Shown: positions 1 to 64,000 of the stretch, one piece after another
Position numbering within the stretch: position 1 is the stretch's first letter
Layout: each line of letters begins with the position of its first letter
IMG/VR virus record: IMGVR_UViG_3300028844_004047
Span: 16,350 to 80,349 of that record
Direction: 5' to 3' (one strand)
Source: a virus
DNA: 64,000 nt
The notes under the pieces: model-generated
What the model was told of the DNA's origin: nothing
Seen by the model: the letters and a program-made list of their open reading frames with translations, nothing else
Database searches by the model: none
Translations under genes and position numbers: made by a program

Positions 1-2
1 AC

Positions 3-92
3 ATTAAAGTTTTGCTAGGTGATAAAGTGGATCTAGAAGTTAGCGTCTATGATATGAATAAAGGACGTATAACTTATAGGCATAAACAGTGA
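3..92 (+). CDS. infA: Translation initiation factor IF-1, C-terminal part (5' end outside window)
   Basis: The frame is open from the window edge to TGA at 90-92. The 29 visible residues include LLGDKVDLEVSVYDMNKGRI followed by a basic end (TYRHK). They align by eye along their whole length with the C-terminal half of bacterial IF-1, where the equivalent stretch reads [20 protein letters not shown]. IF-1 is an OB-fold protein that occupies the ribosomal A site during initiation. A phage copy could bias initiation toward phage mRNAs; that role is inference. The start and N-terminus cannot be seen. Confidence 0.8.
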   Translation: MKVLLGDKVDLEVSVYDMNKGRITYRHKQ

Positions 93-133
93 GGATAATC
101 TTCACTATTCTAAAATAAAAAAAGGAGTCAAAT

Positions 134-367
134 ATGGACATACTTAATAAAATAAAAGGCTGGAGTTCAGCTCTAACAGAAGCAGGTATTAGTTTAATAT
201 CTTTAGCAGTTGTACTTGAAGTACTATTTAATGGACAGAATATTCCATTCTGGCCAAACATCAGTGTAATCGCAAATGTACAAAACATTATTGCTGGATT
301 TTCAGCACAAGGTCTTGTAGGTTTAGTAGCGATTTGGGTGTTATACCACATTTTTACAAGAAAATAA
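134..367 (+). CDS. Small membrane protein, function unknown
   Basis: 77 residues with two hydrophobic segments, about residues 17-34 and 55-74, separated by a short polar loop, so probably two membrane helices. AAGGAG lies just upstream of the ATG. It starts a run of closely spaced small genes that leads into the Fe-S cassette. Size and topology would allow a holin-like role, but nothing specific supports one. Confidence 0.6.
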   Translation: MDILNKIKGWSSALTEAGISLISLAVVLEVLFNGQNIPFWPNISVIANVQNIIAGFSAQGLVGLVAIWVLYHIFTRK

Positions 368-406
368 TAACGTAATAATTTGGTACAAAAATAAGGAGAC
401 CAAAAC

Positions 407-568
407 ATGACAAATTGGATAAAAAGTAGAGTAAAAGAAAGAACATCGCATTCAGGAGCGGCTTTAATTGCTATTGGTGTAATTGTTCTAATTGCTGGAC
501 CTTTTGCTAAATTGGCGGCATATGCCGCAATCGGTTATGGAGCATGGCAAATCTATAAAAAAGGTTAG
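407..568 (+). CDS. Small membrane protein (53 aa), function unknown
   Basis: A 53-codon frame with AAGGAG (393-398) eight bases before the ATG. The N-terminus is basic (MTNWIKSRVKERTS) and is followed by one long Ala/Gly/Ile/Val-rich hydrophobic stretch from about residue 17 to 48, ending in YKKG. This is a single-span or helical-hairpin inner-membrane protein. Its stop lies three bases before the ferredoxin start, so it is probably cotranscribed with the Fe-S genes. Confidence 0.6.
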   Translation: MTNWIKSRVKERTSHSGAALIAIGVIVLIAGPFAKLAAYAAIGYGAWQIYKKG

Positions 569-571
569 TGA

Positions 572-859
572 ATGCCCAAACTTACAGCCTTACATAAAGG
601 CAAGTCAATTCAAGTAGAATACACAGGCACAGACAATGTAATGATTGCCCTATACGATGATATCGATTGGGGAACTTGCGGAGGATCTTGTGCCTGTGGT
701 TCATGTATATGCACAGTACTTGAAGGAGAAGAATTTTTTAAAGACCCAAGTGAAGAAGAATTAGATATGCTTCACGCAGAAGGAAGACCTAACAGTCGTT
801 TAGGATGTCAACTAGATTTAGATAACGCACCCGATGGGAAAGTAAAAATTAGAATATGA
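572..859 (+). CDS. [2Fe-2S] ferredoxin, adrenodoxin-like
   Basis: 95 residues. Four cysteines have plant/adrenodoxin spacing: C36-x5-C42-x2-C45 and a distal C79 in the LGCQL motif, the usual ligands of one [2Fe-2S] cluster. It would carry electrons in the cytoplasm. Possible partners are the phage's own iron enzymes or host reductases (inference). The stop overlaps the next gene by four bases (ATGA), so it is translationally coupled to the SufT/DUF59 gene, with an A-type Fe-S carrier gene after that. Two extra cysteines (C40, C47) sit beside the ligand set. Confidence 0.88.
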   Translation: MPKLTALHKGKSIQVEYTGTDNVMIALYDDIDWGTCGGSCACGSCICTVLEGEEFFKDPSEEELDMLHAEGRPNSRLGCQLDLDNAPDGKVKIRI

Positions 860-1278
860 AAGTAGAAATAAAAGACTTCAATCGAAGTCCAGATGCAGAA
901 GGCAGTTTTGATTTAAAAATAACTGACCCAAATGTTAATCAAGAAGATATTAAAAAAGAACTTCGCGAAGTACATGATCCAGAAATCAGCATAAATATAT
1001 TTGAACTAGGATTAATTTATCATTGTGATGTTGTAGAAGGTAATTGTACAACAGTTATGACACTTACAAGTCCTTTTTGTCCAGTAGCAGGCGAGATGCC
1101 AATATGGACAGAACAAGCATTGTTAAAAGTGCCTGGTATTAATAAAGTAGATGTACAAATGACATTTGAACCTACATTTAATCCATCACAAATGAGTGAA
1201 ATTGCACAGTTCACATTAAATTTAGGAGATGATAACCACGATGACGAGTATGTTACCAACTATCACAGATTCCGCTAG
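856..1278 (+). CDS. SufT/PaaD-like Fe-S maturation protein (DUF59, MIP18 family)
   Basis: 140 residues. The core from about residue 31 to 105 has the family's VHDPE signature, followed by NIFELGLIY and then TLTSPFCPVAGEMP with the conserved cysteine. MIP18/SufT proteins help deliver Fe-S clusters to target proteins. The start overlaps the ferredoxin stop (ATGA) and the 3' end overlaps the A-type carrier gene, a tightly coupled three-gene Fe-S operon. The last 20 residues (GDDNHDDEY and onward) are acidic and look unstructured. Confidence 0.8.
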   Translation: MKVEIKDFNRSPDAEGSFDLKITDPNVNQEDIKKELREVHDPEISINIFELGLIYHCDVVEGNCTTVMTLTSPFCPVAGEMPIWTEQALLKVPGINKVDVQMTFEPTFNPSQMSEIAQFTLNLGDDNHDDEYVTNYHRFR

Positions 1279-1579
1279 AAATTACTTAATTAAAACGGCA
1301 GACAAACAAAATGCAACTAATGTATACTTTGGTGTACAAGGTGGCGGTTGTGCAGGTTTTAAATATAAATGGGATTCTATCGAAACGGATAAAATCAATC
1401 CTGAAGATGAAGTTATTAAATTAGATGAAGAAAAAAATCTAATTATTGATAAGTTTAGTTTATTCTATATTATGGGAACAACTATAGATTATAAAGAAAG
1501 TTTTGGAGGTTCCCAAATTGTAATTGAAAACCCCCAAGCAACTAGTTCTTGCGGTTGCGGAGAATCAGTAGCATTTTAA
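1241..1579 (+). CDS. A-type Fe-S cluster carrier (IscA/SufA/HesB family)
   Basis: With the ATG at 1241 the protein has 112 residues. It carries the three family cysteines: C37 in GGGCAGF, and C104 and C106 in the C-terminal SCGCGES motif. This is the cluster-binding signature of IscA/SufA/ErpA proteins. In-frame ATGs also exist at 1229 and 1250. TAGGAG at 1222-1227 abuts 1229 too closely, so 1241 is preferred. The gene overlaps the DUF59 gene by 38 bases and ends directly against the oppositely oriented protease gene. Confidence 0.88.
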   Translation: MTSMLPTITDSARNYLIKTADKQNATNVYFGVQGGGCAGFKYKWDSIETDKINPEDEVIKLDEEKNLIIDKFSLFYIMGTTIDYKESFGGSQIVIENPQATSSCGCGESVAF

Positions 1580-2665
1580 CTACTTTGGTGGATTAATACC
1601 TTTTGGTTCCATCGGTTCCACTGGTTCCACTTCTTGTTTTTCTTCCTTCTTACTTAAAGACTCCCAATCACCTAACTCAAACGTATGAGTTGACACTTCC
1701 CCGGATTCTACATTTTCAACCTTAACTGTGGCCATTTCTCCGTCTAACTTTGTTTTTAAGTATTCGAAGATATCACCATACTCTTTTACCTGGATCCCAT
1801 CAATTTCTAGAATGTAAGATTCGCTTGTCATTCCAGCAATATAGAGATTACTCTCAGGCGAGGCCTTTATTTTTACCCTCTTCATATCAACGTCGAAATC
1901 AACTTCGATGTTTAAAGCAGGTCTTCGTACTTTGCCGTACGAAAGTATTCTGTCGTAAACCCATCTCACATCATCTAAATGAATGCTCATTGCCCAGGCT
2001 TGTGTCTTTGCAGTCGGGTCACGAGATAGAATCATAAGTGTATTGATGCCTATTAAATCACCATGTTCATCGAACAATGGTCCGCCACTATTACCTGGCA
2101 TTATAAGTGCATCTGATTGTATTAGTCTTTGCCACGGTGAAGACACAAATCGTTTTGGATTGCTAACAATACCTTTACTAACACTCCAAATCATACCTTG
2201 CGGATGACCGATAACATAAATGTCTTCTCCAAAGTTAGGATCTTTGCCCCACTTAACAGGATTAAATTTATAATCCTTTGGTAGGTCAATTTTTATTACT
2301 GCAATGTCAGAAAGAATATCAAATCCAACAATAGTTGCATTATATTCTGTCATGGATTCGTCTTCATACATCCATACTGAAATTGTATTACCTTTTTCGA
2401 TAACGTGATAGTTAGTAATAATATGTCCTTCTTTTGACATAATAATACCTGACCCTAAACCAGAGCCCTGCTCCGGTGGAGGTACTGGAATCATGTTACC
2501 TGATGTTTCGTCTATAGTCGGTGTTACGTTTTTAATAGAAACAAAAACAGTTGACTTTAAATTGTTGTCAATATTTTTTAATCCACTAGTAGCAGTATCA
2601 GTAAAACTGAAATATGTGATTATGCTAACGCAGGCGACTAATAGGAATTGTTGAACTCGCATCAT
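1580..2665 (-). CDS. HtrA/DegP-like trypsin-family serine protease, exported
   Basis: 361 residues. An N-terminal hydrophobic segment (residues 7-20) suggests Sec export or membrane anchoring. The protease domain has the chymotrypsin-fold triad H87 (NYHVI), D120 (SDIAVI) and S193 (MPGNSGGP). A PDZ-like region follows at about 255-335, and a Pro/Glu/Lys-rich tail closes the protein. HtrA proteins act in the periplasm on misfolded or specific substrates, so the phage version may process envelope or virion proteins (inference). It is expressed with the upstream Zn-protein gene, which it overlaps by 41 bases, from a minus-strand late promoter. Confidence 0.85.
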   Translation of the reverse strand: MMRVQQFLLVACVSIITYFSFTDTATSGLKNIDNNLKSTVFVSIKNVTPTIDETSGNMIPVPPPEQGSGLGSGIIMSKEGHIITNYHVIEKGNTISVWMYEDESMTEYNATIVGFDILSDIAVIKIDLPKDYKFNPVKWGKDPNFGEDIYVIGHPQGMIWSVSKGIVSNPKRFVSSPWQRLIQSDALIMPGNSGGPLFDEHGDLIGINTLMILSRDPTAKTQAWAMSIHLDDVRWVYDRILSYGKVRRPALNIEVDFDVDMKRVKIKASPESNLYIAGMTSESYILEIDGIQVKEYGDIFEYLKTKLDGEMATVKVENVESGEVSTHTFELGDWESLSKKEEKQEVEPVEPMEPKGINPPK

Positions 2666-2903
2666 ATTTTAATGTCCTTTTTCGTAATGCACTATCTTTT
2701 TGTGCAAGTTTATAAACGTCACCACAACAACCGCAGTAGTGATTAACCCATTTATTCAGTCGAGATGTGCTGATGTCCTTTGAACTTCTAAGGAATAAAC
2801 TTGAACAATTATCACACAATAATGCGTAAACTTGCAAACTTCTTTTAGTTGCAAAGCCCTTACGTCGATGCCATTGCTTAATAAATGTATATCCTAAATA
2901 CAT
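2625..2903 (-). CDS. Small zinc-ribbon-like protein
   Basis: 92 residues with CDNC at about 30-33 and CGCC at about 57-60. The spacing suits a four-cysteine zinc ribbon like those at the N-termini of phage HNH nucleases, but no HNH motif follows. The rest is Arg/Lys-rich, so nucleic-acid binding is plausible. The start codon lies only about six bases past a minus-strand GATAAATA element with no Shine-Dalgarno sequence, so the late mRNA may be leaderless. The 3' end overlaps the protease gene. Confidence 0.5.
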   Translation of the reverse strand: MYLGYTFIKQWHRRKGFATKRSLQVYALLCDNCSSLFLRSSKDISTSRLNKWVNHYCGCCGDVYKLAQKDSALRKRTLKYDASSTIPISRLR

Positions 2904-2908
2904 ACTAG

Positions 2909-2916
2909 TATTTATC
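2909..2916 (-). promoter_or_regulatory. T4-like late promoter (minus strand)
   Basis: GATAAATA read on the minus strand matches the T4 late -10 consensus TATAAATA at seven of eight bases. It faces the Zn-protein and protease genes and lies about 30 bases from the plus-strand late promoter at 2946, forming a divergent late-promoter pair. Confidence 0.55.
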
Positions 2917-2945
2917 TTTTTAGCGTTCGGCTATCGTAATTCGTT

Positions 2946-2953
2946 GATAAATA
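2946..2953 (+). promoter_or_regulatory. T4-like late promoter
   Basis: GATAAATA lies 37 bases before the start of the structural gene at 2991, with a GGAG ribosome-binding site in between. Confidence 0.65.
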
Positions 2954-2990
2954 ATAGTACGAAATTATTTAATCTGCAGGAGTTATAACA

Positions 2991-3683
2991 ATGGCGAAAC
3001 AAGCAATCAACATTGGAAGTAGTGCAAATGATGGCGCAGGTGATCCTTTAAGAACCGCCTTTACTAAAATTAACGAAAACTTCACTGAAGTCTACACAGA
3101 ATTAGGTGGATCAAGTTTAAGTAATATTAGTATTACAGGCAACACTATTGGAACAGATGATACCAACGGAAATATTACATTAAGTCCGAATGGTACAGGT
3201 GCTATTGTTGTAGATACTTCTAAAAATTTACAATTTACTACACACACTGATAATGCAGTCTTAAAATTTGATGCAAGTGGTAATGTAGTAATAAGTTCAG
3301 TAGTTGATGATGGAACAACAGTTACAATGGGTGACATTGCAATAAATGGAACAACATCTACACTAACAACAACTACAAATGATATTAACCTAGTACCAGG
3401 TGGTGGCGAAGTTAATGTTAGTGGTCACGTTTTAAGTGATACAACAAACACAAAAGATTTAGGCTCTGCGGCAAACGTATGGCGTGGGATCTTTGGAACA
3501 AAATTAACCGCAACAGGTGATAGAATCAATATTACTACAACACATACACCAGCAAGTGCTCAAGGCGCCGCAGGTGATTTAGCAGGTGATGTAGCCATAG
3601 ACGCAAGTTATATCTATTACTGTACTGCGGCACATGATGGCGCAACTGCTATCTGGAAAAAAGTCGCACTAGTGGCATTCTAA
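2991..3683 (+). CDS. Virion structural / tail-fibre-like protein
   Basis: 230 residues. The N-terminus (INIGSSANDGAGDPLRTAF then KINENFTEVY) is a module also present in the next gene and common in marine T4-like tail proteins. The middle is Thr/Asn/Gly-rich and beta-repetitive, typical of trimeric fibres. The C-terminus (GDLAGDVAIDASYIYYC, then DGATAIWKKVAL) recurs in the protein encoded at 8099, so the two probably share an end or tip domain. Strong RBS (CAGGAG) and an upstream late promoter. Confidence 0.75.
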   Translation: MAKQAINIGSSANDGAGDPLRTAFTKINENFTEVYTELGGSSLSNISITGNTIGTDDTNGNITLSPNGTGAIVVDTSKNLQFTTHTDNAVLKFDASGNVVISSVVDDGTTVTMGDIAINGTTSTLTTTTNDINLVPGGGEVNVSGHVLSDTTNTKDLGSAANVWRGIFGTKLTATGDRINITTTHTPASAQGAAGDLAGDVAIDASYIYYCTAAHDGATAIWKKVALVAF

Positions 3684-3698
3684 GGATAGGAGAACACA

Positions 3699-4580
3699 AT
3701 GGCTGGAACTAAAAGAGTAATTAATATAGGAACAAATGCAGACGACGGTACAGGTGACTTACTTCGTGCGGCGTTTGAAAAAGTAAATCAAAACTTTGAT
3801 GATGTATGGACATATGGTGCAGTTAATAGTAATTTAAATATTACTGCTGATACCATTGCTGGTACAACTGATGTTATCGTGGATCCTGCAGATTCAGGTG
3901 CTTTTAAAGTAGCCGGTGATACCATCATTAATCCAAACAATGGTAATTATAACTTTACTGTTAATACAGATTTAGCCAATGACGTTTTATATGTTAAAGG
4001 TAGTTCGGGTTTTGTTGGTATTAAGAATAATGCTCCAACAGTACCACTTGATGTAACAGGTGATGCTAAAGTTTCAGGTACTGCAACATTAACGACTTTA
4101 AGTGTAACTGGAAATACAACACTAGGTGACAGTAATACAGATACAGTTAATTATGTTGCAAAATCTAGTTCAGACTTCTTACCAGTTAGTACTACACAAA
4201 ATTTAGGTGGTGCTAGTAATCGTTGGGGAAATGTTTATTCAACTAACCTTGATGTAAGTGGAAGTATTAGTGGTACATTTACTGGTAATATGACAAGCAC
4301 ACTAACAGGTGATGTTAATAACACTAACGTAACAAGTGTTAACTTAAACGTAACAGGCCCTAGTAACGTTCAAAACTTAACTGTAACGGGTGATTTAGTT
4401 GTACAGGGTACAACTACTACTCTTGAAACAAACGACGTTTTAGTTAATAATCAAATTACATTTGAAGGTACAACTGCTGACGCACACGAAACAATTTTAA
4501 CAGTTACAGAACCTACACAAGATAACACAATTACTTTTAAAAACGCAACTGGTACAGTAGCATTTAGCATTTTTAACTGA
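3699..4580 (+). CDS. Tail-fibre-like protein, N-terminal part (frame broken by 7-bp duplication)
   Basis: 293 residues beginning with the INIGTNADDGTGDLLRAAF module shared with the preceding gene, then Thr/Asn/Gly-rich beta-structured sequence. The frame runs into TGA at 4578-4580 directly after the tandem repeat AGCATTT-AGCATTT (4559-4572). Removing one copy restores one continuous frame to 5619, about 637 residues, reading ATGTVAFLTDVPSGINDLSD across the junction. This is probably one tail-fibre gene disrupted by a 7-bp insertion; phase variation or assembly error are both possible. Start ATG 3699, with AGGAG upstream. Confidence 0.7.
   Translation: MAGTKRVINIGTNADDGTGDLLRAAFEKVNQNFDDVWTYGAVNSNLNITADTIAGTTDVIVDPADSGAFKVAGDTIINPNNGNYNFTVNTDLANDVLYVKGSSGFVGIKNNAPTVPLDVTGDAKVSGTATLTTLSVTGNTTLGDSNTDTVNYVAKSSSDFLPVSTTQNLGGASNRWGNVYSTNLDVSGSISGTFTGNMTSTLTGDVNNTNVTSVNLNVTGPSNVQNLTVTGDLVVQGTTTTLETNDVLVNNQITFEGTTADAHETILTVTEPTQDNTITFKNATGTVAFSIFN
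4559..4572 (+). repeat. Perfect 7-bp tandem duplication (AGCATTT x2) causing frameshift
   Basis: Two adjacent identical heptamers at 4559-4565 and 4566-4572 inside a tail-fibre gene. Seven bases shift the frame by +1; deleting one unit joins the frames of 3699-4580 and 4561-5619 exactly. Confidence 0.85.
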
Positions 4581-5619
4581 TGTTCCAAGTGGTATAAACG
4601 ATTTAAGTGATGTTGATACTTCAACAACTCCTCCAACTAATGGACAAGCATTAGTTTGGAACAATGCTAATTTAGAATGGGAACCAGGCACAGTTGGTGG
4701 TGCTTCAGAAATAAATGATTTAACTGCGGCAGTAACATGGGCAAATATTCCAGATGCAAATGTTCCAGCAAGTGCAGTAACACAACACCAAGCGGCATTG
4801 AGTGTAACAGAATCACAAATTAGTGATTTAGGAACTTACTTAACAAGTGTTCCAGCACAGACGTTTGCTAGTTTAACAGGTAAACCAACTACGATAGCAG
4901 GTTATGGAATTACAGATGCATTTGATGGTGCATACGGATCGTTGACAGGAACTCCAACAATGTATGCTAACTCCGACGTTGATGCCCACTTAAACCAATC
5001 AAATCCAACTAGTGGATACGTTCTTTCTTGGAATGGTTCTGATTATGCTTGGGTGGCAAACAGTAGCGGCGGTGCAACAAGTATCAATACTGCTGGTAAC
5101 ACAGGAACAGGTAGCGTAACTTTTGCAAGTGAAACATTAACTGCAACAGGAACAACAAACCAAATTAATGTTAATGCGGCAGGTTTTGCTTTAAGTTTCA
5201 GTTTAGATGCAGATTTAACTGGGTTAACAACAATTAACACACATACTATTCCAAGTGGTACAGGAACACTAGCATTAACAGGTGATCATCCGCAACATAC
5301 TTTTGTTATTGCCGCTAGTGGATCAACGGATTATACATTTAGTGATGGTGATAATCATTGGTTCCCAACTACAGAGAATGATCCTGTATTATACTTACGC
5401 AGAGGCGAAACTTATATCTTTAATGTAAATGCATTAAGTGGTTCACACCCATTTGAGATTAGGGTAAGTAATGGCGGTAGTGCATACAGTACTGGTGTAA
5501 CGAACAATGGTGCAACAAGTGGAAACGTTACTTTTAAAGTACCTATGTCAGCACCTGCAACATTATACTACCAATGTACTTCACACGCAGGAATGGGCAA
5601 TACGATTAATATAGTATAA
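4561..5619 (+). CDS. Tail-fibre-like protein, C-terminal part with cupredoxin-like domain
   Basis: The frame is open from 4561 to 5619 with no convincing start of its own (a weak TTG at 4798), so it is read as the continuation of the gene beginning at 3699. After fibre-like repeats, the last ~105 residues form a cupredoxin-like beta-sandwich. Candidate type-1 copper ligands are visible: His in GSHPFEI, and Cys, His and Met in YYQCTSHAGMG. This domain caps structural proteins in related marine phages (family knowledge). Whether copper is bound is unknown. Confidence 0.65.
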   Translation, partial: HLAFLTDVPSGINDLSDVDTSTTPPTNGQALVWNNANLEWEPGTVGGASEINDLTAAVTWANIPDANVPASAVTQHQAALSVTESQISDLGTYLTSVPAQTFASLTGKPTTIAGYGITDAFDGAYGSLTGTPTMYANSDVDAHLNQSNPTSGYVLSWNGSDYAWVANSSGGATSINTAGNTGTGSVTFASETLTATGTTNQINVNAAGFALSFSLDADLTGLTTINTHTIPSGTGTLALTGDHPQHTFVIAASGSTDYTFSDGDNHWFPTTENDPVLYLRRGETYIFNVNALSGSHPFEIRVSNGGSAYSTGVTNNGATSGNVTFKVPMSAPATLYYQCTSHAGMGNTINIV

Positions 5620-5637
5620 ATTAGTAGTTGATATTAT

Positions 5638-5645
5638 TATAAATA
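5638..5645 (+). promoter_or_regulatory. T4-like late promoter (perfect TATAAATA)
   Basis: An exact match to the T4 late consensus 23 bases before the ATG at 5668, with AGAAGGA as the RBS. Confidence 0.75.
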
Positions 5646-5667
5646 CTACTAATAAGAAGGAAATATA

Positions 5668-8043
5668 ATGGCATCACCTGTTTGGTACACTACTGCGAGT
5701 AATCTAGGCGTAATACAAGAAGGTCAATTTTACCAATTTGGCTTAGACGCAAGAGATCCGGCTGGCGGAACAATTGAATATTCAATTGTATCTGGTAAAC
5801 TTCCTGACGGTATCGAACTAGCGAACAATGGGCTATTATTTGGTAACCCAAGAAAAGTAGTACAAGGTGTACCTGTTGAAGTAAACAGAGATGTTACTAG
5901 CAAGTTTTCTATTAGAGCAAAAGATTCCACTGGTATTGTTAATGATAAAACATTTCAGTTAATAGTAACAGGGCAAGATATTCCTACATGGGAAAGCACA
6001 CAGTTTTTAGGAAACTATATCGATTTCCAATATATTAATAAACAAATTTTAGTAAATGATTCGGATACCGAGGATACATTAACATACGAATTGTTAAGTG
6101 GATCATTACCAACCGGAACAGAATTAACAAATGACGGTTATATAAGAGGATTCATACAGCCACAACTAGTTCAAGGTAGTAGCAATGTAGGAAGTTTTGA
6201 CACTTCAGCATTTGATACTGAATTATTTGATTTTGGACAAGGTGTTGGTAGTTATAGTAAAATGCACCACTTTGTTGTTAGAGCAAGTGATGGAAAAGCA
6301 TTCATTGTTAAAGAATTTAGTATATATGTATTTGGTGCTTTTGATTTAAAAGCAGATAATGACACAATTACTGCTGATAAAGATGATTTATTAATTCAAG
6401 CAGACACAAGTAGTCAATACGGTCCAATTATTAGACACGCAGATAGTAATATTGGAACATTCTTACATGACAATATGTTTAGTTTTAAAGTAGATGCTAT
6501 TGATTATAGTGGTGCTGGTATTACTTACAGTATATACGCCGGAGATGCCGCATGGGATCAAGCAGGTTATGATACAGAATTGTTTGATGCTATCGAAGGA
6601 GAAATGCCTGAAGGTTTAACTATTGATCCTAGTACAGGTTGGATACATGGTAAACTTCCTTTCTTAAATCAAGTTATTAAAGAATATTCATTTATTGTAA
6701 AAGCGGCAAGAACAAGTGATCCTGACAACTTTTACGATACACACCAGTTTACAATGAAGTTAATAACTAATAAAGATTTAGATATTACTTGGAACACTCC
6801 TAAAGATTTAGGAATATTACAAACAGGTGCGGCAAGTACTTTATTTGTTAATGCAACAAGTAAAAATAATACTGCTCTTGTATATGAATTACAACCTAAC
6901 AGTAAATTGCCACAAGGATTAAAATTAAATTCAACAGGCGAACTTGAAGGTAGAGCAAGTTTTAAAACATTCCAGTTAGATTCTGGTACAACAAAATTAG
7001 ATGTTGTTCAAAATTCGGCAACAACCACAGTTGACGGAACTTATACATTCTCAATTAAAGCAAGAGACAACACAGGAACATTATTTAACACAAGAACATT
7101 CAGTGTTGTTGTTAAAAACGAGTATAGTGCACCTTACGAAGATTTATATATTGATTTATTACCAAGTCAAGTAGATAGAAATATTTGGAAAGATGTAATA
7201 TACAATAGACAAGATATTCCAGACGAAGATTTATACAGAGCAACAGATATTTACTTTGGTAGACAAGAACATCCTAGAATGTTATTCTTACCAGGATTAC
7301 CTGCAAACACATTGTCTAAATATTTTGAATCAGTTTACAAAAACCACCATGATATAAATTTAAGATTTGGTGATTTTAAATATGCAAAAGCAACTGACAA
7401 CAATAACAATCATATATATGATGTTGTGTATGTTGATATATTAGATAAGTTTGATCCTCCAGCAGGAACAGTATTAAATACTGCTAACTTAGAAATTAAA
7501 TATTCATCTATTAATAATCCAATTACAGTAGATGAATCAGCACATATCGAAAATACTAATTTAAGAGCAAGTGCAAATAATAATAAAGTTTTATATCCAG
7601 CAAGTTTAAGTCGTATGAAAAAACGTGTTGAAGATAAATTAGGTATCCAGGATAGTAGAACACTTCCACGTTGGATGACCAGTGTACAAGATGACGGTAC
7701 TGTATTAGGATTTACAAGTGCTTGTGTGATTGCATACTTAAAACCAGGAGCGGGTAAACGTATTCTTTATTATCTAGATATTAATAAAAATATTAATTTA
7801 AACAAAATTAACTTTACTGTAGATAGATATGTATTAGATGCATACTTCAGTAAAAATTATGATAAAGATAGTACACCAAAAGCATGGTTAGTAGGAGCAG
7901 AAACAACATTTGATTCAACAAACACTAGTTTAGATGGTAAGAATACAAGATTTTTCCCTAATATCGATACTAAACGTACAGATATTACAGATGGTAATAA
8001 TTATATCAAATTCCCAAGGAATGAGATAATTGACTTACCGTAA
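5668..8043 (+). CDS. Large structural protein with repeated Ig/cadherin-like domains
   Basis: 791 residues. Successive domains each carry a putative-Ig (He_PIG-like) signature: YSIVSGKLPDGIELANNGLL near residues 37-56, YELLSGSLPTGTELTNDGYI near 135-154, then GEMPEGLTIDPSTGWIHGKL and NSKLPQGLKLNSTGELEGRA. A distinct C-terminal region follows from about residue 490. Position among tail genes, a perfect late promoter and repeat architecture suggest a tail or baseplate-associated adhesion protein. Confidence 0.75.
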   Translation: MASPVWYTTASNLGVIQEGQFYQFGLDARDPAGGTIEYSIVSGKLPDGIELANNGLLFGNPRKVVQGVPVEVNRDVTSKFSIRAKDSTGIVNDKTFQLIVTGQDIPTWESTQFLGNYIDFQYINKQILVNDSDTEDTLTYELLSGSLPTGTELTNDGYIRGFIQPQLVQGSSNVGSFDTSAFDTELFDFGQGVGSYSKMHHFVVRASDGKAFIVKEFSIYVFGAFDLKADNDTITADKDDLLIQADTSSQYGPIIRHADSNIGTFLHDNMFSFKVDAIDYSGAGITYSIYAGDAAWDQAGYDTELFDAIEGEMPEGLTIDPSTGWIHGKLPFLNQVIKEYSFIVKAARTSDPDNFYDTHQFTMKLITNKDLDITWNTPKDLGILQTGAASTLFVNATSKNNTALVYELQPNSKLPQGLKLNSTGELEGRASFKTFQLDSGTTKLDVVQNSATTTVDGTYTFSIKARDNTGTLFNTRTFSVVVKNEYSAPYEDLYIDLLPSQVDRNIWKDVIYNRQDIPDEDLYRATDIYFGRQEHPRMLFLPGLPANTLSKYFESVYKNHHDINLRFGDFKYAKATDNNNNHIYDVVYVDILDKFDPPAGTVLNTANLEIKYSSINNPITVDESAHIENTNLRASANNNKVLYPASLSRMKKRVEDKLGIQDSRTLPRWMTSVQDDGTVLGFTSACVIAYLKPGAGKRILYYLDINKNINLNKINFTVDRYVLDAYFSKNYDKDSTPKAWLVGAETTFDSTNTSLDGKNTRFFPNIDTKRTDITDGNNYIKFPRNEIIDLP

Positions 8044-8049
8044 ATAAAT

Positions 8050-8057
8050 GATAAATA
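8050..8057 (+). promoter_or_regulatory. T4-like late promoter
   Basis: GATAAATA 41 bases before the ATG at 8099; a weaker TAAATAAAT lies just upstream. Confidence 0.65.
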
Positions 8058-8098
8058 AATATATTACAATATAAAGTAATACTTGGAGTTAAAGAAAT

Positions 8099-8830
8099 AT
8101 GGCTAGTTCAATTAATACAACTAATATAGACGGTACTTTTCCAGTCGCAGGACAAGATAATAGTTCACAGGGTTTTAGAGATAACTTTACTAACCTAAAG
8201 ACAAACCTTGGATATGCTAAAACTGAGATTGAAGATTTACAAACTAAAGTAGTTTTAAAATCCGCATTAACAGGTACTTCACTTGATAATGATATGGGTG
8301 GAAACACTATCTATAACGTTGAATTAAACAGAGCAGTAACTACTAAAAACTCAATTGGTACTGTAACAGGAACTTTTACTGTTAACTATCAATCAGGTGG
8401 TTACCAAACACTTACAACTAGCGGTGCAGTAACATTAGGCTTTAGTAATTGGCCCGCAACAGGCAAATATGCTGAAGTAGACGTTATGATTAACGTTGCA
8501 GATGTTACACATACTTTAACACTACCAGCGGCTGTATCACATGGCACAGATGGTATCCAAGGATATAGCTCAAATGTTATTACTTTTAGTGCAACAGGAA
8601 ACTACTTGTTGCGTTTCTCTTCAGACGACAATGGTTCTACAATAACAGTTCAACTGTTAAGTGGACCACAGGTTGCAAAAGGTTTAGTATACAGAACAAT
8701 TAGCACAAACACAGGTCAAGCAGGTGATACTGCTGGAATGGTGGCATATGATGCCAGTTACTTGTATGTTGCTATTGCTGACTACGATGGCTCAACTGCA
8801 ATTTGGACAAGAACCGCCCTTTCTTGGTAA
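8099..8830 (+). CDS. Virion structural / tail-fibre-like protein
   Basis: 243 residues. The N-terminus has NFTNLKTNLGYAKTEIEDLQ, predicting a short coiled coil after an IDGTFPVAGQDNSSQGFRDN module typical of marine phage fibres. The centre is beta-rich. The C-terminal 35 residues (GDTAGMVAYDASYLYVAIAD, then DGSTAIWTRTALSW) match the end of the protein encoded at 2991. This is the last gene of the structural block; a host-like promoter follows. Confidence 0.72.
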   Translation: MASSINTTNIDGTFPVAGQDNSSQGFRDNFTNLKTNLGYAKTEIEDLQTKVVLKSALTGTSLDNDMGGNTIYNVELNRAVTTKNSIGTVTGTFTVNYQSGGYQTLTTSGAVTLGFSNWPATGKYAEVDVMINVADVTHTLTLPAAVSHGTDGIQGYSSNVITFSATGNYLLRFSSDDNGSTITVQLLSGPQVAKGLVYRTISTNTGQAGDTAGMVAYDASYLYVAIADYDGSTAIWTRTALSW

Positions 8831-8849
8831 TATTTTTTACCAATAATAC

Positions 8850-8878
8850 TTGACTTTAACCTTCAATTATATTATAAT
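8850..8878 (+). promoter_or_regulatory. Sigma70-type promoter before prs
   Basis: TTGACT (8850-8855) and TATAAT (8873-8878) with a 17-bp spacer, 28 bases before the prs ATG. Confidence 0.75.
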
Positions 8879-8906
8879 CAGGATATAATATACTTACGGA
8901 GTTTCA

Positions 8907-9872
8907 ATGAAAATCATCGCAGGAAATAGCAACCTAGAACTTGCTAATGCAGTTTCCGAACATTGTTTTACAAATATTGTACCTTCTAATATCTCAACTT
9001 TTGCAGATGGTGAAAGTAGTGTAGAATTTTTAGAAAATGTTCGGGGCGAAGACGTCTTTATTATACAATCAACAAGTACACCAGTTAATGATAACTTAAT
9101 GGAATTAATGGTAATGATTGATGCCGCTAAACGTAGCAGTGCCAAACGTATTACCGCAGTTATTCCTTATTTTGGATATGCACGACAAGATAGAAAAAGT
9201 GCAAGTCGTACACCAATCACTGCCAAACTAGTAGCAAACTTAATTACCAAAGCAGGTGCAGATAGAATCCTTACAATGGATTTACACGCAGGACAGATAC
9301 AGGGCTTCTTTGATATTCCTGTTGATGACTTAACAAGCAGAATTGTATTTGCTAAAGATATTAAACGTAGACTTAATATGTATGGTAACAATCATATAGA
9401 TACAGTGTTTGTAAGTCCGGACGCAGGTGGAACTGTAAGAGCAAGAAAATTTGCAGAAATGTTTAATGGTGATATTGCCATTGTCGACAAACGTAGACCC
9501 AGAGCAGGCGAAAGCGAAGTAATGGGAATTATTGGAGACGTAGAAGGAAAACACGCAATACTAGTAGACGATATTATTGACAGCGGAGGTACATTATGTA
9601 ATGCCGCAAAAGTTATTATGGAACAAGGAGCATTATCTGTAAGGGCATATATTACACACGGTGTTTTAACAAATAGTGCTTGTCAAAAAGTTGAAGACAG
9701 TTGTCTTGAACATTTAATTATTACAGATTCTATTCAAAATCGTTGTCCAGATAACTGTAAGAAAACAATTCAAATATCAACTGGTGCTCTTTTTGGAGAA
9801 GCAATCAGAAGAATAACAAATGAGGAAAGTGTTTCTTCATTATTCAATACCTCATTAATGAAAACGGAGTAA
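8907..9872 (+). CDS. prs: Ribose-phosphate pyrophosphokinase (PRPP synthetase)
   Basis: 321 residues, full length for the family. Visible motifs are FADGESSVEF near the N-terminus, the ATP-binding YFGYARQDRK, the divalent-metal/ribose-5-phosphate region MDLHAGQIQGFF, and the PRPP-binding loop VDDIIDSGGT. The enzyme makes PRPP from ribose 5-phosphate and ATP, feeding nucleotide and NAD synthesis. With rpiB (12473) and mazG (9876) it suggests steering of host pentose phosphate into nucleotides (inference). It has its own strong host-like promoter and sits three bases before mazG. Confidence 0.93.
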   Translation: MKIIAGNSNLELANAVSEHCFTNIVPSNISTFADGESSVEFLENVRGEDVFIIQSTSTPVNDNLMELMVMIDAAKRSSAKRITAVIPYFGYARQDRKSASRTPITAKLVANLITKAGADRILTMDLHAGQIQGFFDIPVDDLTSRIVFAKDIKRRLNMYGNNHIDTVFVSPDAGGTVRARKFAEMFNGDIAIVDKRRPRAGESEVMGIIGDVEGKHAILVDDIIDSGGTLCNAAKVIMEQGALSVRAYITHGVLTNSACQKVEDSCLEHLIITDSIQNRCPDNCKKTIQISTGALFGEAIRRITNEESVSSLFNTSLMKTE

Positions 9873-9875
9873 TAA

Positions 9876-10283
9876 ATGCAAGTCGATTTGAACAAGTACA
9901 AAGAATTTGTTGAAGAAGTAACAAGTTTAGAATCAAACAAAACTATGGTGTTAAAACATACCATGGAAGAATTGGAAAAAGAAAGTGGTGTTAACATTGC
10001 ACTACTATTAACAGGTGCAATCGGTATTGCAAGTGAAGGAGGCGAATTTGCTGAAATTGTTAAAAAATGTATATTTCAAGGTAAACCACTTGATAATGAA
10101 ACTATCTTTCATGCTAAACGAGAACTTGGCGATATTATGTGGTATTGGATTAATAGTTGCAGGGCACTTGGTTTGGACCCAAATGAAGTAGTAGCAGAAA
10201 ATGTGAATAAACTTAAAGCACGTTATCCAGGTGGAGAGTTTGATGTACACTATTCAGAGAATCGTAAAGAAGGCGACCTTTGA
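9876..10283 (+). CDS. mazG: MazG-like nucleotide pyrophosphohydrolase
   Basis: 135 residues. The all-alpha NTP-PPase core has the metal-binding ExxE pattern in ASEGGEFAEIVKK and the second acidic motif in KRELGDIMWYW. Family members hydrolyse nucleoside triphosphates, and in marine phages they are proposed to alter (p)ppGpp or nucleotide pools. It lies three bases after prs and overlaps the next start by four bases, so it belongs to the prs operon. Confidence 0.88.
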   Translation: MQVDLNKYKEFVEEVTSLESNKTMVLKHTMEELEKESGVNIALLLTGAIGIASEGGEFAEIVKKCIFQGKPLDNETIFHAKRELGDIMWYWINSCRALGLDPNEVVAENVNKLKARYPGGEFDVHYSENRKEGDL

Positions 10284-10765
10284 TTGAAAAAATTAAAACA
10301 TGGATAGAAGAATTCGTTTCAACACATAACGAAACTATTGGACACGTTCCATGCCCATTTGCCAAACAGGCAATGTTAACAGATAAAATTAGATACAAGG
10401 AAGTAAACAGAGACAATACAGTTTCTACACTAGAAGACCTTGTAGATAATTGGAATGACAAATATGAAGTTGTAGTTGTTTATGCAAGAACATCAGAAAT
10501 GACACCAATGGAATTAGCCAAACTTGTTGAAGACTTTAATGAGGAGGCTATGAAAAAAGATATTGTAGCACTAGAAGATCATCCTAATGATTTTGAGATG
10601 TTAAATGGTGTTAAGATGAATTTTGGTAGTGCAATACTAATATTAGTTCAAAGATTAAGTAAACTTAATAATGCAAGTAAAATGTTACAAAAACAAGGGT
10701 ATTACGAAAACTGGAAACAAGAAAACTATGATGATGTAGTATCTTGGAGATTCAAAAGCCAATAA
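10280..10765 (+). CDS. Conserved phage protein, function unknown
   Basis: 161 residues starting at a TTG that overlaps the mazG stop (TTGA), which implies translational coupling. N-terminal GHVPCPFAKQAML contains the only cysteine-proline motif; the centre is mixed alpha/beta (YEVVVVYARTSEMT) and the C-terminus helical. No catalytic signature is recognised. The position suggests a role in early nucleotide metabolism. Confidence 0.6.
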   Translation: MIEKIKTWIEEFVSTHNETIGHVPCPFAKQAMLTDKIRYKEVNRDNTVSTLEDLVDNWNDKYEVVVVYARTSEMTPMELAKLVEDFNEEAMKKDIVALEDHPNDFEMLNGVKMNFGSAILILVQRLSKLNNASKMLQKQGYYENWKQENYDDVVSWRFKSQ

Positions 10766-10768
10766 ATA
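10761..10768 (+). promoter_or_regulatory. T4-like late promoter
   Basis: AATAAATA overlapping the stop of the previous gene, 25 bases before the ATG at 10793; TAGGAG serves as RBS. Confidence 0.6.
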
Positions 10769-10792
10769 CTACTTTAAGTAGGAGTATTATTA

Positions 10793-11215
10793 ATGGCCAT
10801 ATATGCCCGAGTAGATTTATCTAAATGTAATTACACAACGTTACCAAATTACAAGGTAATCAAGTCTCCTAATATAACAGAATTAAATAAAATTTACACA
10901 AAGTACTGTAGGTATAAAAAGTTTAAGAGTGTAATGCCTATATTTGATAGTGATTATAAAAACAATGATGTAATAGGTTATTACGACAATGACAAACTTG
11001 TTGCATTTAGTATTATCATAATACAAGATAAAGAAAATGTTGAAGCATTACAATTTGCATGGGATTATAAAAATCCTAAACTATTTTTAGGATTAAGAAG
11101 TTTAAGAAATGAATGTGCTATATATAAAGCAAAAGGCTACAAGTATATGTACTTAGGTGAAGCACATTCTTATAAAAAACAGATAGATGGCTTTGAGGTA
11201 TTAGGACCTCTATAA
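10793..11215 (+). CDS. GNAT-fold protein resembling the C-terminal domain of aminoacyl-tRNA-protein transferases
   Basis: 140 residues. The sequence DNDKLVAFSIIIIQD, then LRSLRNECAIYKAKGYKYMYLGEAHSYKKQIDGFEVLGPL, follows the order of the last third of Ate/Bpt transferases: a strand with a hydrophobic core, a helix, a YLG strand, then a lysine-rich segment. Those enzymes add Arg or Leu to protein N-termini. The N-terminal half of such enzymes is missing here, so the activity may differ. The stop is two bases before the amidinotransferase start, so the pair shares a late promoter. Confidence 0.4.
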   Translation: MAIYARVDLSKCNYTTLPNYKVIKSPNITELNKIYTKYCRYKKFKSVMPIFDSDYKNNDVIGYYDNDKLVAFSIIIIQDKENVEALQFAWDYKNPKLFLGLRSLRNECAIYKAKGYKYMYLGEAHSYKKQIDGFEVLGPL

Positions 11216-11216
11216 T

Positions 11217-12455
11217 ATGACATATAGAATTAATAAGGCAAATGCATACAATGGATGGGATCCTTTAAAACAGGTTGTACTTGGAAATGTATTTGAACCA
11301 GAGTTCTTTGAAGACCTTAAAGACCATAAGTTAAGAGATTTACTACAAAAACTTTTATACGAAACACACGAAGATTTAGACAACATACAAAAAACACTTG
11401 AAGATTTAGGAGTTGATGTAGTACGTTTACACCCTAATTTAACTCAAGCCGCCACGTTGGCAGAAACAACAACACACGGCGTTGGTTATTCTAGTATTAT
11501 GGAATACTATGAAGAACAAAAATCAGCATTTAATGGAATACCTAAGCCTGCATTAATGCCTAGAGATTACTTAATAACAATGGGCGATAAAATATTGTTA
11601 ACACAACAATATCCAGAGTTTCACAAATTTATGACATCAAGCGGACAAAACTTTATTAATCCGGATTGTTTGGATATGAGATTAACAGTTGATCCAAAAA
11701 AAAGAAAATTTAGAGGACCATTAAGACCTAGAAAAGAATATGTTGAATATGATACTACATATAAAGCAGAATGGTTTGATGTAAATATTCCAGAAGGAAC
11801 GTTTTCTAATGATCCTGATTTTATAAGAGCAATGGGTTATACTTGGGGATTTTGGGCACCAACTGTAACTAGAGTTGGCGACACTTTAATATTAGATACT
11901 AAAGATGTTGAAAATTTAGATGATGTAATGATAGAATTGTATCCACAATTTAAACGTACAAATACTGCTAACGGTGGTCACAGTGATGCAACATTTAATT
12001 TACCTAAACCTGGACTTGTTATTTGTGCTTCTTATCTAGATAAAGATACTTTTAAAGAAACTTGCCCGGGCTGGGACGTTTTAAAAATTCGTACAGGTAC
12101 AGAAAAAACTATGGAATCAGAATATGGTAGTTGGCAACAACAAAAGCATCTTACTGATGGTAAATGGTGGACACCTGATGCTAAAGATAATCCAGGATAT
12201 ACAAAGTTTATTGAAGAATGGTTAAACACTTGGACAGGGTATTCAGAAGAAACACAATTCGAAGTTAATATGTTAAGTGTAAATGAAAATACAATTTTAT
12301 CTATGAATTACCAAAAGCAAGTACATGATAAATTAAAAGAACATAAAATTGAGCCTATTTACTGTCGTTTTAGACACAGAAACTTCTGGGATGGTGGTTT
12401 ACACTGCTTAACACTAGATACAGTTCGTGAAGGTGGAATGCAAAGTTACTTTTAA
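11217..12455 (+). CDS. Amidinotransferase-family protein (glycine amidinotransferase-like)
   Basis: 412 residues. The penta-repeat fold is indicated by NGWDPLKQVVLGN at the N-terminus, the histidine region NGGHSDATFN, and the catalytic-cysteine motif WDGGLHCLTLDTVREGG with Cys397. Family members transfer the guanidino group of arginine to an amine such as glycine, or hydrolyse guanidino groups. The substrate cannot be read from sequence. It follows the Ate-like gene by one base; both act on arginine chemistry in known relatives, which may be coincidence. Confidence 0.72.
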   Translation: MTYRINKANAYNGWDPLKQVVLGNVFEPEFFEDLKDHKLRDLLQKLLYETHEDLDNIQKTLEDLGVDVVRLHPNLTQAATLAETTTHGVGYSSIMEYYEEQKSAFNGIPKPALMPRDYLITMGDKILLTQQYPEFHKFMTSSGQNFINPDCLDMRLTVDPKKRKFRGPLRPRKEYVEYDTTYKAEWFDVNIPEGTFSNDPDFIRAMGYTWGFWAPTVTRVGDTLILDTKDVENLDDVMIELYPQFKRTNTANGGHSDATFNLPKPGLVICASYLDKDTFKETCPGWDVLKIRTGTEKTMESEYGSWQQQKHLTDGKWWTPDAKDNPGYTKFIEEWLNTWTGYSEETQFEVNMLSVNENTILSMNYQKQVHDKLKEHKIEPIYCRFRHRNFWDGGLHCLTLDTVREGGMQSYF

Positions 12456-12472
12456 AAGGAGTAAATACTATT

Positions 12473-12934
12473 ATGGAAGACGTTAGTTTAGCAATCGGAA
12501 GTGACCACAGAGGTATAAAACTTAAAAACTATATATATGATTATGTAGCACCCAATACAGATGAAGAGCCTACAAAATTTAACATTAGTGTGTTAATTGA
12601 CGTAGGAGCATATGATGATAAATCTGTTGATTACCCAGATATTGTAAGTGAAGTAGCAAATAATATGGAGCATCAAACACATGGTATTCTAGTATGTGGT
12701 TCTGGATTTGGTGTAACTATTGCGGCAAATAGATATCCACATATCAGAGCGGCAAATTGTAGAACAGTAAAAGATGTAGTAATGGCTCGAAAACATAACA
12801 ACATAAATGTATTGTGTTTAGGTGCAGACTTTGTTAAAGTTACAGATGCTAAAGACATTGTTAAAGCATTTTTTAATACAAAGTTTGAAGGCGGCAGACA
12901 CGAAAAGAGATTAGGAAAATTGCGAAATGTATGA
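12473..12934 (+). CDS. rpiB: Ribose-5-phosphate isomerase B
   Basis: 153 residues. The RpiB/LacAB signatures are present: GSDHRGIKLK at the N-terminus, VDYPD, and the active-site segment VCGSGFGVTIAANRYPHIRAA with Cys75. The enzyme interconverts ribulose 5-phosphate and ribose 5-phosphate, the substrate of the PRPP synthetase encoded 3.5 kb upstream. AGGAG precedes the ATG and the 3' end overlaps the next small gene by eight bases. Confidence 0.88.
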   Translation: MEDVSLAIGSDHRGIKLKNYIYDYVAPNTDEEPTKFNISVLIDVGAYDDKSVDYPDIVSEVANNMEHQTHGILVCGSGFGVTIAANRYPHIRAANCRTVKDVVMARKHNNINVLCLGADFVKVTDAKDIVKAFFNTKFEGGRHEKRLGKLRNV

Positions 12935-13160
12935 TCCAAGAGGTGAAGATTTATCTAAAATAAAAGATGATGATTTAGTTGAACGTATTAGTAACTTACA
13001 CAAAAGAATGAAGTTCTTTTATAATACAGGCAATAATCAAGCAATATTACAGTTAAACGTTATGTTGTCTGAAGCAAATGCTGAACAACAACGTAGATGG
13101 GCCAAACAGGGCCAAGCACAGTTAGATAAAAAAGAAAAGAATAATATACTTGACAACTAA
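12927..13160 (+). CDS. Small helical protein, function unknown
   Basis: 77 residues, charged and predicted helical (DDLVERISNLHKRMKFFY, then NAEQQRRWAKQGQAQLDKKE). It overlaps rpiB by eight bases. The promoter TTGACA for the downstream gene lies inside its last codons. Confidence 0.55.
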   Translation: MYDPRGEDLSKIKDDDLVERISNLHKRMKFFYNTGNNQAILQLNVMLSEANAEQQRRWAKQGQAQLDKKEKNNILDN

Positions 13161-13179
13161 CCTTCATATGTTGTATAAT
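13150..13179 (+). promoter_or_regulatory. Sigma70-type promoter
   Basis: TTGACA (13150-13155) and TATAAT (13174-13179), spacer 18. The transcript would begin near 13186, which favours the ATG at 13202 over 13190. Confidence 0.7.
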
Positions 13180-13201
13180 ATACAATAATATGGAAAGAAA
13201 T

Positions 13202-13714
13202 ATGCATACTGACGAATACGGCATCGTATATCATAATGAATTAGAGTTATTTGAAGAACTTTATAAGAATCCTAAATTAGACATTAGTAAGTTTAATGTA
13301 ACTGATCCAGAGACTTATAATAAAAGTGCAGATAGACTTTATAGTGATGGGCCAAGATTACACTCGATAGAAAAGCCAAGCATTTCTGTAGAAGATTTTG
13401 ATAAAGAAAATCAAAGTCAATGGAATATGCCAAAAGAATATGAAGAATTTGATATATGCAAATGGTTATTGGAACAATGCAATAATGATGCAGAGTTACA
13501 AAGAGTCGGTGCAGAACTTCTTTTGTATCAAGAAAGAAATTTACTAAATCTATTAAAGTTTTTAAAGTATTTTGTGGAAACTATGAAGAAAAATAACGTA
13601 GTTATGGGACTAGGACGTGGTTCTAGTGTTTCAAGTTTTGTTTTATACAAGATAGGTGTACACAAAGTTAACAGTATGTACTATGATTTAGATGTGGGTG
13701 AATTCCTTAGATAA
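13202..13714 (+). CDS. Small protein with DNA polymerase III alpha-like GRGS motif
   Basis: 170 residues from ATG 13202 (GGAAAG RBS; an in-frame ATG at 13190 sits too close to the promoter). The C-terminal 40 residues read MGLGRGSSVSSFVLYKIGVH and then YDLDVGEFLR. They match the order of the C-family polymerase palm region (GPGRGSAAGSLVAY, then DLLFERFLNP). The catalytic aspartate motifs and PHP domain of PolIII are absent, so it is not a polymerase. It may be a domesticated fragment that binds DNA or nucleotides. Confidence 0.55.
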   Translation: MHTDEYGIVYHNELELFEELYKNPKLDISKFNVTDPETYNKSADRLYSDGPRLHSIEKPSISVEDFDKENQSQWNMPKEYEEFDICKWLLEQCNNDAELQRVGAELLLYQERNLLNLLKFLKYFVETMKKNNVVMGLGRGSSVSSFVLYKIGVHKVNSMYYDLDVGEFLR

Positions 13715-13717
13715 ATA
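13710..13717 (+). promoter_or_regulatory. T4-like late promoter
   Basis: GATAAATA overlapping the preceding stop codon, 29 bases before ATG 13746. Confidence 0.65.
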
Positions 13718-13745
13718 ATAGTAGTATATAACTTGGAGAAATATA

Positions 13746-14288
13746 ATGGCAAATAAGACATATAGAACTGCTAATGGTAAGCAAGTTGATATCGAGACAT
13801 TGTCTTTGCAAAATGAAACAATTATTGCAGTAGGCAACATGAGTGTAAATGCTCGTGGAGACCAACTTGGAGAAGGCGGCAAAATTGTTAGGACTAGAGA
13901 AGAGGTTATGAAAGAGCATTATGCAGTAACTAATTCTATTGTTCCAAATGATGACGCTATGCCTAGAGATCCTAATGTGGAGAACATTGAACAACCAGTA
14001 CAGGCACAACAACCTGCACCAGTTCATGAAACTCCGCCGGAACCTACACCAGAAGCAAATAAAATCGTTGAAGATGATCCTGCAGGTCCACTAGATGAAC
14101 CAGTAGCAGAAGGTCAAAATGACGAATGGGTAGAAGATGAAGATGGTAACTTTGTAAGACCAGAAGATGCAAAAGCATCAACTAAAGGTATTGCAGATGC
14201 ACTAGCAACATCTAAGTCAGTGAGTGTTCCTATGGAACAAACACCTAAACAAAAAGCAAGAGCTAAAAAAGGTATTAAGAGAATATAA
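13746..14288 (+). CDS. Conserved T4-like virion-associated protein
   Basis: 180 residues. The N-terminal 60 residues (YRTANGKQVDIETLSLQNE, then AVGNMSVNARGD) form a compact module I associate with structural-region proteins of marine T4-like phages. Residues ~70-150 are Pro/Glu/Gln-rich and disordered; the end is basic (KQKARAKKGIKRI). A late promoter and coupling (stop/start overlap by one base) to the gp31-like gene suggest a role in head or tail assembly. Confidence 0.6.
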   Translation: MANKTYRTANGKQVDIETLSLQNETIIAVGNMSVNARGDQLGEGGKIVRTREEVMKEHYAVTNSIVPNDDAMPRDPNVENIEQPVQAQQPAPVHETPPEPTPEANKIVEDDPAGPLDEPVAEGQNDEWVEDEDGNFVRPEDAKASTKGIADALATSKSVSVPMEQTPKQKARAKKGIKRI

Positions 14289-14653
14289 TGCAAGTAAATC
14301 ATAAACCCTCATACGAAGGAACTTATAAAGCAAATAGTGTAAAAGCATTGCATGATAATGTTCTAGTTAAAGACATGAACTTCGAAGAAAGAGTAACAGC
14401 CGGCGGAATTATCTTACGAAGTGATGATGGCACAAGCGACGGCGTTCGACCACGATGGGCTGAAGTTTATGCAGTCGGTTCAAAACAAGTAGATGTAAAA
14501 CCAGGACAATGGGTTTATGTCGAACATGGTAGATGGACACGTGGCGTACAAATTGAAGATAGCGAAGGAAACACATTTAAACTTCGTAAAGTAGATAAAG
14601 ACTCCATATTACTAGTATCTGATGAGGATCAAAGTGACTTTTCCGATAAATAG
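14288..14653 (+). CDS. 31: GroES-like co-chaperonin (T4 gp31-type)
   Basis: 121 residues. The GroES beta-barrel pattern is visible: VKALHDNVLVKDMNFEER, a mobile-loop region with TAGGIILRSDDGTSDG, then RWAEVYAVGSKQVDVKPGQW and YVEHGRWTRGVQI. T4 gp31 replaces host GroES so that GroEL can fold the major capsid protein; the same role is inferred here. The start overlaps the stop of the preceding late gene. Confidence 0.8.
   Translation: MQVNHKPSYEGTYKANSVKALHDNVLVKDMNFEERVTAGGIILRSDDGTSDGVRPRWAEVYAVGSKQVDVKPGQWVYVEHGRWTRGVQIEDSEGNTFKLRKVDKDSILLVSDEDQSDFSDK
14645..14652 (+). promoter_or_regulatory. Possible T4-like late promoter
   Basis: GATAAATA at the very end of the gp31-like gene, 77 bases before the tandem paralogue pair. 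Confidence 0.5.
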
Positions 14654-14655
14654 TA

Positions 14656-14672
14656 ATGTACAAAATGTACAT
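14656..14672 (+). promoter_or_regulatory. Inverted repeat ATGTACA-AAA-TGTACAT
   Basis: A perfect 7-bp dyad with a 3-base centre in the 75-base gap after the gp31-like gene. It could be an operator or mRNA hairpin. It lies just downstream of the late-promoter-like element. Confidence 0.45.
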
Positions 14673-14728
14673 AATTAAACTATACGCCTCGAGGTAGTAA
14701 TACTGGAAGGATCTTAGGAGAAAATAAA

Positions 14729-14986
14729 ATGGCAATTAGACATATATCTGATTTAGACGACAATAACGCAACAACATTCGCAGACATGACGGCATGGTAT
14801 GCTACACATGGTCCTTGTGGATCAAACAACACTGGTTGTACTTCAATTAACTTTGAATTACACACAGATGGACAAGGTTGTCGTAGAACAATTATATTTG
14901 AAGATGAAACCCAATTTCAGGCTTTCTTCCCAAATAGTGTTGACAAGGCTTTTACTGTAACAAGAATCGAAAAAGTAACTATATAA
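14729..14986 (+). CDS. Small protein, first of a tandem paralogue pair
   Basis: 85 residues beginning MAIRHISDLDDNNATTFADM. It aligns with the next protein over its whole length: a shared MAIRH start, a central HG.xGs segment, and FEL..........RRT followed by FED...F.A.FP. The fold is unknown and probably alpha/beta. CTTAGGAG precedes the ATG by ten bases. No catalytic motif is recognised. Confidence 0.6.
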   Translation: MAIRHISDLDDNNATTFADMTAWYATHGPCGSNNTGCTSINFELHTDGQGCRRTIIFEDETQFQAFFPNSVDKAFTVTRIEKVTI

Positions 14987-15000
14987 TAGGACCTAGTTAA

Positions 15001-15273
15001 ATGGCTATTAGACACGTTGCAGACATTGTTACGAAAAACGGAAATACATACGAAAATTTAGAAGAGTTTATTCTAGAACACGGCATGGTAGGATCAGGTG
15101 GCCCAAACACAGTTTCGGCTGATTTTGAATTATTACCTGCTAGAAATGGATTTAGAAGAACAGTAGTTTTTGAAGACAAAGCTCGTTATGATGCTTATTT
15201 TCCGATGATTAGTAACGCCGATTCGGCAAAGACTTGGACGTCAACAAAAGTTAGCGAAGAAATCATAGATTAG
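15001..15273 (+). CDS. Small protein, second of a tandem paralogue pair
   Basis: 90 residues, a diverged copy of the gene at 14729 (MAIRHVADIVTKNGNTYENL, FELLPARNGFRRTVVFEDKA). The pair is separated by 14 bases and probably arose by tandem duplication. It ends just before the promoter of the clamp-loader gene. Function unknown. Confidence 0.6.
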   Translation: MAIRHVADIVTKNGNTYENLEEFILEHGMVGSGGPNTVSADFELLPARNGFRRTVVFEDKARYDAYFPMISNADSAKTWTSTKVSEEIID

Positions 15274-15276
15274 TTC

Positions 15277-15305
15277 TTGACTTTCAAAACTTAATTGTAT
15301 ATAAT
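15277..15305 (+). promoter_or_regulatory. Sigma70-type promoter before gp44
   Basis: TTGACT (15277-15282) and TATAAT (15300-15305), spacer 17. Confidence 0.75.
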
Positions 15306-15333
15306 ATAATTAAATTACTTAAAAAGGTGCTCG

Positions 15334-16251
15334 ATGAAAGAACTATGGACTGAAAAATATAGACCCGCTTCTGTGGGTGATTATGTGTTTCGTGATGAAG
15401 CACAAAAGAAACAAGTTGAATCTTGGGTTTTGTCCGGCGCCATACCGCATCTACTTTTTAGTGGTGCACCTGGCGTTGGCAAAACTACACTAGCAAAGAT
15501 TCTTATTAACGAACTAGGCATCGATCAATATGATGTACTAGAAATAAATGCTAGTAGAGAAAATTCAGTAGACACAATTAGAGACAAAATAACTGGCTTT
15601 GTACAAACAATGCCTTTTGGAGAGTTTAAGATTGTACTACTAGACGAGGCGGACTACATTAGTCCAAATGGTCAGGCGGCATTACGTGGTGTTATGGAAA
15701 CATATGCCAGTACTGCTAGATTTGTTTTAACGTGTAATTATCCAAATAGAGTAATTCCAGCATTACATAGTCGTTGTCAAGGATTTCATATTGAAAAAAT
15801 TGATACAACAGAATTTACGGCAAGGATTGCCAAAATTCTTATTGACGAAAATGTGAAGTTTGAATTAGATGTTTTGGACAGTTACGTTAAAGCCACATAT
15901 CCAGACTTGCGTAAGAGTTTAAACTTATGTCAGATGAATACTGTGGATGGTGAGCTACAAAGCCCGAAGGAAAGTGAAAATACTACTGCTGATTATAAAC
16001 TAGCAATGGTAGACTTGTTTAAAGAAGGTAAAATTCGAGAAGCAAGAAAACTATTAACTAGTCAAGTAAGAGCAGACGAGATGGAAGATTTATTCCGTTG
16101 GATGTATGATAATTTGGAACTTTGGAGTGACACTGACGAAGGACAAGACAAGGCGATTCTAACAATTAGAAATGGTTTAGTTAATCATGCTCTAGTTAGC
16201 GATCCAGAGATCAATCTTTCAGCAACATTGGTTGAACTATCTCAGATTTAA
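15334..16251 (+). CDS. 44: Sliding-clamp loader large subunit (T4 gp44-type AAA+ ATPase)
   Basis: 305 residues. The AAA+ core has LWTEKYRPASVGDYVF at the N-terminus, Walker A GAPGVGKTT (about 46-54), Walker B VLLDEADYIS, and the SRC arginine-finger motif LHSRCQGFH. It loads gp45 (encoded at 51319) onto primer-template junctions for gp43 (48594). In T4 the small subunit gp62 follows immediately. Here a non-coding structured gap and an outer-membrane protein gene follow, so gp62 is elsewhere, unrecognised or absent. Confidence 0.9.
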   Translation: MKELWTEKYRPASVGDYVFRDEAQKKQVESWVLSGAIPHLLFSGAPGVGKTTLAKILINELGIDQYDVLEINASRENSVDTIRDKITGFVQTMPFGEFKIVLLDEADYISPNGQAALRGVMETYASTARFVLTCNYPNRVIPALHSRCQGFHIEKIDTTEFTARIAKILIDENVKFELDVLDSYVKATYPDLRKSLNLCQMNTVDGELQSPKESENTTADYKLAMVDLFKEGKIREARKLLTSQVRADEMEDLFRWMYDNLELWSDTDEGQDKAILTIRNGLVNHALVSDPEINLSATLVELSQI

Positions 16252-16258
16252 TCTAAGA

Positions 16259-16310
16259 CACAACCTGTAAGACATATAACTTGAGGCACCGATAGGTGTC
16301 TTTAGTTGTG
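16259..16310 (+). promoter_or_regulatory. Structured RNA / weak terminator after gp44 with alternative pairings
   Basis: CACAAC (16259-16264) can pair with GTTGTG (16305-16310). Inside, AGGCACC-GATA-GGTGTCT (16284-16301) forms a 7-bp hairpin followed by TTT. AAGACA (16269-16274) competes for TGTCTT (16297-16302). The mutually exclusive stems look like an attenuator, or a terminator with an antiterminator. Confidence 0.4.
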
Positions 16311-16318
16311 ATATAGTG

Positions 16319-16335
16319 ATTACAATAAGTGTAAT
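16319..16335 (+). promoter_or_regulatory. Inverted repeat ATTACA-ATAAG-TGTAAT
   Basis: A perfect 6-bp dyad 36 bases upstream of the outer-membrane protein gene; possible operator. No clear -35/-10 pair was recognised around it. Confidence 0.35.
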
Positions 16336-16371
16336 TGCGTTATATTTTTTTATTTAATAAGGATAATAATA

Positions 16372-16977
16372 ATGAAAAAAATATTAATGTTAGTTTCTGT
16401 TTTAACAATGATGGCAACATCGGCGTTTGCAGAAAATTATGATAATGGTACAATTGAACTGGTAGCAGTTACTGACAGTTATGCCATATCAATTAAAACA
16501 CCAGAAACTGGAGCAAACGAATATGGTATTGCAAAAGATTTAGGTGTCGTAAACGGTGAGCTCAAATTCTTTCAAAACGGTAGTGTAAATGATTACCAAT
16601 TGAAAGCATCAAAAGAATTAGTCATGCCAATTGGTGGCGGTGTTGACATTGAGCCCATTGCAGAAACATATGCAGGTGCAGGCTTGGCGTACAAATGGGG
16701 AGATAGTTTAACTAATGAAACTGTTACTGCTTCTCCGTATATTGGCGTACAAAAATCTGTAAGTGTATTAACACCATTTGTTGAAGTAGGTTTTGACTGG
16801 CAATCAACAAGCAATGATGTTTTAGACTTTGATAGGAATAATTCTTATTTAGAGTATGGAACAACATTTACAGTAAGTGAATCTATGCTTTTAAAAGCAT
16901 CTATTGTTGAAGATCGTTCAAAGAGCTTTGACTTAGAAGATAGAGAACTTGCTTTAGGAATAGTTGTTAGTTTCTAA
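16372..16977 (+). CDS. Exported outer-membrane beta-barrel protein
   Basis: 201 residues. A classical signal peptide (basic MKK, hydrophobic core, cleavage after SAFA at about residue 20) is followed by alternating-residue beta strands. The protein ends in LGIVVSF, whose terminal phenylalanine is the BAM-recognition feature of bacterial outer-membrane proteins. It is therefore predicted to insert in the host outer membrane. Phage barrels of this sort can block superinfection (as suggested for Lom-like proteins) or alter permeability; the role here is inference. AAGGA precedes the ATG and a strong terminator follows. Confidence 0.72.
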   Translation: MKKILMLVSVLTMMATSAFAENYDNGTIELVAVTDSYAISIKTPETGANEYGIAKDLGVVNGELKFFQNGSVNDYQLKASKELVMPIGGGVDIEPIAETYAGAGLAYKWGDSLTNETVTASPYIGVQKSVSVLTPFVEVGFDWQSTSNDVLDFDRNNSYLEYGTTFTVSESMLLKASIVEDRSKSFDLEDRELALGIVVSF

Positions 16978-16996
16978 CTATAATACAGCCAAAAAG

Positions 16997-17032
16997 AAAC
17001 CCAGTATACAATTAAGTGTACTGGGTTTTTTT
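16997..17032. terminator. Bidirectional intrinsic terminator
   Basis: Stem CCCAGTATAC / GTGTACTGGG with flanking A and T tracts (AAA before, TTTTTTT after). It lies between the converging outer-membrane-protein gene and the minus-strand gene at 17041, so it can serve both strands. Confidence 0.8.
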
Positions 17033-17040
17033 ATGAATTA

Positions 17041-17550
17041 TTAATCTTGTGTTTTGTTTTTCTTATCTTCGTTTGCTTTTAACTTACGTTCTAGCTCTTT
17101 AATTTTTTTATCTTTAATATTTTCATCAGCAATATCTTGTTTTTTTCTTAACTCGTCTGATTTCCATACTTGACTACACTTGTCTTTAAGTTCTTTAAAG
17201 TCAAGTCCTAGTTCAAGTCCTTTGTATCTACCACACATTTTCAACAATTCTAATTGCTGTCTTATTGCGGCATTTTCTGTTACAATACCTCTATAACGTT
17301 TTGTACAGGTACTTTGTAATGGGATTCTAAATCTAATACCAATAGTAGCTCTATCATCATCATATCCGTTATTAACGTTTGATCCTGCACCTCTATTAGT
17401 GTTTTGACTATATTCGATATATGGTTCTAATGCGGCGCCACTACAATGTTGATCAGAGTTTAAGTAATCGTTTCTTGCATGAGCAGGGCTAACAAAAAAT
17501 GCAAATAAAGCCAAAGCCGCTAGTAGTAAAAATGTAAATCGTAAGTCCAT
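17041..17550 (-). CDS. Periplasmic protein with signal peptide and coiled-coil tail
   Basis: 169 residues from the ATG at 17550. An upstream in-frame ATG at 17565 overlaps the previous stop, but GGAGGG sits between the two and fits 17550. The signal peptide ends in PAHA. The mature part has a short beta segment (ALEPYIEYSQN, then RATIGIRFRIPL) and four cysteines, then a Lys/Glu-rich coiled coil (about 120-169). It is paired with the membrane-anchored coiled-coil protein upstream. An envelope or virion-linked function is likely but not identified. Confidence 0.6.
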   Translation of the reverse strand: MDLRFTFLLLAALALFAFFVSPAHARNDYLNSDQHCSGAALEPYIEYSQNTNRGAGSNVNNGYDDDRATIGIRFRIPLQSTCTKRYRGIVTENAAIRQQLELLKMCGRYKGLELGLDFKELKDKCSQVWKSDELRKKQDIADENIKDKKIKELERKLKANEDKKNKTQD

Positions 17551-17564
17551 CCTTGAGCCCTCCA

Positions 17565-17984
17565 TTAGTAACCACCTGTCAGTTCACGTTTTAAATCTTT
17601 AATATCATATGTGAGTTGATTAAGTTCGTCACTTAATTTGTAATAACTTTCTTCTAATGCTCTTAGCTCTGCCGCACTAGCCATTTTGAAGGATCCATCT
17701 CTAAGGGCTTCTGCTTTAATTCTAATTTCAGTAATTCGTGAGAATGTATCTGTCATTTGTATAACAAGTTCTTCACGTGCTTCATTGTATTTTTGTGTTA
17801 AGTTTTTTATCTCTATACCATACTTTTCGTCAACTGATGCAATCCTTTGAGTATGCTCACTTAGAAGTATAGTATGGGCGGCAATAGTGTTGTTTAATGT
17901 GGATACAACATTTATACCTGTGTAAAGAGAACCTATTAGTGCAAGGGCAATAGGGAGCCAAGTAAATACTTTTTTTAATTCCAT
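17565..17984 (-). CDS. Membrane-anchored coiled-coil protein
   Basis: 139 residues with one N-terminal membrane helix (residues 9-27) and long heptad-like helices after it (about 35-135). Topology resembles an i-spanin, but a clearer spanin pair exists at 26633/27048, so this is probably another envelope-spanning or scaffold-like protein. It is cotranscribed with the periplasmic protein gene, whose upstream ATG overlaps its stop (TAATG). Confidence 0.6.
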   Translation of the reverse strand: MELKKVFTWLPIALALIGSLYTGINVVSTLNNTIAAHTILLSEHTQRIASVDEKYGIEIKNLTQKYNEAREELVIQMTDTFSRITEIRIKAEALRDGSFKMASAAELRALEESYYKLSDELNQLTYDIKDLKRELTGGY

Positions 17985-18015
17985 CGGTTTTCCTCGTTAA
18001 AACTGCCCTTCAGTG

Positions 18016-18023
18016 TATTTACC
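18016..18023 (-). promoter_or_regulatory. Possible late promoter (minus strand)
   Basis: GGTAAATA read on the minus strand, about 32 bases before the start at 17984; one base off the usual NATAAATA. Confidence 0.4.
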
Positions 18024-18055
18024 AAAAAAAAGCAAAAAAACCCCGTCTTTTTAGG

Positions 18056-18083
18056 TTGACAAATAGGACAGATATGTTAATAT
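18056..18083 (+). promoter_or_regulatory. Sigma70-type promoter
   Basis: TTGACA (18056-18061) with TAATAT (18078-18083) at 16-bp spacing; TATAGT slightly further down is an alternative -10. Confidence 0.6.
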
Positions 18084-18112
18084 ATAGTATAAGTTAACAA
18101 AAGGACTACATT

Positions 18113-18376
18113 ATGAAACGTAATTATAGATCAGCCTACAATGAACTACTAAAGATGCAATGTCCTGTTATTGAGGGCGGCGATAGGGGCGAAGATACGT
18201 TCCGTATTAGTGCAGAACAAAACTGTGAAGATGTCAACGAAACTGTATGGGCAGACTACAACAATATGGGTTTGGGTTTGTTTGGTGTTAACAACAAGAT
18301 TAATGCAGTGTTAGACAAGCATGGATTGTATGCAGAATGGATTAATCCTGGTGTTCTATCAGTACAAGAAGTATAG
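18113..18376 (+). CDS. Small early protein, function unknown
   Basis: 87 residues expressed alone from its own host-like promoter (AAGGA RBS). The sequence EDTFRISAEQNCEDVNETVW and DYNNMGLGLFGVNNKINAVL suggests a small alpha/beta protein. No family recognised. Isolated short early genes of this kind are often host-takeover factors (general knowledge). Confidence 0.6.
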   Translation: MKRNYRSAYNELLKMQCPVIEGGDRGEDTFRISAEQNCEDVNETVWADYNNMGLGLFGVNNKINAVLDKHGLYAEWINPGVLSVQEV

Positions 18377-18393
18377 TTAGGTAATTTTTTCGA

Positions 18394-18421
18394 TTGACAC
18401 TTTGAGTAAAGATGCTATTAT
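18394..18421 (+). promoter_or_regulatory. Sigma70-type promoter before ParB-like gene
   Basis: TTGACA (18394-18399) and TATTAT (18416-18421), spacer 16. The segment from the -10 onward (GCTATTATAGTATTATAAG) resembles the promoters at 22361 and 62433. Confidence 0.7.
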
Positions 18422-18476
18422 AGTATTATAAGATAATAAACCTTAGGCTGGATATGCCGCAACAGAGGAATATGAG

Positions 18477-19604
18477 ATGAGTAAACACGCAGATATTGTA
18501 AATGAACAATACAACCATAAAGAGAGTAATTTTGTCTCTTTACAAACCCGTATAACAGAAGCATTTAAACTTGCACCTAAGTTTGAAGCACAACTCGAAG
18601 CAGTTGTAGAAGAATTCAAAAGACGTAACAAAGATAACTGGTCATCATACAGTGACATGGAATTAGTACAAGCAATTCCTGTAGATTTTAGTAAAATACT
18701 AATCGACTCAACAATGCAACGTCCTGTTAATATGCGTCATGTATTAAAAATCCTAAACTATTTTAGTCAAACTATGGTTATGCCTATACAAGTATATAAA
18801 GAAGGTGACAATTATATTGCTTGGGACGGACAACATACTAGTATTGCACTTTATCTTATACTTACAAAAGTATTTGGTGAACGTCAAGTAGGTACAATGA
18901 TTCCTGTTAACATTTATCCAGTTAAGCAAAAATTAGAAATTCGTAGAAACTTTATTCTACTTAATGGTGATGCTAAAGAGAAACTAGATTTTATCGATAC
19001 ATATCGTCAAATGGTTTATGGTGCTATTATTGATAACAGTGATGATCCTATTTGGCAAGACACTGCTAAAATTAATGACTATTTAAAAGAAGCAGGTCTA
19101 TTTGCTACACACGAAAAGTTTGGTGATGATAGAGAGTCTGGTGCATTTACATTGTTGGCTGATACTATTATGACAAAGAAGTTAGAAAAACGTAAAGACG
19201 TTGATGTAACTCGTATGTTTGCAAAGTATTGGGTTTATATTAATGATGAACGTCCTGTACAAGCAAAAGAAGCCAGAATGCTTTATGAATACTTTGATGC
19301 TTGTTTTAAAGATAATGTAAAAGTAGATGACAAATACTTGTTAGACTTTGCATTATTCTGTAAAGAATACTTTGAAGCAAATTGGTCTGAAACAGGATCG
19401 TTTTGGAGTAAAGTAAAACTATCTTATGAAACTTGGTATAAAAAGGCTAACCCAGAAGAATTTGAAGAAAATGGTTTAAAAGGTTTTACTACAGAACCAC
19501 GTTTTGGTGTTCCGTTTTTGATTGCACAACTTAAAAAAAGTACTAAACTTAAAACACCTAAGTACAAACACTTGTATGCAGTTGATGGAAAGGATCTTTG
19601 GTAA
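18477..19604 (+). CDS. ParB/sulfiredoxin-like domain protein (DGQHT motif)
   Basis: 375 residues. The N-terminal half holds a ParB-type nuclease-superfamily pattern: VNMRHVLKILNYF, then VYKEGDNYIAWDGQHTSIAL, where the acidic-glycine-glutamine-histidine motif corresponds to the D/ERGHRR-type active loop. The helical C-terminal half is of unknown function. It is translationally coupled (TAATG) to an HNH nuclease gene and has its own early promoter. Possible roles include host-DNA degradation, a homing-like function or anti-defence; none is established. Confidence 0.6.
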   Translation: MSKHADIVNEQYNHKESNFVSLQTRITEAFKLAPKFEAQLEAVVEEFKRRNKDNWSSYSDMELVQAIPVDFSKILIDSTMQRPVNMRHVLKILNYFSQTMVMPIQVYKEGDNYIAWDGQHTSIALYLILTKVFGERQVGTMIPVNIYPVKQKLEIRRNFILLNGDAKEKLDFIDTYRQMVYGAIIDNSDDPIWQDTAKINDYLKEAGLFATHEKFGDDRESGAFTLLADTIMTKKLEKRKDVDVTRMFAKYWVYINDERPVQAKEARMLYEYFDACFKDNVKVDDKYLLDFALFCKEYFEANWSETGSFWSKVKLSYETWYKKANPEEFEENGLKGFTTEPRFGVPFLIAQLKKSTKLKTPKYKHLYAVDGKDLW

Positions 19605-20065
19605 TGATTCGTAATCCAGATAAAGATAAGTTTAAAAGTTCGGCAGTATTAACAGAACAACAACTTAAAGCAACCACTTGTATGTTACAAGATTGTGATA
19701 ACAAGTTAAGTATGTATGAAGGTCCTGGTAGTCAAGTACTATGTAGACAACACCAACTTGAGTGTGTTGAATATGGTGGAATGGGAAAACCAGAAAGACC
19801 ACATACATTTTATCGTAACTGGATATGTGATAGTTGTAGTTACGATCCACGTGAAGATGAACTAAGATTTGGTCACGTTGAAAATGAATATGATAAGATT
19901 CGTGCAATGCGAGGAGTGATGCACGGTGATCATATACACTTAAAGTCTAAGGGCGGAACTGATACTAAAGATAATATTAGTACTTTATGTGTATTGTGTC
20001 ATATGGCAAAAACTTATACTCAAAAGGACTATTTGGGTAAAAAGCAGGATAATATGGTAGTTTAA
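19604..20065 (+). CDS. HNH endonuclease
   Basis: 153 residues from ATG 19604, which overlaps the upstream stop as TAATG (a TTG at 19598 is an alternative). CDSC, CRQH and CVLC motifs supply zinc ligands. The HNH core is GDHIHLKSKGGTDTKDNIST followed by LCVLCHMAKT, with the catalytic His, Asn and His in order. HNH enzymes cut DNA via a single metal. The coupling to the ParB-like gene suggests the two proteins work together. Confidence 0.8.
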   Translation: MIRNPDKDKFKSSAVLTEQQLKATTCMLQDCDNKLSMYEGPGSQVLCRQHQLECVEYGGMGKPERPHTFYRNWICDSCSYDPREDELRFGHVENEYDKIRAMRGVMHGDHIHLKSKGGTDTKDNISTLCVLCHMAKTYTQKDYLGKKQDNMVV

Positions 20066-20134
20066 TGATATCTTTCTTAAAAAAAATTTATTGCAAAATA
20101 ACACATTCGTTGAAATATAAGGGTTTTTTAAAGG

Positions 20135-20162
20135 TTGACAGATTAAACATATATGTTATATT
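20135..20162 (+). promoter_or_regulatory. Sigma70-type promoter
   Basis: TTGACA (20135-20140) and TATATT (20157-20162), spacer 16, before the metalloprotease gene. Confidence 0.65.
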
Positions 20163-20197
20163 AAGTAAAATGATGTTAAATACTAGAGAGCATAGAC

Positions 20198-20692
20198 ATG
20201 AAAGTTATAGTGACAGGTGGGTGCAAAACCCAACGGAAATTTTCAGAAAGTTTGGCACGATTCTGTGCAGACTTATTAATGTCCAAGCGACTTCAGAACT
20301 CAATACATTTAGATATACAACTTGTTCCAAATCTAATGAAAAAGGAAGAGGTATATGGTGATTCGTGTTGGGAAGATAACAATTGGCGACCACGTGAGTT
20401 TACTGTCCGGGCAGATAGCAAACTTCGTATGCGTCGGCTACTTGAAACCATTGCACACGAAATGGTACACGTTAAACAATTCGCTAAAGGCGAAATGGTT
20501 GACCTTGCTCGTGCAGACAAAATTCGCTGGTGTGGTAAAATGTTTGAAGAAAAAGATTCAAACTATTATGACTACCCTTGGGAAATCGAAGCACACGGCA
20601 GAGAATGTGGACTATTTGTACGTTGGGCACAAGCAAAGAAATTGTCTAAAGAAAAATGGGCAAACAACGAAGACTTCAACTTTAAAACTTAA
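20198..20692 (+). CDS. SprT/zincin-like metalloprotease
   Basis: 164 residues. The zinc-binding HExxH motif is in ETIAHEMVHVKQF, and a downstream YPWEIEAHGRECG supplies a plausible third ligand Glu or His. SprT-like and related small metallopeptidases act on DNA-bound or stress proteins; the substrate here is unknown. It is first in a short early operon with small genes at 20719, 21061 and 21208. Confidence 0.7.
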   Translation: MKVIVTGGCKTQRKFSESLARFCADLLMSKRLQNSIHLDIQLVPNLMKKEEVYGDSCWEDNNWRPREFTVRADSKLRMRRLLETIAHEMVHVKQFAKGEMVDLARADKIRWCGKMFEEKDSNYYDYPWEIEAHGRECGLFVRWAQAKKLSKEKWANNEDFNFKT

Positions 20693-20718
20693 TCAACAAT
20701 ACATAGAAAAGGGCAAAT

Positions 20719-21057
20719 ATGACTAATAATCTTACAGGTAAGATACAATCAATTTACGACTTAACTTCCAATGAAGCGGAGGTACGTGACTTTGGTAAAG
20801 ATATGATGGATCTAGCCTTCATCGAAAAAGATGATGTTAGAGCAAACAAACTTTCAGACTTAGGTTATCGTTTAAGTAGATTTGGTGAATTATGGAGTAT
20901 CAAAGGTAAAGACATTACCGATGAAGAACTGCAATTAATTAATTATGGGCAAAAAGAAATTAATGCTCCTAAAAACAAAAAGAAATTGCAACGTCTAAAA
21001 GATTTACAAAAAGAGAAATTAGAAAAAGCATTTATTCAATCTTCGCCAGTCGAGTAA
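20719..21057 (+). CDS. Hypothetical helical early protein
   Basis: 112 residues, charged and helical, with a lysine-rich C-terminal coiled segment (KNKKKLQRLKDLQKEKLEKA). AAAAGGGC is a weak RBS. It lies between the metalloprotease and two very small genes. No domain recognised. Confidence 0.55.
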   Translation: MTNNLTGKIQSIYDLTSNEAEVRDFGKDMMDLAFIEKDDVRANKLSDLGYRLSRFGELWSIKGKDITDEELQLINYGQKEINAPKNKKKLQRLKDLQKEKLEKAFIQSSPVE

Positions 21058-21060
21058 GCA

Positions 21061-21207
21061 ATGTATCAAGTTGTTTATATTCCTAAAGTTGAAGACGAGG
21101 TAATCGTCGCAGAATTTGATTCCATAGAAGAAGCAGAATCTCATATGGAATTAATTAAAGTAGAACGCCCTAATGCGTTCCCACATCATTATATAAAGGA
21201 GAAGTAA
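21061..21207 (+). CDS. Very small protein (48 aa), function unknown
   Basis: A 48-codon frame starting three bases after the previous stop (MYQVVYIPKVEDEVIVAEFD and so on). The alternating pattern suggests a small beta-sheet followed by a helix, as in peptides that remodel a host protein. Its stop TAA directly abuts the entericidin-like gene start. Confidence 0.5.
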   Translation: MYQVVYIPKVEDEVIVAEFDSIEEAESHMELIKVERPNAFPHHYIKEK

Positions 21208-21333
21208 ATGAAATATTTTATGATTATTATGGTAGCACTATCTTTAGGTGCTTGTTCTACAGTTGCTGGTGTTGGCAAAGATATCCAAGATGCGGCTGAG
21301 TATACAAAAGAAAAAGTTGGTTCAAAACTGTAG
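21208..21333 (+). CDS. Entericidin-like small lipoprotein
   Basis: 41 residues. An MKYF start, a hydrophobic core and the lipobox LGAC predict lipid attachment at Cys15. The mature peptide STVAGVGKDIQDAAEYTKEK has the C-x-T-x-x-G-x-G-x-D pattern of the entericidin family, short amphipathic membrane lipoproteins of the EcnA/EcnB antidote-toxin pair. AAAGGAG precedes the ATG by six bases. A phage copy could perturb the envelope or counter a host EcnB-type toxin (inference). Confidence 0.6.
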   Translation: MKYFMIIMVALSLGACSTVAGVGKDIQDAAEYTKEKVGSKL

Positions 21334-21340
21334 AAATAGG

Positions 21341-21369
21341 TTGACAAAAGTCGCATAATATGGTATACT
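21341..21369 (+). promoter_or_regulatory. Sigma70-type promoter
   Basis: TTGACA (21341-21346) and TATACT (21364-21369), spacer 17. Confidence 0.75.
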
Positions 21370-21399
21370 ATATGTATAGTTAAGAAGAAGGAGAGTTAA

Positions 21400-22119
21400 A
21401 TGTCAAAAGAAGTTTACACGTTTACAAAAGCACTTACAATCGCTTTTACGGCACAACGTTTTAACGATTCGTATCAAAAAGAAACTGTGGTTCCTTATAC
21501 CATTGACGGTAAACTCACAGGCACTCCAACTGTTGCTAATAAACAAATTATGCGATTCCTAGTAAACAATCACGATGGAATGGATCCAAACGTTATTGAC
21601 TTCTTAAATAAAAACGAAAAGAAACTTCGTGTAACTGAAGATGATGAAAAAGATACATCTGAAACTATAGAATGGTTAGAAGGTTTGGCTATGCGAGCCA
21701 TGGCAAGTGACCTTAACGGATTTGAATCTAAATTATATTCAACATTCGAAAAAGATGATATTTCAACATATGACTTTGGAATGATTGCAAGTATACCACA
21801 AACTGTACAACGTGTAGTTAAAAAAGAAACAACAGAAGATTTGATTATGAAATCCTGTACAGGTGACTGGATAGGTAAAGTAGGTGATAAAGTTAATGTT
21901 ACTGCTAAAATGATTTCTGGTGTTTACAGTCGTAACTATTCGAGTTACATTTATGTTGCAATAGCAGATAATAAACTTATTACTTTCTGGAGTCAAAAAG
22001 ACTTTTTGGAAGAAGTTGGTAAAAATGTTAAAATTTATGCCAAAATAAAAAGGACTGACATGAGTCGTTGGTATCCTAGCATTAAAGAAACTCAACTTAA
22101 CTACGTTAAAATAAATTAA
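21400..22119 (+). CDS. Conserved early protein with possible OB-fold C-terminus
   Basis: 239 residues. The N-terminal half is helical (KALTIAFTAQRF, then MRFLVNNHDGMD). Residues ~150-239 (WIGKVGDKVNVTAKMISGVY, then SYIYVAIADNKLITFWS) form five strand-like segments in OB-fold order, hinting at single-stranded nucleic-acid binding. AGAAGGAGAG is a strong RBS. A pseudoknot-like RNA structure follows its stop codon. Confidence 0.6.
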   Translation: MSKEVYTFTKALTIAFTAQRFNDSYQKETVVPYTIDGKLTGTPTVANKQIMRFLVNNHDGMDPNVIDFLNKNEKKLRVTEDDEKDTSETIEWLEGLAMRAMASDLNGFESKLYSTFEKDDISTYDFGMIASIPQTVQRVVKKETTEDLIMKSCTGDWIGKVGDKVNVTAKMISGVYSRNYSSYIYVAIADNKLITFWSQKDFLEEVGKNVKIYAKIKRTDMSRWYPSIKETQLNYVKIN

Positions 22120-22126
22120 GAGGTTT

Positions 22127-22187
22127 ACGGTACGATCTCCTTCTTAACTTACACGAGCCCTGTCATGTTGTACCGTGTGGCAGGGTT
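22127..22187 (+). ncRNA. Predicted H-type pseudoknot element
   Basis: A 10-bp stem AGCCCTGTCA (22156-22165) / TGGCAGGGTT (22178-22187) encloses a 12-base loop. The loop contains GTACCGT (22170-22176), fully complementary to ACGGTAC (22127-22133) upstream. Stem plus loop pairing gives an H-type pseudoknot. It lies between the gene ending at 22119 and the small gene at 22210, followed by TTCATTTTCTT. It could be a 3' end structure, a translational operator or a ligand-responsive element; no known Rfam family was recognised. Confidence 0.45.
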
Positions 22188-22209
22188 CATTTTCTTGAAA
22201 GGAAAATAA

Positions 22210-22377
22210 ATGGCAAGATATCAACGAACAGAAGCAGACACAAAGGCCATTGAAGAATGGTTAGCAAAAGGCAACAAAATTACTGTATGTGAACCTTATG
22301 CAAGAACAGAGGATATCGGCTACATGAGTCGCTGGAAAGGTTCTAAAAAGAAGAAAAAGGTTGACAAATCGACATAA
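22210..22377 (+). CDS. Small basic protein (55 aa)
   Basis: A 55-codon frame with AAAGGA RBS (MARYQRTEADTKAIEEWLAK and so on), ending in a lysine-rich tail (KKKKK). Its last codons contain the TTGACA of the next promoter. It follows the pseudoknot element, so it is the most likely gene controlled by it. Confidence 0.5.
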   Translation: MARYQRTEADTKAIEEWLAKGNKITVCEPYARTEDIGYMSRWKGSKKKKKVDKST

Positions 22378-22388
22378 GGTGCTATTAT
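22361..22388 (+). promoter_or_regulatory. Sigma70-type promoter
   Basis: TTGACA (22361-22366) and TATTAT (22383-22388), spacer 16. AAGGTGCTATTATAA is nearly identical to the promoter at 62433. Confidence 0.7.
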
Positions 22389-22419
22389 AAAATAGTAAGT
22401 TAAACAATAAAAGAAGAAG

Positions 22420-23001
22420 ATGAAATTGAAAAAAATTATATTAACAGACGCAGATGGTGTACTCCTTAATTGGGAGTTCGCCTTTAACTGTTGGATGGAA
22501 GAACACGGATTTAAAACTACAAAAGGATACCAGTTCAAATACGATATGGCTGAACGTTATGGTATTCCAAAAGCACAAGTTAAAACACTAATTAGACAGT
22601 TTAATGAAAGTGCTACAATCGGATACTTACCTGCTCTACGTGACGCAGTTCAATATGTTACAAAACTTGCTGACGAAGGTTGGGAGTTTCATTGCATTAC
22701 ATCATTAAGTAATAACAAATATGCAAAAAGGCTAAGACAGAAAAATTTAGACAAGTTGTTCGGAGAAGGAGTCTTTACTAAACTAATTTGTTTAGGTACT
22801 GGAGACGATAAAGATGACACACTTGCACAATACAAAGGATCCAAACTTTGGTGGATTGAAGACAAACCTGTAAACTGCGAAGCAGGATTAAAAGCAGGAC
22901 TTAAACCTATACTTGTAGAACATGGACACAACATGAATGGCGAGTATTCTTACCCAATAGCAAAAGATTGGGAACACATCTATAACATTGTAACAGTCTA
23001 A
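22420..23001 (+). CDS. HAD-superfamily phosphatase / 5'(3')-nucleotidase-like
   Basis: 193 residues. HAD motif I is TDADGVLLNW at residues 9-18, motif II ITSLSN near 90, and motif IV WWIEDKPVNCEAG near 145. This order matches NT5C-type deoxynucleotidases and related small phosphatases. It may recycle host nucleotides or control dNMP pools. It is expressed from its own early promoter. Confidence 0.72.
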   Translation: MKLKKIILTDADGVLLNWEFAFNCWMEEHGFKTTKGYQFKYDMAERYGIPKAQVKTLIRQFNESATIGYLPALRDAVQYVTKLADEGWEFHCITSLSNNKYAKRLRQKNLDKLFGEGVFTKLICLGTGDDKDDTLAQYKGSKLWWIEDKPVNCEAGLKAGLKPILVEHGHNMNGEYSYPIAKDWEHIYNIVTV

Positions 23002-23037
23002 GGTTGCAAATCATTTAACAAAACTGTAATCTTTCTT

Positions 23038-23067
23038 TTGACATTATCAAGTAAATAGTGTTACAAT
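23038..23067 (+). promoter_or_regulatory. Sigma70-type promoter before PiT-like gene
   Basis: TTGACA (23038-23043) and TACAAT (23062-23067), spacer 18; leader of about 55 bases. Confidence 0.65.
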
Positions 23068-23126
23068 GAAATAATATATAAATCAATAACAAGCAACGTC
23101 GAGCTTGGCCAATATGGAGATATAAA

Positions 23127-24089
23127 ATGGACGCATTAACACTTTGGATGGGTGTAGGTTTTTTACTAGCCGCTTATTCTGTTATCGCAAACGATTCAGT
23201 ACAAACTCTCGGTACATGGATTGCATCAAACAACGAAAAATTTAATTGGAAAACTTTATGGATCGCCGCATCGGCGGTTTTGCTTTGGGCCTTATGGTAC
23301 GGGTGGTATGTCAATGGGGGAGATATATCATACGGACGTCTTAATAGGATACCATGGCAAGAAGTAAAATGGTATCATGCAATGGCACCTGCTTTACTTT
23401 TATTACTAACAAGGATAGGTATTCCTGTTAGTACATCATTTTTAGTATTGTCGGCATTTGCTAGTACATTTGTATTAGAAAAAATGTTAATGAAATCTAT
23501 TATGGGTTATGCAGTCGCGGCAGTGGCGGCTTATGCCATATGGATAGTTATAACTAAATTTATAGATGAAAAACATGACCCTGTAAAAGATGAACACAAA
23601 GTATATTGGCGAGTTGGTCAATGGATAACTACTGGTTTTTTATGGTGGACTTGGTTAAGTCATGACATGGCAAACATTGCCGTATTCCTGCCAAGACAAG
23701 TAAACTTTGAATTAATGGTAATGATAAGCCTTGTGTTTGTTATAGGCTTGTTCTTTATGTTTAGAGAACGTGGAGGAAAAATACAACAAATTGTATTAGA
23801 AAAGCACAATACAAGATATGTAAGAAGTGCAACATTAATTGATTTGTTTTATTGGTTAGTACTTTGGTTCTTTAAAGAACTCAATGATATCCCAATGTCA
23901 ACAACATGGGTATTTGTTGGACTATTATGTGGACGTGAACTTGCAATGGCAACTATGCTAGGCAATGGAAAACTAAAAGTAGTATTTCCTTTAGTTGGCA
24001 AAGACTTTCTTAAGATGATAACAGGATTGTTAGCATCAGTAGGTATTGTTATTACAATTCACTATGTATTAATACCAAACGGATTTTAA
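23127..24089 (+). CDS. PiT-family phosphate transporter-like membrane protein
   Basis: 320 residues with about 8-10 hydrophobic segments. The two-fold PiT signature is visible. N-half: ANDSVQTLGT (N22-D23) and later IPVSTSF (P100-T103). C-half: SHDMANIAVFL (H179-D180, N183) and IPMSTTWVFVG (P256-T260). In PiT proteins the paired GANDxANxxG and PVSTT motifs bind phosphate and Na+ or H+. It would act in the inner membrane to import phosphate during infection; the phoH gene converges on it. Histidine replaces Asn in the second motif, so activity needs testing. Confidence 0.65.
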   Translation: MDALTLWMGVGFLLAAYSVIANDSVQTLGTWIASNNEKFNWKTLWIAASAVLLWALWYGWYVNGGDISYGRLNRIPWQEVKWYHAMAPALLLLLTRIGIPVSTSFLVLSAFASTFVLEKMLMKSIMGYAVAAVAAYAIWIVITKFIDEKHDPVKDEHKVYWRVGQWITTGFLWWTWLSHDMANIAVFLPRQVNFELMVMISLVFVIGLFFMFRERGGKIQQIVLEKHNTRYVRSATLIDLFYWLVLWFFKELNDIPMSTTWVFVGLLCGRELAMATMLGNGKLKVVFPLVGKDFLKMITGLLASVGIVITIHYVLIPNGF

Positions 24090-24095
24090 AGATAG

Positions 24096-24117
24096 TGGGT
24101 GGGTTTCGGCTCACCCA
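24096..24117 (+). terminator. Hairpin with UUCG loop, probable terminator
   Basis: TGGGTGGGT-TTCG-GCTCACCCA, a 9-bp stem with two wobble pairs and a UUCG tetraloop just after the PiT-like gene. Confidence 0.6.
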
Positions 24118-24143
24118 TAATCACCGATACAGTATTCATAGCA

Positions 24144-24162
24144 GTAGTGTCCGGAACACTAC
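24144..24162. terminator. Perfect hairpin between converging genes
   Basis: GTAGTGT-CCGGA-ACACTAC is a perfect 7-bp stem. With the preceding hairpin it separates the PiT-like gene from convergent phoH. Confidence 0.5.
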
Positions 24163-24176
24163 AATATAAAATTTAC

Positions 24177-24902
24177 TTAATCATTATCACCATAAATTGC
24201 TAATACCTCCGTTACTGCTGGATGACGTTCTATGTCCTTATGCGAAAACTGTACACTTTCGATATGATTTGAATCTCTCGTTTGTACAAGTTGCATAAAG
24301 TCTAATAGTCCGTTGTCTTTAACTTTTCGATCAGTCTGTTTAACATCTCCGGTTACAACAATTTTACTTCCTTCGCCGATTCTGGTCAATAGCATCTTCA
24401 TCTGATTTGGCGTTGCATTTTGCATTTCGTCTGCGACGATATATGCATTTTTAAATGTGCGACCTCTCATAAATGCTAGGGGTGATATTTCGATGATTTG
24501 TTCGTCTAGCATCTTGGCTGTTTCTTTAGGAGAGTAATATTCGTGTAAAACATCGAACAATGGACGAGTCCACGGTTCCATTTTTTGGTTGAGATCACCT
24601 GGTAAGAATCCATGTTTTTCATCATCAACACCAACTGCTGGACGAGTACAAACAATCTTGTCAACTAAACCACTTTTATAATGTTTTATAGCAGATAGCA
24701 TAGCAATCATGGTTTTACCCGTTCCTGCTGGTCCTGATGCAAAAACAATATCCTTGTTAGACGTAAGCAATGCATCTACATATGATTCTTGCGTTCGACT
24801 TCTAGGAATGATATTAACTTGTTTTTTTCGTCCATAACTTGCATTATGGTTGTCTTGTGAAATGTACATATATTCTTCTTTTTTGTGTCTACGTTTGCCC
24901 AA
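24177..24902 (-). CDS. phoH: PhoH-family ATPase
   Basis: 241 residues. Walker A GPAGTGKT (about 56-63) and Walker B region AYIVADEMQN, then TGDVKQTD, give the PhoH P-loop core. A TTG start is chosen because a perfect AGGAGG lies six bases upstream; the next ATG lies eleven codons inside. PhoH is common in marine phages and often belongs to the phosphate regulon, but its biochemical role is not settled; RNA-related NTPase activity has been proposed. It is one of only five minus-strand genes in the window and converges with the PiT-like gene. Confidence 0.88.
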   Translation of the reverse strand: MGKRRHKKEEYMYISQDNHNASYGRKKQVNIIPRSRTQESYVDALLTSNKDIVFASGPAGTGKTMIAMLSAIKHYKSGLVDKIVCTRPAVGVDDEKHGFLPGDLNQKMEPWTRPLFDVLHEYYSPKETAKMLDEQIIEISPLAFMRGRTFKNAYIVADEMQNATPNQMKMLLTRIGEGSKIVVTGDVKQTDRKVKDNGLLDFMQLVQTRDSNHIESVQFSHKDIERHPAVTEVLAIYGDND

Positions 24903-25009
24903 TTTGAACCTCCTGAGTTTATAGTTGTATATAAAACATATTATATACTAAAAATATTTAACTCTATAAGACTAGAAATAAGTGAATATAAGTCAGAACC
25001 TTTAAAAAG

Positions 25010-25017
25010 GATAAATA
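25010..25017 (+). promoter_or_regulatory. T4-like late promoter
   Basis: GATAAATA 34 bases before ATG 25052. Confidence 0.65.
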
Positions 25018-25051
25018 CTTTGAGTAACGACAAACGGTAAGATAGATAATC

Positions 25052-25567
25052 ATGAAATCAAATAATATTGTAACTAACGTTAATAAACTATATCAAGCAG
25101 AAAGTTTTATGACTACATTGGTGGATTTTGAACGTGTTTTAGACAGTGTTCATTTATACGCCTATGACAATTGGGTAAAAGGTGAATTAGTAGAAGGTCC
25201 TAAAGTTGAAAAACATTGGGTAACTTGCACATTCATGTGGCCTCACAAAATGATGCCAGAACCTACAGGAGCAAAAAGACTCCTAGACTACAATATTAAA
25301 GTACGTTACAAAAAAGACATATTAGAAAGTCCTGTATCTATAAAGATGCCAGATGACAAAGAACCGGGTGGAAACTATCCTAAAATGAAAACTGATCCTA
25401 TTTGGTTAGTTGAAATTAGAATGCCTAGAACAATCATGTCTGACATTTATCGTGGTACTATGGAACTAGAAGGCGAAAAAATCGATCTAGATGATATCAA
25501 TTCAGCATACCAACAAGATTTAGATTTTGACGGAGTACAAGATGACAATACAGAAGAAGCAGAATAA
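25052..25567 (+). CDS. Conserved T4-like late protein
   Basis: 171 residues. The sequence LHLYAYDNWVKGELVEGP-type region and WPHKMMPEPTGAKRLLDYNI recall a family common in marine T4-like genomes near structural genes; function unknown. The C-terminus is acidic. Late promoter upstream; it overlaps the next gene by 26 bases, then the endolysin gene follows. Confidence 0.6.
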   Translation: MKSNNIVTNVNKLYQAESFMTTLVDFERVLDSVHLYAYDNWVKGELVEGPKVEKHWVTCTFMWPHKMMPEPTGAKRLLDYNIKVRYKKDILESPVSIKMPDDKEPGGNYPKMKTDPIWLVEIRMPRTIMSDIYRGTMELEGEKIDLDDINSAYQQDLDFDGVQDDNTEEAE

Positions 25568-26105
25568 ATTATTTGAAGGTCTTCGTAAAGGCGACTTATT
25601 TGATATTATTGATAGTAATGTAACTATTGATAGATACAAAAGTAAGATGGGCGAAGATGACCAAGTAGTTGTATTAGGATTTAAAGCACTTCATAAAGAA
25701 GGTGCAAGAGATTTAGTAGAATTTATCGAGTCAGGATATGAGTGGGTATTAGATGCTAATGAAAGTCCTGCTACTGACGAAAAAGGTAAAGTTACTGTAT
25801 TTGTTGAATTCAATCGCAGAACTAGTTCTCCAGCAAAGATTGTAGAATTATTAAATGACTTAAATCATTTAACTGAAAAACAAGACTGGACTTTTTCATA
25901 CTATAAAAATGAATATCCATCACCGGTTACTGAAGAAAACTTAAACGTTATTCCTAAATCTCCTAAAGAGTATAGGGATAGATTAATGCAAGAGCAAGAA
26001 CTCGATAATATGATGATGCAGGCAGGTTTAGATCCAAGTAAGCGATATAAAAAAGCACCAGAAGATAAAGATATATCATTCATAAAGAGCCTTGCCCAAA
26101 ACTAA
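25542..26105 (+). CDS. Conserved late protein, function unknown
   Basis: 187 residues from ATG 25542, chosen because GGAG lies eight bases upstream; the frame is open to a TTG at 25527. YEWVLDANESPATDEKGKVT and VEFNRRTSSPAKIVELLNDL suggest an alpha/beta N-terminal domain, with a helical tail after PKSPKEYRDRLMQEQE. Cotranscribed with the preceding late gene. Confidence 0.58.
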   Translation: MTIQKKQNKLFEGLRKGDLFDIIDSNVTIDRYKSKMGEDDQVVVLGFKALHKEGARDLVEFIESGYEWVLDANESPATDEKGKVTVFVEFNRRTSSPAKIVELLNDLNHLTEKQDWTFSYYKNEYPSPVTEENLNVIPKSPKEYRDRLMQEQELDNMMMQAGLDPSKRYKKAPEDKDISFIKSLAQN

Positions 26106-26116
26106 AAGGCTTAACA

Positions 26117-26626
26117 ATGCAAAAAAATTACGATAAGTGTTTAGAAACTATACTTCATCATGAAGGTGGTTATGTAAATCATCCTAAAGACCCTGGGGGT
26201 GAAACTAACTTGGGAGTTACCAAGAGAGTTTACGAAGAATGGGGCGGTAAAAAAGACATGAAAGACTTATTAGTCGAAGATGTTGCACCAATTTACAAAA
26301 AGAATTATTGGGACAAAATGAAAGGCGACGATCTGCCAAGTGGATTAGACTTATGTGTATTCGACTTTGGTGTTAACGCCGGACCAGGACGTTCTGCAAA
26401 ATATCTACAAACTATGATTGGAACAGTAGCCGATGGAGGCATTGGTCCAAACACACTTAAAAAAGTTGATGAGTATGTTAGTGAACATGGATTAGTAGAT
26501 ACTATTGTAAACTTTCAAAATGCAAGACAAGGTTATTACGAAAGTTTAAGTACATTTTCTACTTTTGGTAGAGGATGGACAAGACGTGTTGACGAAACAA
26601 CCGAATTAGCAAAAAAATTAGTCTAG
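26117..26626 (+). CDS. Endolysin, glycoside hydrolase family 108
   Basis: 169 residues. The GH108 (ZliS-like) motif LHHEGGYVNHPKDPGGETNL places the catalytic Glu at residue 16, followed by GVTKRVYEEW. The C-terminal half matches the peptidoglycan-binding region seen in this family (FDFGVNAGPGRSAKYLQ, GGIGPNTLKKV). It cleaves host peptidoglycan. It has no signal peptide, so a holin is required. It starts the lysis cluster that continues with the spanin genes. Confidence 0.88.
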   Translation: MQKNYDKCLETILHHEGGYVNHPKDPGGETNLGVTKRVYEEWGGKKDMKDLLVEDVAPIYKKNYWDKMKGDDLPSGLDLCVFDFGVNAGPGRSAKYLQTMIGTVADGGIGPNTLKKVDEYVSEHGLVDTIVNFQNARQGYYESLSTFSTFGRGWTRRVDETTELAKKLV

Positions 26627-26632
26627 TATATT

Positions 26633-27118
26633 ATGTTTAGTAGTTTAAAAATAGGATTAGTGATACTTATACTTGCAGGAGCAGGTGGGGGATTCTTGTA
26701 TGTAAAGAATCTAAAAGCAGACTTGGCTATGAGTGAAGCAAATAATGTTTTATTAGAGCAAGGTGTTGAAGACCAAAAACAAGCACTGGCTCAAATGAAA
26801 GCAGACTTTGTAGCAATCAATAAAGCCAATGCTGATCTTAATAAACTAGTAGACACATTAAACAAAGAAATAAAAGTATTAGACACTAAATTTAATAAAG
26901 TTAATGGCAAAGGTGACCAGAGAGATTTGGGCGACCTTGCCATTAAGAAATCAAAAGTAATTGAAAGAATAATCAATAAAGGAACTAAAAATGCTCAACG
27001 TTGTTTTGACATAGTAATGGGCAGTCCTTTAACGGAGAAAGAGAAAAATGCGACTAAGAAATCAGAAATCAATTCTGAATGTCCTAGCATTGCTAACCCT
27101 AATTACGTTCCTTACTAG
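26633..27118 (+). CDS. Rz: i-spanin (Rz-like) inner-membrane subunit
   Basis: 161 residues. An N-terminal membrane helix (residues 5-24) is followed by long heptad helices (about 30-90), the standard i-spanin layout: cytoplasmic N-terminus, single span, periplasmic coiled coil. It begins six bases after the endolysin. The o-spanin gene starts inside its 3' end in another frame. It fuses inner and outer membranes at lysis together with the lipoprotein. Confidence 0.8.
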   Translation: MFSSLKIGLVILILAGAGGGFLYVKNLKADLAMSEANNVLLEQGVEDQKQALAQMKADFVAINKANADLNKLVDTLNKEIKVLDTKFNKVNGKGDQRDLGDLAIKKSKVIERIINKGTKNAQRCFDIVMGSPLTEKEKNATKKSEINSECPSIANPNYVPY

Positions 27119-27434
27119 TTGTAGTGCGGCAGTTAAGCAGTTAGAGATTTTTAAAGTAGAGGAACCAAGACAACCTCTTAATTTAGAAAAGCCAATGCCA
27201 GCACAACTTAATGAGATCAAATGGATTATCATTAATAGTGAGAATGCTGAAGAAGTATTTGCTAAATTAAAAAAAGCAGAAACTGATGCAGTTATTTTTG
27301 GATTAACAGATGAAGGTTACGAAGCATTATCAATTAACTTTGCTCAAATTAGAGCATATATGATTCAACAAGATAAGATAATTGACGCATATAAAAAGTA
27401 TTACGAAACTGAAGATACTAAAAAAGACAAATAA
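27048..27434 (+). CDS. Rz1: o-spanin (Rz1-like) outer-membrane lipoprotein
   Basis: 128 residues. A signal sequence ending in the lipobox LTSC predicts a lipidated Cys near residue 25. The mature part begins with a Pro/Glu-containing segment (EEPRQPLNLEKPMPAQ). It overlaps the i-spanin gene by 71 bases in a different frame, the classic Rz/Rz1 arrangement. It is longer than lambda Rz1 and carries an added helical domain. Confidence 0.78.
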   Translation: MRLRNQKSILNVLALLTLITFLTSCSAAVKQLEIFKVEEPRQPLNLEKPMPAQLNEIKWIIINSENAEEVFAKLKKAETDAVIFGLTDEGYEALSINFAQIRAYMIQQDKIIDAYKKYYETEDTKKDK

Positions 27435-27619
27435 TGACAAGAAAAACTAATACAATGTTGATAGGCTTATTAGGTACAATCCTATTAGGGTTGGCTACAT
27501 GGACTTTAGTAACACTAATAGAACTTCAAATTTTAGTTGGTATGATACAATCCGATTTAGAAAGTGTGGACAAACAATTTGGTCGGGTTTATAATTTTAT
27601 AGATTCAGTAAGAAAATAA
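27434..27619 (+). CDS. Small single-span membrane protein, holin candidate
   Basis: 61 residues. One hydrophobic helix (about residues 8-36) precedes an amphipathic C-terminus. The start overlaps the o-spanin stop (TAATG). Size and place in the lysis cluster suit a holin or antiholin, but no holin family signature is visible. Confidence 0.5.
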   Translation: MTRKTNTMLIGLLGTILLGLATWTLVTLIELQILVGMIQSDLESVDKQFGRVYNFIDSVRK

Positions 27620-27846
27620 TGAAATTTGTATTATTGTCTGCACTTGTAATTCTTATGAGTGGTTGCGGTGTACAATTTAAAGACTGTAAGTTTGATCCTG
27701 GTGCAGATATTACTGTACAAAAGGAAAAAGTAGAGAAGTCAGAAGATGGGACAGAAACTACAGATAAAAAAGATAGTGATATTAGTGTAACAGATGATAC
27801 AACAATACGCATTAATCCTAAAGCAGATTTCAGTTGTCCGTTTTAA
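27619..27846 (+). CDS. Small lipoprotein in the lysis cluster
   Basis: 75 residues. Signal peptide with lipobox LMSGC (Cys near residue 16). The mature part is charged (VEKSEDGTETTDKKDSD) and ends with a second cysteine in FSCPF. It starts at the stop of the preceding gene (TAATG). Possibly an accessory outer-membrane lipoprotein for lysis or exclusion. Confidence 0.6.
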   Translation: MKFVLLSALVILMSGCGVQFKDCKFDPGADITVQKEKVEKSEDGTETTDKKDSDISVTDDTTIRINPKADFSCPF

Positions 27847-27870
27847 TAAATAAAATAACAAAGGATTAAT

Positions 27871-28125
27871 ATGGAATATATTTCAAACATGATATCAGAG
27901 ATGGCTACTAACCGTCTATGGATATGGACTGCTTTAATTGGTTCATTATTTGGTTTAGCATTTTCAACTTACTTTAAAAGTACAAACATAGGTATTTGGT
28001 TGTATGGTAAGTTTGATAAAACATTAGACTTTTTAGTAAACCGTTGGGGTTGGACATGGTTCAAACAACAACCATCTAGACTAGATAAAATAGAAGCAAG
28101 ATTAGATAAGTTAGAAAAGAAGTAG
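27871..28125 (+). CDS. Small membrane protein with C-terminal coiled coil
   Basis: 84 residues with one membrane helix (about 17-35), an aromatic segment (NRWGWTWFKQQP) and a short heptad tail (LDKIEARLDKLEKK). It follows the lysis genes and is directly adjacent to the oxygenase start. Possible holin; uncertain. An AATAAATA element (27845-27852) lies at the end of the previous gene and may be a late promoter. Confidence 0.5.
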   Translation: MEYISNMISEMATNRLWIWTALIGSLFGLAFSTYFKSTNIGIWLYGKFDKTLDFLVNRWGWTWFKQQPSRLDKIEARLDKLEKK

Positions 28126-28833
28126 ATGTTCAATCCTGGAATATTCTCTCCAGATGTACAACAGAAGTACAAGGATCATTTTACTAACAAGGGCTGGCTT
28201 GCAATCGATGATATATTACACGAAGAATATATTACACATCTGTACGAATCTGTACAAAATTTAAATTATGATTATAGAGGTGGAGTTGGCGACTGGTACG
28301 AAGAAGTCCCATATACTCAACCTGCTGAAGGTGAATTATTAAAACAAAAAGTTCAACACTCTATGTTTAATGACGATTTTTCATTTTTTCATAGAATTGC
28401 AAAAGTTAGAAGAGATAGCAAATATACAAATAAACACACAGAAGAATTTGCACAAGAAGTAAACTTGGGTAAAACATTTAAAGAATGGGTACAAAATCTT
28501 ACAGGATTTGATAACCTATATACAACTTACCCTACATTTAGTTTTTACAAGTACGATAACTGGATTACATCACATTATGATCCTACTAGAAAAGTTGCTT
28601 ATTTGTTTTACTTTACAAAAGAATGGAAAACAGAGTATGGCGGGCAACTATGTTTACAAGATGAGCAAGATAAAGTACATACAACAATAGCACCAATTGG
28701 CAACAGATTAGTGCTCTTAGACGTGTCAAAGCCGTCGTATAACAAGCATTTCGTTAGTCCTGTTAGTTTTGTAGCACCTACGCCAAGATATAGTCTCGTA
28801 GGTTGGTATAGTGAAAAACCACCCAAGAATTAG
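28126..28833 (+). CDS. 2OG-Fe(II) oxygenase-like protein
   Basis: 235 residues. The jelly-roll core has the iron-binding HxD in TSHYDPTRKVAYLFYFTKEW, a GGQLCL strand, NRLVLLDVS, the distal His in NKHFVSPV, and the 2-oxoglutarate Arg in APTPRYSLVGWYS. It resembles prolyl-hydroxylase-type enzymes that hydroxylate proteins or small substrates. Such genes are common in marine T4-like phages; the substrate is unknown. Confidence 0.75.
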   Translation: MFNPGIFSPDVQQKYKDHFTNKGWLAIDDILHEEYITHLYESVQNLNYDYRGGVGDWYEEVPYTQPAEGELLKQKVQHSMFNDDFSFFHRIAKVRRDSKYTNKHTEEFAQEVNLGKTFKEWVQNLTGFDNLYTTYPTFSFYKYDNWITSHYDPTRKVAYLFYFTKEWKTEYGGQLCLQDEQDKVHTTIAPIGNRLVLLDVSKPSYNKHFVSPVSFVAPTPRYSLVGWYSEKPPKN

Positions 28834-28841
28834 TCGAATAC

Positions 28842-28849
28842 GATAAATA
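28842..28849 (+). promoter_or_regulatory. T4-like late promoter
   Basis: GATAAATA 37 bases before ATG 28887; AAGGAGAA RBS. Confidence 0.65.
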
Positions 28850-28886
28850 CCAGTGTAGTTAAGAATACACAAGGAGAATCGTATCT

Positions 28887-29183
28887 ATGTCAGACGTACA
28901 AAAGAAAAAAATCAACATCGAGCTAGAGGTTGATACAAACCAAGTAGATAGTAGCAAGAACCCGTTTCAATGGTTAATTCATTTAGCAAAAGCAGTAGAC
29001 AGTTGGAGAATATTCCCAAGATTATTCTTAACAGTATACATTGTGTTATTATACAAGGTTGTATTATGGTATATGGCTTTAAACGCACCGAGTATGGAAC
29101 AATCAGGTTTAGTATCAATAGTAGTTGGTGCTGGCGCGGCTTGGTTCGGTTTATATACCGGAACTTCCAAAAACAAAAGTTAA
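28887..29183 (+). CDS. Membrane protein, probable holin-like
   Basis: 98 residues. A soluble N-terminus (about 30 residues) is followed by SWRIFPRLFLTVYIVLLYKV and SGLVSIVVGAGAAWFGLYTG, two membrane helices with a short loop. This two-span layout with a glycine-rich second helix occurs in phage holin-like proteins. It has its own late promoter and lies near the lysis cluster. Confidence 0.55.
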   Translation: MSDVQKKKINIELEVDTNQVDSSKNPFQWLIHLAKAVDSWRIFPRLFLTVYIVLLYKVVLWYMALNAPSMEQSGLVSIVVGAGAAWFGLYTGTSKNKS

Positions 29184-29191
29184 ATAAAAAC

Positions 29192-29220
29192 TTGCATCTA
29201 CTTCAAAGATGTAGTATAAT
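29192..29220 (+). promoter_or_regulatory. Sigma70-type promoter before dnaJ
   Basis: TTGCAT (29192-29197) and TATAAT (29215-29220), spacer 17. The predicted start of transcription coincides with the dnaJ ATG at 29227, so this transcript may be leaderless. Confidence 0.6.
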
Positions 29221-29226
29221 ATAACC

Positions 29227-30033
29227 ATGAGCGACTATTATAACATACTTGGAGTAGACAAAAGTGCCAATGCTGACCAATTAAAGGCGGCATATAAAAA
29301 AGCGAGTATGAAGCATCACCCTGATAGAGGTGGTAGTGAAGACGAATTCAAAAAGATCAACGAAGCATACACAACTCTAAAAGATCCACAAAAAAGACAA
29401 CAGTACGACAACCCAAACCAATTTCAATTTAATACATCTGGGTTTAGTTTTAATAACGAAGATATACCTGATAATGTAGCAGACCTTTTTGCAAGTATGT
29501 TTGGTAGACCAGGAGGTATGCATAAACCTAGAACAAGGGGATCCGATATACGTTTACAAATGCCAATGACACTAGAAGAAATTGCTAGTGGTATAAACAA
29601 AACAATTAGTGTTAACATAGCAGGCAAGGATGAAGTATTAAATATTACTATACCAATGGGTATGCAAAATGGACAACAAGTTAGATACAAAGGAAAAGGT
29701 AATCCTGGTCCTGTTGAAAGAGGAGATTTATATATTGTTGTAAAGCAATTACCTCACAAAGTATTTGAACGTAATAATAACGACATTTATAGTATGCAAG
29801 AAATAAGTGTATGGCAAGCAATGATTGGAGCAGAATATTCGCTAGAAACAGTGAATAATAAAAAGATCAAATATAAGGTAAATCCGGGCAGTCAGCCAGA
29901 AACCCGCATAAAACTAGCCAATCAAGGTATTAATGGCGGACATCACTATGTTATTCTTCATGTTTTGGTGCCAAAAGACTTGACAGAATCGCAAAAACAA
30001 GTTATATTAAGTATTATGAATGGTAAAATATGA
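29227..30033 (+). CDS. dnaJ: DnaJ-like co-chaperone (no zinc-finger domain)
   Basis: 268 residues. The J domain (residues 1-65) has the HPD motif in KHHPDRGGSEDEFKKINEAY. A Gly/Phe-rich linker (FNTSGFSFN) and two client-binding beta domains follow. The CxxCxGxG zinc modules are absent, as in CbpA or type II J proteins. It would stimulate host DnaK ATPase. It overlaps def by four bases, which in turn overlaps clpA, forming a proteostasis operon. Confidence 0.88.
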   Translation: MSDYYNILGVDKSANADQLKAAYKKASMKHHPDRGGSEDEFKKINEAYTTLKDPQKRQQYDNPNQFQFNTSGFSFNNEDIPDNVADLFASMFGRPGGMHKPRTRGSDIRLQMPMTLEEIASGINKTISVNIAGKDEVLNITIPMGMQNGQQVRYKGKGNPGPVERGDLYIVVKQLPHKVFERNNNDIYSMQEISVWQAMIGAEYSLETVNNKKIKYKVNPGSQPETRIKLANQGINGGHHYVILHVLVPKDLTESQKQVILSIMNGKI

Positions 30034-30503
30034 AACTAACAGATAACATATTAAACATTATTACACAACCTGTGGTATTTGATACTATGGAAGATAAAAT
30101 AGAGAACGAACGTCTATCTGTAATTATGTTTGGATTCATGCGAGAATCAAATGGTATTGGTTTAGCGGCAAATCAAGTAGGAATAGATACTAGTTTATTT
30201 GTTACATTTACTGAAGGCAAGTATACTGCATTTTTTAATCCAGTATTAATAGAATGGAGTGATAGATTAGTTAAGTTTGATGAAGGGTGTTTAAGTTTCG
30301 AAGGCGAAAGTCTTATTGTAGAAAGACCTGAATGGATTAAACTTGAATGGCAAGATCACAAAGGAAACAAAAGTAAAAAAATATTACATGGAATTAGTGC
30401 TAGAGTATGTTTACACGAATACGACCACTTAAAAGGCATTACATTTCATCAACGAATTAATAACACTAATATAACGGAAGATTTATTATATGTTAAGACC
30501 TAA
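30030..30503 (+). CDS. def: Peptide deformylase
   Basis: 157 residues. The three PDF motifs are present: GIGLAANQVG, the metal-ligand EGCLSFEGE, and VCLHEYDHLKG, where HEYDH matches the HExxH pattern. It removes formyl groups from nascent chains. Marine phages often carry PDF, proposed to speed maturation of phage or rapidly turned-over host proteins. It overlaps dnaJ by four and clpA by fourteen bases. Confidence 0.9.
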   Translation: MKLTDNILNIITQPVVFDTMEDKIENERLSVIMFGFMRESNGIGLAANQVGIDTSLFVTFTEGKYTAFFNPVLIEWSDRLVKFDEGCLSFEGESLIVERPEWIKLEWQDHKGNKSKKILHGISARVCLHEYDHLKGITFHQRINNTNITEDLLYVKT

Positions 30504-32826
30504 TCCAGAAATAGAATTAATTGTAGAAAAGGCTAGTGAGTTTGCCGCCAAATACGGACACAGTTATGTTACTGTTGAACATTTATCACTTGCATTAATT
30601 AACTACAAAAACTTTAGAATTATGCTTGAAGAGTTTGGTGCTGACTTTGACGGACTTAATGATTCATTTGTTAAGTATCTTACTGACAACCAATTTGGTA
30701 AAAAAGCAAAACAAGGCGAAGAAGTTAGACTTCTTAGAACACACGCATTAGAAAGAGTTTTTAATAGAGCATATACTCAAGTACTATTTGGTGGTAGAGA
30801 ACATATGCAAACTATAGATATCTTTTTAAGCATCTATGCAGAAGAAAAAGGCTATTCAATTTACTTGTTTAAAAAGTTTGGTGTTAATAAAAAAGATTTA
30901 GTAGAATTCTTTAACGAAACATATGTACATGATAATCCATACAGTGGAGAACTAGGCAGAGAAGACGCTGAACGTACACTAACAGAGTATTGTACAGATT
31001 TAAACAAACTAGCAGAAAAAGGTGAAGTTGATCCTGTAATAGGTAGACAACATGAAATTGATGAACTATGTCAGATACTAGGTAAAAGAAACAAAAGTAA
31101 TGTATTACTAGTTGGTGATCCTGGTGTTGGTAAAACTGCTATTGCGGAAGGACTAGCAGGTAAAATTGTTGCTGGCGAAGTTCCACAATATTTAAAAGAA
31201 GCAACAATTTATAGTTTAGATATTGGTGGTCTAGTTGCTGGTTCTAAATATAGAGGCGAGTTCGAAGAAAAAATTAAAGATGTATTTGAAAGTTTACAAG
31301 CAAAGCCTGGTAGCATTGTGTTTATTGATGAAGCACATACAATGAGAGGTGCAGGTGCTACAAGTGGTAGTGGTCCTGATTTTGCACAAATGGTTAAGCC
31401 TTATATTACTAGAGGACTAAGAGTTATTGCAAGTACAACTTGGGAAGAATACAACACAAGTTTTGAAAAAGATAGAGCATTGATGAGAAGGTTTTATAGA
31501 CTTACTATTGATGAGCCAACTCCAGCAGTTGCAAAAGATATTTTAGTTGGACTTAAAAAATATTTTGAAGAATACCATACTGCTAAAATTACAAAAAATG
31601 CCATCGAATCGGCAGTTGATTTAAGTGTAAGATATCAAACAGACAAGAGATTGCCTGATAAAGCAATTGACTTAATTGATAGTGCTTGTGCTAAACAAAG
31701 ACTATTAAACAGAAGTAATTTTACAATTAACAAGCCAAACATACTAGAAGAATTAAGTAAAGCAGTTAAGATTCCTGTTGATCAATTAGGTAGTGCTAGT
31801 AGTGGTGTTAAAGTAGAAGAGAATTTAGAAACAATTGAAGGTAAAATTAAAACAGGATTGTATGGACAAGACAAAGCAGTTGATACAATTATGGATAGAG
31901 TTACAGTAACAAGAGCAGGACTTAAATCACATAGTAAACCTGTTGGAAGTTATTTGCTAGTAGGACCTACAGGTACTGGTAAAACAGAACTTGCTAAACT
32001 ATTAAGCGAAAACTTACATATGAAACTTCTACGTTTTGATATGGGAGAGTATCAAGAGAAACACACAGTTGCAAGACTGATTGGTGCACCTCCAGGATAT
32101 GTAGGATACGAAGATGGTAACTTGGGTGGAGGTTTACTTGTAAGTCAAGTAGAGAAAGATCCTAATGCCATTATATTGTTTGACGAGATTGAAAAAGCAC
32201 ACCCAGATGTAACAAACGTATTGTTAAGTTTAATGGACGAAGGATTTGTTACAAGTACAAATGGTAAAAAAGCAGATGCTAGAAACTGTATTGTATTAAT
32301 GACAAGTAACTTAGGTGCAAAAGAATCTGAGAAAAGAGGCATTGGGTTTGGTGCTAGTGAAGAAAATGCAGAAGCAAGTACTGAAGAAGTTAAAAAGTTT
32401 TTTGCTCCTGAATTTAGAAACAGATTAGATGGTACTATTAAGTTTAATAAACTTGATAAGAGTATTATGCGTAAAATTGTTATTAAGTTTATTGATGAAA
32501 TAAATGAACTAATGATTGAAAAAGGTTTACATATTACTATTAGCGAAAGTGCAGTAGAAGAACTTGCTAAAAAAGGATACGAACCTAGTATGGGTGCAAG
32601 ACCTTTAAAACGTGTAATTGAAAATGAAATTAAGATACCATTGTCTAAGTCTATTATTAGAGACAAGCCAATTGCAGGAACTAATATTATATTAAAATAC
32701 GAAGATGATAAGTTTACTTTTGAATACAAACCAGAAGAAGTTATTGTCGACAAGTTAGCACATAATCCTGGTGTTGACGAAGATGGCTTAATAGTTTTAG
32801 ACCAATTCAAACCAAAAGTACAATAG
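30490..32826 (+). CDS. clpA: ClpA-like AAA+ unfoldase
   Basis: 778 residues, near the length of bacterial ClpA. An N-terminal Clp repeat domain (about 1-140) precedes AAA-1 with Walker [10 protein letters not shown] and VFIDEAHTM, and AAA-2 with GPTGTGKTE and [10 protein letters not shown]. The short ClpP-docking loop appears as [10 protein letters not shown] after [10 protein letters not shown], corresponding to the IGL/IGF loop of ClpA. No middle coiled-coil of ClpB is visible. No clpP is seen in the window, so it may hijack host ClpP to degrade chosen proteins (inference). Confidence 0.88.
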
Positions 32827-32853
32827 ACATATTTCATTAAGATAAGTATTAGT

Positions 32854-33549
32854 ATGACTAGTACTAGTGAAAGATTATTCTATAATCAGTATCAATACCG
32901 CATTAGGTTTATGTTAAGACGAGGCGGATCGTTGCTACGAAGTATCTATCGATATAAAGATGTAAATCATATACTATCTACACTCGATGATTTTAGAAAT
33001 AGAGAACTTGAGTACAAAAATACTTCTAAAGGTTTTCATTCAAATGGAGACAGTCTTTGGACTTTAGATAATAAAGAAGTTGAAGACTTATTATCTTTGT
33101 TTGTGTATAGAGAAAATTTTGATAATCTAGGCAAAGTTAGAGTTGAATGTCCTAATGTAGACTTTTATTCTAATAATGAAGATTATATAAAACGTGCTGA
33201 AGATATTGGTATAGAAAATTTAGAAATTACTAGGAGTCTTACTGAAGAGCCTAATACTATTATTACTGAAAAACTACCATACGGCGTATACAATTTAAAG
33301 TGTATGACAAAATATTGTTGGGTAGCAGATGATGTTGTAGTAGCATTACTAAATTATCAAGACTCTGGGGAAATTAAGTTTCCATGGACTTGGGAAACAA
33401 GAAGAATGTATACAAATCACAACAATGTATATAGACAAGAAAAACCCTTGCCAGAGTACATTTATGCTTTAAACGAAGATAGCCTTACTATGCTTGGCTT
33501 AATAGCAGGTAACGTAATTAATACAATATACTCTTACAAGATAGCATAA
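32854..33549 (+). CDS. Hypothetical protein
   Basis: 231 residues, basic N-terminus (RIRFMLRRGGSLLRSIYRYK), no signal peptide or membrane segment except a weakly hydrophobic end (MLGLIAGNVINTIYSYKIA). No domain recognised. It follows clpA after 27 bases and may be in the same transcript; a late promoter follows it. Confidence 0.55.
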   Translation: MTSTSERLFYNQYQYRIRFMLRRGGSLLRSIYRYKDVNHILSTLDDFRNRELEYKNTSKGFHSNGDSLWTLDNKEVEDLLSLFVYRENFDNLGKVRVECPNVDFYSNNEDYIKRAEDIGIENLEITRSLTEEPNTIITEKLPYGVYNLKCMTKYCWVADDVVVALLNYQDSGEIKFPWTWETRRMYTNHNNVYRQEKPLPEYIYALNEDSLTMLGLIAGNVINTIYSYKIA

Positions 33550-33552
33550 ATA
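33545..33552 (+). promoter_or_regulatory. T4-like late promoter
   Basis: CATAAATA overlapping the stop of the preceding gene, 22 bases before ATG 33575. Confidence 0.6.
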
Positions 33553-33574
33553 GTTACATAATTAGGAATATAAC

Positions 33575-33937
33575 ATGACAACAACATTAATCACAACTAC
33601 AACACATGGTGCCGCAAATGGTAATTATGATGGATCAGCAACTTCATTTTTTAGTGAAAAGAGTGCAGGTGATGGTTATTACGGATATACAGATGGTGTA
33701 CACACTGTTGCAGGATTTCCAAATGCATTTGTTGGAACTATTACATTCCAAGGAACGTTAGCACAAGATCCAGCATCAACTGATTGGTTTGATATTCCAG
33801 GTATCACAATTGGTAATGGTGCAACTACAGTCAGCGATGCAGTAACAGGTAACTTCACAGGTAACTTTGTTTGGATTAGAGCTAAAGTAGAAAACTTCAC
33901 AGCCGGAACAATTACAAAAGTACAATTCAATTATTAA
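33575..33937 (+). CDS. Small virion structural protein
   Basis: 120 residues, Thr/Gly/Asn-rich beta sequence. The C-terminal half (FDIPGITIGNGATTV, then GNFVWIRAKVENFTAGTITK) is typical of small beta-sandwich structural proteins in marine T4-like phages. Late promoter upstream. Confidence 0.65.
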   Translation: MTTTLITTTTHGAANGNYDGSATSFFSEKSAGDGYYGYTDGVHTVAGFPNAFVGTITFQGTLAQDPASTDWFDIPGITIGNGATTVSDAVTGNFTGNFVWIRAKVENFTAGTITKVQFNY

Positions 33938-33946
33938 GGGTTTCAA

Positions 33947-34639
33947 TTGTCTAAAGAACACAAGTTTAATGAAACAGAGATTTCATTAATTAAAAACAGC
34001 CACGTTAGTTTCATGGTTCCGTGTTACGGAGGTGCTGTCTTTGAAAATTTCTTTGTTAGTTTTAGTAGACACATTATCAATATGAATGGAAACGGTTTAA
34101 GATTTTCATTAGAAACTATTGCTAACGAAAGTTTAGTTACTAGAGCAAGAAACAATCTTGTTGCAAAGGGAATGGCAAATCCTACTGCAACACATCTAAT
34201 GTTTATTGATGCTGATATTGGATTTGAAACATTAGATGTTTATAAATTAATAGCCTCTGATAAAGATGTTATAGGTGGCTTATACCCTAAAAAGAATTAC
34301 CCAGTACAATATGTAATTAATACTATACCAGGCGAAGAACAACAAGAATCAGGCATACAAGAAGTACACGATATTGGTACTGGCTTTTTATTAATAAAAA
34401 GACACGTTATAGAAATGATGTTTCAACGTTATACAGATTTAAAGTATAAAAATTCTTTGAATCTGGATACTAAATTTGAGCCATTTATGTATGCCCTATT
34501 TGATACTTGGCTATTACCCGATGGCAACTATTTAAGTGAAGACTACACATTCTGTAAACGTTGGAAAGATATGGGTGGTAAGATATTTGCACACAATGAC
34601 GTTAGATTAAGGCATTCGGGTTACCATACGTTCCGTTAG
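33947..34639 (+). CDS. Glycosyltransferase, GT-A-like
   Basis: 230 residues from a TTG start. N-terminal VSFMVPCYGG, then ETIANESLVTRARNNLVAKG and LMFIDADIGF with a DxD-type metal/sugar-nucleotide motif (DAD), and GGLYPKKNYP. This order fits Anp1/GT2-like enzymes. The end has EDYTFCKRWKDMGGKIFAHN. The sugar and acceptor (DNA, capsid or host surface) cannot be deduced. It lies in the late, virion-linked region. Confidence 0.65.
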   Translation: MSKEHKFNETEISLIKNSHVSFMVPCYGGAVFENFFVSFSRHIINMNGNGLRFSLETIANESLVTRARNNLVAKGMANPTATHLMFIDADIGFETLDVYKLIASDKDVIGGLYPKKNYPVQYVINTIPGEEQQESGIQEVHDIGTGFLLIKRHVIEMMFQRYTDLKYKNSLNLDTKFEPFMYALFDTWLLPDGNYLSEDYTFCKRWKDMGGKIFAHNDVRLRHSGYHTFR

Positions 34640-34645
34640 CATTCA

Positions 34646-34653
34646 CATAAATA
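34646..34653 (+). promoter_or_regulatory. T4-like late promoter
   Basis: CATAAATA 18 bases before ATG 34672; TAGGAG RBS. Confidence 0.65.
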
Positions 34654-34671
34654 CACTATATAGGAGCAAGT

Positions 34672-35922
34672 ATGAATCATTTAGTAGTTTATCCAGGTAG
34701 ATTTCATCCTTTTCATAAGGGCCATGCTAGTGTATATAATGCATTAGTAAAGAAATTCGGTGCGGATAAAGTATTCATATCAACAAGTGATAAAGTTGTT
34801 CCACCTAAAAGTCCTTTCTCATTCGAAGAAAAGAAAAAGATGATGATGCTTACAGGTGTTCCTGAAAGTGCTATTATTCAAACTAAAAATCCATACCAAG
34901 CACAAGAACTTGTTTCAAAGTATGATCCTGCAGATACTATATTAATGTTTGCAGTGAGTGAAAAGGATATGGCTGAAGATCCACGTTTTACATTCCAACC
35001 TAAAAAAGATGGTAGCCCTAGTTACTTTCAAAAAGCAGGTAAGGATATGCAGTCATTAGATAAGCATGGATATATTGTTGCAGTACCTACTTTAAGTTTT
35101 AAAGTATTAGGTAAGCCAATGAAAAGTGCAACAGAATTTAGAAGTAATTTTGCAAAAGCAGATACTGACACACAAGAGAAAATGATTACAGATTTATTTG
35201 GAAAATATGATCCTAGTGTACACGAATTAATGACAGCCAAAATTACAGAAATGGCAGATTTGTATAACAAGTATCCTGTTTATAAAAAAGTTCCAGAAGC
35301 CGCAGGTGTTGGTATTGTTACAAAACAAAACGCAACTAAAGATAGCCCTGTAGGCAGTGAATATGACAACGTAAAGAAATTAAAATTAAGTAGTAAAAGT
35401 AAAAAGCCGTACATCTCTAGAATGATGGAAGTAACAAAAGCAATAAAAGAGTTAAAAGAAGCAAAGGCGCTAACAGTTCAGGATTCCATGAAGATCAATA
35501 GTAAACTAGAACAGTTGAAAGCAGTAGTTCAAATACATAACAACACAAAGATTGTTGAAAGCCTGTATGCATTAGACAAAGAAGACATTATGAACAGTGA
35601 AGTATTAGTTCAAGGTGTTGGACGTTATAGCATTAAGTCATTAATGGCAAATGTTCATAGCAAGTTACAAGACTTGTCCGATGAAGCAGGTAAAAATGAA
35701 CCAACTAATTTTAAAAATATCAAAAGTAAACTAGACAGCGGAATATTGCAATTAATGGTTAAGTCGTTGGAAGATGCTTTTAATCAAATCGAAAATACTA
35801 GACGTGCAGGTGGTAAAGCCAGTCAAGGTATTCCTAAAAATGTTTTTGATAGTTTTGAAACAGATTTAAGGGAATCATGGCAAAAAAGAAAATTGACGAA
35901 AAACAATACTGGACAAAATTAA
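34672..35922 (+). CDS. Cytidylyltransferase/NMNAT-like nucleotidyltransferase with long C-terminal extension
   Basis: 416 residues. Residues 1-160 have the HxGH signature PGRFHPFHKGHASVYNAL and a distant SATEFRSNF (matching the ISSTxIR-type motif). These enzymes transfer a nucleotidyl group, for example onto NMN or phosphocholine. Residues ~190-416 are helical and unrelated to known transferases. Late expression and clustering with virion-accessory genes suggest the protein is packaged or acts in assembly (inference). Confidence 0.7.
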   Translation: MNHLVVYPGRFHPFHKGHASVYNALVKKFGADKVFISTSDKVVPPKSPFSFEEKKKMMMLTGVPESAIIQTKNPYQAQELVSKYDPADTILMFAVSEKDMAEDPRFTFQPKKDGSPSYFQKAGKDMQSLDKHGYIVAVPTLSFKVLGKPMKSATEFRSNFAKADTDTQEKMITDLFGKYDPSVHELMTAKITEMADLYNKYPVYKKVPEAAGVGIVTKQNATKDSPVGSEYDNVKKLKLSSKSKKPYISRMMEVTKAIKELKEAKALTVQDSMKINSKLEQLKAVVQIHNNTKIVESLYALDKEDIMNSEVLVQGVGRYSIKSLMANVHSKLQDLSDEAGKNEPTNFKNIKSKLDSGILQLMVKSLEDAFNQIENTRRAGGKASQGIPKNVFDSFETDLRESWQKRKLTKNNTGQN

Positions 35923-36173
35923 AAAAGAAGTCGCCTAAATACCCAGACTTTACTTGTCCTAGTGTAGACGATATACTAGAACGTATTGCAAAAGTTCAAA
36001 GTAAACAAAAATTATCACAGTGGCAACACAAATTGATAATAAAGAGAATGGAAGAGTTAAGAACAGACAATGAACAGTTGAGAGAAAGTGGCAGATACTG
36101 GCACGAAACTTGTAAAACAACAGTTGAAGATATGTTTGACCTTAACAAAGAAAGTAAATGGAAGAAAAAATAA
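35877..36173 (+). CDS. Small coiled-coil protein
   Basis: 98 residues, lysine-rich N-terminus (MAKKKIDEKQYWTKLKKK) and a heptad helix (KRMEELRTDNEQLRESGRYW). It overlaps the preceding gene by 46 bases in another frame and its stop overlaps the next start (TAATG). Function unknown. Confidence 0.55.
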   Translation: MAKKKIDEKQYWTKLKKKSPKYPDFTCPSVDDILERIAKVQSKQKLSQWQHKLIIKRMEELRTDNEQLRESGRYWHETCKTTVEDMFDLNKESKWKKK

Positions 36174-37594
36174 TGTCTTATTCGTGGTTAAAAGAATATT
36201 CAAATGACAGTGTACCTGTTACACAAGGTGACTTGAATAAACTTGAAGACTATGCTGACAAGTTATTTTCTAAAGTTGGTGTAGACGTAGAGTTTACTAG
36301 ACACTTTCTTGATAGAGTAAATGATACTCGTAACCAAAAACAAATTAATGTTGCAGAACTTATTAGAATCTTTAAGCAAGAGTACAAGTACTACGGCAAA
36401 AAGATTGCACAACTAGGTCCAGATGCAGAAGCAGTAATGAAAGATATGAGAACAGATGTTAACATACCATTTGCTTTACGTTGGGATAGTGCTAATAACG
36501 AACTAGATCTCATTGCTAAAACTGTGATGCGTAAGAAAGATTTTAAAACTAGTAATCCTGAATTTGCAGTAGAAGAATTTAGTTGGACTGAAGCAGAAGA
36601 AGATAACACTAAAGAATGGCAAAAGATGTATGGCGATTATGCAGAGACAAACATCTTTGAAGACTTGGCACCCGAGTCTGAATTATATGTAGATATGGAC
36701 GGCGTACTTGCAGACTTTTTTGGCGAGTGGGCTAAACTAATGGGTGTGGACAGTTGGCGTAATATTAAAGACATTGATTCAGCATTAAACAAAATTAAAC
36801 AACAGCCTAACTTTTGGATTAACTTACCAATGACAAGTAATGCTTTACAACTATTAAGTGCCATTAAAGCATATAAAGGCAAATATAATATATTAAGTGC
36901 TCCATTAGCCGGCGATAAAAATAGTGTCCCACAAAAGAAAGAATGGATTAAAAAGAATTTAAGTTCTTTCCCACCACAAAAAATTATTATAGATCCTAAC
37001 AAATCTAAATATGCTAAACAACCAGACGGAACACCAAACGGTTTAATTGATGACTATGGTGATAATATTCGTAAATGGGAACAAGCAGGCGGTATTGCTA
37101 TTAAACATAATAACAAAAACATAGATAGAACTATATCTAAATTGGATTCAGAAATTAACGAAGATCCATTCCATGATATTAGTAGATTTATTAACAGAAT
37201 AACTTCACCAAAATCATACAAATATGCAGTAGAATTGTTACATAAAATTCTACAACGTAAAGAACAAGAAGATGGTAAACTAAAACATAGTTTAGGTTAC
37301 TATGCTCAATCAGTAGCAAATACTATTAAAGGTGCTGATTGGCGTAATATAGTAAAATTATATATTAAGCAGTATGGCGATGAAGCCGTTTTACAAGACG
37401 ACGTGATAAAAGAAAACGGTATAATTACAGATCAAAATACTACTGATGATGTTAAACCGGGAGAAACACAACGACAAGCATTAAAATTTGGAAATAAGAT
37501 AGATAAAAAAGGTAGTCCGCCGTTACTACACACATCAGCGGCGAAAAACAGTGACCCTAACACATTAAGCAACTTAGGTATAGGGAATAAATAA
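36173..37594 (+). CDS. Multidomain late protein with HAD phosphatase domain
   Basis: 473 residues from ATG 36173 (GGAAG RBS; TAATG overlap); an upstream ATG at 36158 has no RBS. N-terminal MSYSWLKEY carries an LxE tripeptide near residue 8. Residues ~30-135 form a domain (VEFTRHFLDRVNDTRNQKQI, RWDSANNELDLIAKTVMRKK) recurrent in marine phage virion-region proteins. Residues ~165-325 are HAD-like (YVDMDGVLADFFGEW, ILSAPLAGDKNSV, GLIDDYGDNIRKWE). The tail is disordered. Confidence 0.65.
   Translation: MSYSWLKEYSNDSVPVTQGDLNKLEDYADKLFSKVGVDVEFTRHFLDRVNDTRNQKQINVAELIRIFKQEYKYYGKKIAQLGPDAEAVMKDMRTDVNIPFALRWDSANNELDLIAKTVMRKKDFKTSNPEFAVEEFSWTEAEEDNTKEWQKMYGDYAETNIFEDLAPESELYVDMDGVLADFFGEWAKLMGVDSWRNIKDIDSALNKIKQQPNFWINLPMTSNALQLLSAIKAYKGKYNILSAPLAGDKNSVPQKKEWIKKNLSSFPPQKIIIDPNKSKYAKQPDGTPNGLIDDYGDNIRKWEQAGGIAIKHNNKNIDRTISKLDSEINEDPFHDISRFINRITSPKSYKYAVELLHKILQRKEQEDGKLKHSLGYYAQSVANTIKGADWRNIVKLYIKQYGDEAVLQDDVIKENGIITDQNTTDDVKPGETQRQALKFGNKIDKKGSPPLLHTSAAKNSDPNTLSNLGIGNK
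37586..37593 (+). promoter_or_regulatory. Possible T4-like late promoter
   Basis: AATAAATA overlapping the preceding stop, 20 bases before ATG 37614 with AAGGAG between. Confidence 0.5.
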
Positions 37595-37613
37595 TAAGAC
37601 AAGGAGACTTGTT

Positions 37614-37919
37614 ATGGATTATCAAGATAGAGTACAATGGATCGTCGAGGAACTAGATAGTTTATTAGAAGATTTTACAGGAAAAGAAAAACCTGGAAGT
37701 CGCCCAGGCAGTTTAAAACGCAAAGCGGCACAGTACTTAGGCAAAGGTGCTGGCGATAAGTTAAGTAAAACAGATTTAAAAAACCTTAGAGCTAAAGCAA
37801 ATCATTTAAAAAAAAGTTCTAAGAAAAGTGAGAGAGACAGAGGCAACCAATTAGCAAAGCAAGTTAATTTTGCATATAACTTTAAGGTAGCCGAAGATAA
37901 AAACAATGAGATTATTTGA
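37614..37919 (+). CDS. Small basic late protein
   Basis: 101 residues. The N-terminus is helical and acidic; residues 23-90 are very basic (GSRPGSLKRKAAQYLGKGAG, NLRAKANHLKKSSKKSERDR), ending QVNFAYNFKVAED. It looks like a DNA-associated internal virion protein. It overlaps the next gene by fourteen bases. Confidence 0.58.
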   Translation: MDYQDRVQWIVEELDSLLEDFTGKEKPGSRPGSLKRKAAQYLGKGAGDKLSKTDLKNLRAKANHLKKSSKKSERDRGNQLAKQVNFAYNFKVAEDKNNEII

Positions 37920-38094
37920 ATTAGAACAAAAAGCATTAACGGAAGAACAGTTTGACGAAGCGGCTGGTAAAAAGGACGCTTGTTATCATAAAGTTAAATC
38001 ACGTTATAAAGTTTGGCCCAGTGCCTATGCCAGCGGTGCACTAGTTAAGTGTAGAAAAGTTGGTGCGGCTAATTGGGGTAAAAGTAAAAAGTAA
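37906..38094 (+). CDS. Small basic late protein with MRLFE N-terminus
   Basis: 62 residues. MRLFELEQKALTEEQ contains an LxE tripeptide (LFE) close to the N-terminus like its neighbours. The rest (CYHKVKSRYKVWPSAYASGA, LVKCRKVGAANWG) is a small basic two-cysteine module. Overlaps both flanking genes. Candidate internal head protein. Confidence 0.58.
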   Translation: MRLFELEQKALTEEQFDEAAGKKDACYHKVKSRYKVWPSAYASGALVKCRKVGAANWGKSKK

Positions 38095-38396
38095 TGAGAG
38101 CATCTGAATTTATCAGTGAAGACCTAAGAGCATGGTTCGGCAAAGGCAAGAAGGGCGGAGCCGGAGGTGGTGGTTGGGATCGCTATAATACTAAAGGCGA
38201 ACGTATTGGTAAATGCGGAGATAGAAGCAAAGGTGAAGGCAAACCTAAATGCTTGTCTAAATCACGTGCGGCTAGTTTAAGAGCCAAGGGCGGTAAAAAA
38301 GCAATCGCGGCGGCTGTTAATAAAAAACGCAGAGATGATCCAAAAAAGAATCGCAAAGGCAAAGCGAAAAACGTTTCTAATAAAGTTAAAAAATAG
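38094..38396 (+). CDS. Very basic late protein with MRASEFISE capsid-targeting-like N-terminus
   Basis: 100 residues. MRASEFISE closely resembles the T4 capsid-targeting sequence MKTYQEFIAE, which T4 protease gp21 cuts after I/LxE. The mature part would be glycine/lysine-rich (GKGKKGGAGGGGWD, then NKKRRDDPKKNRKGKAKNV), suited to binding packaged DNA. The start overlaps the previous stop (TAATG). Inference: internal head protein. Confidence 0.62.
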   Translation: MRASEFISEDLRAWFGKGKKGGAGGGGWDRYNTKGERIGKCGDRSKGEGKPKCLSKSRAASLRAKGGKKAIAAAVNKKRRDDPKKNRKGKAKNVSNKVKK

Positions 38397-38399
38397 TTC

Positions 38400-38428
38400 T
38401 TGACTTTATGATCAAAATTATGTATTAT
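38400..38428 (+). promoter_or_regulatory. Sigma70-type promoter
   Basis: TTGACT (38400-38405) and TATTAT (38423-38428), spacer 17, before the oxygenase-like gene. It is an early-type promoter inside the late region. Confidence 0.65.
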
Positions 38429-38453
38429 ACAAGCATAAGGAAAACAATCAAAC

Positions 38454-39239
38454 ATGGCGCATAAAGACGACAAATATACCAAAGACGGTAAAAAGATCGA
38501 CTGGATAAAAAACAGACCTTCAGCACCTAATTACTATAAACATAGATTCATTAATGATGGTGTTACTGCATGGCAAATGCCTGACCCATCACAAGAAGAT
38601 ATTATGTGTGAGTTACAATTACAAGCCATTGGCGACTTTGCTCCTTTAGATATTACAATAGATGAAAGTTTATTTAGAAAAGAATTAAAACAATACGAAG
38701 ATAAATGGGTACCTTACTTAAGACGTGAAGGGGTTACTAATGATAGAGAAGGATTATTGTTAGTAGGTGCTGAAGGAGATTCAGTAGGAGATAGTTTAAG
38801 TATGCCTGAAGTTAGAAAACGTTTAGGCGAAATACCAGGTAAACGTCTTTTAGAAACAGATTTATGTTACCCAACAGAAGCATTTCATAATTTAACTGCC
38901 TTATACCCAATAACAAAATACTTTGATAAGTTAGGCAGATCCATGCTAGTAAAATTAAACAAAGGCGGTTGGTTCCCACCACATAGAGATACACCACAAT
39001 TAAGCAGAGATTGTTTTAGAGTGGTAGGCTTCTTAAGTAGAAGTTGTGGGCATGGTGGATTTATGTGGGAACATGATTATAGACCTGTACAAATAGAACC
39101 TATGCGTTGTTATTATGCAGATACAAGAAAAACTCATAGAACCGCGGCATTTGATTCCGATATTATTCATTTAGTAATTAACGTTCCTAAAACTTGGGAA
39201 AACGTATTAAAATTATTAAGTATCACCGAACATCATTAA
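38454..39239 (+). CDS. 2OG-Fe(II)/aspartyl-hydroxylase-like oxygenase
   Basis: 261 residues. The C-terminal core has KGGWFPPHRDTPQLSRDCFR (HxD iron ligands), GFMWEHDYRPVQIEPMRCYY, then KTHRTAAFDSDIIHLVINV with the distal His and a basic residue for 2-oxoglutarate. The pattern resembles the aspartyl/asparaginyl beta-hydroxylase branch. Substrate unknown. It has a host-like promoter, unlike its late neighbours. Confidence 0.68.
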   Translation: MAHKDDKYTKDGKKIDWIKNRPSAPNYYKHRFINDGVTAWQMPDPSQEDIMCELQLQAIGDFAPLDITIDESLFRKELKQYEDKWVPYLRREGVTNDREGLLLVGAEGDSVGDSLSMPEVRKRLGEIPGKRLLETDLCYPTEAFHNLTALYPITKYFDKLGRSMLVKLNKGGWFPPHRDTPQLSRDCFRVVGFLSRSCGHGGFMWEHDYRPVQIEPMRCYYADTRKTHRTAAFDSDIIHLVINVPKTWENVLKLLSITEHH

Positions 39240-39242
39240 TTA

Positions 39243-39250
39243 CATAAATA
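39243..39250 (+). promoter_or_regulatory. T4-like late promoter with immediate start codon
   Basis: CATAAATA followed by CTAGT and the ATG at 39256, leaving no room for a Shine-Dalgarno; predicted leaderless transcript. Confidence 0.6.
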
Positions 39251-39255
39251 CTAGT

Positions 39256-39483
39256 ATGAAAATTTGGGAAATAACATCAATAGACGACAGTGTAACCGAA
39301 GACGCAACACCGGGTGCTACAGATAGTGGTGCAATGGCTGGAGCGGCTGTGGCATTTCCATTGTTTGGCGATCCTAAAAAGGCTCGTAAAGCAGTAGATC
39401 CATACGGATATACAACGCCTAAGGGTAAAAAGAAGACTAAATTCCCACCATACACTAAAAAAGTTAAATCAATATTCGCATAA
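39256..39483 (+). CDS. Small late protein
   Basis: 75 residues. N-terminal MKIWEITSIDDSVTEDATPG, then an Ala/Gly hydrophobic stretch (GAMAGAAVAFPLFGD) and a basic end (PKGKKKTKFPPYTKKVKS). No RBS; the start lies five bases after CATAAATA. Function unknown, perhaps an internal virion peptide precursor. Confidence 0.5.
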   Translation: MKIWEITSIDDSVTEDATPGATDSGAMAGAAVAFPLFGDPKKARKAVDPYGYTTPKGKKKTKFPPYTKKVKSIFA

Positions 39484-39552
39484 TCCACTGTTTAAGTATA
39501 GTGTATTAATGTCTATTGGTGTTAATATAAGATAGTTTATTTGTTCATAAAG

Positions 39553-39560
39553 AATAAATA
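39553..39560 (+). promoter_or_regulatory. T4-like late promoter
   Basis: AATAAATA 29 bases before ATG 39590; TTGGAG RBS. Confidence 0.6.
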
Positions 39561-39589
39561 CAACATAGTACAAAGAAATTGGAGTTATT

Positions 39590-39934
39590 ATGAGAGCAAA
39601 ACACTTTAAAAAGAAAATTAATGAAGATGTGTCCTCTGACGCCAAATTAATGGAATTAGACCACGAAGTAAACATGGCAAAAAGCGATTTGTATAAAATC
39701 GCCAAGTATGCTATTGAACTTCATAAAATCTTACAAAATGTATCCGAAGAACAAGGCCTTGAAGGCTGGGTACAGGCAAAAATTACAAAATCGGCAGATT
39801 ATATGAGTAGTGTTAAACACCACTTAGAATACAAGGAACCAGGTGATGATGTTCAAATCGTTGCGGTACCTGCCGAACAACCTCAGGCTGAGATGCCAGC
39901 AATTCAACCACAAGAGTCAATCAAGGAAGAGTAA
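39590..39934 (+). CDS. Late protein with MRAKHFKKKINE N-terminus
   Basis: 114 residues. MRAKHFKKKINED resembles the capsid-targeting-like starts of the neighbours and contains INE, an I/LxE tripeptide. Helices follow (LMELDHEVNMAKSDLYKIAK), and the tail is Glu/Pro/Gln-rich. One base separates its stop from the next ATG. Candidate internal or scaffold-associated protein. Confidence 0.58.
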   Translation: MRAKHFKKKINEDVSSDAKLMELDHEVNMAKSDLYKIAKYAIELHKILQNVSEEQGLEGWVQAKITKSADYMSSVKHHLEYKEPGDDVQIVAVPAEQPQAEMPAIQPQESIKEE

Positions 39935-39935
39935 T

Positions 39936-40679
39936 ATGTCAGAAGATTTTGCAACACTAGTATCTAAACTTAATGAAATGTCAGAAGATAATTATCAAAA
40001 AGAAGAAGAAGTAACAAAAGAAGTTGTTACTGAATCTGCAAATGATATGCGTGGCATATTAGACAAGTTTAATACAGTTACAGAATCTAACATATTAGCA
40101 CAAAAAGGCAATGTCAAAATGGTAATGACTGAAAGTCATACAGACCATTTTAACGTTGATGTTATGATCGATGATGATGTTGTTGCTAGTGGTCAATATG
40201 ACAGACTAGATAATGCATATACAATCGATAGCGATGACTTTACTAGTGCTGACGAAGTATTAGAAGCATTCGCACAAACGGCACATGAAGAAGGCAAAGA
40301 GTTTAAAGAATCAGAAGTTGTAGCAGAAGCAACACCTGATGAAGCCTATGTTCATAATATGTTTGAAAAAGCATCAGCAATGATTAATTCATTGGAAAAA
40401 GTATTTAGACAAGATGGTTTAATGATGAAGAAGATTGATGCTATTGGTGGTGACACTAGTTGTTGCAATCGTATAGCAGAAGCTCTGTCAGATGCATATG
40501 AATCATTAGAAGATGGTCACTATGATGCAATGGCACATATTCATAACGAAAGTAAATTAAAAGCAGAACTAGAGGCGGCTTTAAATGAAGAGCCTGTAGA
40601 AGAAGAAAAGAAAAACTGCGGTTGCGGACAAGATCCGTGTGTAACATACGGTGAGGAAAAAAGCAATGAAAGTGAATGA
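39936..40679 (+). CDS. Acidic late protein, function unknown
   Basis: 247 residues from ATG 39936 (AAGGAAGAG RBS); the frame is open further upstream but overlaps the previous gene. Highly acidic with a small domain at ~60-130 (VKMVMTESHTDHFNVDVMID, ASGQYDRLDNAYTIDSDDF) and a helical region (DEAYVHNMFEKASAMINSLE). The end has a cysteine cluster, NCGCGQDPC, possibly metal-binding. It overlaps the next start by fourteen bases. Confidence 0.58.
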   Translation: MSEDFATLVSKLNEMSEDNYQKEEEVTKEVVTESANDMRGILDKFNTVTESNILAQKGNVKMVMTESHTDHFNVDVMIDDDVVASGQYDRLDNAYTIDSDDFTSADEVLEAFAQTAHEEGKEFKESEVVAEATPDEAYVHNMFEKASAMINSLEKVFRQDGLMMKKIDAIGGDTSCCNRIAEALSDAYESLEDGHYDAMAHIHNESKLKAELEAALNEEPVEEEKKNCGCGQDPCVTYGEEKSNESE

Positions 40680-42723
40680 TATCAATTCTAATAAATTAGA
40701 ATCTCGTAAATTTTATAGTGAAGAAGAACTAGCAGAATTATTTGGTATAGGTAAAAAAGAAACACCTGTTAAACAAAGTGATGCTTTTAAAGTTTTACAA
40801 AATATTGAAATGAGAAAATCAGGAACACATCCTGTAAAATTCAGTGATGGTTACACAGTTGATATTGATCCAATAATTGCAAAAAAAATTAATGCCTGGG
40901 TAGCAAAAAGAGATAAGAAAGATCAAGCAGGTGCAGAAGGTTTAGTACGCAGTTGGGAAGGCTTTCAAAAGATTGCTAAAGTATTAGGTATACAAGATAA
41001 ACTTCCAGTTCCAAGAACTGTTGAAGATACCAATGAATCAGAAAAGCGTTGGAAACAAACTAGTATGTCTCCAGCAGAAGCAGAAAAAGAATACGGTAAA
41101 GAAAACGTAAAAGTTAAAAAAGGTGCATTGCGTAATGGCGATGACATGGTAGAAGTATTTGTTGAAGATACAAACGAAGAATTAAATGCTATTTTATCAT
41201 TAGCAGGTATTAGCACAATGACACCAGTACAGGCGATTGTTGCAGAATCTAAAGAAGAAGTAACAGAAATGAACAAGTATGGTATTTCGGCTGTACATAA
41301 AGGCGGAAAGTTTTATGCATTTAGACATGGTAAAATGGTCGGTGGACCTTTTGATACTATGCAAGAGTTACAAGACTTCCAACTAAAAAGTATTGAAAAC
41401 GAATCATATGATATGACACCAGGTGGTCAAGTTGAGTATGAATTTACAAAAGCAGATTTCCTTGCTAACGAAGATGAGAATATGCATACTGAAAATGCAA
41501 TGGAACTTGTAGCAAAGTTTGGTACTGAAGAAGAAATTAAACGCATGGAAATGATTATGACTGCACACAATACACGTGGTCACATTGAGCCTGCTGAACA
41601 AGAAGAACGTGATAGTTATGTTAGAAAATACTATCCAATGTTAGAAGATACTGTAGAAGAAGTAGCAAGTCCAGAAGAACAAGCACAGCCAAGCAGTGTT
41701 GCTATGGACACATTAAGATTGATTGTTACTAACAAACAAAATATGCCAGTTAAGTTTGCAGATGGTCAAATGAAAGTTGACTTATATACTGCAAGTGCTA
41801 TTACACAAGTATATGATAAAGTTAACGACGCTAATAAACAAAAGATGCTTAATATGTTAGGTACTAAAGAAGGTATGGTTAAATTAACTAACCTTGTGTT
41901 TGGTATGCTAAACAAAAAAGAAAGCATTGGTGAAGGACTAGAACAAGATTTAGTTGATATGTACAAAGGCGATGGCGAAGCAGGTCTTGCCGATTATATT
42001 ATCACACACTTAGGTGTAGATGAAAAACAATTTGAAAAAGAATTTGAAAAAGCCGGAAATGCAATGAAGTTTATTAAAAACTTCGTAGCAAAACAAAATG
42101 AAGGTAAGAGTCCACATAAAAAAGGTACTGCAAAGTATAAGAAGCATATGGCGGCAATGCACGCCGAAAGTTTAGAAATTTCCGAAGATGCATACAATCG
42201 TATTGAAGCATTTAGAGATAGCAGATTACAAGAACTATCATCTACAGAATCAGATGAGGTTAAAGGAATATTAGAAGACTTTGAAAAAGACGAAGTTAAA
42301 ATAATATTAGACAAACATGATGTTAAAAGTATAGACGATATAGAACTTGGTTCTGAAGTTTATGAAGAATTATTTGCATATTATATGGATTCAGGTGAAA
42401 TGCCATACGGTGTAATGAAAGCCAGAACTGGTATGCCAGATGAATGGATTGCAGATAGATTAGACGATTTAGGTCTTTTAGAGCAAAACATTGAAAGCAA
42501 TAACGTATTTAATAATTTACAAGATGTAAAAAGAACAAGTGAAGGTGAAGAGAACATGGCACAAGCAAAGGCTATGAGAGGTTCACAGTTTACAGATAAA
42601 CAAATTAAAATGGCATTTGGTATTTTAAACGATCCAAAGTTTAAAGGTGGTAACTATAGTGGAGCAGTTGAAGTTATTAACAAAGTTGCACCAGGTTTAG
42701 CAGATCATCCATCAGTAGAGTGA
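40666..42723 (+). CDS. Large acidic virion-region protein (frame likely continues past 42723)
   Basis: 685 residues from ATG 40666 (GAGGA eight bases upstream). It has a mosaic of short modules separated by Glu-rich linkers: PVKFSDGYTVDIDPIIAKKI, MNKYGISAVHKGGKFYAFRH, MPVKFADGQMKVDLYTASAI (a diverged repeat of the first), KSPHKKGTAKYKKHMAAMHA, and FTDKQIKMAFGILNDPKFKG. It stops at TGA 42721, while an open frame shifted by +1 continues directly to 43426, suggesting a frameshift within one gene of about 920 codons. Confidence 0.62.
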   Translation: MKVNDINSNKLESRKFYSEEELAELFGIGKKETPVKQSDAFKVLQNIEMRKSGTHPVKFSDGYTVDIDPIIAKKINAWVAKRDKKDQAGAEGLVRSWEGFQKIAKVLGIQDKLPVPRTVEDTNESEKRWKQTSMSPAEAEKEYGKENVKVKKGALRNGDDMVEVFVEDTNEELNAILSLAGISTMTPVQAIVAESKEEVTEMNKYGISAVHKGGKFYAFRHGKMVGGPFDTMQELQDFQLKSIENESYDMTPGGQVEYEFTKADFLANEDENMHTENAMELVAKFGTEEEIKRMEMIMTAHNTRGHIEPAEQEERDSYVRKYYPMLEDTVEEVASPEEQAQPSSVAMDTLRLIVTNKQNMPVKFADGQMKVDLYTASAITQVYDKVNDANKQKMLNMLGTKEGMVKLTNLVFGMLNKKESIGEGLEQDLVDMYKGDGEAGLADYIITHLGVDEKQFEKEFEKAGNAMKFIKNFVAKQNEGKSPHKKGTAKYKKHMAAMHAESLEISEDAYNRIEAFRDSRLQELSSTESDEVKGILEDFEKDEVKIILDKHDVKSIDDIELGSEVYEELFAYYMDSGEMPYGVMKARTGMPDEWIADRLDDLGLLEQNIESNNVFNNLQDVKRTSEGEENMAQAKAMRGSQFTDKQIKMAFGILNDPKFKGGNYSGAVEVINKVAPGLADHPSVE

Positions 42724-43426
42724 ATGCTGTGATGCTCCATTAGACAATTATCAAAACGAATTAGGTATTTGTAGTGATTGTGGAGAACACGCCGGTGCTC
42801 ATAATGTTGATGAATCAGTTGATATCAATACAGGAAAACCAGTACCTAAAACTAATTTTATGGGCGTTAATGTAAGAAGTAAAGAAGATAGAATTAGAGA
42901 TAAAGAAACACAAATTGCACTAGCAAAACGTAACGCACCTAAAAGTGGATTGAAAGCAAAAGATGTTCCACAGTTAGAAAAAGAACTTGCTGATCTTAAA
43001 AATGAAGGGTATGCAAGATTACCTGATATGCCTGAGAAGTATGTAGCAAGAGATGGACTAGAAGGTCCTATTATGACACGTTCAGGTAAAGTTGTTTACT
43101 ACGATAACGTAGAAGGCAAATACTATGATCCAGACACAGATATGTATTTGACATACGATGAATGGAAAGCATATGATTTCATAGGCTGGCAATTACCAAT
43201 TAAACAAGAAGACGAAGTTATGGAAGAAAAATTAACTGTAACAATGGCAGACATGAAGTTAAACACTAAAGCATATCAAAATCTTTTAAAAGGCGACGAA
43301 AAGTATATTGCTGATAAAGAATTGATGAAACACATTTTAGCAAATGGCGGTAGAGAAAAATTAGCCGCAAGTTGCAATTATGAAAGTGCTGAATTAGACC
43401 GTTTAAAGCATCTGTCAGGATTGTAA
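42719..43426 (+). CDS. Continuation of the preceding gene in +1 frame (zinc-finger plus C-terminal module)
   Basis: Open from 42719 without a usable start until ATG 42860. The first 25 codons encode ECCDAPLDNYQNELGICSDC and GEH, a zinc-ribbon-like pattern that would be untranslated if the ATG at 42860 were used. After it come KNEGYARLPDMPEKYVARDG and TRSGKVVYYDNVEGKYYDPD. Best read as the C-terminal part of the protein starting at 40666, joined by +1 frameshift near 42716-42719, or as a sequencing indel. If not, a 188-residue protein starts at 42860. Confidence 0.5.
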   Translation, partial: SECCDAPLDNYQNELGICSDCGEHAGAHNVDESVDINTGKPVPKTNFMGVNVRSKEDRIRDKETQIALAKRNAPKSGLKAKDVPQLEKELADLKNEGYARLPDMPEKYVARDGLEGPIMTRSGKVVYYDNVEGKYYDPDTDMYLTYDEWKAYDFIGWQLPIKQEDEVMEEKLTVTMADMKLNTKAYQNLLKGDEKYIADKELMKHILANGGREKLAASCNYESAELDRLKHLSGL

Positions 43427-43430
43427 TAGA

Positions 43431-43625
43431 ATGTCCTTTAAGGACACAAACTACGCCGCCTTAGATTATTGTCAAAATTGCGGACATGGATCACATTGCG
43501 GAGGTTCTTTATGGAAAGAAGTAATAGACTATCCGTCCGAACAACCAAAAGAATACAGACAAATAGAAGTTTGTAAACATTGTAGATGTAAAAAATGCTT
43601 AACGAACGACAACAAAGTATCTTAA
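43431..43625 (+). CDS. Small zinc-ribbon protein
   Basis: 64 residues with CQNCGHGSHC near residue 14 and CKHCRCKKC near residue 48, eight or more potential zinc ligands. It overlaps the next gene by 31 bases. Probably nucleic-acid or protein binding; no family recognised. Confidence 0.5.
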   Translation: MSFKDTNYAALDYCQNCGHGSHCGGSLWKEVIDYPSEQPKEYRQIEVCKHCRCKKCLTNDNKVS

Positions 43626-44092
43626 ACAAAACTTCTCCTACACTCATCATTAAAAATTTTATATCTGAACCAGAACAGATACACTTACTAAACATACACA
43701 AAGATAGACCAGATTCTGAAAAAGTATTTAAGAATACAGGTCCTATTGCTAGTAAGTTACCACATAAAGACGACGGACACTTCCAAAATATAATGAGTAG
43801 AGTTGAAGACGTACTTCGTACAAAAGTAAAACCATTCGGTGGTAATTACTTCACTGTACGACATCCACATATACTACACAATGATGTACCACACGACCAT
43901 AATATTATACCTGGTAAGTGTATAGTATTACCATTGGAAAAAGTATATACAAAATATCAATTTCCTATGTTAGATGACGCACAGTTTTATATCTTTGATC
44001 AAATGTATTTTGATCGTCCAGTTAAACATATGAAGATGTTTATAACTTACATGAAGACAATAGACTACCTGACACAAAAACAGGACATATGA
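43595..44092 (+). CDS. 2OG-Fe(II) oxygenase-like protein, N-terminal part (probable frameshift)
   Basis: 165 residues. SPTLIIKNFISEPEQ, then YFTVRHPHILHNDVPHDHNI with a candidate HxD iron site (HND), PGKCIVLPLEKV. The reading stops at TGA 44090, but a frame offset by -1, open from 44026 to 44253, encodes the missing core with the distal His (GDAIIFDCARLHCASNF and KTGLSIFTEY). The frame change must fall within about 44023-44090, most plausibly before NLHEDNRLPDTKTGH. Natural frameshift, mutation or sequence error remain open. Confidence 0.55.
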   Translation: MLNERQQSILNKTSPTLIIKNFISEPEQIHLLNIHKDRPDSEKVFKNTGPIASKLPHKDDGHFQNIMSRVEDVLRTKVKPFGGNYFTVRHPHILHNDVPHDHNIIPGKCIVLPLEKVYTKYQFPMLDDAQFYIFDQMYFDRPVKHMKMFITYMKTIDYLTQKQDI

Positions 44093-44253
44093 AAGATGAG
44101 TGGCTAGAAGGATTTAGTGTTGAATCTGCTTGTAATTGGGTACCAGGTGATGCTATTATATTTGATTGTGCTAGACTACATTGTGCTAGTAACTTTATGG
44201 ATAATGGTATAGAAGAAAAAACCGGATTAAGTATCTTTACGGAGTATGCATAA
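44026..44253 (+). CDS. 2OG-Fe(II) oxygenase C-terminal part in shifted frame
   Basis: 76 open codons, with an internal ATG at 44089. Encodes LHEDNRLPDTKTGHMKDEWL, then NWVPGDAIIFDCARLHCASN and EKTGLSIFTEYA, which carries the third iron ligand His and the conserved GD(x)IIFD strand of oxygenases. It is the natural end of the gene starting at 43595. The stop overlaps the SGNH hydrolase start (TAATG). Confidence 0.5.
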   Translation, partial: TYEDVYNLHEDNRLPDTKTGHMKDEWLEGFSVESACNWVPGDAIIFDCARLHCASNFMDNGIEEKTGLSIFTEYA

Positions 44254-44963
44254 TGATATTCACGTTTGGAGATAGTTGGACTGCAAAATGGCAAAGTTAT
44301 AAACCATGGCCCGCACTATTAGATAAACCAAGTAAAAACTTCGCCGCGGCTGGTTCTAGTAATAAACAAATACTTGACCAAGTATGCGAAGCAAGTTTAG
44401 ATTATCCAGACGAAGACGTAGAAGCAATTATAGTTGCATTTACAAGTATCAATAGAATGACTGTTAATATTAGTGTTAACAGTGAATTGTGTATATCAGA
44501 CCATCCAGATCCTTGGTATGCAGATGTACAACAAAGAGTATTTGATGATGGAGTAACATTAAAAAATGTTATGGAATATTCATTATACAACTTTCACGCA
44601 ATTGAATGCGTGGCAAAACAAACTTGGGATTGTGACGTGTATTTTATACCTGTCTTTGAAGATGACGATTATTGGAGGAAACAAGAACCTTTTTTACAAT
44701 ACAGCCTAATAAACTTATTGCACTTTGAAGAAAAGCAAAAGTATTTCATGTATAACTGTCCTGTGTATGAATTAGGGTATATGCAAGATCCTAATGAACT
44801 TGGACAAGCATGGTTAGATAAGAACTGTGATAGTAATTGGCGTAAAGCACACTTTGAAAGAAGTGATTATACTTTAAATAGTAACTTATTTGACAATACA
44901 CAACACCCTAATCAACGAGGACACGAGATACTAGCAAATTATTTTAATAAAGTTTTGAGCTAA
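44253..44963 (+). CDS. SGNH/GDSL-like hydrolase
   Basis: 236 residues. Block I is FTFGDSWTAKW (catalytic Ser near residue 8), a Gly/Asn region AAAGSSNKQI, then block V DNTQHPNQRGHEILANYF with His as base. SGNH enzymes are esterases, lipases or deacetylases; in phages they may modify host surface polysaccharide or lipid, which is inference here. Start codon overlaps the oxygenase stop. Confidence 0.7.
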   Translation: MIFTFGDSWTAKWQSYKPWPALLDKPSKNFAAAGSSNKQILDQVCEASLDYPDEDVEAIIVAFTSINRMTVNISVNSELCISDHPDPWYADVQQRVFDDGVTLKNVMEYSLYNFHAIECVAKQTWDCDVYFIPVFEDDDYWRKQEPFLQYSLINLLHFEEKQKYFMYNCPVYELGYMQDPNELGQAWLDKNCDSNWRKAHFERSDYTLNSNLFDNTQHPNQRGHEILANYFNKVLS

Positions 44964-44966
44964 ATA
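44959..44966 (+). promoter_or_regulatory. Late-promoter-like element directly before a start codon
   Basis: GCTAAATA followed by CTAAT and ATG 44972; one mismatch to NATAAATA. Same arrangement as 39243 and the minus-strand 2909 element. Confidence 0.45.
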
Positions 44967-44971
44967 CTAAT

Positions 44972-45547
44972 ATGAAATACAAAGATATATTACCAGTCAA
45001 CGAAGGTGTACAATATCACCAAACAAATAAGATCCCGCTTCACGAATCAATTTTTCGTTTAGGCAGTGACGAATACTTTCAAATGTTTAGAGATGCAAGG
45101 AAACTATATGCAGAAGGTAAGTTAAAAGACTTACATCCATATGATGAAGAAATACTTCGCGATACATTGCTTGGAGAGTGGGAACAGTTAAGAGTAGGTA
45201 ATGTGCCTTTGGATATGATTATCAGCGAAGAGAATCATCAAGCATTCTTAGAAGCAGAGTATCAAGGCAAAAAAGTAAGTTTAAATAAACCTAAACGTGG
45301 TGGCAGTAAAAAGTTTTATGTGTATACAAAAAACAAAAAAGGCAATGTTATTAAAGTATCCTTTGGTGCCGACAGCGGTGGCGGAAAATTAGCAGTTAAG
45401 TTAAGAGATCCAAAAGCAAGAAAAGCCTTTGCAGATAGACATAATTGTGATCAAAAGAACGACAAAACTAAAGCAGGTTATTGGAGTTGCCGTTTACCAC
45501 GTTATGCAAAAAGTTTAGGATTAAGTGGTGGCGGAACTTGGTGGTAA
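44972..45547 (+). CDS. Late protein with basic conserved C-terminal module
   Basis: 191 residues. N-terminal MKYKDILPVNEGVQYHQTNK resembles the short leader peptides of neighbours. The C-terminal 90 residues (GGSKKFYVYTKNKKGNVIKV, RKAFADRHNCDQKNDKTKAG, YWSCRLPRYAK) form a basic module with two cysteines, conserved in marine T4-like phages in my reading. Probably DNA-associated virion protein. No Shine-Dalgarno before the start. Confidence 0.58.
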   Translation: MKYKDILPVNEGVQYHQTNKIPLHESIFRLGSDEYFQMFRDARKLYAEGKLKDLHPYDEEILRDTLLGEWEQLRVGNVPLDMIISEENHQAFLEAEYQGKKVSLNKPKRGGSKKFYVYTKNKKGNVIKVSFGADSGGGKLAVKLRDPKARKAFADRHNCDQKNDKTKAGYWSCRLPRYAKSLGLSGGGTWW

Positions 45548-45815
45548 TGCTTTTCCTTTTGTAGAGGAAAACCTTTCAAAAAATAGACGAATTAGAATGT
45601 TCCCAGAAACTGTTTGGGAAGAAGATTTAGTGTGGCACAGAGATGCTGAAGACCGTACTATTAAAGTTATTAGTAGCAATGGTTGGAAATTGCAAATGGA
45701 CAATGAACTGCCTAAGGACTTAATAATAGGCGAATCGCATTTTATTCCTAAAAAAGAGTATCATAGGGTAATCAAAGGCGAAGGTGAATTGATTGTAGAA
45801 ATAGTATCTGATTAA
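45525..45815 (+). CDS. Small cupin-like protein
   Basis: 96 residues from a GTG within the preceding gene (23-base overlap; GTG 45528 or ATG 45597 are alternatives). ENLSKNRRIRMFPETVWEED, LVWHRDAEDRTIKVI, then GESHFIPKKEYHRVIKGEGE show cupin-like strand order with HRD and YHRV histidines that could bind metal. Function unknown. Confidence 0.55.
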   Translation: MVAELGGNAFPFVEENLSKNRRIRMFPETVWEEDLVWHRDAEDRTIKVISSNGWKLQMDNELPKDLIIGESHFIPKKEYHRVIKGEGELIVEIVSD

Positions 45816-45823
45816 GATAAATA
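45816..45823 (+). promoter_or_regulatory. T4-like late promoter
   Basis: GATAAATA overlapping the preceding stop, 22 bases before ATG 45846. Confidence 0.65.
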
Positions 45824-45845
45824 GTTTATATTATAGGAATACACA

Positions 45846-46910
45846 ATGAGAGCAAGACAGTTTTTAAAAGAATATACAGATTTAAGTACTGCTAAAGCAG
45901 AAATACTTAAAAGTATCAATGCCATTGACCCGGACACAAAAGATGAAGATGCCCGTGCAAAAGCAGAAAAAGTATTAGATAAGATTTACACTGTTCTTAA
46001 TAAAAACTCAGTGCTAGACAGATTCACATCAGTACTACCATCCATACTTAAAGATGAATACAACGATACGCAGATAATGAAAATTGCCGGTGAAATTGCG
46101 AAGGCGCCATTATCCTATGCTGAAAAAATGAAGTTCACAGAAAATCTAGCAAGTAATAAAGTAATCAATGCCAAAGTATTAGTAACACCAGGTACATATA
46201 CTATTGATAAATTATGTTATGATAGTTCACTTAACAAAGAAGTATTTTTACATTTAAGAAGTTACGGTGTTGGACAACAAATGAAAGGTCCAATGGAACA
46301 CGCATTGGCAATTTTAAGTTCAGGTATTAGTATTAAAGGTAAAGGTGATGTTACAGTAGGTACTACTCCTGTAGAAGTTAAAGCGGCAATTGGTGAGAAA
46401 AAAGGTTCAGGCGGTGGACGTTTTGGTGAAGCCGGTGAAGTTCCAGGTAGAGAGGCTATGATTGCCATCATACAATCATACGAATGGTTAGCAGGTCCTG
46501 TTAATGAATACCTAGAAGGACAAGCAAGTCTAAACGTTGAGAATTTTACAAAAATTGTTAATGCCACAGGTGCAGAACCGAGTGAACGTAAAAAACTTGG
46601 TGATGAGATATTTGGCAAAATCTTCCCAGGCAAGTCAGGACAAATTGTTTCAGTATTCCAAAATAAAAACGCAGACCCCAATGAAGTTAGAAAAGCATAT
46701 ATCAAAGCAAACTTTGATTGGTACAAAGATTCAGACATGGGCGGTGCTTGGCAAGTACTAGTAGGAATTAGTATGGCAGATAACTCCGTGGGAGTTATGA
46801 AGGATTCTAGCGATTTCGATAAAGTTGCTACTGCTAAAAAGAACCCAGCAATCATTACCACTGGTAAACCAATGGAAATGTTATTCCAATTTAATCCAAA
46901 ATTATCATAA
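45846..46910 (+). CDS. PD-(D/E)XK-like nuclease with capsid-targeting-like N-terminus
   Basis: 354 residues. MRARQFLKEY matches the pattern of the T4 capsid-targeting sequence MKTYQEFIAE, with LKE as a gp21-type cleavage site. Residues ~148-195 read GPMEHALAILSSGISIKGKG, DVTVGTTPVEVKAAIGEKKG. They show E151, D168 and the ExK pair E177/K179 in the order of restriction-endonuclease-fold nucleases, followed by a glycine-rich GGGRFGEAGE. It is expressed from a late promoter. Inference: a nuclease packaged in the head and injected with the genome. Confidence 0.58.
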   Translation: MRARQFLKEYTDLSTAKAEILKSINAIDPDTKDEDARAKAEKVLDKIYTVLNKNSVLDRFTSVLPSILKDEYNDTQIMKIAGEIAKAPLSYAEKMKFTENLASNKVINAKVLVTPGTYTIDKLCYDSSLNKEVFLHLRSYGVGQQMKGPMEHALAILSSGISIKGKGDVTVGTTPVEVKAAIGEKKGSGGGRFGEAGEVPGREAMIAIIQSYEWLAGPVNEYLEGQASLNVENFTKIVNATGAEPSERKKLGDEIFGKIFPGKSGQIVSVFQNKNADPNEVRKAYIKANFDWYKDSDMGGAWQVLVGISMADNSVGVMKDSSDFDKVATAKKNPAIITTGKPMEMLFQFNPKLS

Positions 46911-46916
46911 TTATAG

Positions 46917-46933
46917 GTTGACAACCAGTCAAC
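46917..46933 (+). promoter_or_regulatory. Inverted repeat overlapping a -35 element
   Basis: GTTGAC-AACCA-GTCAAC, a perfect 6-bp dyad that contains the -35 hexamer of the promoter at 46918; possible operator. Confidence 0.4.
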
Positions 46934-46946
46934 AATATTGTATTAT
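46918..46946 (+). promoter_or_regulatory. Sigma70-type promoter
   Basis: TTGACA (46918-46923) and TATTAT (46941-46946), spacer 17, before the small helical protein gene at 46990. Confidence 0.7.
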
Positions 46947-46989
46947 AGTAACAATATATCAATAATATCCAACGGATAAAGGAGTTCAA

Positions 46990-47268
46990 ATGAGTGCAGA
47001 TAAAGTATTCAATCCTGAAGAAAAAGCAAAATTGACTCAGGTAATTAATGAAGGCATTAGTGTAATGCAAGAAGTTGAAGATCTAAACGAAGGTCTTTCG
47101 GATACTGTTAAAGCGATTGCAGAAGAAATGCAAATCAAACCAGCAGTATTAAAAAAAGCAATCAGAACAGCCCACAAAGGAAACTTTCAAGAGAATGCAG
47201 ATGACTATGGTAGCATGGAGAATATCCTTGCAACAGTAGGAAAAATTGGCACCACTGGATCTAACTAG
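46990..47268 (+). CDS. Small helical protein, possibly DsbA-like dsDNA-binding
   Basis: 92 residues, helical (VINEGISVMQEVEDLNEGLS, then VKAIAEEMQIKPAVLKKAIR). The C-terminal helix-turn-helix-like part resembles the small dsDNA-binding protein DsbA of T4-like phages, but the match is weak by eye. Early promoter with dyad; AAAGGAG RBS. Its stop overlaps the GTG start of the next gene. Confidence 0.5.
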   Translation: MSADKVFNPEEKAKLTQVINEGISVMQEVEDLNEGLSDTVKAIAEEMQIKPAVLKKAIRTAHKGNFQENADDYGSMENILATVGKIGTTGSN

Positions 47269-47549
47269 TGGAAAAGATTAAAGCATTTTGGGTAAATTCA
47301 TACAAAAGCGATAAAACGGCTTTTGGATTTGAATTAGTAAGTTTTGTGTTTACAGTTGGCGCAAGTTTAACTTTGGCTTTTAATGCCAGAGATCCTAATA
47401 TGCTAATTGTATATCCTGGATTTTTCGTTGGATCATTAACACAATGTTATGCAAGTGTTCGCAGAGGAGCGGCTTGGGTAACAGTATTAACATTCTACTT
47501 TAGTTGTGTAAACGTATTTGGATACGGTATCGCGGCAGGGTGGTGGTAA
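47268..47549 (+). CDS. Small multi-span membrane protein
   Basis: 93 residues from a GTG overlapping the preceding stop. Three hydrophobic segments (about 19-37, 44-58 and 68-92). Its layout is similar to the proteins at 48303 and 60324, suggesting a small membrane-protein family. Function unknown. Confidence 0.55.
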   Translation: MEKIKAFWVNSYKSDKTAFGFELVSFVFTVGASLTLAFNARDPNMLIVYPGFFVGSLTQCYASVRRGAAWVTVLTFYFSCVNVFGYGIAAGWW

Positions 47550-47565
47550 CAAATAGAGGACATTT

Positions 47566-48108
47566 ATGAAAGAAGGATTTAGAATCCCTTTAACTAAATT
47601 TAAAGTCAGACAAGGTGATGTTGTTTTAGAACAAGGTTGTAGTTTTGATGAAGGTGAATGGATTGAAACAACTACAGACGATTACTTTAAAGATAAACGT
47701 GTAGTATTGTTTAGTTTACCTGGAGCATTTACTCCAACGTGTACTAGTACACAGTTACCAAGTTTTGAAGAAAACTACGAAGACATTAAGAAAATGGGCA
47801 TCGATGAAATTTATTGTTGTTCAGTAAATGATACATTTGTAATGAATGCTTGGGCAGAAGTACTAGGTATTAAAAATGTAAAAGTTATTCCAGACGGTAG
47901 TGGAAACTTTACACGTTTTATGGGTATGCTTATTGGCAAAAACCATAGAGGGTTTGGAAACAGAAGTTGGCGTTATATGGCTATCATCAACGACGGAGTT
48001 GTTGAAAAATGGTGGCAAGAGCCCGGTATTAACAATGATGGAACAGATGATGATCCATATATTGAAACAACACCAGAGAACGCAATAGAATATCTTAAGG
48101 CACAATAA
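47566..48108 (+). CDS. Peroxiredoxin, Prx5/AhpC-TSA type
   Basis: 180 residues. The peroxidatic motif PGAFTPTCTSTQLPSFEENY places Cys59, with a downstream Arg in the NHRGFGNRSWRYMAIINDG segment typical of Prx5. It would reduce H2O2 or organic peroxides in the infected cytoplasm. It could protect the phage's Fe-S and iron enzymes (inference). AGAGGA precedes the ATG. A hairpin follows the stop. Confidence 0.88.
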   Translation: MKEGFRIPLTKFKVRQGDVVLEQGCSFDEGEWIETTTDDYFKDKRVVLFSLPGAFTPTCTSTQLPSFEENYEDIKKMGIDEIYCCSVNDTFVMNAWAEVLGIKNVKVIPDGSGNFTRFMGMLIGKNHRGFGNRSWRYMAIINDGVVEKWWQEPGINNDGTDDDPYIETTPENAIEYLKAQ

Positions 48109-48112
48109 TTGT

Positions 48113-48134
48113 ATAGGGGTAAAAACACCCCTAT
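48113..48134 (+). terminator. Perfect 8-bp hairpin, possible terminator or processing site
   Basis: ATAGGGGT-AAAAAC-ACCCCTAT is fully complementary but lacks a following T-tract; it lies directly after the peroxiredoxin gene. Confidence 0.45.
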
Positions 48135-48148
48135 CACTCAGGCATATT

Positions 48149-48325
48149 ATGGCAGAATATTATAAGGCAGAAGTAACAAGAGGCACACAAAAAGCAACAA
48201 TTTATTTGTATGAAGAAACATATCCAAAAATAATGGAAACGGTTGACATTTTATACAAAGATGCTAAAATGGATGCAGTTGTACTAGAAATGGTAGATAA
48301 AAATGAATACGACAGAAACCGCTAA
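48149..48325 (+). CDS. Small protein (58 aa)
   Basis: A 58-codon frame (MAEYYKAEVTRGTQKATIYL and so on) in beta-strand then helix order. It overlaps the next gene by 23 bases. No clear RBS; real because of coding pattern and packing between genes. Function unknown. Confidence 0.45.
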   Translation: MAEYYKAEVTRGTQKATIYLYEETYPKIMETVDILYKDAKMDAVVLEMVDKNEYDRNR

Positions 48326-48548
48326 ACCACATCAGTGGATAGCATGGACCGGAACTGCAATATTATTAATTGCGGCTACAATGGCAAGTTTTAATTTATA
48401 TCCATGGTACAGTTATGCATTTACACTAGCAAATGCAATTTGGGTACTAGTAGGTATACTATGGAAAGAAAAGAGTTTAATTGTATTAAACGCAGGACTT
48501 ACTGTAATATATATCGTAGGCATAATTGAAAATTTCATCGCTCAATAG
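48303..48548 (+). CDS. Small membrane protein
   Basis: 81 residues with three hydrophobic helices. The segment LANAIWVLVGILWKEKSLIV, then LNAGLTVIYIVG, parallels VGTIGWFWVGMLWHDRALTM, LNATLTTILLIG in the protein at 60324. It overlaps the small gene upstream; 45 bases separate it from the DNA polymerase gene. Function unknown. Confidence 0.6.
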   Translation: MNTTETAKPHQWIAWTGTAILLIAATMASFNLYPWYSYAFTLANAIWVLVGILWKEKSLIVLNAGLTVIYIVGIIENFIAQ

Positions 48549-48593
48549 AGCAAGTAACAAGGCTAGGTTGGCCATAACAACTAGGAAAAATAT

Positions 48594-51254
48594 ATGTACG
48601 TTGACGCACTCTTTGACAGAGACAAAGACTTAATTCAAATAGTCGAAAGAAACAAACACGGTAAACGAGAGTATCGTGATTATCCCGCAAAATATGTATT
48701 CTATTATGATGATCCGAAAGGTAAACATAAAAGTATTCACGGCAATCCTGTAAGTAGGATACAATGTCGTTCGATAAAAGATTTCCGTAGAGAAATTAAA
48801 CTAGTTGGACAAAAGCGACTTTATGAAAGCGACTTTAATCCAGTATTCCGTATATTAGAAGAAAACTATCTAGGACAAGATGCACCTAAACTGCACACTT
48901 GCTTTTTTGATATTGAGGTTGACTTCGATAAGGAAAGAGGTTTCTCTCCACCTGATGATCCATTTAATCCTGTAACTGCAATTAGTTTATATTTGCAATG
49001 GACAGATCAACTTATTACGTTGGCTGTTCCACCTAAAGGAATGGACAAAGAAGAAAGCCAAAAGATATGTGACAAGTATGAAAACTGTTTTTTCTTTGAA
49101 GAAGAATCGCAGTTACTTGACACGTTCTTAACACTGATTGATGATGCAGATATTTTATCTGGTTGGAACAGTGAGGGTTATGATATTCCCTATCTTGTAA
49201 ATAGAGTTAAACGTGTATTAAGTAAAGATGATACAAGACGTTTTTGTTTATGGGGTGCATATCCTAAGCCAAGAACATTTGAACGTTTTGGTGCAGAGAC
49301 ACTAACGTTTGACACTATTGGTAGAGTACATATGGATTATATGCAACTTTATCGTAAGTATACATATCATGAAATGCATAGTTACTCTTTAGATGCTATT
49401 GGTGAATATGAATTAGATGAACGTAAAGTTCAATACACAGGCACACTGGATCAATTATACAACAATGACTTTGAAAAGTTTATTGACTATTCAAGACAGG
49501 ATACTGCACTACTAGATAAACTAGATAAGAAACTAAAGTTTATGGAGTTAAGTAGTGAACTTGCTCATGCAAACACAGTGTTACTACAAACAACAATGGG
49601 TGCAGTAGCAGTTACAGAACAAGCAATTATTAATGAAGCACATGAACGTGGACTAGTTGTGCCAAGTCGTAAAAGTAGAGATGAACTTGGTAACACACAG
49701 GCGGCAGGTGCTTATGTGGCATATCCTAAAAAAGGACTACATGACTGGATTGGTAGTATTGATATCAACTCTTTGTATCCTTCGGCTATTAGAGCCCTTA
49801 ATATGGGAAATGAAACTATTGTAGGGCAATTACGTCCAGACTATACAAACACACACGTTAAAGATAGTATGGCGGCTAAAAAGTCGTTTGCAGATTCTTG
49901 GGAAGGTATGTTTGGTAGTATTGAATATGAACTAGTTATGGCACAAGATATTGATAAAGAGATTGTACTTGAATGGGAAAACGGATCTCATGATGTATTA
50001 ACTGGTAAAGAAATATACAAGATGATCTTCTTAGAAGGTAAACCATGGATGTTAAGTGCAAACGGTACAATATTTAATTCAGAAGTTGAAGGTGTTGTTC
50101 CTGGACTATTAGCAAGATGGTATAGAGAAAGACAAGACATACAAAAAGTAAAAGCAGGTGCAAGTACTCCAGAAGAGAAAGCATTCTGGGATAAACGACA
50201 GTTGGTTAAAAAGATTAACTTGAACAGTTTGTATGGTGCTATTCTTAATCCTGGTTGTAGATTCTTTGATAAACGTATTGGACAAAGTACAACACTATGT
50301 GGCAGAGCGATTGCAAAACACATGGATGCATATGTTAATGAATGTTTAACAGGTGAATATGATCACAGAGGTAAAACTATTATATATGGTGACACTGACT
50401 CTGCTTATTTTAGTGCTTGGCCCGTGCTTAAAGATAAAGTTGAAAAGGGTGAACTAGAATGGAATAAAGATGTTGCTATTAAATTGTATGATCAAATTGC
50501 AGATCAAGTCAATGTCAGTTTTCCAGAGTTTATGAAAAAGGCTTTTAATTGTCCAAGAGATAATGGACAGATTATTGTTGGTGGCAGAGAAATGGTTGCC
50601 ACTAAAGGATTGTTTATTACAAAGAAAAGATATGCAGTTCTAATCTATGACATGGAAGGTTACAGAACAGATACAGGAGATAGTCCGGGTAAAATTAAAG
50701 CAATGGGACTTGACCTTAAACGTTCGGATACACCTAAGATTGTACAAGACTTTTTAAGTGATATTTTACAAGGTGTACTTACTGGACTTGGTAGAGATGA
50801 AACACTTGAAAAAGTGAAATTATTTAAAGAAGAATTTATGTTACGCCCGGGTTGGGAAAAAGGAAGTCCTAGACGTGCAAATAATATGACAAAATTTCAA
50901 GCCTTGGAAGAAAGACTTGGAAGAGCAAATATGCCAGGACACGTTAGAGCAAGTATGAACTGGAATAGATTGCGTAAAATGAACAGTGATAGATATAGTG
51001 CTGAAATTAAAGATGGTGCTAAAGTTATTGTTTGTAAACTAAAAGCAAACCCGTTAGGGTATACAAGTGTCGCTTATCCAACAGATGAACCACACTTACC
51101 TCAATGGTTTAAAGACTTACCGTTTGATGATGGTGCTATGGAAAGTACTGTTATTGATAGTAAAATTAACAACTTGTTAGACGTATTGGAATGGAATCTA
51201 ACGTTAGATTCTAATACTACAACAAAATTTAACGATTTATTTAGTTTTGAGTAG
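48594..51254 (+). CDS. 43: Family B replicative DNA polymerase (T4 gp43-type)
   Basis: 886 residues. Exonuclease motif I is CFFDIEVDFD, then LSGWNSEGYDIPYL and YSRQDTALL. Polymerase motif A is GSIDINSLYPSAIRALNMGN, motif B KKINLNSLYGAI, and motif C YGDTDSAYF. It also has RGKTIIYGDTDS-type spacing and a C-terminal clamp-binding tail ending NDLFSFE. All catalytic aspartates of both sites are present. It copies the phage genome with gp45 and gp44. ACTAGGA is the RBS. Confidence 0.95.
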   Translation: MYVDALFDRDKDLIQIVERNKHGKREYRDYPAKYVFYYDDPKGKHKSIHGNPVSRIQCRSIKDFRREIKLVGQKRLYESDFNPVFRILEENYLGQDAPKLHTCFFDIEVDFDKERGFSPPDDPFNPVTAISLYLQWTDQLITLAVPPKGMDKEESQKICDKYENCFFFEEESQLLDTFLTLIDDADILSGWNSEGYDIPYLVNRVKRVLSKDDTRRFCLWGAYPKPRTFERFGAETLTFDTIGRVHMDYMQLYRKYTYHEMHSYSLDAIGEYELDERKVQYTGTLDQLYNNDFEKFIDYSRQDTALLDKLDKKLKFMELSSELAHANTVLLQTTMGAVAVTEQAIINEAHERGLVVPSRKSRDELGNTQAAGAYVAYPKKGLHDWIGSIDINSLYPSAIRALNMGNETIVGQLRPDYTNTHVKDSMAAKKSFADSWEGMFGSIEYELVMAQDIDKEIVLEWENGSHDVLTGKEIYKMIFLEGKPWMLSANGTIFNSEVEGVVPGLLARWYRERQDIQKVKAGASTPEEKAFWDKRQLVKKINLNSLYGAILNPGCRFFDKRIGQSTTLCGRAIAKHMDAYVNECLTGEYDHRGKTIIYGDTDSAYFSAWPVLKDKVEKGELEWNKDVAIKLYDQIADQVNVSFPEFMKKAFNCPRDNGQIIVGGREMVATKGLFITKKRYAVLIYDMEGYRTDTGDSPGKIKAMGLDLKRSDTPKIVQDFLSDILQGVLTGLGRDETLEKVKLFKEEFMLRPGWEKGSPRRANNMTKFQALEERLGRANMPGHVRASMNWNRLRKMNSDRYSAEIKDGAKVIVCKLKANPLGYTSVAYPTDEPHLPQWFKDLPFDDGAMESTVIDSKINNLLDVLEWNLTLDSNTTTKFNDLFSFE

Positions 51255-51261
51255 AAAGTAC

Positions 51262-51290
51262 TTGACTTTGAACCTAAATACTAATATAAT
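51262..51290 (+). promoter_or_regulatory. Sigma70-type promoter before gp45
   Basis: TTGACT (51262-51267) and TATAAT (51285-51290), spacer 17. Confidence 0.75.
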
Positions 51291-51318
51291 TGTAATATTA
51301 ACTGATGGAGAATAATCT

Positions 51319-52050
51319 ATGAAAGACTATCTAAATGACATTGTTCAGCATACACACAGTTTAGGCTTTATCGATTTGATTAAAGTAAACGGTACTGACG
51401 CTGAAACAAATATCGAAGGACTTGCAGATGACAGAAGTGTCATTGTACAAGCAAAATTCAAACAACCTTATGCAGAGTTCATGGGTACGTTTGGTATGCC
51501 TAATCTAAACAAACTAGCAATCTTACTTGGTATTCAAGAATATAAAGAAGATGCTAAAATTACGATTAGTAAACAAGAACGTAATGGAGTAGAAGTTCCA
51601 GTTGGACTATACTTTGAAAACGTTAGAGGTGACTTTAAAAACGACTATCGCTTTATGACAAGTGAAGTTATTAACGATAAACTTAAAACTGTTAAGTTTA
51701 AAGGCGTTAATTGGAACGTTGAGATCAAGCCAAGTGTTGCGGCGGTACAACGTTTAAAAATGCAGGCACAAGTACACAGTGAAGAAACAACTTTTATTGC
51801 TAAAACAGAAGATGGCAACTTGAAGTTTTACTTTGGTGATCATAGTACTCATGCTGGTAACTTTGTATTCCAACCAGATATTACTGGTACATTGAAACAT
51901 GGTTGGCAGTGGCCCATTAATCAAGTAATTAGTATTCTAAGTCTTCCAGGTGAAGTTACTATGCGATTCTCAGATGAGGGTGCTAGTATGATTTCTGTAG
52001 ACAGTGGAATGGTTGCTTACGATTATATCCTTCCAGCACAATCTAAATAA
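51319..52050 (+). CDS. 45: Sliding clamp (T4 gp45-type)
   Basis: 243 residues. The sequence has LGFIDLIKVNGTDAETNIEG, PYAEFMGTFGMPNLNKLAIL, then YRFMTSEVINDKLKTVKFKG and WPINQVISILSLPGEVTMRF, the order of T4 gp45 domains. It forms a trimeric DNA ring that tethers gp43 and, in T4, activates late transcription. That fits the many NATAAATA late promoters in this window. Its own early promoter; the DpdA-like gene follows in 12 bases. Confidence 0.88.
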   Translation: MKDYLNDIVQHTHSLGFIDLIKVNGTDAETNIEGLADDRSVIVQAKFKQPYAEFMGTFGMPNLNKLAILLGIQEYKEDAKITISKQERNGVEVPVGLYFENVRGDFKNDYRFMTSEVINDKLKTVKFKGVNWNVEIKPSVAAVQRLKMQAQVHSEETTFIAKTEDGNLKFYFGDHSTHAGNFVFQPDITGTLKHGWQWPINQVISILSLPGEVTMRFSDEGASMISVDSGMVAYDYILPAQSK

Positions 52051-52062
52051 GAGGATCAGTTA

Positions 52063-53529
52063 ATGAAGACTGACTTAACTAAAGAACAGAATGACTATGC
52101 AGTCTTTTTGCCGGCATTAAGTACATTCTATGCACTATTTGTAGGTAGGCAACGTAGGCACGAATATATTGATTATAATCGTGTTCCTAGTTTCTTGCAA
52201 CATGGCGTAGAAAGTATTAACTGGTTGGCACCGGAAGGTATATGGAAATATAAATGGAGTCTACACTCGGCGGGTCATGCCAGTTTAGATTTACAAAAGG
52301 ATATGTATCGTGAAGATATGTATCGTGTTCGTGATAAAAACACTAGTTGGTTACTAGGGGACTCAGGTGGTTTCCAAATTGGTAAAGGTAAGTGGGAAGG
52401 CGACTGGCGTAAAGACAGTGGTTGTCCACAAGCACAGAAAAAACGAGACGGTGTTTTAAAATGGATGGACAAGTTCATGGACTACGGAATGATTTTAGAT
52501 ATTCCGGCTTGGGTAAGTCGTTCCCCAGAAGGTGCGGCGGCAAGTAAGATTAGTTCATATCAAGAAGCAGTAGAAGGCACACAACAAAATAACGAATATT
52601 TCATTAAAAACAGAAACGGTAATTGTAAGTTCTTAAATGTATTACAAGGTGAGAACTTCCAACAAGCCGATGACTGGTATAATCAAATGAAACATTTCAG
52701 TGATCCTAAATTATATCCAGATGCACACTTTAATGGTTGGGCAATGGGTGGTCAAAATATGTGTGACTTACACCTAGCACTAAAACGTGTAGTAGAACTT
52801 CGCTTTGATGGTTTACTTGAGAAAGGCAAACAAGATGTTATGCACTTCTTAGGTACAAGTAAACTTGAATGGGCATTGGTACTAACGGCTATACAACGTG
52901 GTATTAGAAAAAATCATAATGAGAATTTTACTGTAACTTTTGATTGTGCAAGTCCTTTCTTATGTACTGCTAATGGTCAGATTTATACTGGACATAGAAC
53001 TGTACAAGATGAAAAGTGGAGTTACTTGATGTCTAGTGCACCAGATGATAAAGCATATAGTACTGATACAAGACCTTATGATGATTTAGCAACAGATTTC
53101 TTTACTAAACAAGGAATGAATTGGATGCCTACTCCTATTACAAAAGGACTAAAAGTAAATGACGTTTGTATTTACAGTCCAACAGATGTTAATAGAATGG
53201 GTGTGTCTACTAAAACTAGTTGGGATAGTTTTGCATATGCACTTATGATGAATCATAATGTTTATACACATATTAATAGTGTACAAGAAGCAAATAGACA
53301 ATATGACTCAGGCAATTATCCTAATATGCTTATTAATGATACATTTGATAAACAAGAAGTTAAAGATGTTATTGCTAGAGTATTTGAAATTGATAATAAA
53401 GATCAAGCATTAGCATTAATTGACGAGCATACAAAATTATGGATGAAAGTAGTTGGTACACGTGGAGCAGTTGGTAAAAAAACTATTAACAGTTCTGCAC
53501 AATTTAACAATTTATTCAGTGAGAATTAA
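52063..53529 (+). CDS. dpdA: DpdA/TGT-like 7-deazaguanine transglycosylase
   Basis: 488 residues. Motifs match tRNA-guanine transglycosylases: LLGDSGGFQIGKGK (D100, as in SDSGGFQ), MILDIPAW (D146), NVLQGE (192-197, as in GIVQG), GWAMGG (225-230, as in GLAVGG), HFLGTSKLEW, and the nucleophile-like TFDCASPF (D294). The tRNA-enzyme zinc motif (CxCxxC...H) is not visible, consistent with a DNA-directed DpdA homologue. It would swap guanine in DNA for a 7-deazaguanine base. Cotranscribed with gp45; folE and a YhhQ-type transporter lie downstream. Confidence 0.75.
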   Translation: MKTDLTKEQNDYAVFLPALSTFYALFVGRQRRHEYIDYNRVPSFLQHGVESINWLAPEGIWKYKWSLHSAGHASLDLQKDMYREDMYRVRDKNTSWLLGDSGGFQIGKGKWEGDWRKDSGCPQAQKKRDGVLKWMDKFMDYGMILDIPAWVSRSPEGAAASKISSYQEAVEGTQQNNEYFIKNRNGNCKFLNVLQGENFQQADDWYNQMKHFSDPKLYPDAHFNGWAMGGQNMCDLHLALKRVVELRFDGLLEKGKQDVMHFLGTSKLEWALVLTAIQRGIRKNHNENFTVTFDCASPFLCTANGQIYTGHRTVQDEKWSYLMSSAPDDKAYSTDTRPYDDLATDFFTKQGMNWMPTPITKGLKVNDVCIYSPTDVNRMGVSTKTSWDSFAYALMMNHNVYTHINSVQEANRQYDSGNYPNMLINDTFDKQEVKDVIARVFEIDNKDQALALIDEHTKLWMKVVGTRGAVGKKTINSSAQFNNLFSEN

Positions 53530-54405
53530 ATGAGAAGTCTTGTAGTAGGAATGGGTATTGGTCAACTTTACAAAAAGGTACTTACAGAAATGGGTATTGA
53601 AGTTGTAACAGTTGATCCTAAGAGACCAGCACACTATAAAACTATTCATGAAGTTCCAATTGATATGTATGATACTATACATATCTGTACACCAAATGAA
53701 ACCCACGAAGACATAGCAAGGTTCCTTGCTCCGTGGTGTCATTTGCTTTTTATAGAAAAGCCTGGACTTGCTACTTCCAAAGCATGGGCAGATTTGCATT
53801 ACGACTTTCCAGAGTGTAGAATATCTATGGTTAAAAATAATCAATATAGACACAACATCGATGAACTTACTAACATGGCAAGAACAAGCAGAAATGTAGA
53901 TATCAATTGGTGTAACAAAAACAGAGTACCTAACCCAGGCACATGGTTCACAACTAAAGAATTAGCATACGGTGGTGTAAGTAGAGATCTACTTCCTCAT
54001 TTGTTAAGTTTGTATCAAGTGTTCAATTCCGATTACGACGAAACACCTCCATCAGATAAGATAGCAAAGACTAATTGGAAATTAAAAGAACTACTTGATA
54101 CAGACTACGGCACAGTTGATCCTAATGGAATGTATGATGTTGACGACGAAGCAGGTATGACATACAAAGCAAAGTTTTGTAATTACAACCTACTCGCTAA
54201 TTGGAAAACAGATTTATATGATGATGTTGGTTTAAACTTTGAGATATTAGGTAACGTAGAACGTGTAGAGTTAGGCTTATGTCCTGAAGATGCTTATAAA
54301 AGAATGATTGACACAGGGCTGAAAAACCTGCATAATGATACATATTGGGAAGATCAATTTAAAAAAGATATGTGGATACACGAACAAATGGAAGAACTAT
54401 GTTAG
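53530..54405 (+). CDS. Gfo/Idh/MocA-like NAD(P)-dependent oxidoreductase
   Basis: 291 residues starting at the base after the DpdA stop. A Rossmann start, RSLVVGMGIGQLYKKVLTEM, then TIHICTPNETHEDIARF and FIEKPGLATSKAW (the EKP motif of Gfo/Idh/MocA enzymes). The second domain has SRDLLPHLLSLYQVF. These enzymes oxidise or reduce sugars and related alcohols. Direct coupling with DpdA hints at a role in nucleotide or DNA modification, but that is inference. Confidence 0.68.
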   Translation: MRSLVVGMGIGQLYKKVLTEMGIEVVTVDPKRPAHYKTIHEVPIDMYDTIHICTPNETHEDIARFLAPWCHLLFIEKPGLATSKAWADLHYDFPECRISMVKNNQYRHNIDELTNMARTSRNVDINWCNKNRVPNPGTWFTTKELAYGGVSRDLLPHLLSLYQVFNSDYDETPPSDKIAKTNWKLKELLDTDYGTVDPNGMYDVDDEAGMTYKAKFCNYNLLANWKTDLYDDVGLNFEILGNVERVELGLCPEDAYKRMIDTGLKNLHNDTYWEDQFKKDMWIHEQMEELC

Positions 54406-55379
54406 TAAAACTATTACAAACAACAGGCAATGGAAAATTCGAAGAGATAGAATGGGAAAAGCCTAATATAGGTTTTGAAGAAATTGAAGTTAAGGCTTTG
54501 ATGACAGGCGTTTGTCGTAGTGATATTGATATGATGAATGGCAACTTTGGTCCATTACCTTTGCATATGCAAGGACATGAAGGACTAGGACAAGTTACAA
54601 AGATTGGTAAAGGTATTACTGATATTAAAGTTGGCGACTTTGTTGCAACAAGAGGTGAACCTGCATATGCAGATTATTACAACTGTAGGAAAGATGAATA
54701 TGTACAAGTACCTGACGCTGATCCTAAATACATTATAGAACCTGTGGCTTGTGGTGTTAACATTGTTACAAGTAATATGGAGAAATTAAATTGGAGTAGT
54801 AGCATTGCAAAAATCCAAGGTAAAAGACAACGTATATTAATTATTGGCAGTGGGTTTTTAGCAACAGTAGTATACACAAAATTAAAATTAATGCGTTTAG
54901 CAGATGATGTAGATGTATTAGGTTCGCACAATAGAAAGTTTTGGGAAGATAGACTTATAGATAAACCACGTGGACAATATGATATTGTAATCGATTTAAA
55001 AGATGATAGCACACTTGTATTTGATGGTGATATTATTAACGAAAATGCTTTGGTTATTTTGGCGGCAGAGAAAAAAGGAATTACTACAACCTTTGGAAAC
55101 TTATTATGGAAAAATGCAAGTATGCAATTTCCTAGTCCTAGAAACCCAAACTTCCATAGTGCTATGTTAGATGCAGTTTCAATGATAAACACAGGAACAT
55201 TAAACATAGATAACTTTTGGACAAAAGGTTACAGTAGAGATACTGAATGGCAACAAGCATTTGAAGATGGCAACAATAGACCTGAAGGATATAGCAGAGG
55301 GTATATTGTTTGGGAAAAGCATATGTTTAAAATATATGAAGATAAACGTGCAAAGAAAATTATAGAGGGATCTGCATGA
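54399..55379 (+). CDS. Medium-chain (zinc-type) dehydrogenase-like protein
   Basis: 326 residues from ATG 54399, overlapping the previous stop. The MDR catalytic domain has MTGVCRSDIDMMNGNFGP, LHMQGHEGLGQVTKIGKGIT and VGDFVATRGEPAYADYYNCR, with Cys, His-Glu and a second Cys in the usual zinc positions. A Rossmann domain (RILIIGSGFLATVVYTKLKL) follows. Substrate unknown. It overlaps the next gene by four bases and forms a tight set with the Gfo/Idh-like and DpdA genes. Confidence 0.68.
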   Translation: MLVKLLQTTGNGKFEEIEWEKPNIGFEEIEVKALMTGVCRSDIDMMNGNFGPLPLHMQGHEGLGQVTKIGKGITDIKVGDFVATRGEPAYADYYNCRKDEYVQVPDADPKYIIEPVACGVNIVTSNMEKLNWSSSIAKIQGKRQRILIIGSGFLATVVYTKLKLMRLADDVDVLGSHNRKFWEDRLIDKPRGQYDIVIDLKDDSTLVFDGDIINENALVILAAEKKGITTTFGNLLWKNASMQFPSPRNPNFHSAMLDAVSMINTGTLNIDNFWTKGYSRDTEWQQAFEDGNNRPEGYSRGYIVWEKHMFKIYEDKRAKKIIEGSA

Positions 55380-55930
55380 AACAAATGATGAGAACATATT
55401 CCACACTAGATGGTAAAACTATTAAAACTGATAAAGCAAAGTTCTTTATGAATAAAGAAGTTGAAAAAACTCCTATGTATGGTAAACAAACTTTGTTTGT
55501 ATGTGGTATACAAGATTTACAAAAGACTTTGGATCATGCAAAAAACAACAACTTATATCATATCTATTTAGGAACTGGTACAACATTTACTCCTAAAGAA
55601 TTAAGTGATTGGGATAAGTGGGACAACTATATTAAAGGATTATTAGATGCTCATATGTGGGTAACGTTAGACTTTGATATGATGGAATATGGTGCTGATG
55701 TTTTAGATTCGGGCTGGACTGAAAGCAGAAGATTTATTCCAATGATGAGTTTAAAACTTGGTTATTGGAAACAATGGAATATGAACAGCCACAATGCAAC
55801 AGTAAAATTTGACGATGTAGACTTTAACAAGACAAATCCAGGTGTATGGTGTATGCCATTAGATGATGCTATACAATCTCAATTCTTTTCGGATTGGGAC
55901 AAGTACACAGGTGATACATTCATCGAATAA
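55376..55930 (+). CDS. Unknown protein linked to DpdA/dehydrogenase operon
   Basis: 184 residues, overlapping the MDR gene by four bases (ATGA). TLFVCGIQDLQKTLDHAKNN, then HMWVTLDFDMMEYGADVLDS and RFIPMMSLKLGYWKQWNMNS suggest an alpha/beta barrel-like fold with acidic residues that could bind metal. No family recognised. As the last gene of the DpdA operon it is a candidate novel member of the modification pathway. Confidence 0.58.
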   Translation: MKQMMRTYSTLDGKTIKTDKAKFFMNKEVEKTPMYGKQTLFVCGIQDLQKTLDHAKNNNLYHIYLGTGTTFTPKELSDWDKWDNYIKGLLDAHMWVTLDFDMMEYGADVLDSGWTESRRFIPMMSLKLGYWKQWNMNSHNATVKFDDVDFNKTNPGVWCMPLDDAIQSQFFSDWDKYTGDTFIE

Positions 55931-55948
55931 ACCTTAGGAGGAAATACA

Positions 55949-56116
55949 ATGACAACCGACGAATTAAGAAAACAACATAAAATTCTTAAAAAACAAGTTG
56001 ATGAGGCAGAGAAACTTCGAAATGGAGACCGAGGGTGGACAAGTAAAGAAGATTTAATTGCTTTAAAGAAAGAAAAACTAAAAATAAAAGAAGCAATTAG
56101 TAAAAGTAAATCTTGA
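55949..56116 (+). CDS. YdcH/DUF465-like small helical protein
   Basis: A 55-codon frame preceded by a perfect AGGAGG. MTTDELRKQHKILKKQVDEA, then NGDRGWTSKEDLIALKKEKL follow the two-helix pattern of YdcH/DUF465 proteins (polar helix, short acidic turn, then a helix with LKKEKLxxKxxI). Function of the family is unknown. The next promoter overlaps its stop codon. Confidence 0.55.
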   Translation: MTTDELRKQHKILKKQVDEAEKLRNGDRGWTSKEDLIALKKEKLKIKEAISKSKS

Positions 56117-56141
56117 CTTTAATAAGGTTTTTATGTATACT
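56113..56141 (+). promoter_or_regulatory. Sigma70-type promoter
   Basis: TTGACT (56113-56118) and TATACT (56136-56141), spacer 17. Confidence 0.75.
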
Positions 56142-56173
56142 ATTAACAATAACAACTGTAAAGGTCTATATGA

Positions 56174-56635
56174 ATGGGACAATACTATAATAATATGTTA
56201 AGCGATATGAGAGCGGCGGCTATAAAAGACGCAACAGAAAAGCAATTAAACAATTCAAGCAAAATGATTTGGGTTACATTTAGAAAAGAAGGTATTCATA
56301 AATACCCGGCGGCTTTAGATGATCCTAAACTAGCAACGGGCGATGAATATGATGTAAGTTTCTTAGGTTATCCTCATAGACACATATTCCATTTTAAAGT
56401 ATGGATTGAAATATTCCATGATGATAGAGATATTGAATTTATACAATTCAAACGTTGGTTGGAAAAGTTATACAGTGAGAAGACACTGGAACTTGATTAT
56501 AAATCGTGTGAGATGATGTCAGATGATTTATTCAAAAAGATTAGTGAACGCTACCCCGAACGTTCAGTAAGAATAGAAGTAAGTGAAGATGGGGAAAACG
56601 GCTCAGACATTAGTTATGATTACAAAAGGATATAA
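56174..56635 (+). CDS. T-fold-like protein, possibly QueD/6-pyruvoyl-tetrahydropterin synthase-related
   Basis: 153 residues. The order of strands and helices resembles PTPS/QueD: IWVTFRKEGIHKYPAAL, then FLGYPHRHIFHFKVWIEIFH with closely spaced histidines (HxH-like), IEFIQFKRWLEKLY, LDYKSCEMMSDDLFKKI, and a final strand RIEVSEDGENG with an acidic pair where the pterin-anchoring Glu would be. The third zinc His and catalytic Cys are not certain. If correct, with FolE it would help make the 7-deazaguanine precursor. Confidence 0.45.
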   Translation: MGQYYNNMLSDMRAAAIKDATEKQLNNSSKMIWVTFRKEGIHKYPAALDDPKLATGDEYDVSFLGYPHRHIFHFKVWIEIFHDDRDIEFIQFKRWLEKLYSEKTLELDYKSCEMMSDDLFKKISERYPERSVRIEVSEDGENGSDISYDYKRI

Positions 56636-56640
56636 CGAAA

Positions 56641-56847
56641 ATGAAAGCTCAAGTGGAGCAAATTTTTGATCAACTCGATCAGTACAAGCAGTTTTGCGTC
56701 GAGAATGGATACCCATTCAACGAAGCAGATTTGGGACGAAACAATAGCCCATACGGTCATATGCTTAAAAGCATTGCAAACAAGCGAAGACCATATAATC
56801 AATGGATTAGAGATGGGAAAGCAATGAGAAGAGGATTTAAAAAGTAG
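56641..56847 (+). CDS. Small protein, function unknown
   Basis: 68 residues, helical N-terminus (MKAQVEQIFDQLDQYKQFCV) followed by a basic C-terminus (KRRPYNQWIRDGKAMRRGFK). Five bases after the T-fold gene, so in its operon. No motif recognised. Confidence 0.55.
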   Translation: MKAQVEQIFDQLDQYKQFCVENGYPFNEADLGRNNSPYGHMLKSIANKRRPYNQWIRDGKAMRRGFKK

Positions 56848-57363
56848 ATGTATAGAGTGACAGCCTATTTTAAAAATCACAAAGTCACACAAAAATTTTA
56901 TAATTTGTATGATGCAATAGATTTTAGAGATAGTGCAGATGCTAACTATCCCATACAAGTAAAATTTGAGAAAGTAAAAGACATGAGAGAATGGATCTAT
57001 AATTGTTGGAATGTAATAATGGATCATAATAAGAATCCGTTAAGTGCAATTCCCGACTTACAAGTAAGACACATGGTTATGCAGATACTTGCATTTATGT
57101 GGTCAACTATATTTGCCATTATGATTTTAGATAGTATCTATGCATTTATGTACAGTGCTATTGGACACGTTATTTTTGTAGCAGGTGTAGTAGTTACCGT
57201 AGCAACATTTAAACAAGCAGAACGTAGTCCACACAGTTTTAATTGGATGAACGGTTACCATTCACATGGTAGAGGTCGTAACTATGTGATATGGAGAGAT
57301 AAGCATGGCAATCCACACAAACAACCACTACCAGATAACGACCCTGGTGGAGAACACGAGTAA
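56848..57363 (+). CDS. Membrane protein with soluble N-terminal domain
   Basis: 171 residues. A small alpha/beta N-terminus (YRVTAYFKNHKVTQKFYNLY) of the kind that binds partners, two membrane helices (about 74-93 and 97-116), then a histidine- and glycine-rich tail. The ATG abuts the previous stop. Function unknown. Confidence 0.6.
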   Translation: MYRVTAYFKNHKVTQKFYNLYDAIDFRDSADANYPIQVKFEKVKDMREWIYNCWNVIMDHNKNPLSAIPDLQVRHMVMQILAFMWSTIFAIMILDSIYAFMYSAIGHVIFVAGVVVTVATFKQAERSPHSFNWMNGYHSHGRGRNYVIWRDKHGNPHKQPLPDNDPGGEHE

Positions 57364-57365
57364 AA

Positions 57366-58460
57366 ATGAAAACAATATACATAGTAGACTTGGAGCCTGT
57401 CGAAACAAGATATACGGCTCAATGGAAAAAACACTTACCTGAACAAATGTCTAGGTACTTAGGTACTGAAGAATATAATGTAAAAGTTATTAGTGGCGGA
57501 GATGTTCCACAAACTACTACTCCAGGTGCATTTTTAAACTTTGCTGGTACAAACAGTTACAAGAGTCAACAAATGTTAGAGATTGCTAATCTTGTAGCAA
57601 GTGGTGAAGTTAAAGATGGTGATTACTTTCTATATACAGATGCATGGAATCCTACTGTTATACAATTAAAGTATATGGCAGAACTATTAAACATCAATAT
57701 TAAGATTGGTGGTATGTGGCACGCCGGTAGTTATGATCCAGCAGATTTCTTAGGTAGAATCATTGGTGCTAAACCTTGGGTACGTTATGCAGAAGCAAGT
57801 ATGTTCGAATGTTATGATCATAATTACTTTGCTACACGTTTCCATGTAGATTTATTTGCACAAAGTTTCTTAAATGATACAAAAGATATTGATCAAAATT
57901 TAGAATCAGGTAAGATGCATATTGTAGGTTGGCCCATGGAGTATCTTAAAGATACATTGAAGCCATTCGAAGGTGCAAAGAAAGAAAACATTATATTGTT
58001 TCCGCATAGAGTAGCACCTGAGAAGAACCCAGAGATCTTTGCTAAATTAAAAGAACTGTTACCAGACTATGAGTTTATTGTATGTCAAGACAAGCAGTTA
58101 AGCAAAGACGAATACCATGAACTACTAGGTAAAGCAAAGATTGTGTTTAGTGCTAACTTGCAAGAAACATTAGGTATCAGTGCTTACGAAGGTTGTTTGG
58201 TAGATACATTACCATTAGTACCTAATAGATTAAGTTACTTTGAAATGTATCCAGATGAATTTAAATATGCAAGTGCTTTAACAGTAACACTAAAAGGATT
58301 TGAAAAGAGTCCTACAGAGGTAGTAGACAAAGTTAAAGATATGGTTGACAACTATGACAAGTATGTTGATACTAACAATATGCTAAAAGATAGATTAAAA
58401 GATTTCTTTGATGGTACAAAACTATACGAAACTATTAAGGAAAGCGTCGATGGAGTTTAA
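57366..58460 (+). CDS. GT-B glycosyltransferase-like protein
   Basis: 364 residues. The N-terminal Rossmann half has YNVKVISGGDVPQTTTPGAF and DYFLYTDAWNPTVIQLKYMA; the C-terminal half has ILFPHRVAPEKNPEIFAKLK, then FSANLQETLGISAYEGCLVD, the GT4/GT1 nucleotide-sugar region with a Glu (ETLGISAYEG). The acceptor is unknown; the replication/modification neighbourhood allows DNA or a modified base as target, but also other targets. It overlaps the HIT gene by eleven bases. Confidence 0.68.
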   Translation: MKTIYIVDLEPVETRYTAQWKKHLPEQMSRYLGTEEYNVKVISGGDVPQTTTPGAFLNFAGTNSYKSQQMLEIANLVASGEVKDGDYFLYTDAWNPTVIQLKYMAELLNINIKIGGMWHAGSYDPADFLGRIIGAKPWVRYAEASMFECYDHNYFATRFHVDLFAQSFLNDTKDIDQNLESGKMHIVGWPMEYLKDTLKPFEGAKKENIILFPHRVAPEKNPEIFAKLKELLPDYEFIVCQDKQLSKDEYHELLGKAKIVFSANLQETLGISAYEGCLVDTLPLVPNRLSYFEMYPDEFKYASALTVTLKGFEKSPTEVVDKVKDMVDNYDKYVDTNNMLKDRLKDFFDGTKLYETIKESVDGV

Positions 58461-58791
58461 AGATATTCCATGGAAAGATGTTTTACTTGATGCAAAAGGT
58501 TTTGTAGTATTTAAAGATGGTTACCCAGTTACAGAAGGACATATTCTTTTTGTACCAAAAGTAGCAGATTGGCAACACATGGTTAAGTGTATGGAGTCTG
58601 CTTATAAATGGGGATACGATTGGGTAGACAGAGGTTACTGTGATAGTTTTAACATTGGACAAAATGTTGGAAAAGAAGCAGGGCAAACTGTCATGTATCC
58701 GCATATACATTTGATTCCACGTCGCAAAGGTGATATGGATGATCCAAGGGGTGGTGTTAGACACGTTATCCCAGATAAAGCAAAATATTAA
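58450..58791 (+). CDS. HIT-family nucleotide hydrolase/transferase
   Basis: 113 residues from ATG 58450 in the end of the GT gene. VVFKDGYPVTEGHILFVPK is the family's N-terminal strand pair and YPHIHLIPRRKGD is the histidine triad (HxHxxx), where the catalytic site lies; the third His position is occupied by Pro. HIT proteins hydrolyse nucleotide phosphoramidates or dinucleoside polyphosphates. Confidence 0.78.
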   Translation: MEFKDIPWKDVLLDAKGFVVFKDGYPVTEGHILFVPKVADWQHMVKCMESAYKWGYDWVDRGYCDSFNIGQNVGKEAGQTVMYPHIHLIPRRKGDMDDPRGGVRHVIPDKAKY

Positions 58792-58802
58792 GAAAGGAAC
58801 TT

Positions 58803-59006
58803 ATGTTGAAAGAAGTAATGATTAATGCGGCAAAGAAACACGCAGAAGCAGAAATTGATCTTCACAAGGCTAATATTGAAGTCTATATGCAACAGGTTGT
58901 AGGGATTGGTGAACACAGTGATATCATCGAAACCATCCAGAAAGAATTGGATAAAATGGCTACTGCACATGATAGACTTGAAATGTTAAACAAATATTTT
59001 GATTGA
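58803..59006 (+). CDS. Small helical protein
   Basis: 67 residues, almost wholly alpha-helical (INAAKKHAEAEIDLHKANIE, then IETIQKELDKMATAHDRLEM). GAAAGGAA RBS. The TTGACA of the folE promoter overlaps its stop. Function unknown. Confidence 0.6.
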   Translation: MLKEVMINAAKKHAEAEIDLHKANIEVYMQQVVGIGEHSDIIETIQKELDKMATAHDRLEMLNKYFD

Positions 59007-59032
59007 CATTTGCCTAAATAAGACTGTAAAAT
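59003..59032 (+). promoter_or_regulatory. Sigma70-type promoter before folE
   Basis: TTGACA (59003-59008) and TAAAAT (59027-59032), spacer 18. A small hairpin ACACG-TCTCGC-CGTGT lies in the leader ahead of the RBS. Confidence 0.65.
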
Positions 59033-59075
59033 ATAAAAATAAACACGTCTCGCCGTGTATAACTAGGAGAAAAAA

Positions 59076-59762
59076 ATGAGTATAAGTGAAGAAATTAAAA
59101 ATCGTATCCAGGCTGATGGCTCTCGCTATTGGGCTGGAGACAATATTAGCAAGTATTTAGAAGAAGGTGATAAGCAAAAACTTATCGATGAACTTACACC
59201 TAAGTTTGAAGCAGTGCTAGACAGTTTGGTAATTGATAGAAACAATGATCCAAATAGTATGGACACTGGCAAACGTCTTGCTAAAATGTACATCAATGAA
59301 CTAATGGCAGGGCGTTACGAAGAAATGCCTAATGCAACTGCATTTCCCAATCATATTGAAAATGGTTATAAAGGTATGCTGGTAGTACGAAGTGAACTTA
59401 AAAGTGTTTGTTCGCATCATCACCAACCAGTAAGTGGAGTGGCATATATTGGAATCATTGCGGCAGAACATTTAATTGGTTTGTCTAAGTATACTAGGAT
59501 TGCACAATGGTGTGCAAGACGTGGTACATTACAAGAAGAACTTAATAATGTTATTGCTGATGAGATTCAAAAAGCAACTGGTAGTCCTAATGTAGGTGTA
59601 TACATTCAAGCAACACATGGTTGTTGTGAGAATAGAGGAATTATGGCACATAGTTCTTTAACACAGACAACTGTATTACGTGGTGCTTTTAATGAAGACA
59701 TGGGCACTAAAAAAGAGTTTATGGATAATATTAAACTACAACAGGAATTCGCTCCTAGATAG
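59076..59762 (+). CDS. folE: GTP cyclohydrolase I
   Basis: 228 residues, full length. Zinc ligands C112 and H115 are in KSVCSHHHQPVSG and C183 in THGCCENRGIM; GLSKYTRI and the N-terminal DTGKRLAKMY (usually DTPxRxAK) are conserved. It makes dihydroneopterin triphosphate from GTP, the first step of both folate and 7-deazaguanine (queuosine) synthesis. With DpdA, the T-fold protein and YhhQ in the same window, a DNA-modification role is likely, but folate supply is an alternative. Confidence 0.92.
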   Translation: MSISEEIKNRIQADGSRYWAGDNISKYLEEGDKQKLIDELTPKFEAVLDSLVIDRNNDPNSMDTGKRLAKMYINELMAGRYEEMPNATAFPNHIENGYKGMLVVRSELKSVCSHHHQPVSGVAYIGIIAAEHLIGLSKYTRIAQWCARRGTLQEELNNVIADEIQKATGSPNVGVYIQATHGCCENRGIMAHSSLTQTTVLRGAFNEDMGTKKEFMDNIKLQQEFAPR

Positions 59763-59773
59763 GATTTTGAATA

Positions 59774-60085
59774 ATGTATAGACCACTACCAGACGGAATA
59801 ACTATTAAATCATCTGATGTGCAAGGCTTAGGATTATTTGCAACAAAAGATTTTGAAGCAGATATGGTACTAGGTATTGTCCATGTAATGAATAAGAACT
59901 TTCCACATGGTAGTATTCGAACTGCCTTAGGTGCTTTTTATAATCACTCAGAAGATCCAAATTGTAAAAATGTAAAAGGCTTTTGGCACCAAATACCAGT
60001 ATGTTACTTAATAACTACAAAGCCAATCAAAGCAGGTGATGAGTTAACTGCCAAATACACACTATATAAGGACTTTAATGATTAA
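59774..60085 (+). CDS. SET-domain protein
   Basis: 103 residues. The SET N-motif SSDVQGLGLFATKDFEADMV, then GAFYNHSEDPNCKNV (the NHSxxPNC motif) and TKPIKAGDELTAKYT (GxELTxxY). All three SAM/lysine-channel motifs are present, but the pre- and post-SET parts are missing. It may methylate lysine in a host or phage protein. It overlaps the next small gene by eight bases. Confidence 0.8.
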   Translation: MYRPLPDGITIKSSDVQGLGLFATKDFEADMVLGIVHVMNKNFPHGSIRTALGAFYNHSEDPNCKNVKGFWHQIPVCYLITTKPIKAGDELTAKYTLYKDFND

Positions 60086-60239
60086 AACAACAAAAACATC
60101 AAAAGATGATACAATGCACATTTATTCAGACGGATCTGTATTAATGGAAAAAGATCACCGTTGGTTACAAAATCATATGAAAAAGCAAAGACAAGTTAGA
60201 AAAACACTATCTAAGAAAAGAAAACCAATAAAGAAATAA
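60078..60239 (+). CDS. Small basic protein (53 aa)
   Basis: A 53-codon frame overlapping the SET gene. MIKTTKTSKDDTMHIYSDGS begins a short beta hairpin; the C-terminal half is strongly basic (KKQRQVRKTLSKKRKPIKK), suiting nucleic-acid binding. Its stop overlaps the next ATG. Confidence 0.5.
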   Translation: MIKTTKTSKDDTMHIYSDGSVLMEKDHRWLQNHMKKQRQVRKTLSKKRKPIKK

Positions 60240-60370
60240 TGGAATTATTAGGATTATTATTTGTAGGAGTTCCTGTTAGTGTGATTGCTATGTATTTTAT
60301 ATTCAAATTTATTAACATAACAGATGAAGAGAATGACGATAGAACCAATAAAAGAAAAACTAGACGATAA
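60239..60370 (+). CDS. Small single-span membrane protein (43 aa)
   Basis: 43 codons from an ATG overlapping the previous stop (TAATG). One membrane helix (residues 2-24) followed by an acidic then basic tail. It overlaps the next gene in another frame by 47 bases. Confidence 0.4.
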   Translation: MELLGLLFVGVPVSVIAMYFIFKFINITDEENDDRTNKRKTRR

Positions 60371-60647
60371 AATTAAACAACTTAATTCTACAAGAGTCTT
60401 TAAGAAAGTAACACCTAAAGGAGATCTATCTTGGTATATTAAGTGGGCGGCTAGTTTCTTTATTCTTGTTGCCGTTGCGGCTAGAAGTGCCGGAACAGTA
60501 CCAGCAATAGATTTATGGTTTAGTCTAGTTGGCACAATAGGATGGTTTTGGGTTGGTATGCTTTGGCATGATAGAGCCTTAACTATGTTAAATGCTACAC
60601 TTACTACAATATTATTAATCGGTTTATTTACATATTACGGAGGTTAA
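60324..60647 (+). CDS. Small membrane protein
   Basis: 107 residues (an ATG at 60333 would give 104). A cytosolic N-terminus precedes three hydrophobic segments: WAASFFILVAVAARSAG, LWFSLVGTIGWFWVGMLW, then LNATLTTILLIGLFTYYGG. The middle resembles the membrane protein at 48303. Function unknown. Confidence 0.55.
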   Translation: MKRMTIEPIKEKLDDKIKQLNSTRVFKKVTPKGDLSWYIKWAASFFILVAVAARSAGTVPAIDLWFSLVGTIGWFWVGMLWHDRALTMLNATLTTILLIGLFTYYGG

Positions 60648-60656
60648 ATATCATCT

Positions 60657-60881
60657 ATGCCAATACCAGAAAGAGTTTATGTTCCTAGTGAACAACCAGA
60701 ATCCCCAAAAGGGATAGTACCAGCCAGCAAAGATCCAGGCAAGGGCCATTTTTATGTCAGTTTGGTCAAAAGTGTTTTAAGAATAGGCGCAGGAGGATCA
60801 CTCCTCTATGGAAACCTGTTGTTGGCTGGTGCACTTTTTATTGTTGCCGAATTACTTGGCATCTTAGAAGAAATAGTATAG
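60657..60881 (+). CDS. Small membrane protein
   Basis: 74 residues. A proline-rich polar N-terminus (PIPERVYVPSEQPESPKG) precedes one or two hydrophobic segments (about 40-72). Nine bases after the previous gene. Function unknown. Confidence 0.55.
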   Translation: MPIPERVYVPSEQPESPKGIVPASKDPGKGHFYVSLVKSVLRIGAGGSLLYGNLLLAGALFIVAELLGILEEIV

Positions 60882-60888
60882 AGGATAT

Positions 60889-61377
60889 ATGTTGAAAGAT
60901 TATCAAGGAAAGGTAGATAACTTCTTTAGGTGGATTAAAGGAACCGAACTAGTTGAACTACATGATATTGACGTAACAGAAGATCCTGTAAGACCAAATT
61001 TAGATTTAAATTTTAGAACTACTTATGGTCGAAAGATATATGGATTGAAATACGAAGATACTATTGAAGGTATCGTTTGTGTGGCGTTTACTAATGAAGT
61101 ACCAGTTACTGAAAAGGAATTGGAACTAATGAGTAAGACTGCCGAATTAGAAAACAATCCTACAATAGCAATAGCCTACACAGTATGGTCTCGCAAGAGA
61201 GGTGCTGGTAGAGAAATTATATTCAAATTAAAAGAATATATAGAAAAAGATTTGTTACACATTAAACGTGTAGTAACATTGAGTCCATTGACACCAATGG
61301 CAACACATTTTCATATTAAAAATGGTGCTAAATTAATGACCATTAATTCAACAACACAAAATTTTGAATACAAATAA
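60889..61377 (+). CDS. GNAT-like acetyltransferase
   Basis: 162 residues. IEGIVCVAFTNEVPVTEKEL forms the central strand, then IAIAYTVWSRKRGAGREIIF gives the acetyl-CoA loop region (RKRGAGREI, similar to R/QxxGxG/A), followed by KRVVTLSPLTPMATHFHIKN, GAKLM. The layout is that of a GNAT N-acetyltransferase. Substrate unknown. It precedes the YhhQ-type transporter gene by 41 bases. Confidence 0.62.
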   Translation: MLKDYQGKVDNFFRWIKGTELVELHDIDVTEDPVRPNLDLNFRTTYGRKIYGLKYEDTIEGIVCVAFTNEVPVTEKELELMSKTAELENNPTIAIAYTVWSRKRGAGREIIFKLKEYIEKDLLHIKRVVTLSPLTPMATHFHIKNGAKLMTINSTTQNFEYK

Positions 61378-61418
61378 TATGATTAACTATAACATAACAT
61401 ACACCACGGAGGAAACTT

Positions 61419-62027
61419 ATGTTTAATTTTAAGAACGTAGATAAAACTATGCTTATGAAACTTGTAGCACTGCACGTTATTGTGATTACAGTATCAAATG
61501 CATTAGTGGCAATACCAGTAGAAATATTTGGTGTTAAATTAACCTGGGCGGCATTTACTTTCCCATTAGTTGTTATTGCAACAGACTTAACAGTTAGATT
61601 GTTAGGTAAAGAGATTGCAAGGTCAACTATCGCGGCGGCATATCCATTAGCAATTATTGGATCTATCGCAGTTGTATTGGCAGAAGGTGCACCTGGATCA
61701 GTTGCATTAAGAATTGGTTTTGCAAGTGCTACAGCATATGCAATTGGTACAATGCTTGACGTTTATGTATTCCAATACATTAGAGAAGCATTTAAAAACA
61801 ATTGGTGGTTAGCACCAGCAGTATCAACTGTTGCGGCAAACATTATTGATACTTACACATTCTTTGCAGTTGCGTTTAATAACAGTGCTGATGAATATAT
61901 GGCGGCAAACTGGATTGAAATTGCAGGTTCTCAAACTGTACTTAAAATCGCAGTAGGTTTGTTAGTATTCTTACCAGCATATGGTATTTTACTAAACCAA
62001 CTACAAAAGAAGTACAAGTTAAAATAA
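61419..62027 (+). CDS. yhhQ: YhhQ-type queuosine-precursor transporter (VUT family)
   Basis: 202 residues with six hydrophobic segments. VSNALVAIPVEIFGVKLTWA, then FTFPLVVIATDLTVRLLGKE is the COG1738 signature (the TD-x-x-x-x-x-GK segment), and ANIIDTYTFFAVAF fits the second conserved motif. YhhQ imports preQ0/preQ1 or queuine-type bases. In the infected cell it would raise the 7-deazaguanine pool for DpdA. CGGAGGAAA is a strong RBS; a terminator follows. Confidence 0.8.
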   Translation: MFNFKNVDKTMLMKLVALHVIVITVSNALVAIPVEIFGVKLTWAAFTFPLVVIATDLTVRLLGKEIARSTIAAAYPLAIIGSIAVVLAEGAPGSVALRIGFASATAYAIGTMLDVYVFQYIREAFKNNWWLAPAVSTVAANIIDTYTFFAVAFNNSADEYMAANWIEIAGSQTVLKIAVGLLVFLPAYGILLNQLQKKYKLK

Positions 62028-62055
62028 CTTAACAGTTATCGGTAACTTGAAATTA

Positions 62056-62083
62056 AAAGCGAGGCTTCGGTCTCGCTTTTTTT
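62056..62083 (+). terminator. Intrinsic terminator after yhhQ
   Basis: GCGAGGC-TTCG-GTCTCGC stem with UUCG loop, A-tract before and TTTTTTT after. Confidence 0.85.
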
Positions 62084-62094
62084 ATGGGCCTAGG

Positions 62095-62122
62095 TTGACA
62101 ATATGAATAATTCCTGTATAAT
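62095..62122 (+). promoter_or_regulatory. Sigma70-type promoter
   Basis: TTGACA (62095-62100) and TATAAT (62117-62122), spacer 16. Confidence 0.75.
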
Positions 62123-62150
62123 ATAACATTAGAACAACATAAAGGAACAT

Positions 62151-62378
62151 ATGCTAGAAAGTTTAAAAACAAGTTTTATGGTTAGATCTCGTCCTAATAC
62201 TAGATTAAAGACTTTTAATATAGATTATGTTAGGGCAATTAGTAAAGAAGGTGCTATTAAAGACATTAATAATACAATATTAGCAAGAGGTCACACTATT
62301 ATTGACGTTTTAGAGCCGGGAGAAGAAGCCTACGGGCTTTCAAAGAAGGATATTCAAGCACTTTTTAGGGCAAAATAA
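62151..62378 (+). CDS. Small early protein
   Basis: 75 residues (MLESLKTSFMVRSRPNTRLK and so on) with basic N-terminus and a helix-turn-like end (YGLSKKDIQALFRAK). Flanked by promoter and terminator, so a single-gene early unit. Function unknown. Confidence 0.58.
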   Translation: MLESLKTSFMVRSRPNTRLKTFNIDYVRAISKEGAIKDINNTILARGHTIIDVLEPGEEAYGLSKKDIQALFRAK

Positions 62379-62394
62379 TAAAAAAAGATTAAAG

Positions 62395-62419
62395 ACCCTT
62401 GATTTATAAGGGTTTTTTT
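62395..62419 (+). terminator. Intrinsic terminator
   Basis: ACCCTT-GATTTAT-AAGGGT followed by a run of T; closes the unit starting at 62095. Confidence 0.8.
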
Positions 62420-62432
62420 ATGGGTAAAGTGG

Positions 62433-62463
62433 TTGACAGATTGACAAAAGGTGCTATTATAAT
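62433..62463 (+). promoter_or_regulatory. Sigma70-type promoter
   Basis: TTGACA (62433-62438, a second copy at 62441-62446) with TATTAT/TATAAT at 62455-62463. The AAGGTGCTATTATAA block and the GTTAAACAA downstream match the promoter at 22361. Confidence 0.7.
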
Positions 62464-62497
62464 AGTATAAGTTAAACAAAAGGAGATGTATAAAACA

Positions 62498-62689
62498 ATG
62501 AAAATAGCAATACAAACAGTAGCAGTATTTTTAATCTTTATGGGCCTAATGGCTATTGCAGGATCAGGTGGTGATTGTGATGGTAAATGTGGTGCTGGTA
62601 ATACTATTAGTGAAATGCTTATGATTATGTTTATTGGTATTTCAATGATGAGTACAGGTGGTTTTATTTTAATCAAAGGAGACAAATAA
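62498..62689 (+). CDS. Small membrane protein
   Basis: 63 residues from ATG 62498; the upstream ATG at 62486 directly abuts AGGAG and is less likely. Two membrane helices flank a short loop GSGGDCDGKCGAGN with two cysteines. One base separates its stop from the next ATG. Function unknown. Confidence 0.55.
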   Translation: MKIAIQTVAVFLIFMGLMAIAGSGGDCDGKCGAGNTISEMLMIMFIGISMMSTGGFILIKGDK

Positions 62690-62690
62690 T

Positions 62691-62948
62691 ATGAACGTTC
62701 AAATGAAAAAAGACATCATGGGTATGTCATTAGCAGAACTTAATGCTTTAACAAATTTCGTTAATGAAGTTAAGGTTATTAATGCAAAATCAACACTGGA
62801 AGTTGGTATGAAAGTTAACATTGTACAAAAGACTAAGAAGACTCCAGGTACTATTACAAAAGTTAATCAAAAGAAATGTTTGGTTAAAATTGATGGTGCT
62901 ATTGGTACAATTTACACAGTTCCAATGCAAATGTTAGAGGCGGCTTAA
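62691..62948 (+). CDS. Small conserved protein, KOW-like C-terminus
   Basis: 85 residues. An N-terminal helix (MSLAELNALTNFVNEVKVIN) and then LEVGMKVNIVQKTKKTPGTI, NQKKCLVKIDGAIGTIYTVP, a small SH3/KOW-like barrel pattern. Common in marine T4-like genomes in my reading. Its stop overlaps the next ATG (TAATG). Confidence 0.6.
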   Translation: MNVQMKKDIMGMSLAELNALTNFVNEVKVINAKSTLEVGMKVNIVQKTKKTPGTITKVNQKKCLVKIDGAIGTIYTVPMQMLEAA

Positions 62949-63118
62949 TGAAGAAAACATTTAAATGTACAGTGTGTAGTACCAAGTTTACACACAATAA
63001 GTCAGAAACACTAGTTGGTAAACTAGGTATTATTCCTGTAAACCTTTGCAAGAAGCATTTCAAGGCAGTCATGAAGCACGACGAACTATTGCTAAATGAC
63101 CACAGGAAGATGGCGTAA
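62948..63118 (+). CDS. Small zinc-finger protein (56 aa)
   Basis: A 56-codon frame overlapping both neighbours. KCTVCSTKF and, about 25 residues later, LCKKHF supply C-x2-C and C-x2-H ligands for one zinc ion. Possibly DNA- or RNA-binding. Confidence 0.55.
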   Translation: MKKTFKCTVCSTKFTHNKSETLVGKLGIIPVNLCKKHFKAVMKHDELLLNDHRKMA

Positions 63119-63327
63119 TGCAGGATGTAACTAAAGCCACAATGGAAGATTTAAGGGGAGAGTTAAACGACCTTAAATTAGGCTTAGGTGGAATTGGCAC
63201 AAAAGATATAATGTATATGCATGATATTGAAGATGAGATCGACTGGAGAATTGAGAACGGTTATGCTGATCTTACTCCAGAAGAGATTGAAGAAGAATTA
63301 GCAGAGAAGGAAGAAGTAAATGCTTAA
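63118..63327 (+). CDS. Small acidic protein
   Basis: 69 residues, acidic and helical (ATMEDLRGELNDLKLGLGGI, then TPEEIEEELAEKEEVNA). TAATG overlap with the gene before and eight-base overlap with the one after. Function unknown. Confidence 0.55.
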   Translation: MQDVTKATMEDLRGELNDLKLGLGGIGTKDIMYMHDIEDEIDWRIENGYADLTPEEIEEELAEKEEVNA

Positions 63328-63415
63328 CCAAGTTGTTTCATTCTTTTGGAAGGTTGTGTTTACAACATTCATCGTTTGGTTTATATTTTTTATGATTGGT
63401 TTAGGAGTAAGTTAA
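63320..63415 (+). CDS. Very small membrane protein (31 aa)
   Basis: 31 codons forming one hydrophobic helix (FFWKVVFTTFIVWFIFFMIG). AGAAGGAAG RBS within the upstream gene; stop overlaps the next start (TAATG). The tight packing argues it is real. Confidence 0.45.
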   Translation: MLNQVVSFFWKVVFTTFIVWFIFFMIGLGVS

Positions 63416-64000
63416 TGAATAAAAAGACAGCAGTTTTAGGAATGGTTAGTATGTTGGCTCTTACCGCTTGTGGCGGTGGAGGCGGAGGCGGGCCTGTGAA
63501 AATTACAACTCCAGTTCCAACTCCAGAACATCTTGGTACTATTGATTTTGGTTCATTAGCATCAAATAACGGAATACTTGCTAAAATCGTTAACGTTTCT
63601 AAAGATGGTGTAGCAAATGCTCAGGAAGTTGTTGGTATTTTTGAAGAAATTAATCAATTAGAAAAAGAAGTAGATACTACAGATTTTCATAAATTCCAAG
63701 TTACTATCGACGAAAGAACAATGACTTTAGATAAAGCATGGAATATGATACTAGGCTATAAAAAAGTTTATTACGATGGTAAAGAAGATTTTTGGCAAGG
63801 TATTGTAGAATCTAAAACTTTTGACGATGAAAAATCTAACTATATAGATTTAAAAGCCTTTGCACAAAATAATGATAAGATAGATTTTGAGAAAGTTGGT
63901 AACGGTGAAAAGTCAATCGATGATGTTAAAAAAGATATTGTTCCGATTGTAGAAGAACCAATTGTAGAAGAACCTGTTGAGGAAGAACCAATAGTTGAAG
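63415..64000 (+). CDS. Lipoprotein with acidic repeat tail (3' end outside window)
   Basis: 195 codons visible. A signal peptide ends in the lipobox LTAC (Cys19), followed by a glycine run (GGGGGGG) and a Thr/Pro linker. A soluble domain (LASNNGILAKIVNVSKDGVA, LDKAWNMILGYKKVYYDGKE) leads to a tail of IVEEP-type repeats that continues past the window edge. Predicted outer-membrane or periplasmic lipoprotein; the tail could span peptidoglycan. Function unknown. Confidence 0.6.
   Translation, partial: MNKKTAVLGMVSMLALTACGGGGGGGPVKITTPVPTPEHLGTIDFGSLASNNGILAKIVNVSKDGVANAQEVVGIFEEINQLEKEVDTTDFHKFQVTIDERTMTLDKAWNMILGYKKVYYDGKEDFWQGIVESKTFDDEKSNYIDLKAFAQNNDKIDFEKVGNGEKSIDDVKKDIVPIVEEPIVEEPVEEEPIVE

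Follow-up and report, generated by a model that had tools for sequence, protein, structure and literature searches.

Leader-bearing genes in the window

The window analysed here is a stretch of 64,000 nucleotides, running from position 16350 to 80349 in a viral contig of 80,349 bases; the gene counts given below are from the whole contig. The phage is an uncultured marine relative of T4. Sequenced phages yielded no nucleotide relative of the tested contig region; the best relatives of the window are uncultured marine contigs, the largest of which (G003; 306,714 bases; hereafter the 306-kb relative) carries the same genes as the window region, and the distant cultured relatives belong to the Kyanoviridae, for example, Methylophilales phage Melnitz and Pelagibacter phage HTVC008M. 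An earlier note had drawn attention to five genes whose products begin with a similar short leader, at 36173 (MSYSWLKE), 37906 (MRLFELE), 38094 (MRASEFISE), 39590 (MRAKHFKKKINE) and 45846 (MRARQFLKE). All five N-termini are present on the plus strand at these positions and their start codons are backed by orthologues in relatives; two members of the same stretch, at 39256 and 44972, had been missed. The genes are listed below by start position, with an arrow at the predicted cut.

34672..35922, plus strand: cytidyltransferase-like protein without a leader (MNHLVVYPGRFHP); PF01467, E=1.5e-8
36173..37594, plus strand: leader MSYSWLKE↓Y, followed by a FLDRVN domain (phrog_23027-like) and a 5'(3')-deoxyribonucleotidase-like domain (NT5C); orthologues and profile matches
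37906..38094, plus strand: 62-aa basic protein, MRLFELEQKALTE↓E, with a phrog_727-like body; ambiguous site, LFE or LTE
38094..38396, plus strand: 100-aa basic, glycine-rich protein, leader MRASEFISE↓D; orthologues MRAVEFISE and MRYSEIISE
39256..39483, plus strand: 75-aa protein, leader MKIWEITSIDDSVTE↓D; orthologues VNE↓E, VKE↓D and VVE↓D
39590..39934, plus strand: 114-aa protein, leader MRAKHFKKKINE↓D; orthologues KINE↓D, KTLNE↓D (one codon longer) and KPLKE↓N
44972..45547, plus strand: 191-aa protein, leader MKYKDILPVNE↓G; orthologue LLPISE↓G
45846..46910, plus strand: 354-aa protein, leader MRARQFLKE↓Y, body with an invariant E...D...ExK pattern; homologues FLRE, FLIE, LIRE and KLVE

A short hydrophobic or aromatic leader ending in [I/L]xE is found in 45846, 39590 and 38094; 36173 and 37906 fit this description more loosely, and P3 is Val in 39256 and 44972. 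For 37906, ALTE↓E is a better conserved candidate site than LFE↓L, and for 38094 the assignment is ambiguous: a leaderless homologue in cyanophage Sf-CH8 starts MKEDLRKWFG, so that the E-D following the leader may be part of the folded body. These two genes are the weakest cases, and both are ambiguous. The two proteins match different stretches of one PHROG, phrog_727 (positions 253-307 and 108-194, respectively), and their modules thus occur fused in other phages.

Searches of Pfam, PHROG and NCBIfam mostly returned no named family for the leader-bearing bodies. The protein encoded at 36173, whose orthologues begin MSYSWLRE, MSYKWLRE or MSYSWLRES, matches phrog_2643 (E=1.6e-23) and PF06941 (E=5.8e-6). 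Its orthologue in the 306-kb relative (G003:69146-71401; L018) has 751 residues as compared to 473, and the C-terminal part of the window protein (residues 271-470) matches further downstream in it, at 53% identity, pointing to a possible insertion or duplication. In the 45846 body, E151, D168 and E177-x-K179 are invariant in seven homologues, a pattern from which a PD-(D/E)XK nuclease is possible. Pfam and PDB gave no sequence match for this protein and tblastn no match for its body in phage records; the AlphaFold model is weak (pLDDT 67), with no fold match in the PDB and, in BFVD, matches to only two uncharacterised phage proteins. Upstream of a distant 45846 homologue lies a gene for a 260-aa protein with a leader-like start, MRYKEVIPE↓Q (L047:3215-3994); by eye it gave the impression of an ADP-ribosyltransferase, which no family match bore out.

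Late-promoter-like sites

The motif ATAAATA occurs 18 times on the plus strand of the window and once on the minus strand, mostly 18-41 nt upstream of a start codon; it is rarer than shuffles predict (19 copies vs 41), and all copies but one follow the coding strand. The sites that bear on the leader genes are:

37587..37593, plus strand: late-promoter-like site, 20 nt upstream of gene 37614, with a predicted transcript continuing into 37906 and 38094
39244..39250, plus strand: site just 5 nt upstream of the 39256 start codon
39554..39560, plus strand: late-promoter-like site, 29 nt upstream of gene 39590
45817..45823, plus strand: late-promoter-like site, 22 nt upstream of gene 45846

Most of the leader genes had been said to follow late promoters. 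The sites are real, but among the five genes first named only 39590 and 45846 have one directly upstream; others directly precede 34672, 37614 and 39256, and the remaining named genes lie downstream of ATAAATA sites on the same strand. ATAAATA is also found upstream of the 45846 homologues in L038-L047. As a late promoter, TATAAATA was discarded, having a single copy in the window; the looser NATAAATA works. From the distribution of ATAAATA, the late transcription units can be mapped directly (e.g., 2947, 8051, 13711, 25011, 28843 and 33546).

Enrichment and conservation of the predicted cut site

When genes are called by a simple ORF finder, which makes the counts approximate, M[KR] followed by [IL]xE ending at residues 7-13 is found in 4 of 133 genes of the contig as compared to 1.09 in shuffles (p=0.0195). 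The enrichment from the contig alone is weak; the same motif is found 11 times in the 306-kb relative (3.3 expected; p=0.0005) and 10 times in the cultured phage Melnitz (2.1 expected), a number reached in none of 2000 shuffles.

Within the window families, compared over orthologues at 67-99% identity, Glu at P1 and Ile, Leu or Val at P3 are retained in all seven, whereas P2 changes in five, as one would anticipate where a protease cuts. The site reads LKE or LRE in the 36173 family, VTE, VNE, VKE or VVE in that of 39256, VNE or ISE in that of 44972, and LKE, LRE or LIE in that of 45846, with IRE (L045) and LVE plus an extra residue (L047; about 40% identity) in more distant homologues. The 39590 family has INE, LKE and, in a leader one codon longer, LNE, so that [IL]xE is retained across an indel (KINE, TLNE, PLKE). 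ISE is found throughout the 38094 family and LTE throughout that of 37906.

The invariance of P2 among the few orthologues of 37906 and 38094 fits a mixed set, in which 45846, 39590, 39256, 44972 and perhaps 36173 would carry true propeptides, the other two being small basic proteins with ordinary N-termini that merely resemble them; the ED shared by 38094 and MKEDLRKWFG fits as well. Such an arrangement is possible, though we lean against it. The orthologues of 38094 vary elsewhere in the leader while keeping I-S-E, FISE resembles the FLSE of Melnitz (see below), and small basic internal proteins are the classic cargo of the T4 head.

The leaders could also reflect chance or a bias at translation starts, where MK or MR and A-rich codons are favoured, [IL]xE being a common tripeptide. 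That the contig-only test is weak and the motif search was post hoc is in keeping with this explanation, which we nevertheless regard as very improbable. The codons vary synonymously (eight codons are used at P3, and both GAA and GAG at P1), implying a constraint on the protein and not on translation initiation; the persistence of [IL]xE across the indel in the 39590 family and the counts in independent loci described next also speak against it.

Leaders in related marine phages

Three body families, DUF6267, a P-loop kinase and the cytidyltransferase, were gathered from IMG/VR. For DUF6267, 48 of 63 distinct leaders have [IL]xE as compared to 12.4 in shuffles (maximum 22 in 2000), and for the P-loop kinase, which shows similarity to Zeta toxin, 37 of 39 (7.6 expected). 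All 68 close relatives of the cytidyltransferase with a full N-terminus start M[KRI][KST]F[SK][ED][IL]xEA, x being I, R or V. A template based on the T4 leader, M..[hydrophobic]..[hydrophobic][ILVM].E, fits 55 of 595 distinct N-termini of well-supported ORFs in related loci, against 0.7 in shuffles (maximum 5) and 0.55 as predicted from positions inside these proteins. Of the 55 matches, about 30 are DUF6267, itself a search query, and are therefore not independent. A strict form of the template gives 28 matches (0.0 and 0.016 expected). The other matches, about 25, are spread over some 16 additional clusters, among them further kinases, a HAD-phosphatase-like protein (FDIDDTLF) and several unknowns. 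Such leaders also occur on genes that lie next to each other; at L174, for instance, adjoining genes have the leaders MKTFKQFIKE↓A and MKSFEQILSE↓GLYDPGIF.

The leader is a removable module, present or absent on the same body in different homologues. DUF6267 proteins begin MYSFKQYLNE↓AKNTHLEHLED with the leader, and MAKNTHLEHLED or, in Syn33, MPNKHLEHLED without it; in Melnitz the kinase body, GxYDPxIFKA, immediately follows LQE, and in HTVC008M it follows LKE. In Melnitz, the C-terminal module of 44972 is joined to a leader-bearing cytidyltransferase. The cytidyltransferase at 34672 and its orthologues are leaderless, whereas the homologues in Melnitz and cyanophage S-SM1 have the leader and that of HTVC008M begins MKTLKELLRKK, a leader without an obvious cut site; the cargo would thus differ between phages.

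One group of DUF6267 proteins starts MFSFKGF[IFVT]T[KRQT], in which the aromatic residues at positions 4 and 7 are kept and the P1 Glu is missing (loci L146, L149, L156-L159, L166, L174, L177, L181, L184 and L210). Neighbours of these genes on the same contigs keep [IL]xE. From their N-termini, the proteins of this group are possibly targeted to the head and left uncut.

Links to the phage head

The earlier note had suggested locating the prohead protease gene. Both gp21 and gp23 were searched for and are absent from the 80-kb contig, which is incomplete; the 306-kb relative, which has genes for a prohead protease of the gp21 type (PF03420; E=3.3e-29) and for the gp23 major capsid protein (E=2.3e-99), was thus used as a stand-in. 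In the gp23 alignment, the T4 site FLTE↓A corresponds to LSE↓A in Melnitz, Sf-CH8 and the 306-kb relative, and in Melnitz FLSE↓A occurs both at the gp23 site and in a leader, MQGFKTFLSE↓A. The product of gene 197861 of the 306-kb relative starts with the leader MKTFKQYLME↓N and is similar to a PHROG annotated as virion structural protein.

Targeting by the T4 leader depends on its residues 4 and 7, processing on residues 8 and 10, and the two functions are separable (PMC9026906). Detection of the T4-GC190 cytidyltransferase by mass spectrometry has been reported for purified virions of cyanophage S-SM1 (PMC3037559). The N-terminus of this protein is MKKFSAFLNE↓A, and F4, F7, L8 and E10 are at the positions that matter in T4.

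The separability of targeting and processing leaves room for a different role, in which the leaders would serve as docking tags while the virion is assembled (scaffold, neck or tail) and would stay uncut or not be cut by gp21. The MFSFKGFITK form of DUF6267, with its aromatic positions kept and Lys at P1, would suit such a role. We consider it unlikely for the leaders as a whole, as P1 Glu is strictly retained while P2 varies, and the same [IL]xE↓A is found at the gp23 maturation site.

A model for head-packaged proteins

The comparisons lend good support to the proposal of the earlier note that the leaders are T4-like capsid-targeting sequences, two of its five examples (37906 and 38094) being ambiguous. 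We consider it likely that they are T4-type capsid-targeting propeptides, and that the proteins are packaged in the head and cut there by a protease of the gp21 family. This reading draws on the fixed P1 and P3 with a free P2, on the presence of the leaders on unrelated bodies, on the gp21 gene and matching gp23 site of a relative, on the matching leader of a protein found in cyanophage virions, and on the late-promoter-like sites. Against it are the homologues that have a leader but no cut site (MFSFKGFITK; MKTLKELLRKK in HTVC008M), the leaderless cytidyltransferase at 34672, the marginal enrichment in the contig and the lack of gp21 and gp23 from it. In the model, the leader-bearing proteins would be made late and would dock to the prohead scaffold core through the leader's hydrophobic or aromatic residues; a protease of the gp21 family would then cleave after [I/L/V]xE, and the mature proteins would remain alongside the DNA in the head and probably accompany it into the host.

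The internal proteins IPI-III and Alt of T4, whose capsid-targeting sequence (CTS) is cut by gp21, are alike in having an N-terminal leader of about 10 residues with a hydrophobic or aromatic first part, an [I/L]xE cut motif, and similar leaders on unrelated bodies; their genes are late, as is predicted for those of the window from the ATAAATA sites (PMC9026906; PMC3012670; PMC5694885). In contrast to the T4 internal proteins, the bodies found here, known from sequence alone, are unrelated and include enzyme-like domains, and the leaders have 8-15 residues, often begin MRA instead of MKT, and also use Val at P3. T4-GC190 of S-SM1 has the same type of leader on an enzyme body found in virions, whereas its homologue in the window is leaderless; for GC190, the accessible part of the report describes presence and not cleavage (PMC3037559). 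The ejection proteins of phiKZ and SPN3US are similar in that many head proteins are cleaved after Glu and some enter the host; they differ in the motif, S/A-x-E or A-x-E, and in their mostly long propeptides (about 125 residues), as compared to the short leaders ending in [ILV]xE described here (PMC5694885; PMC9026906).

Loading of varied proteins by the CTS mechanism has already been suggested for T4-like phages in work on T4 (PMC9026906). A literature search, conducted mostly without subscription papers, found no account of leaders of this kind from cyanophages or pelagiphages. The mechanism itself has its precedent in T4; the wide range of cargo among marine T4-like phages, together with the specific members found here, appears to be new. 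In a broader version of the model, which we advance tentatively and whose chances we put a little short of even, marine T4-like phages as a group would package many enzymes in the head as a modular set (cytidyltransferases, nucleotidases, P-loop kinases, DUF6267 proteins and possible nucleases), with interchangeable, cleavable leaders; these enzymes would be delivered at the start of infection, before phage gene expression, and would alter nucleotide and NAD metabolism or attack the host DNA. Should the leader prove to mark head cargo, one signature in the sequence would predict virion-borne genes among the many unknowns of abundant ocean phages, and the proteins so predicted could be the first to act in the host. 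Genes annotated as auxiliary metabolic or hypothetical would then become a testable class of possibly injected proteins, with clear predictions for existing virion proteomes, which GC190 in S-SM1 already fits.

A second cluster of leader genes is found in the 306-kb relative, in a region outside the contig (G003:159166-165747; L023), with the N-termini MKASDFITE and MRISDLFEE and a DUF6267 protein with ILNE↓A.
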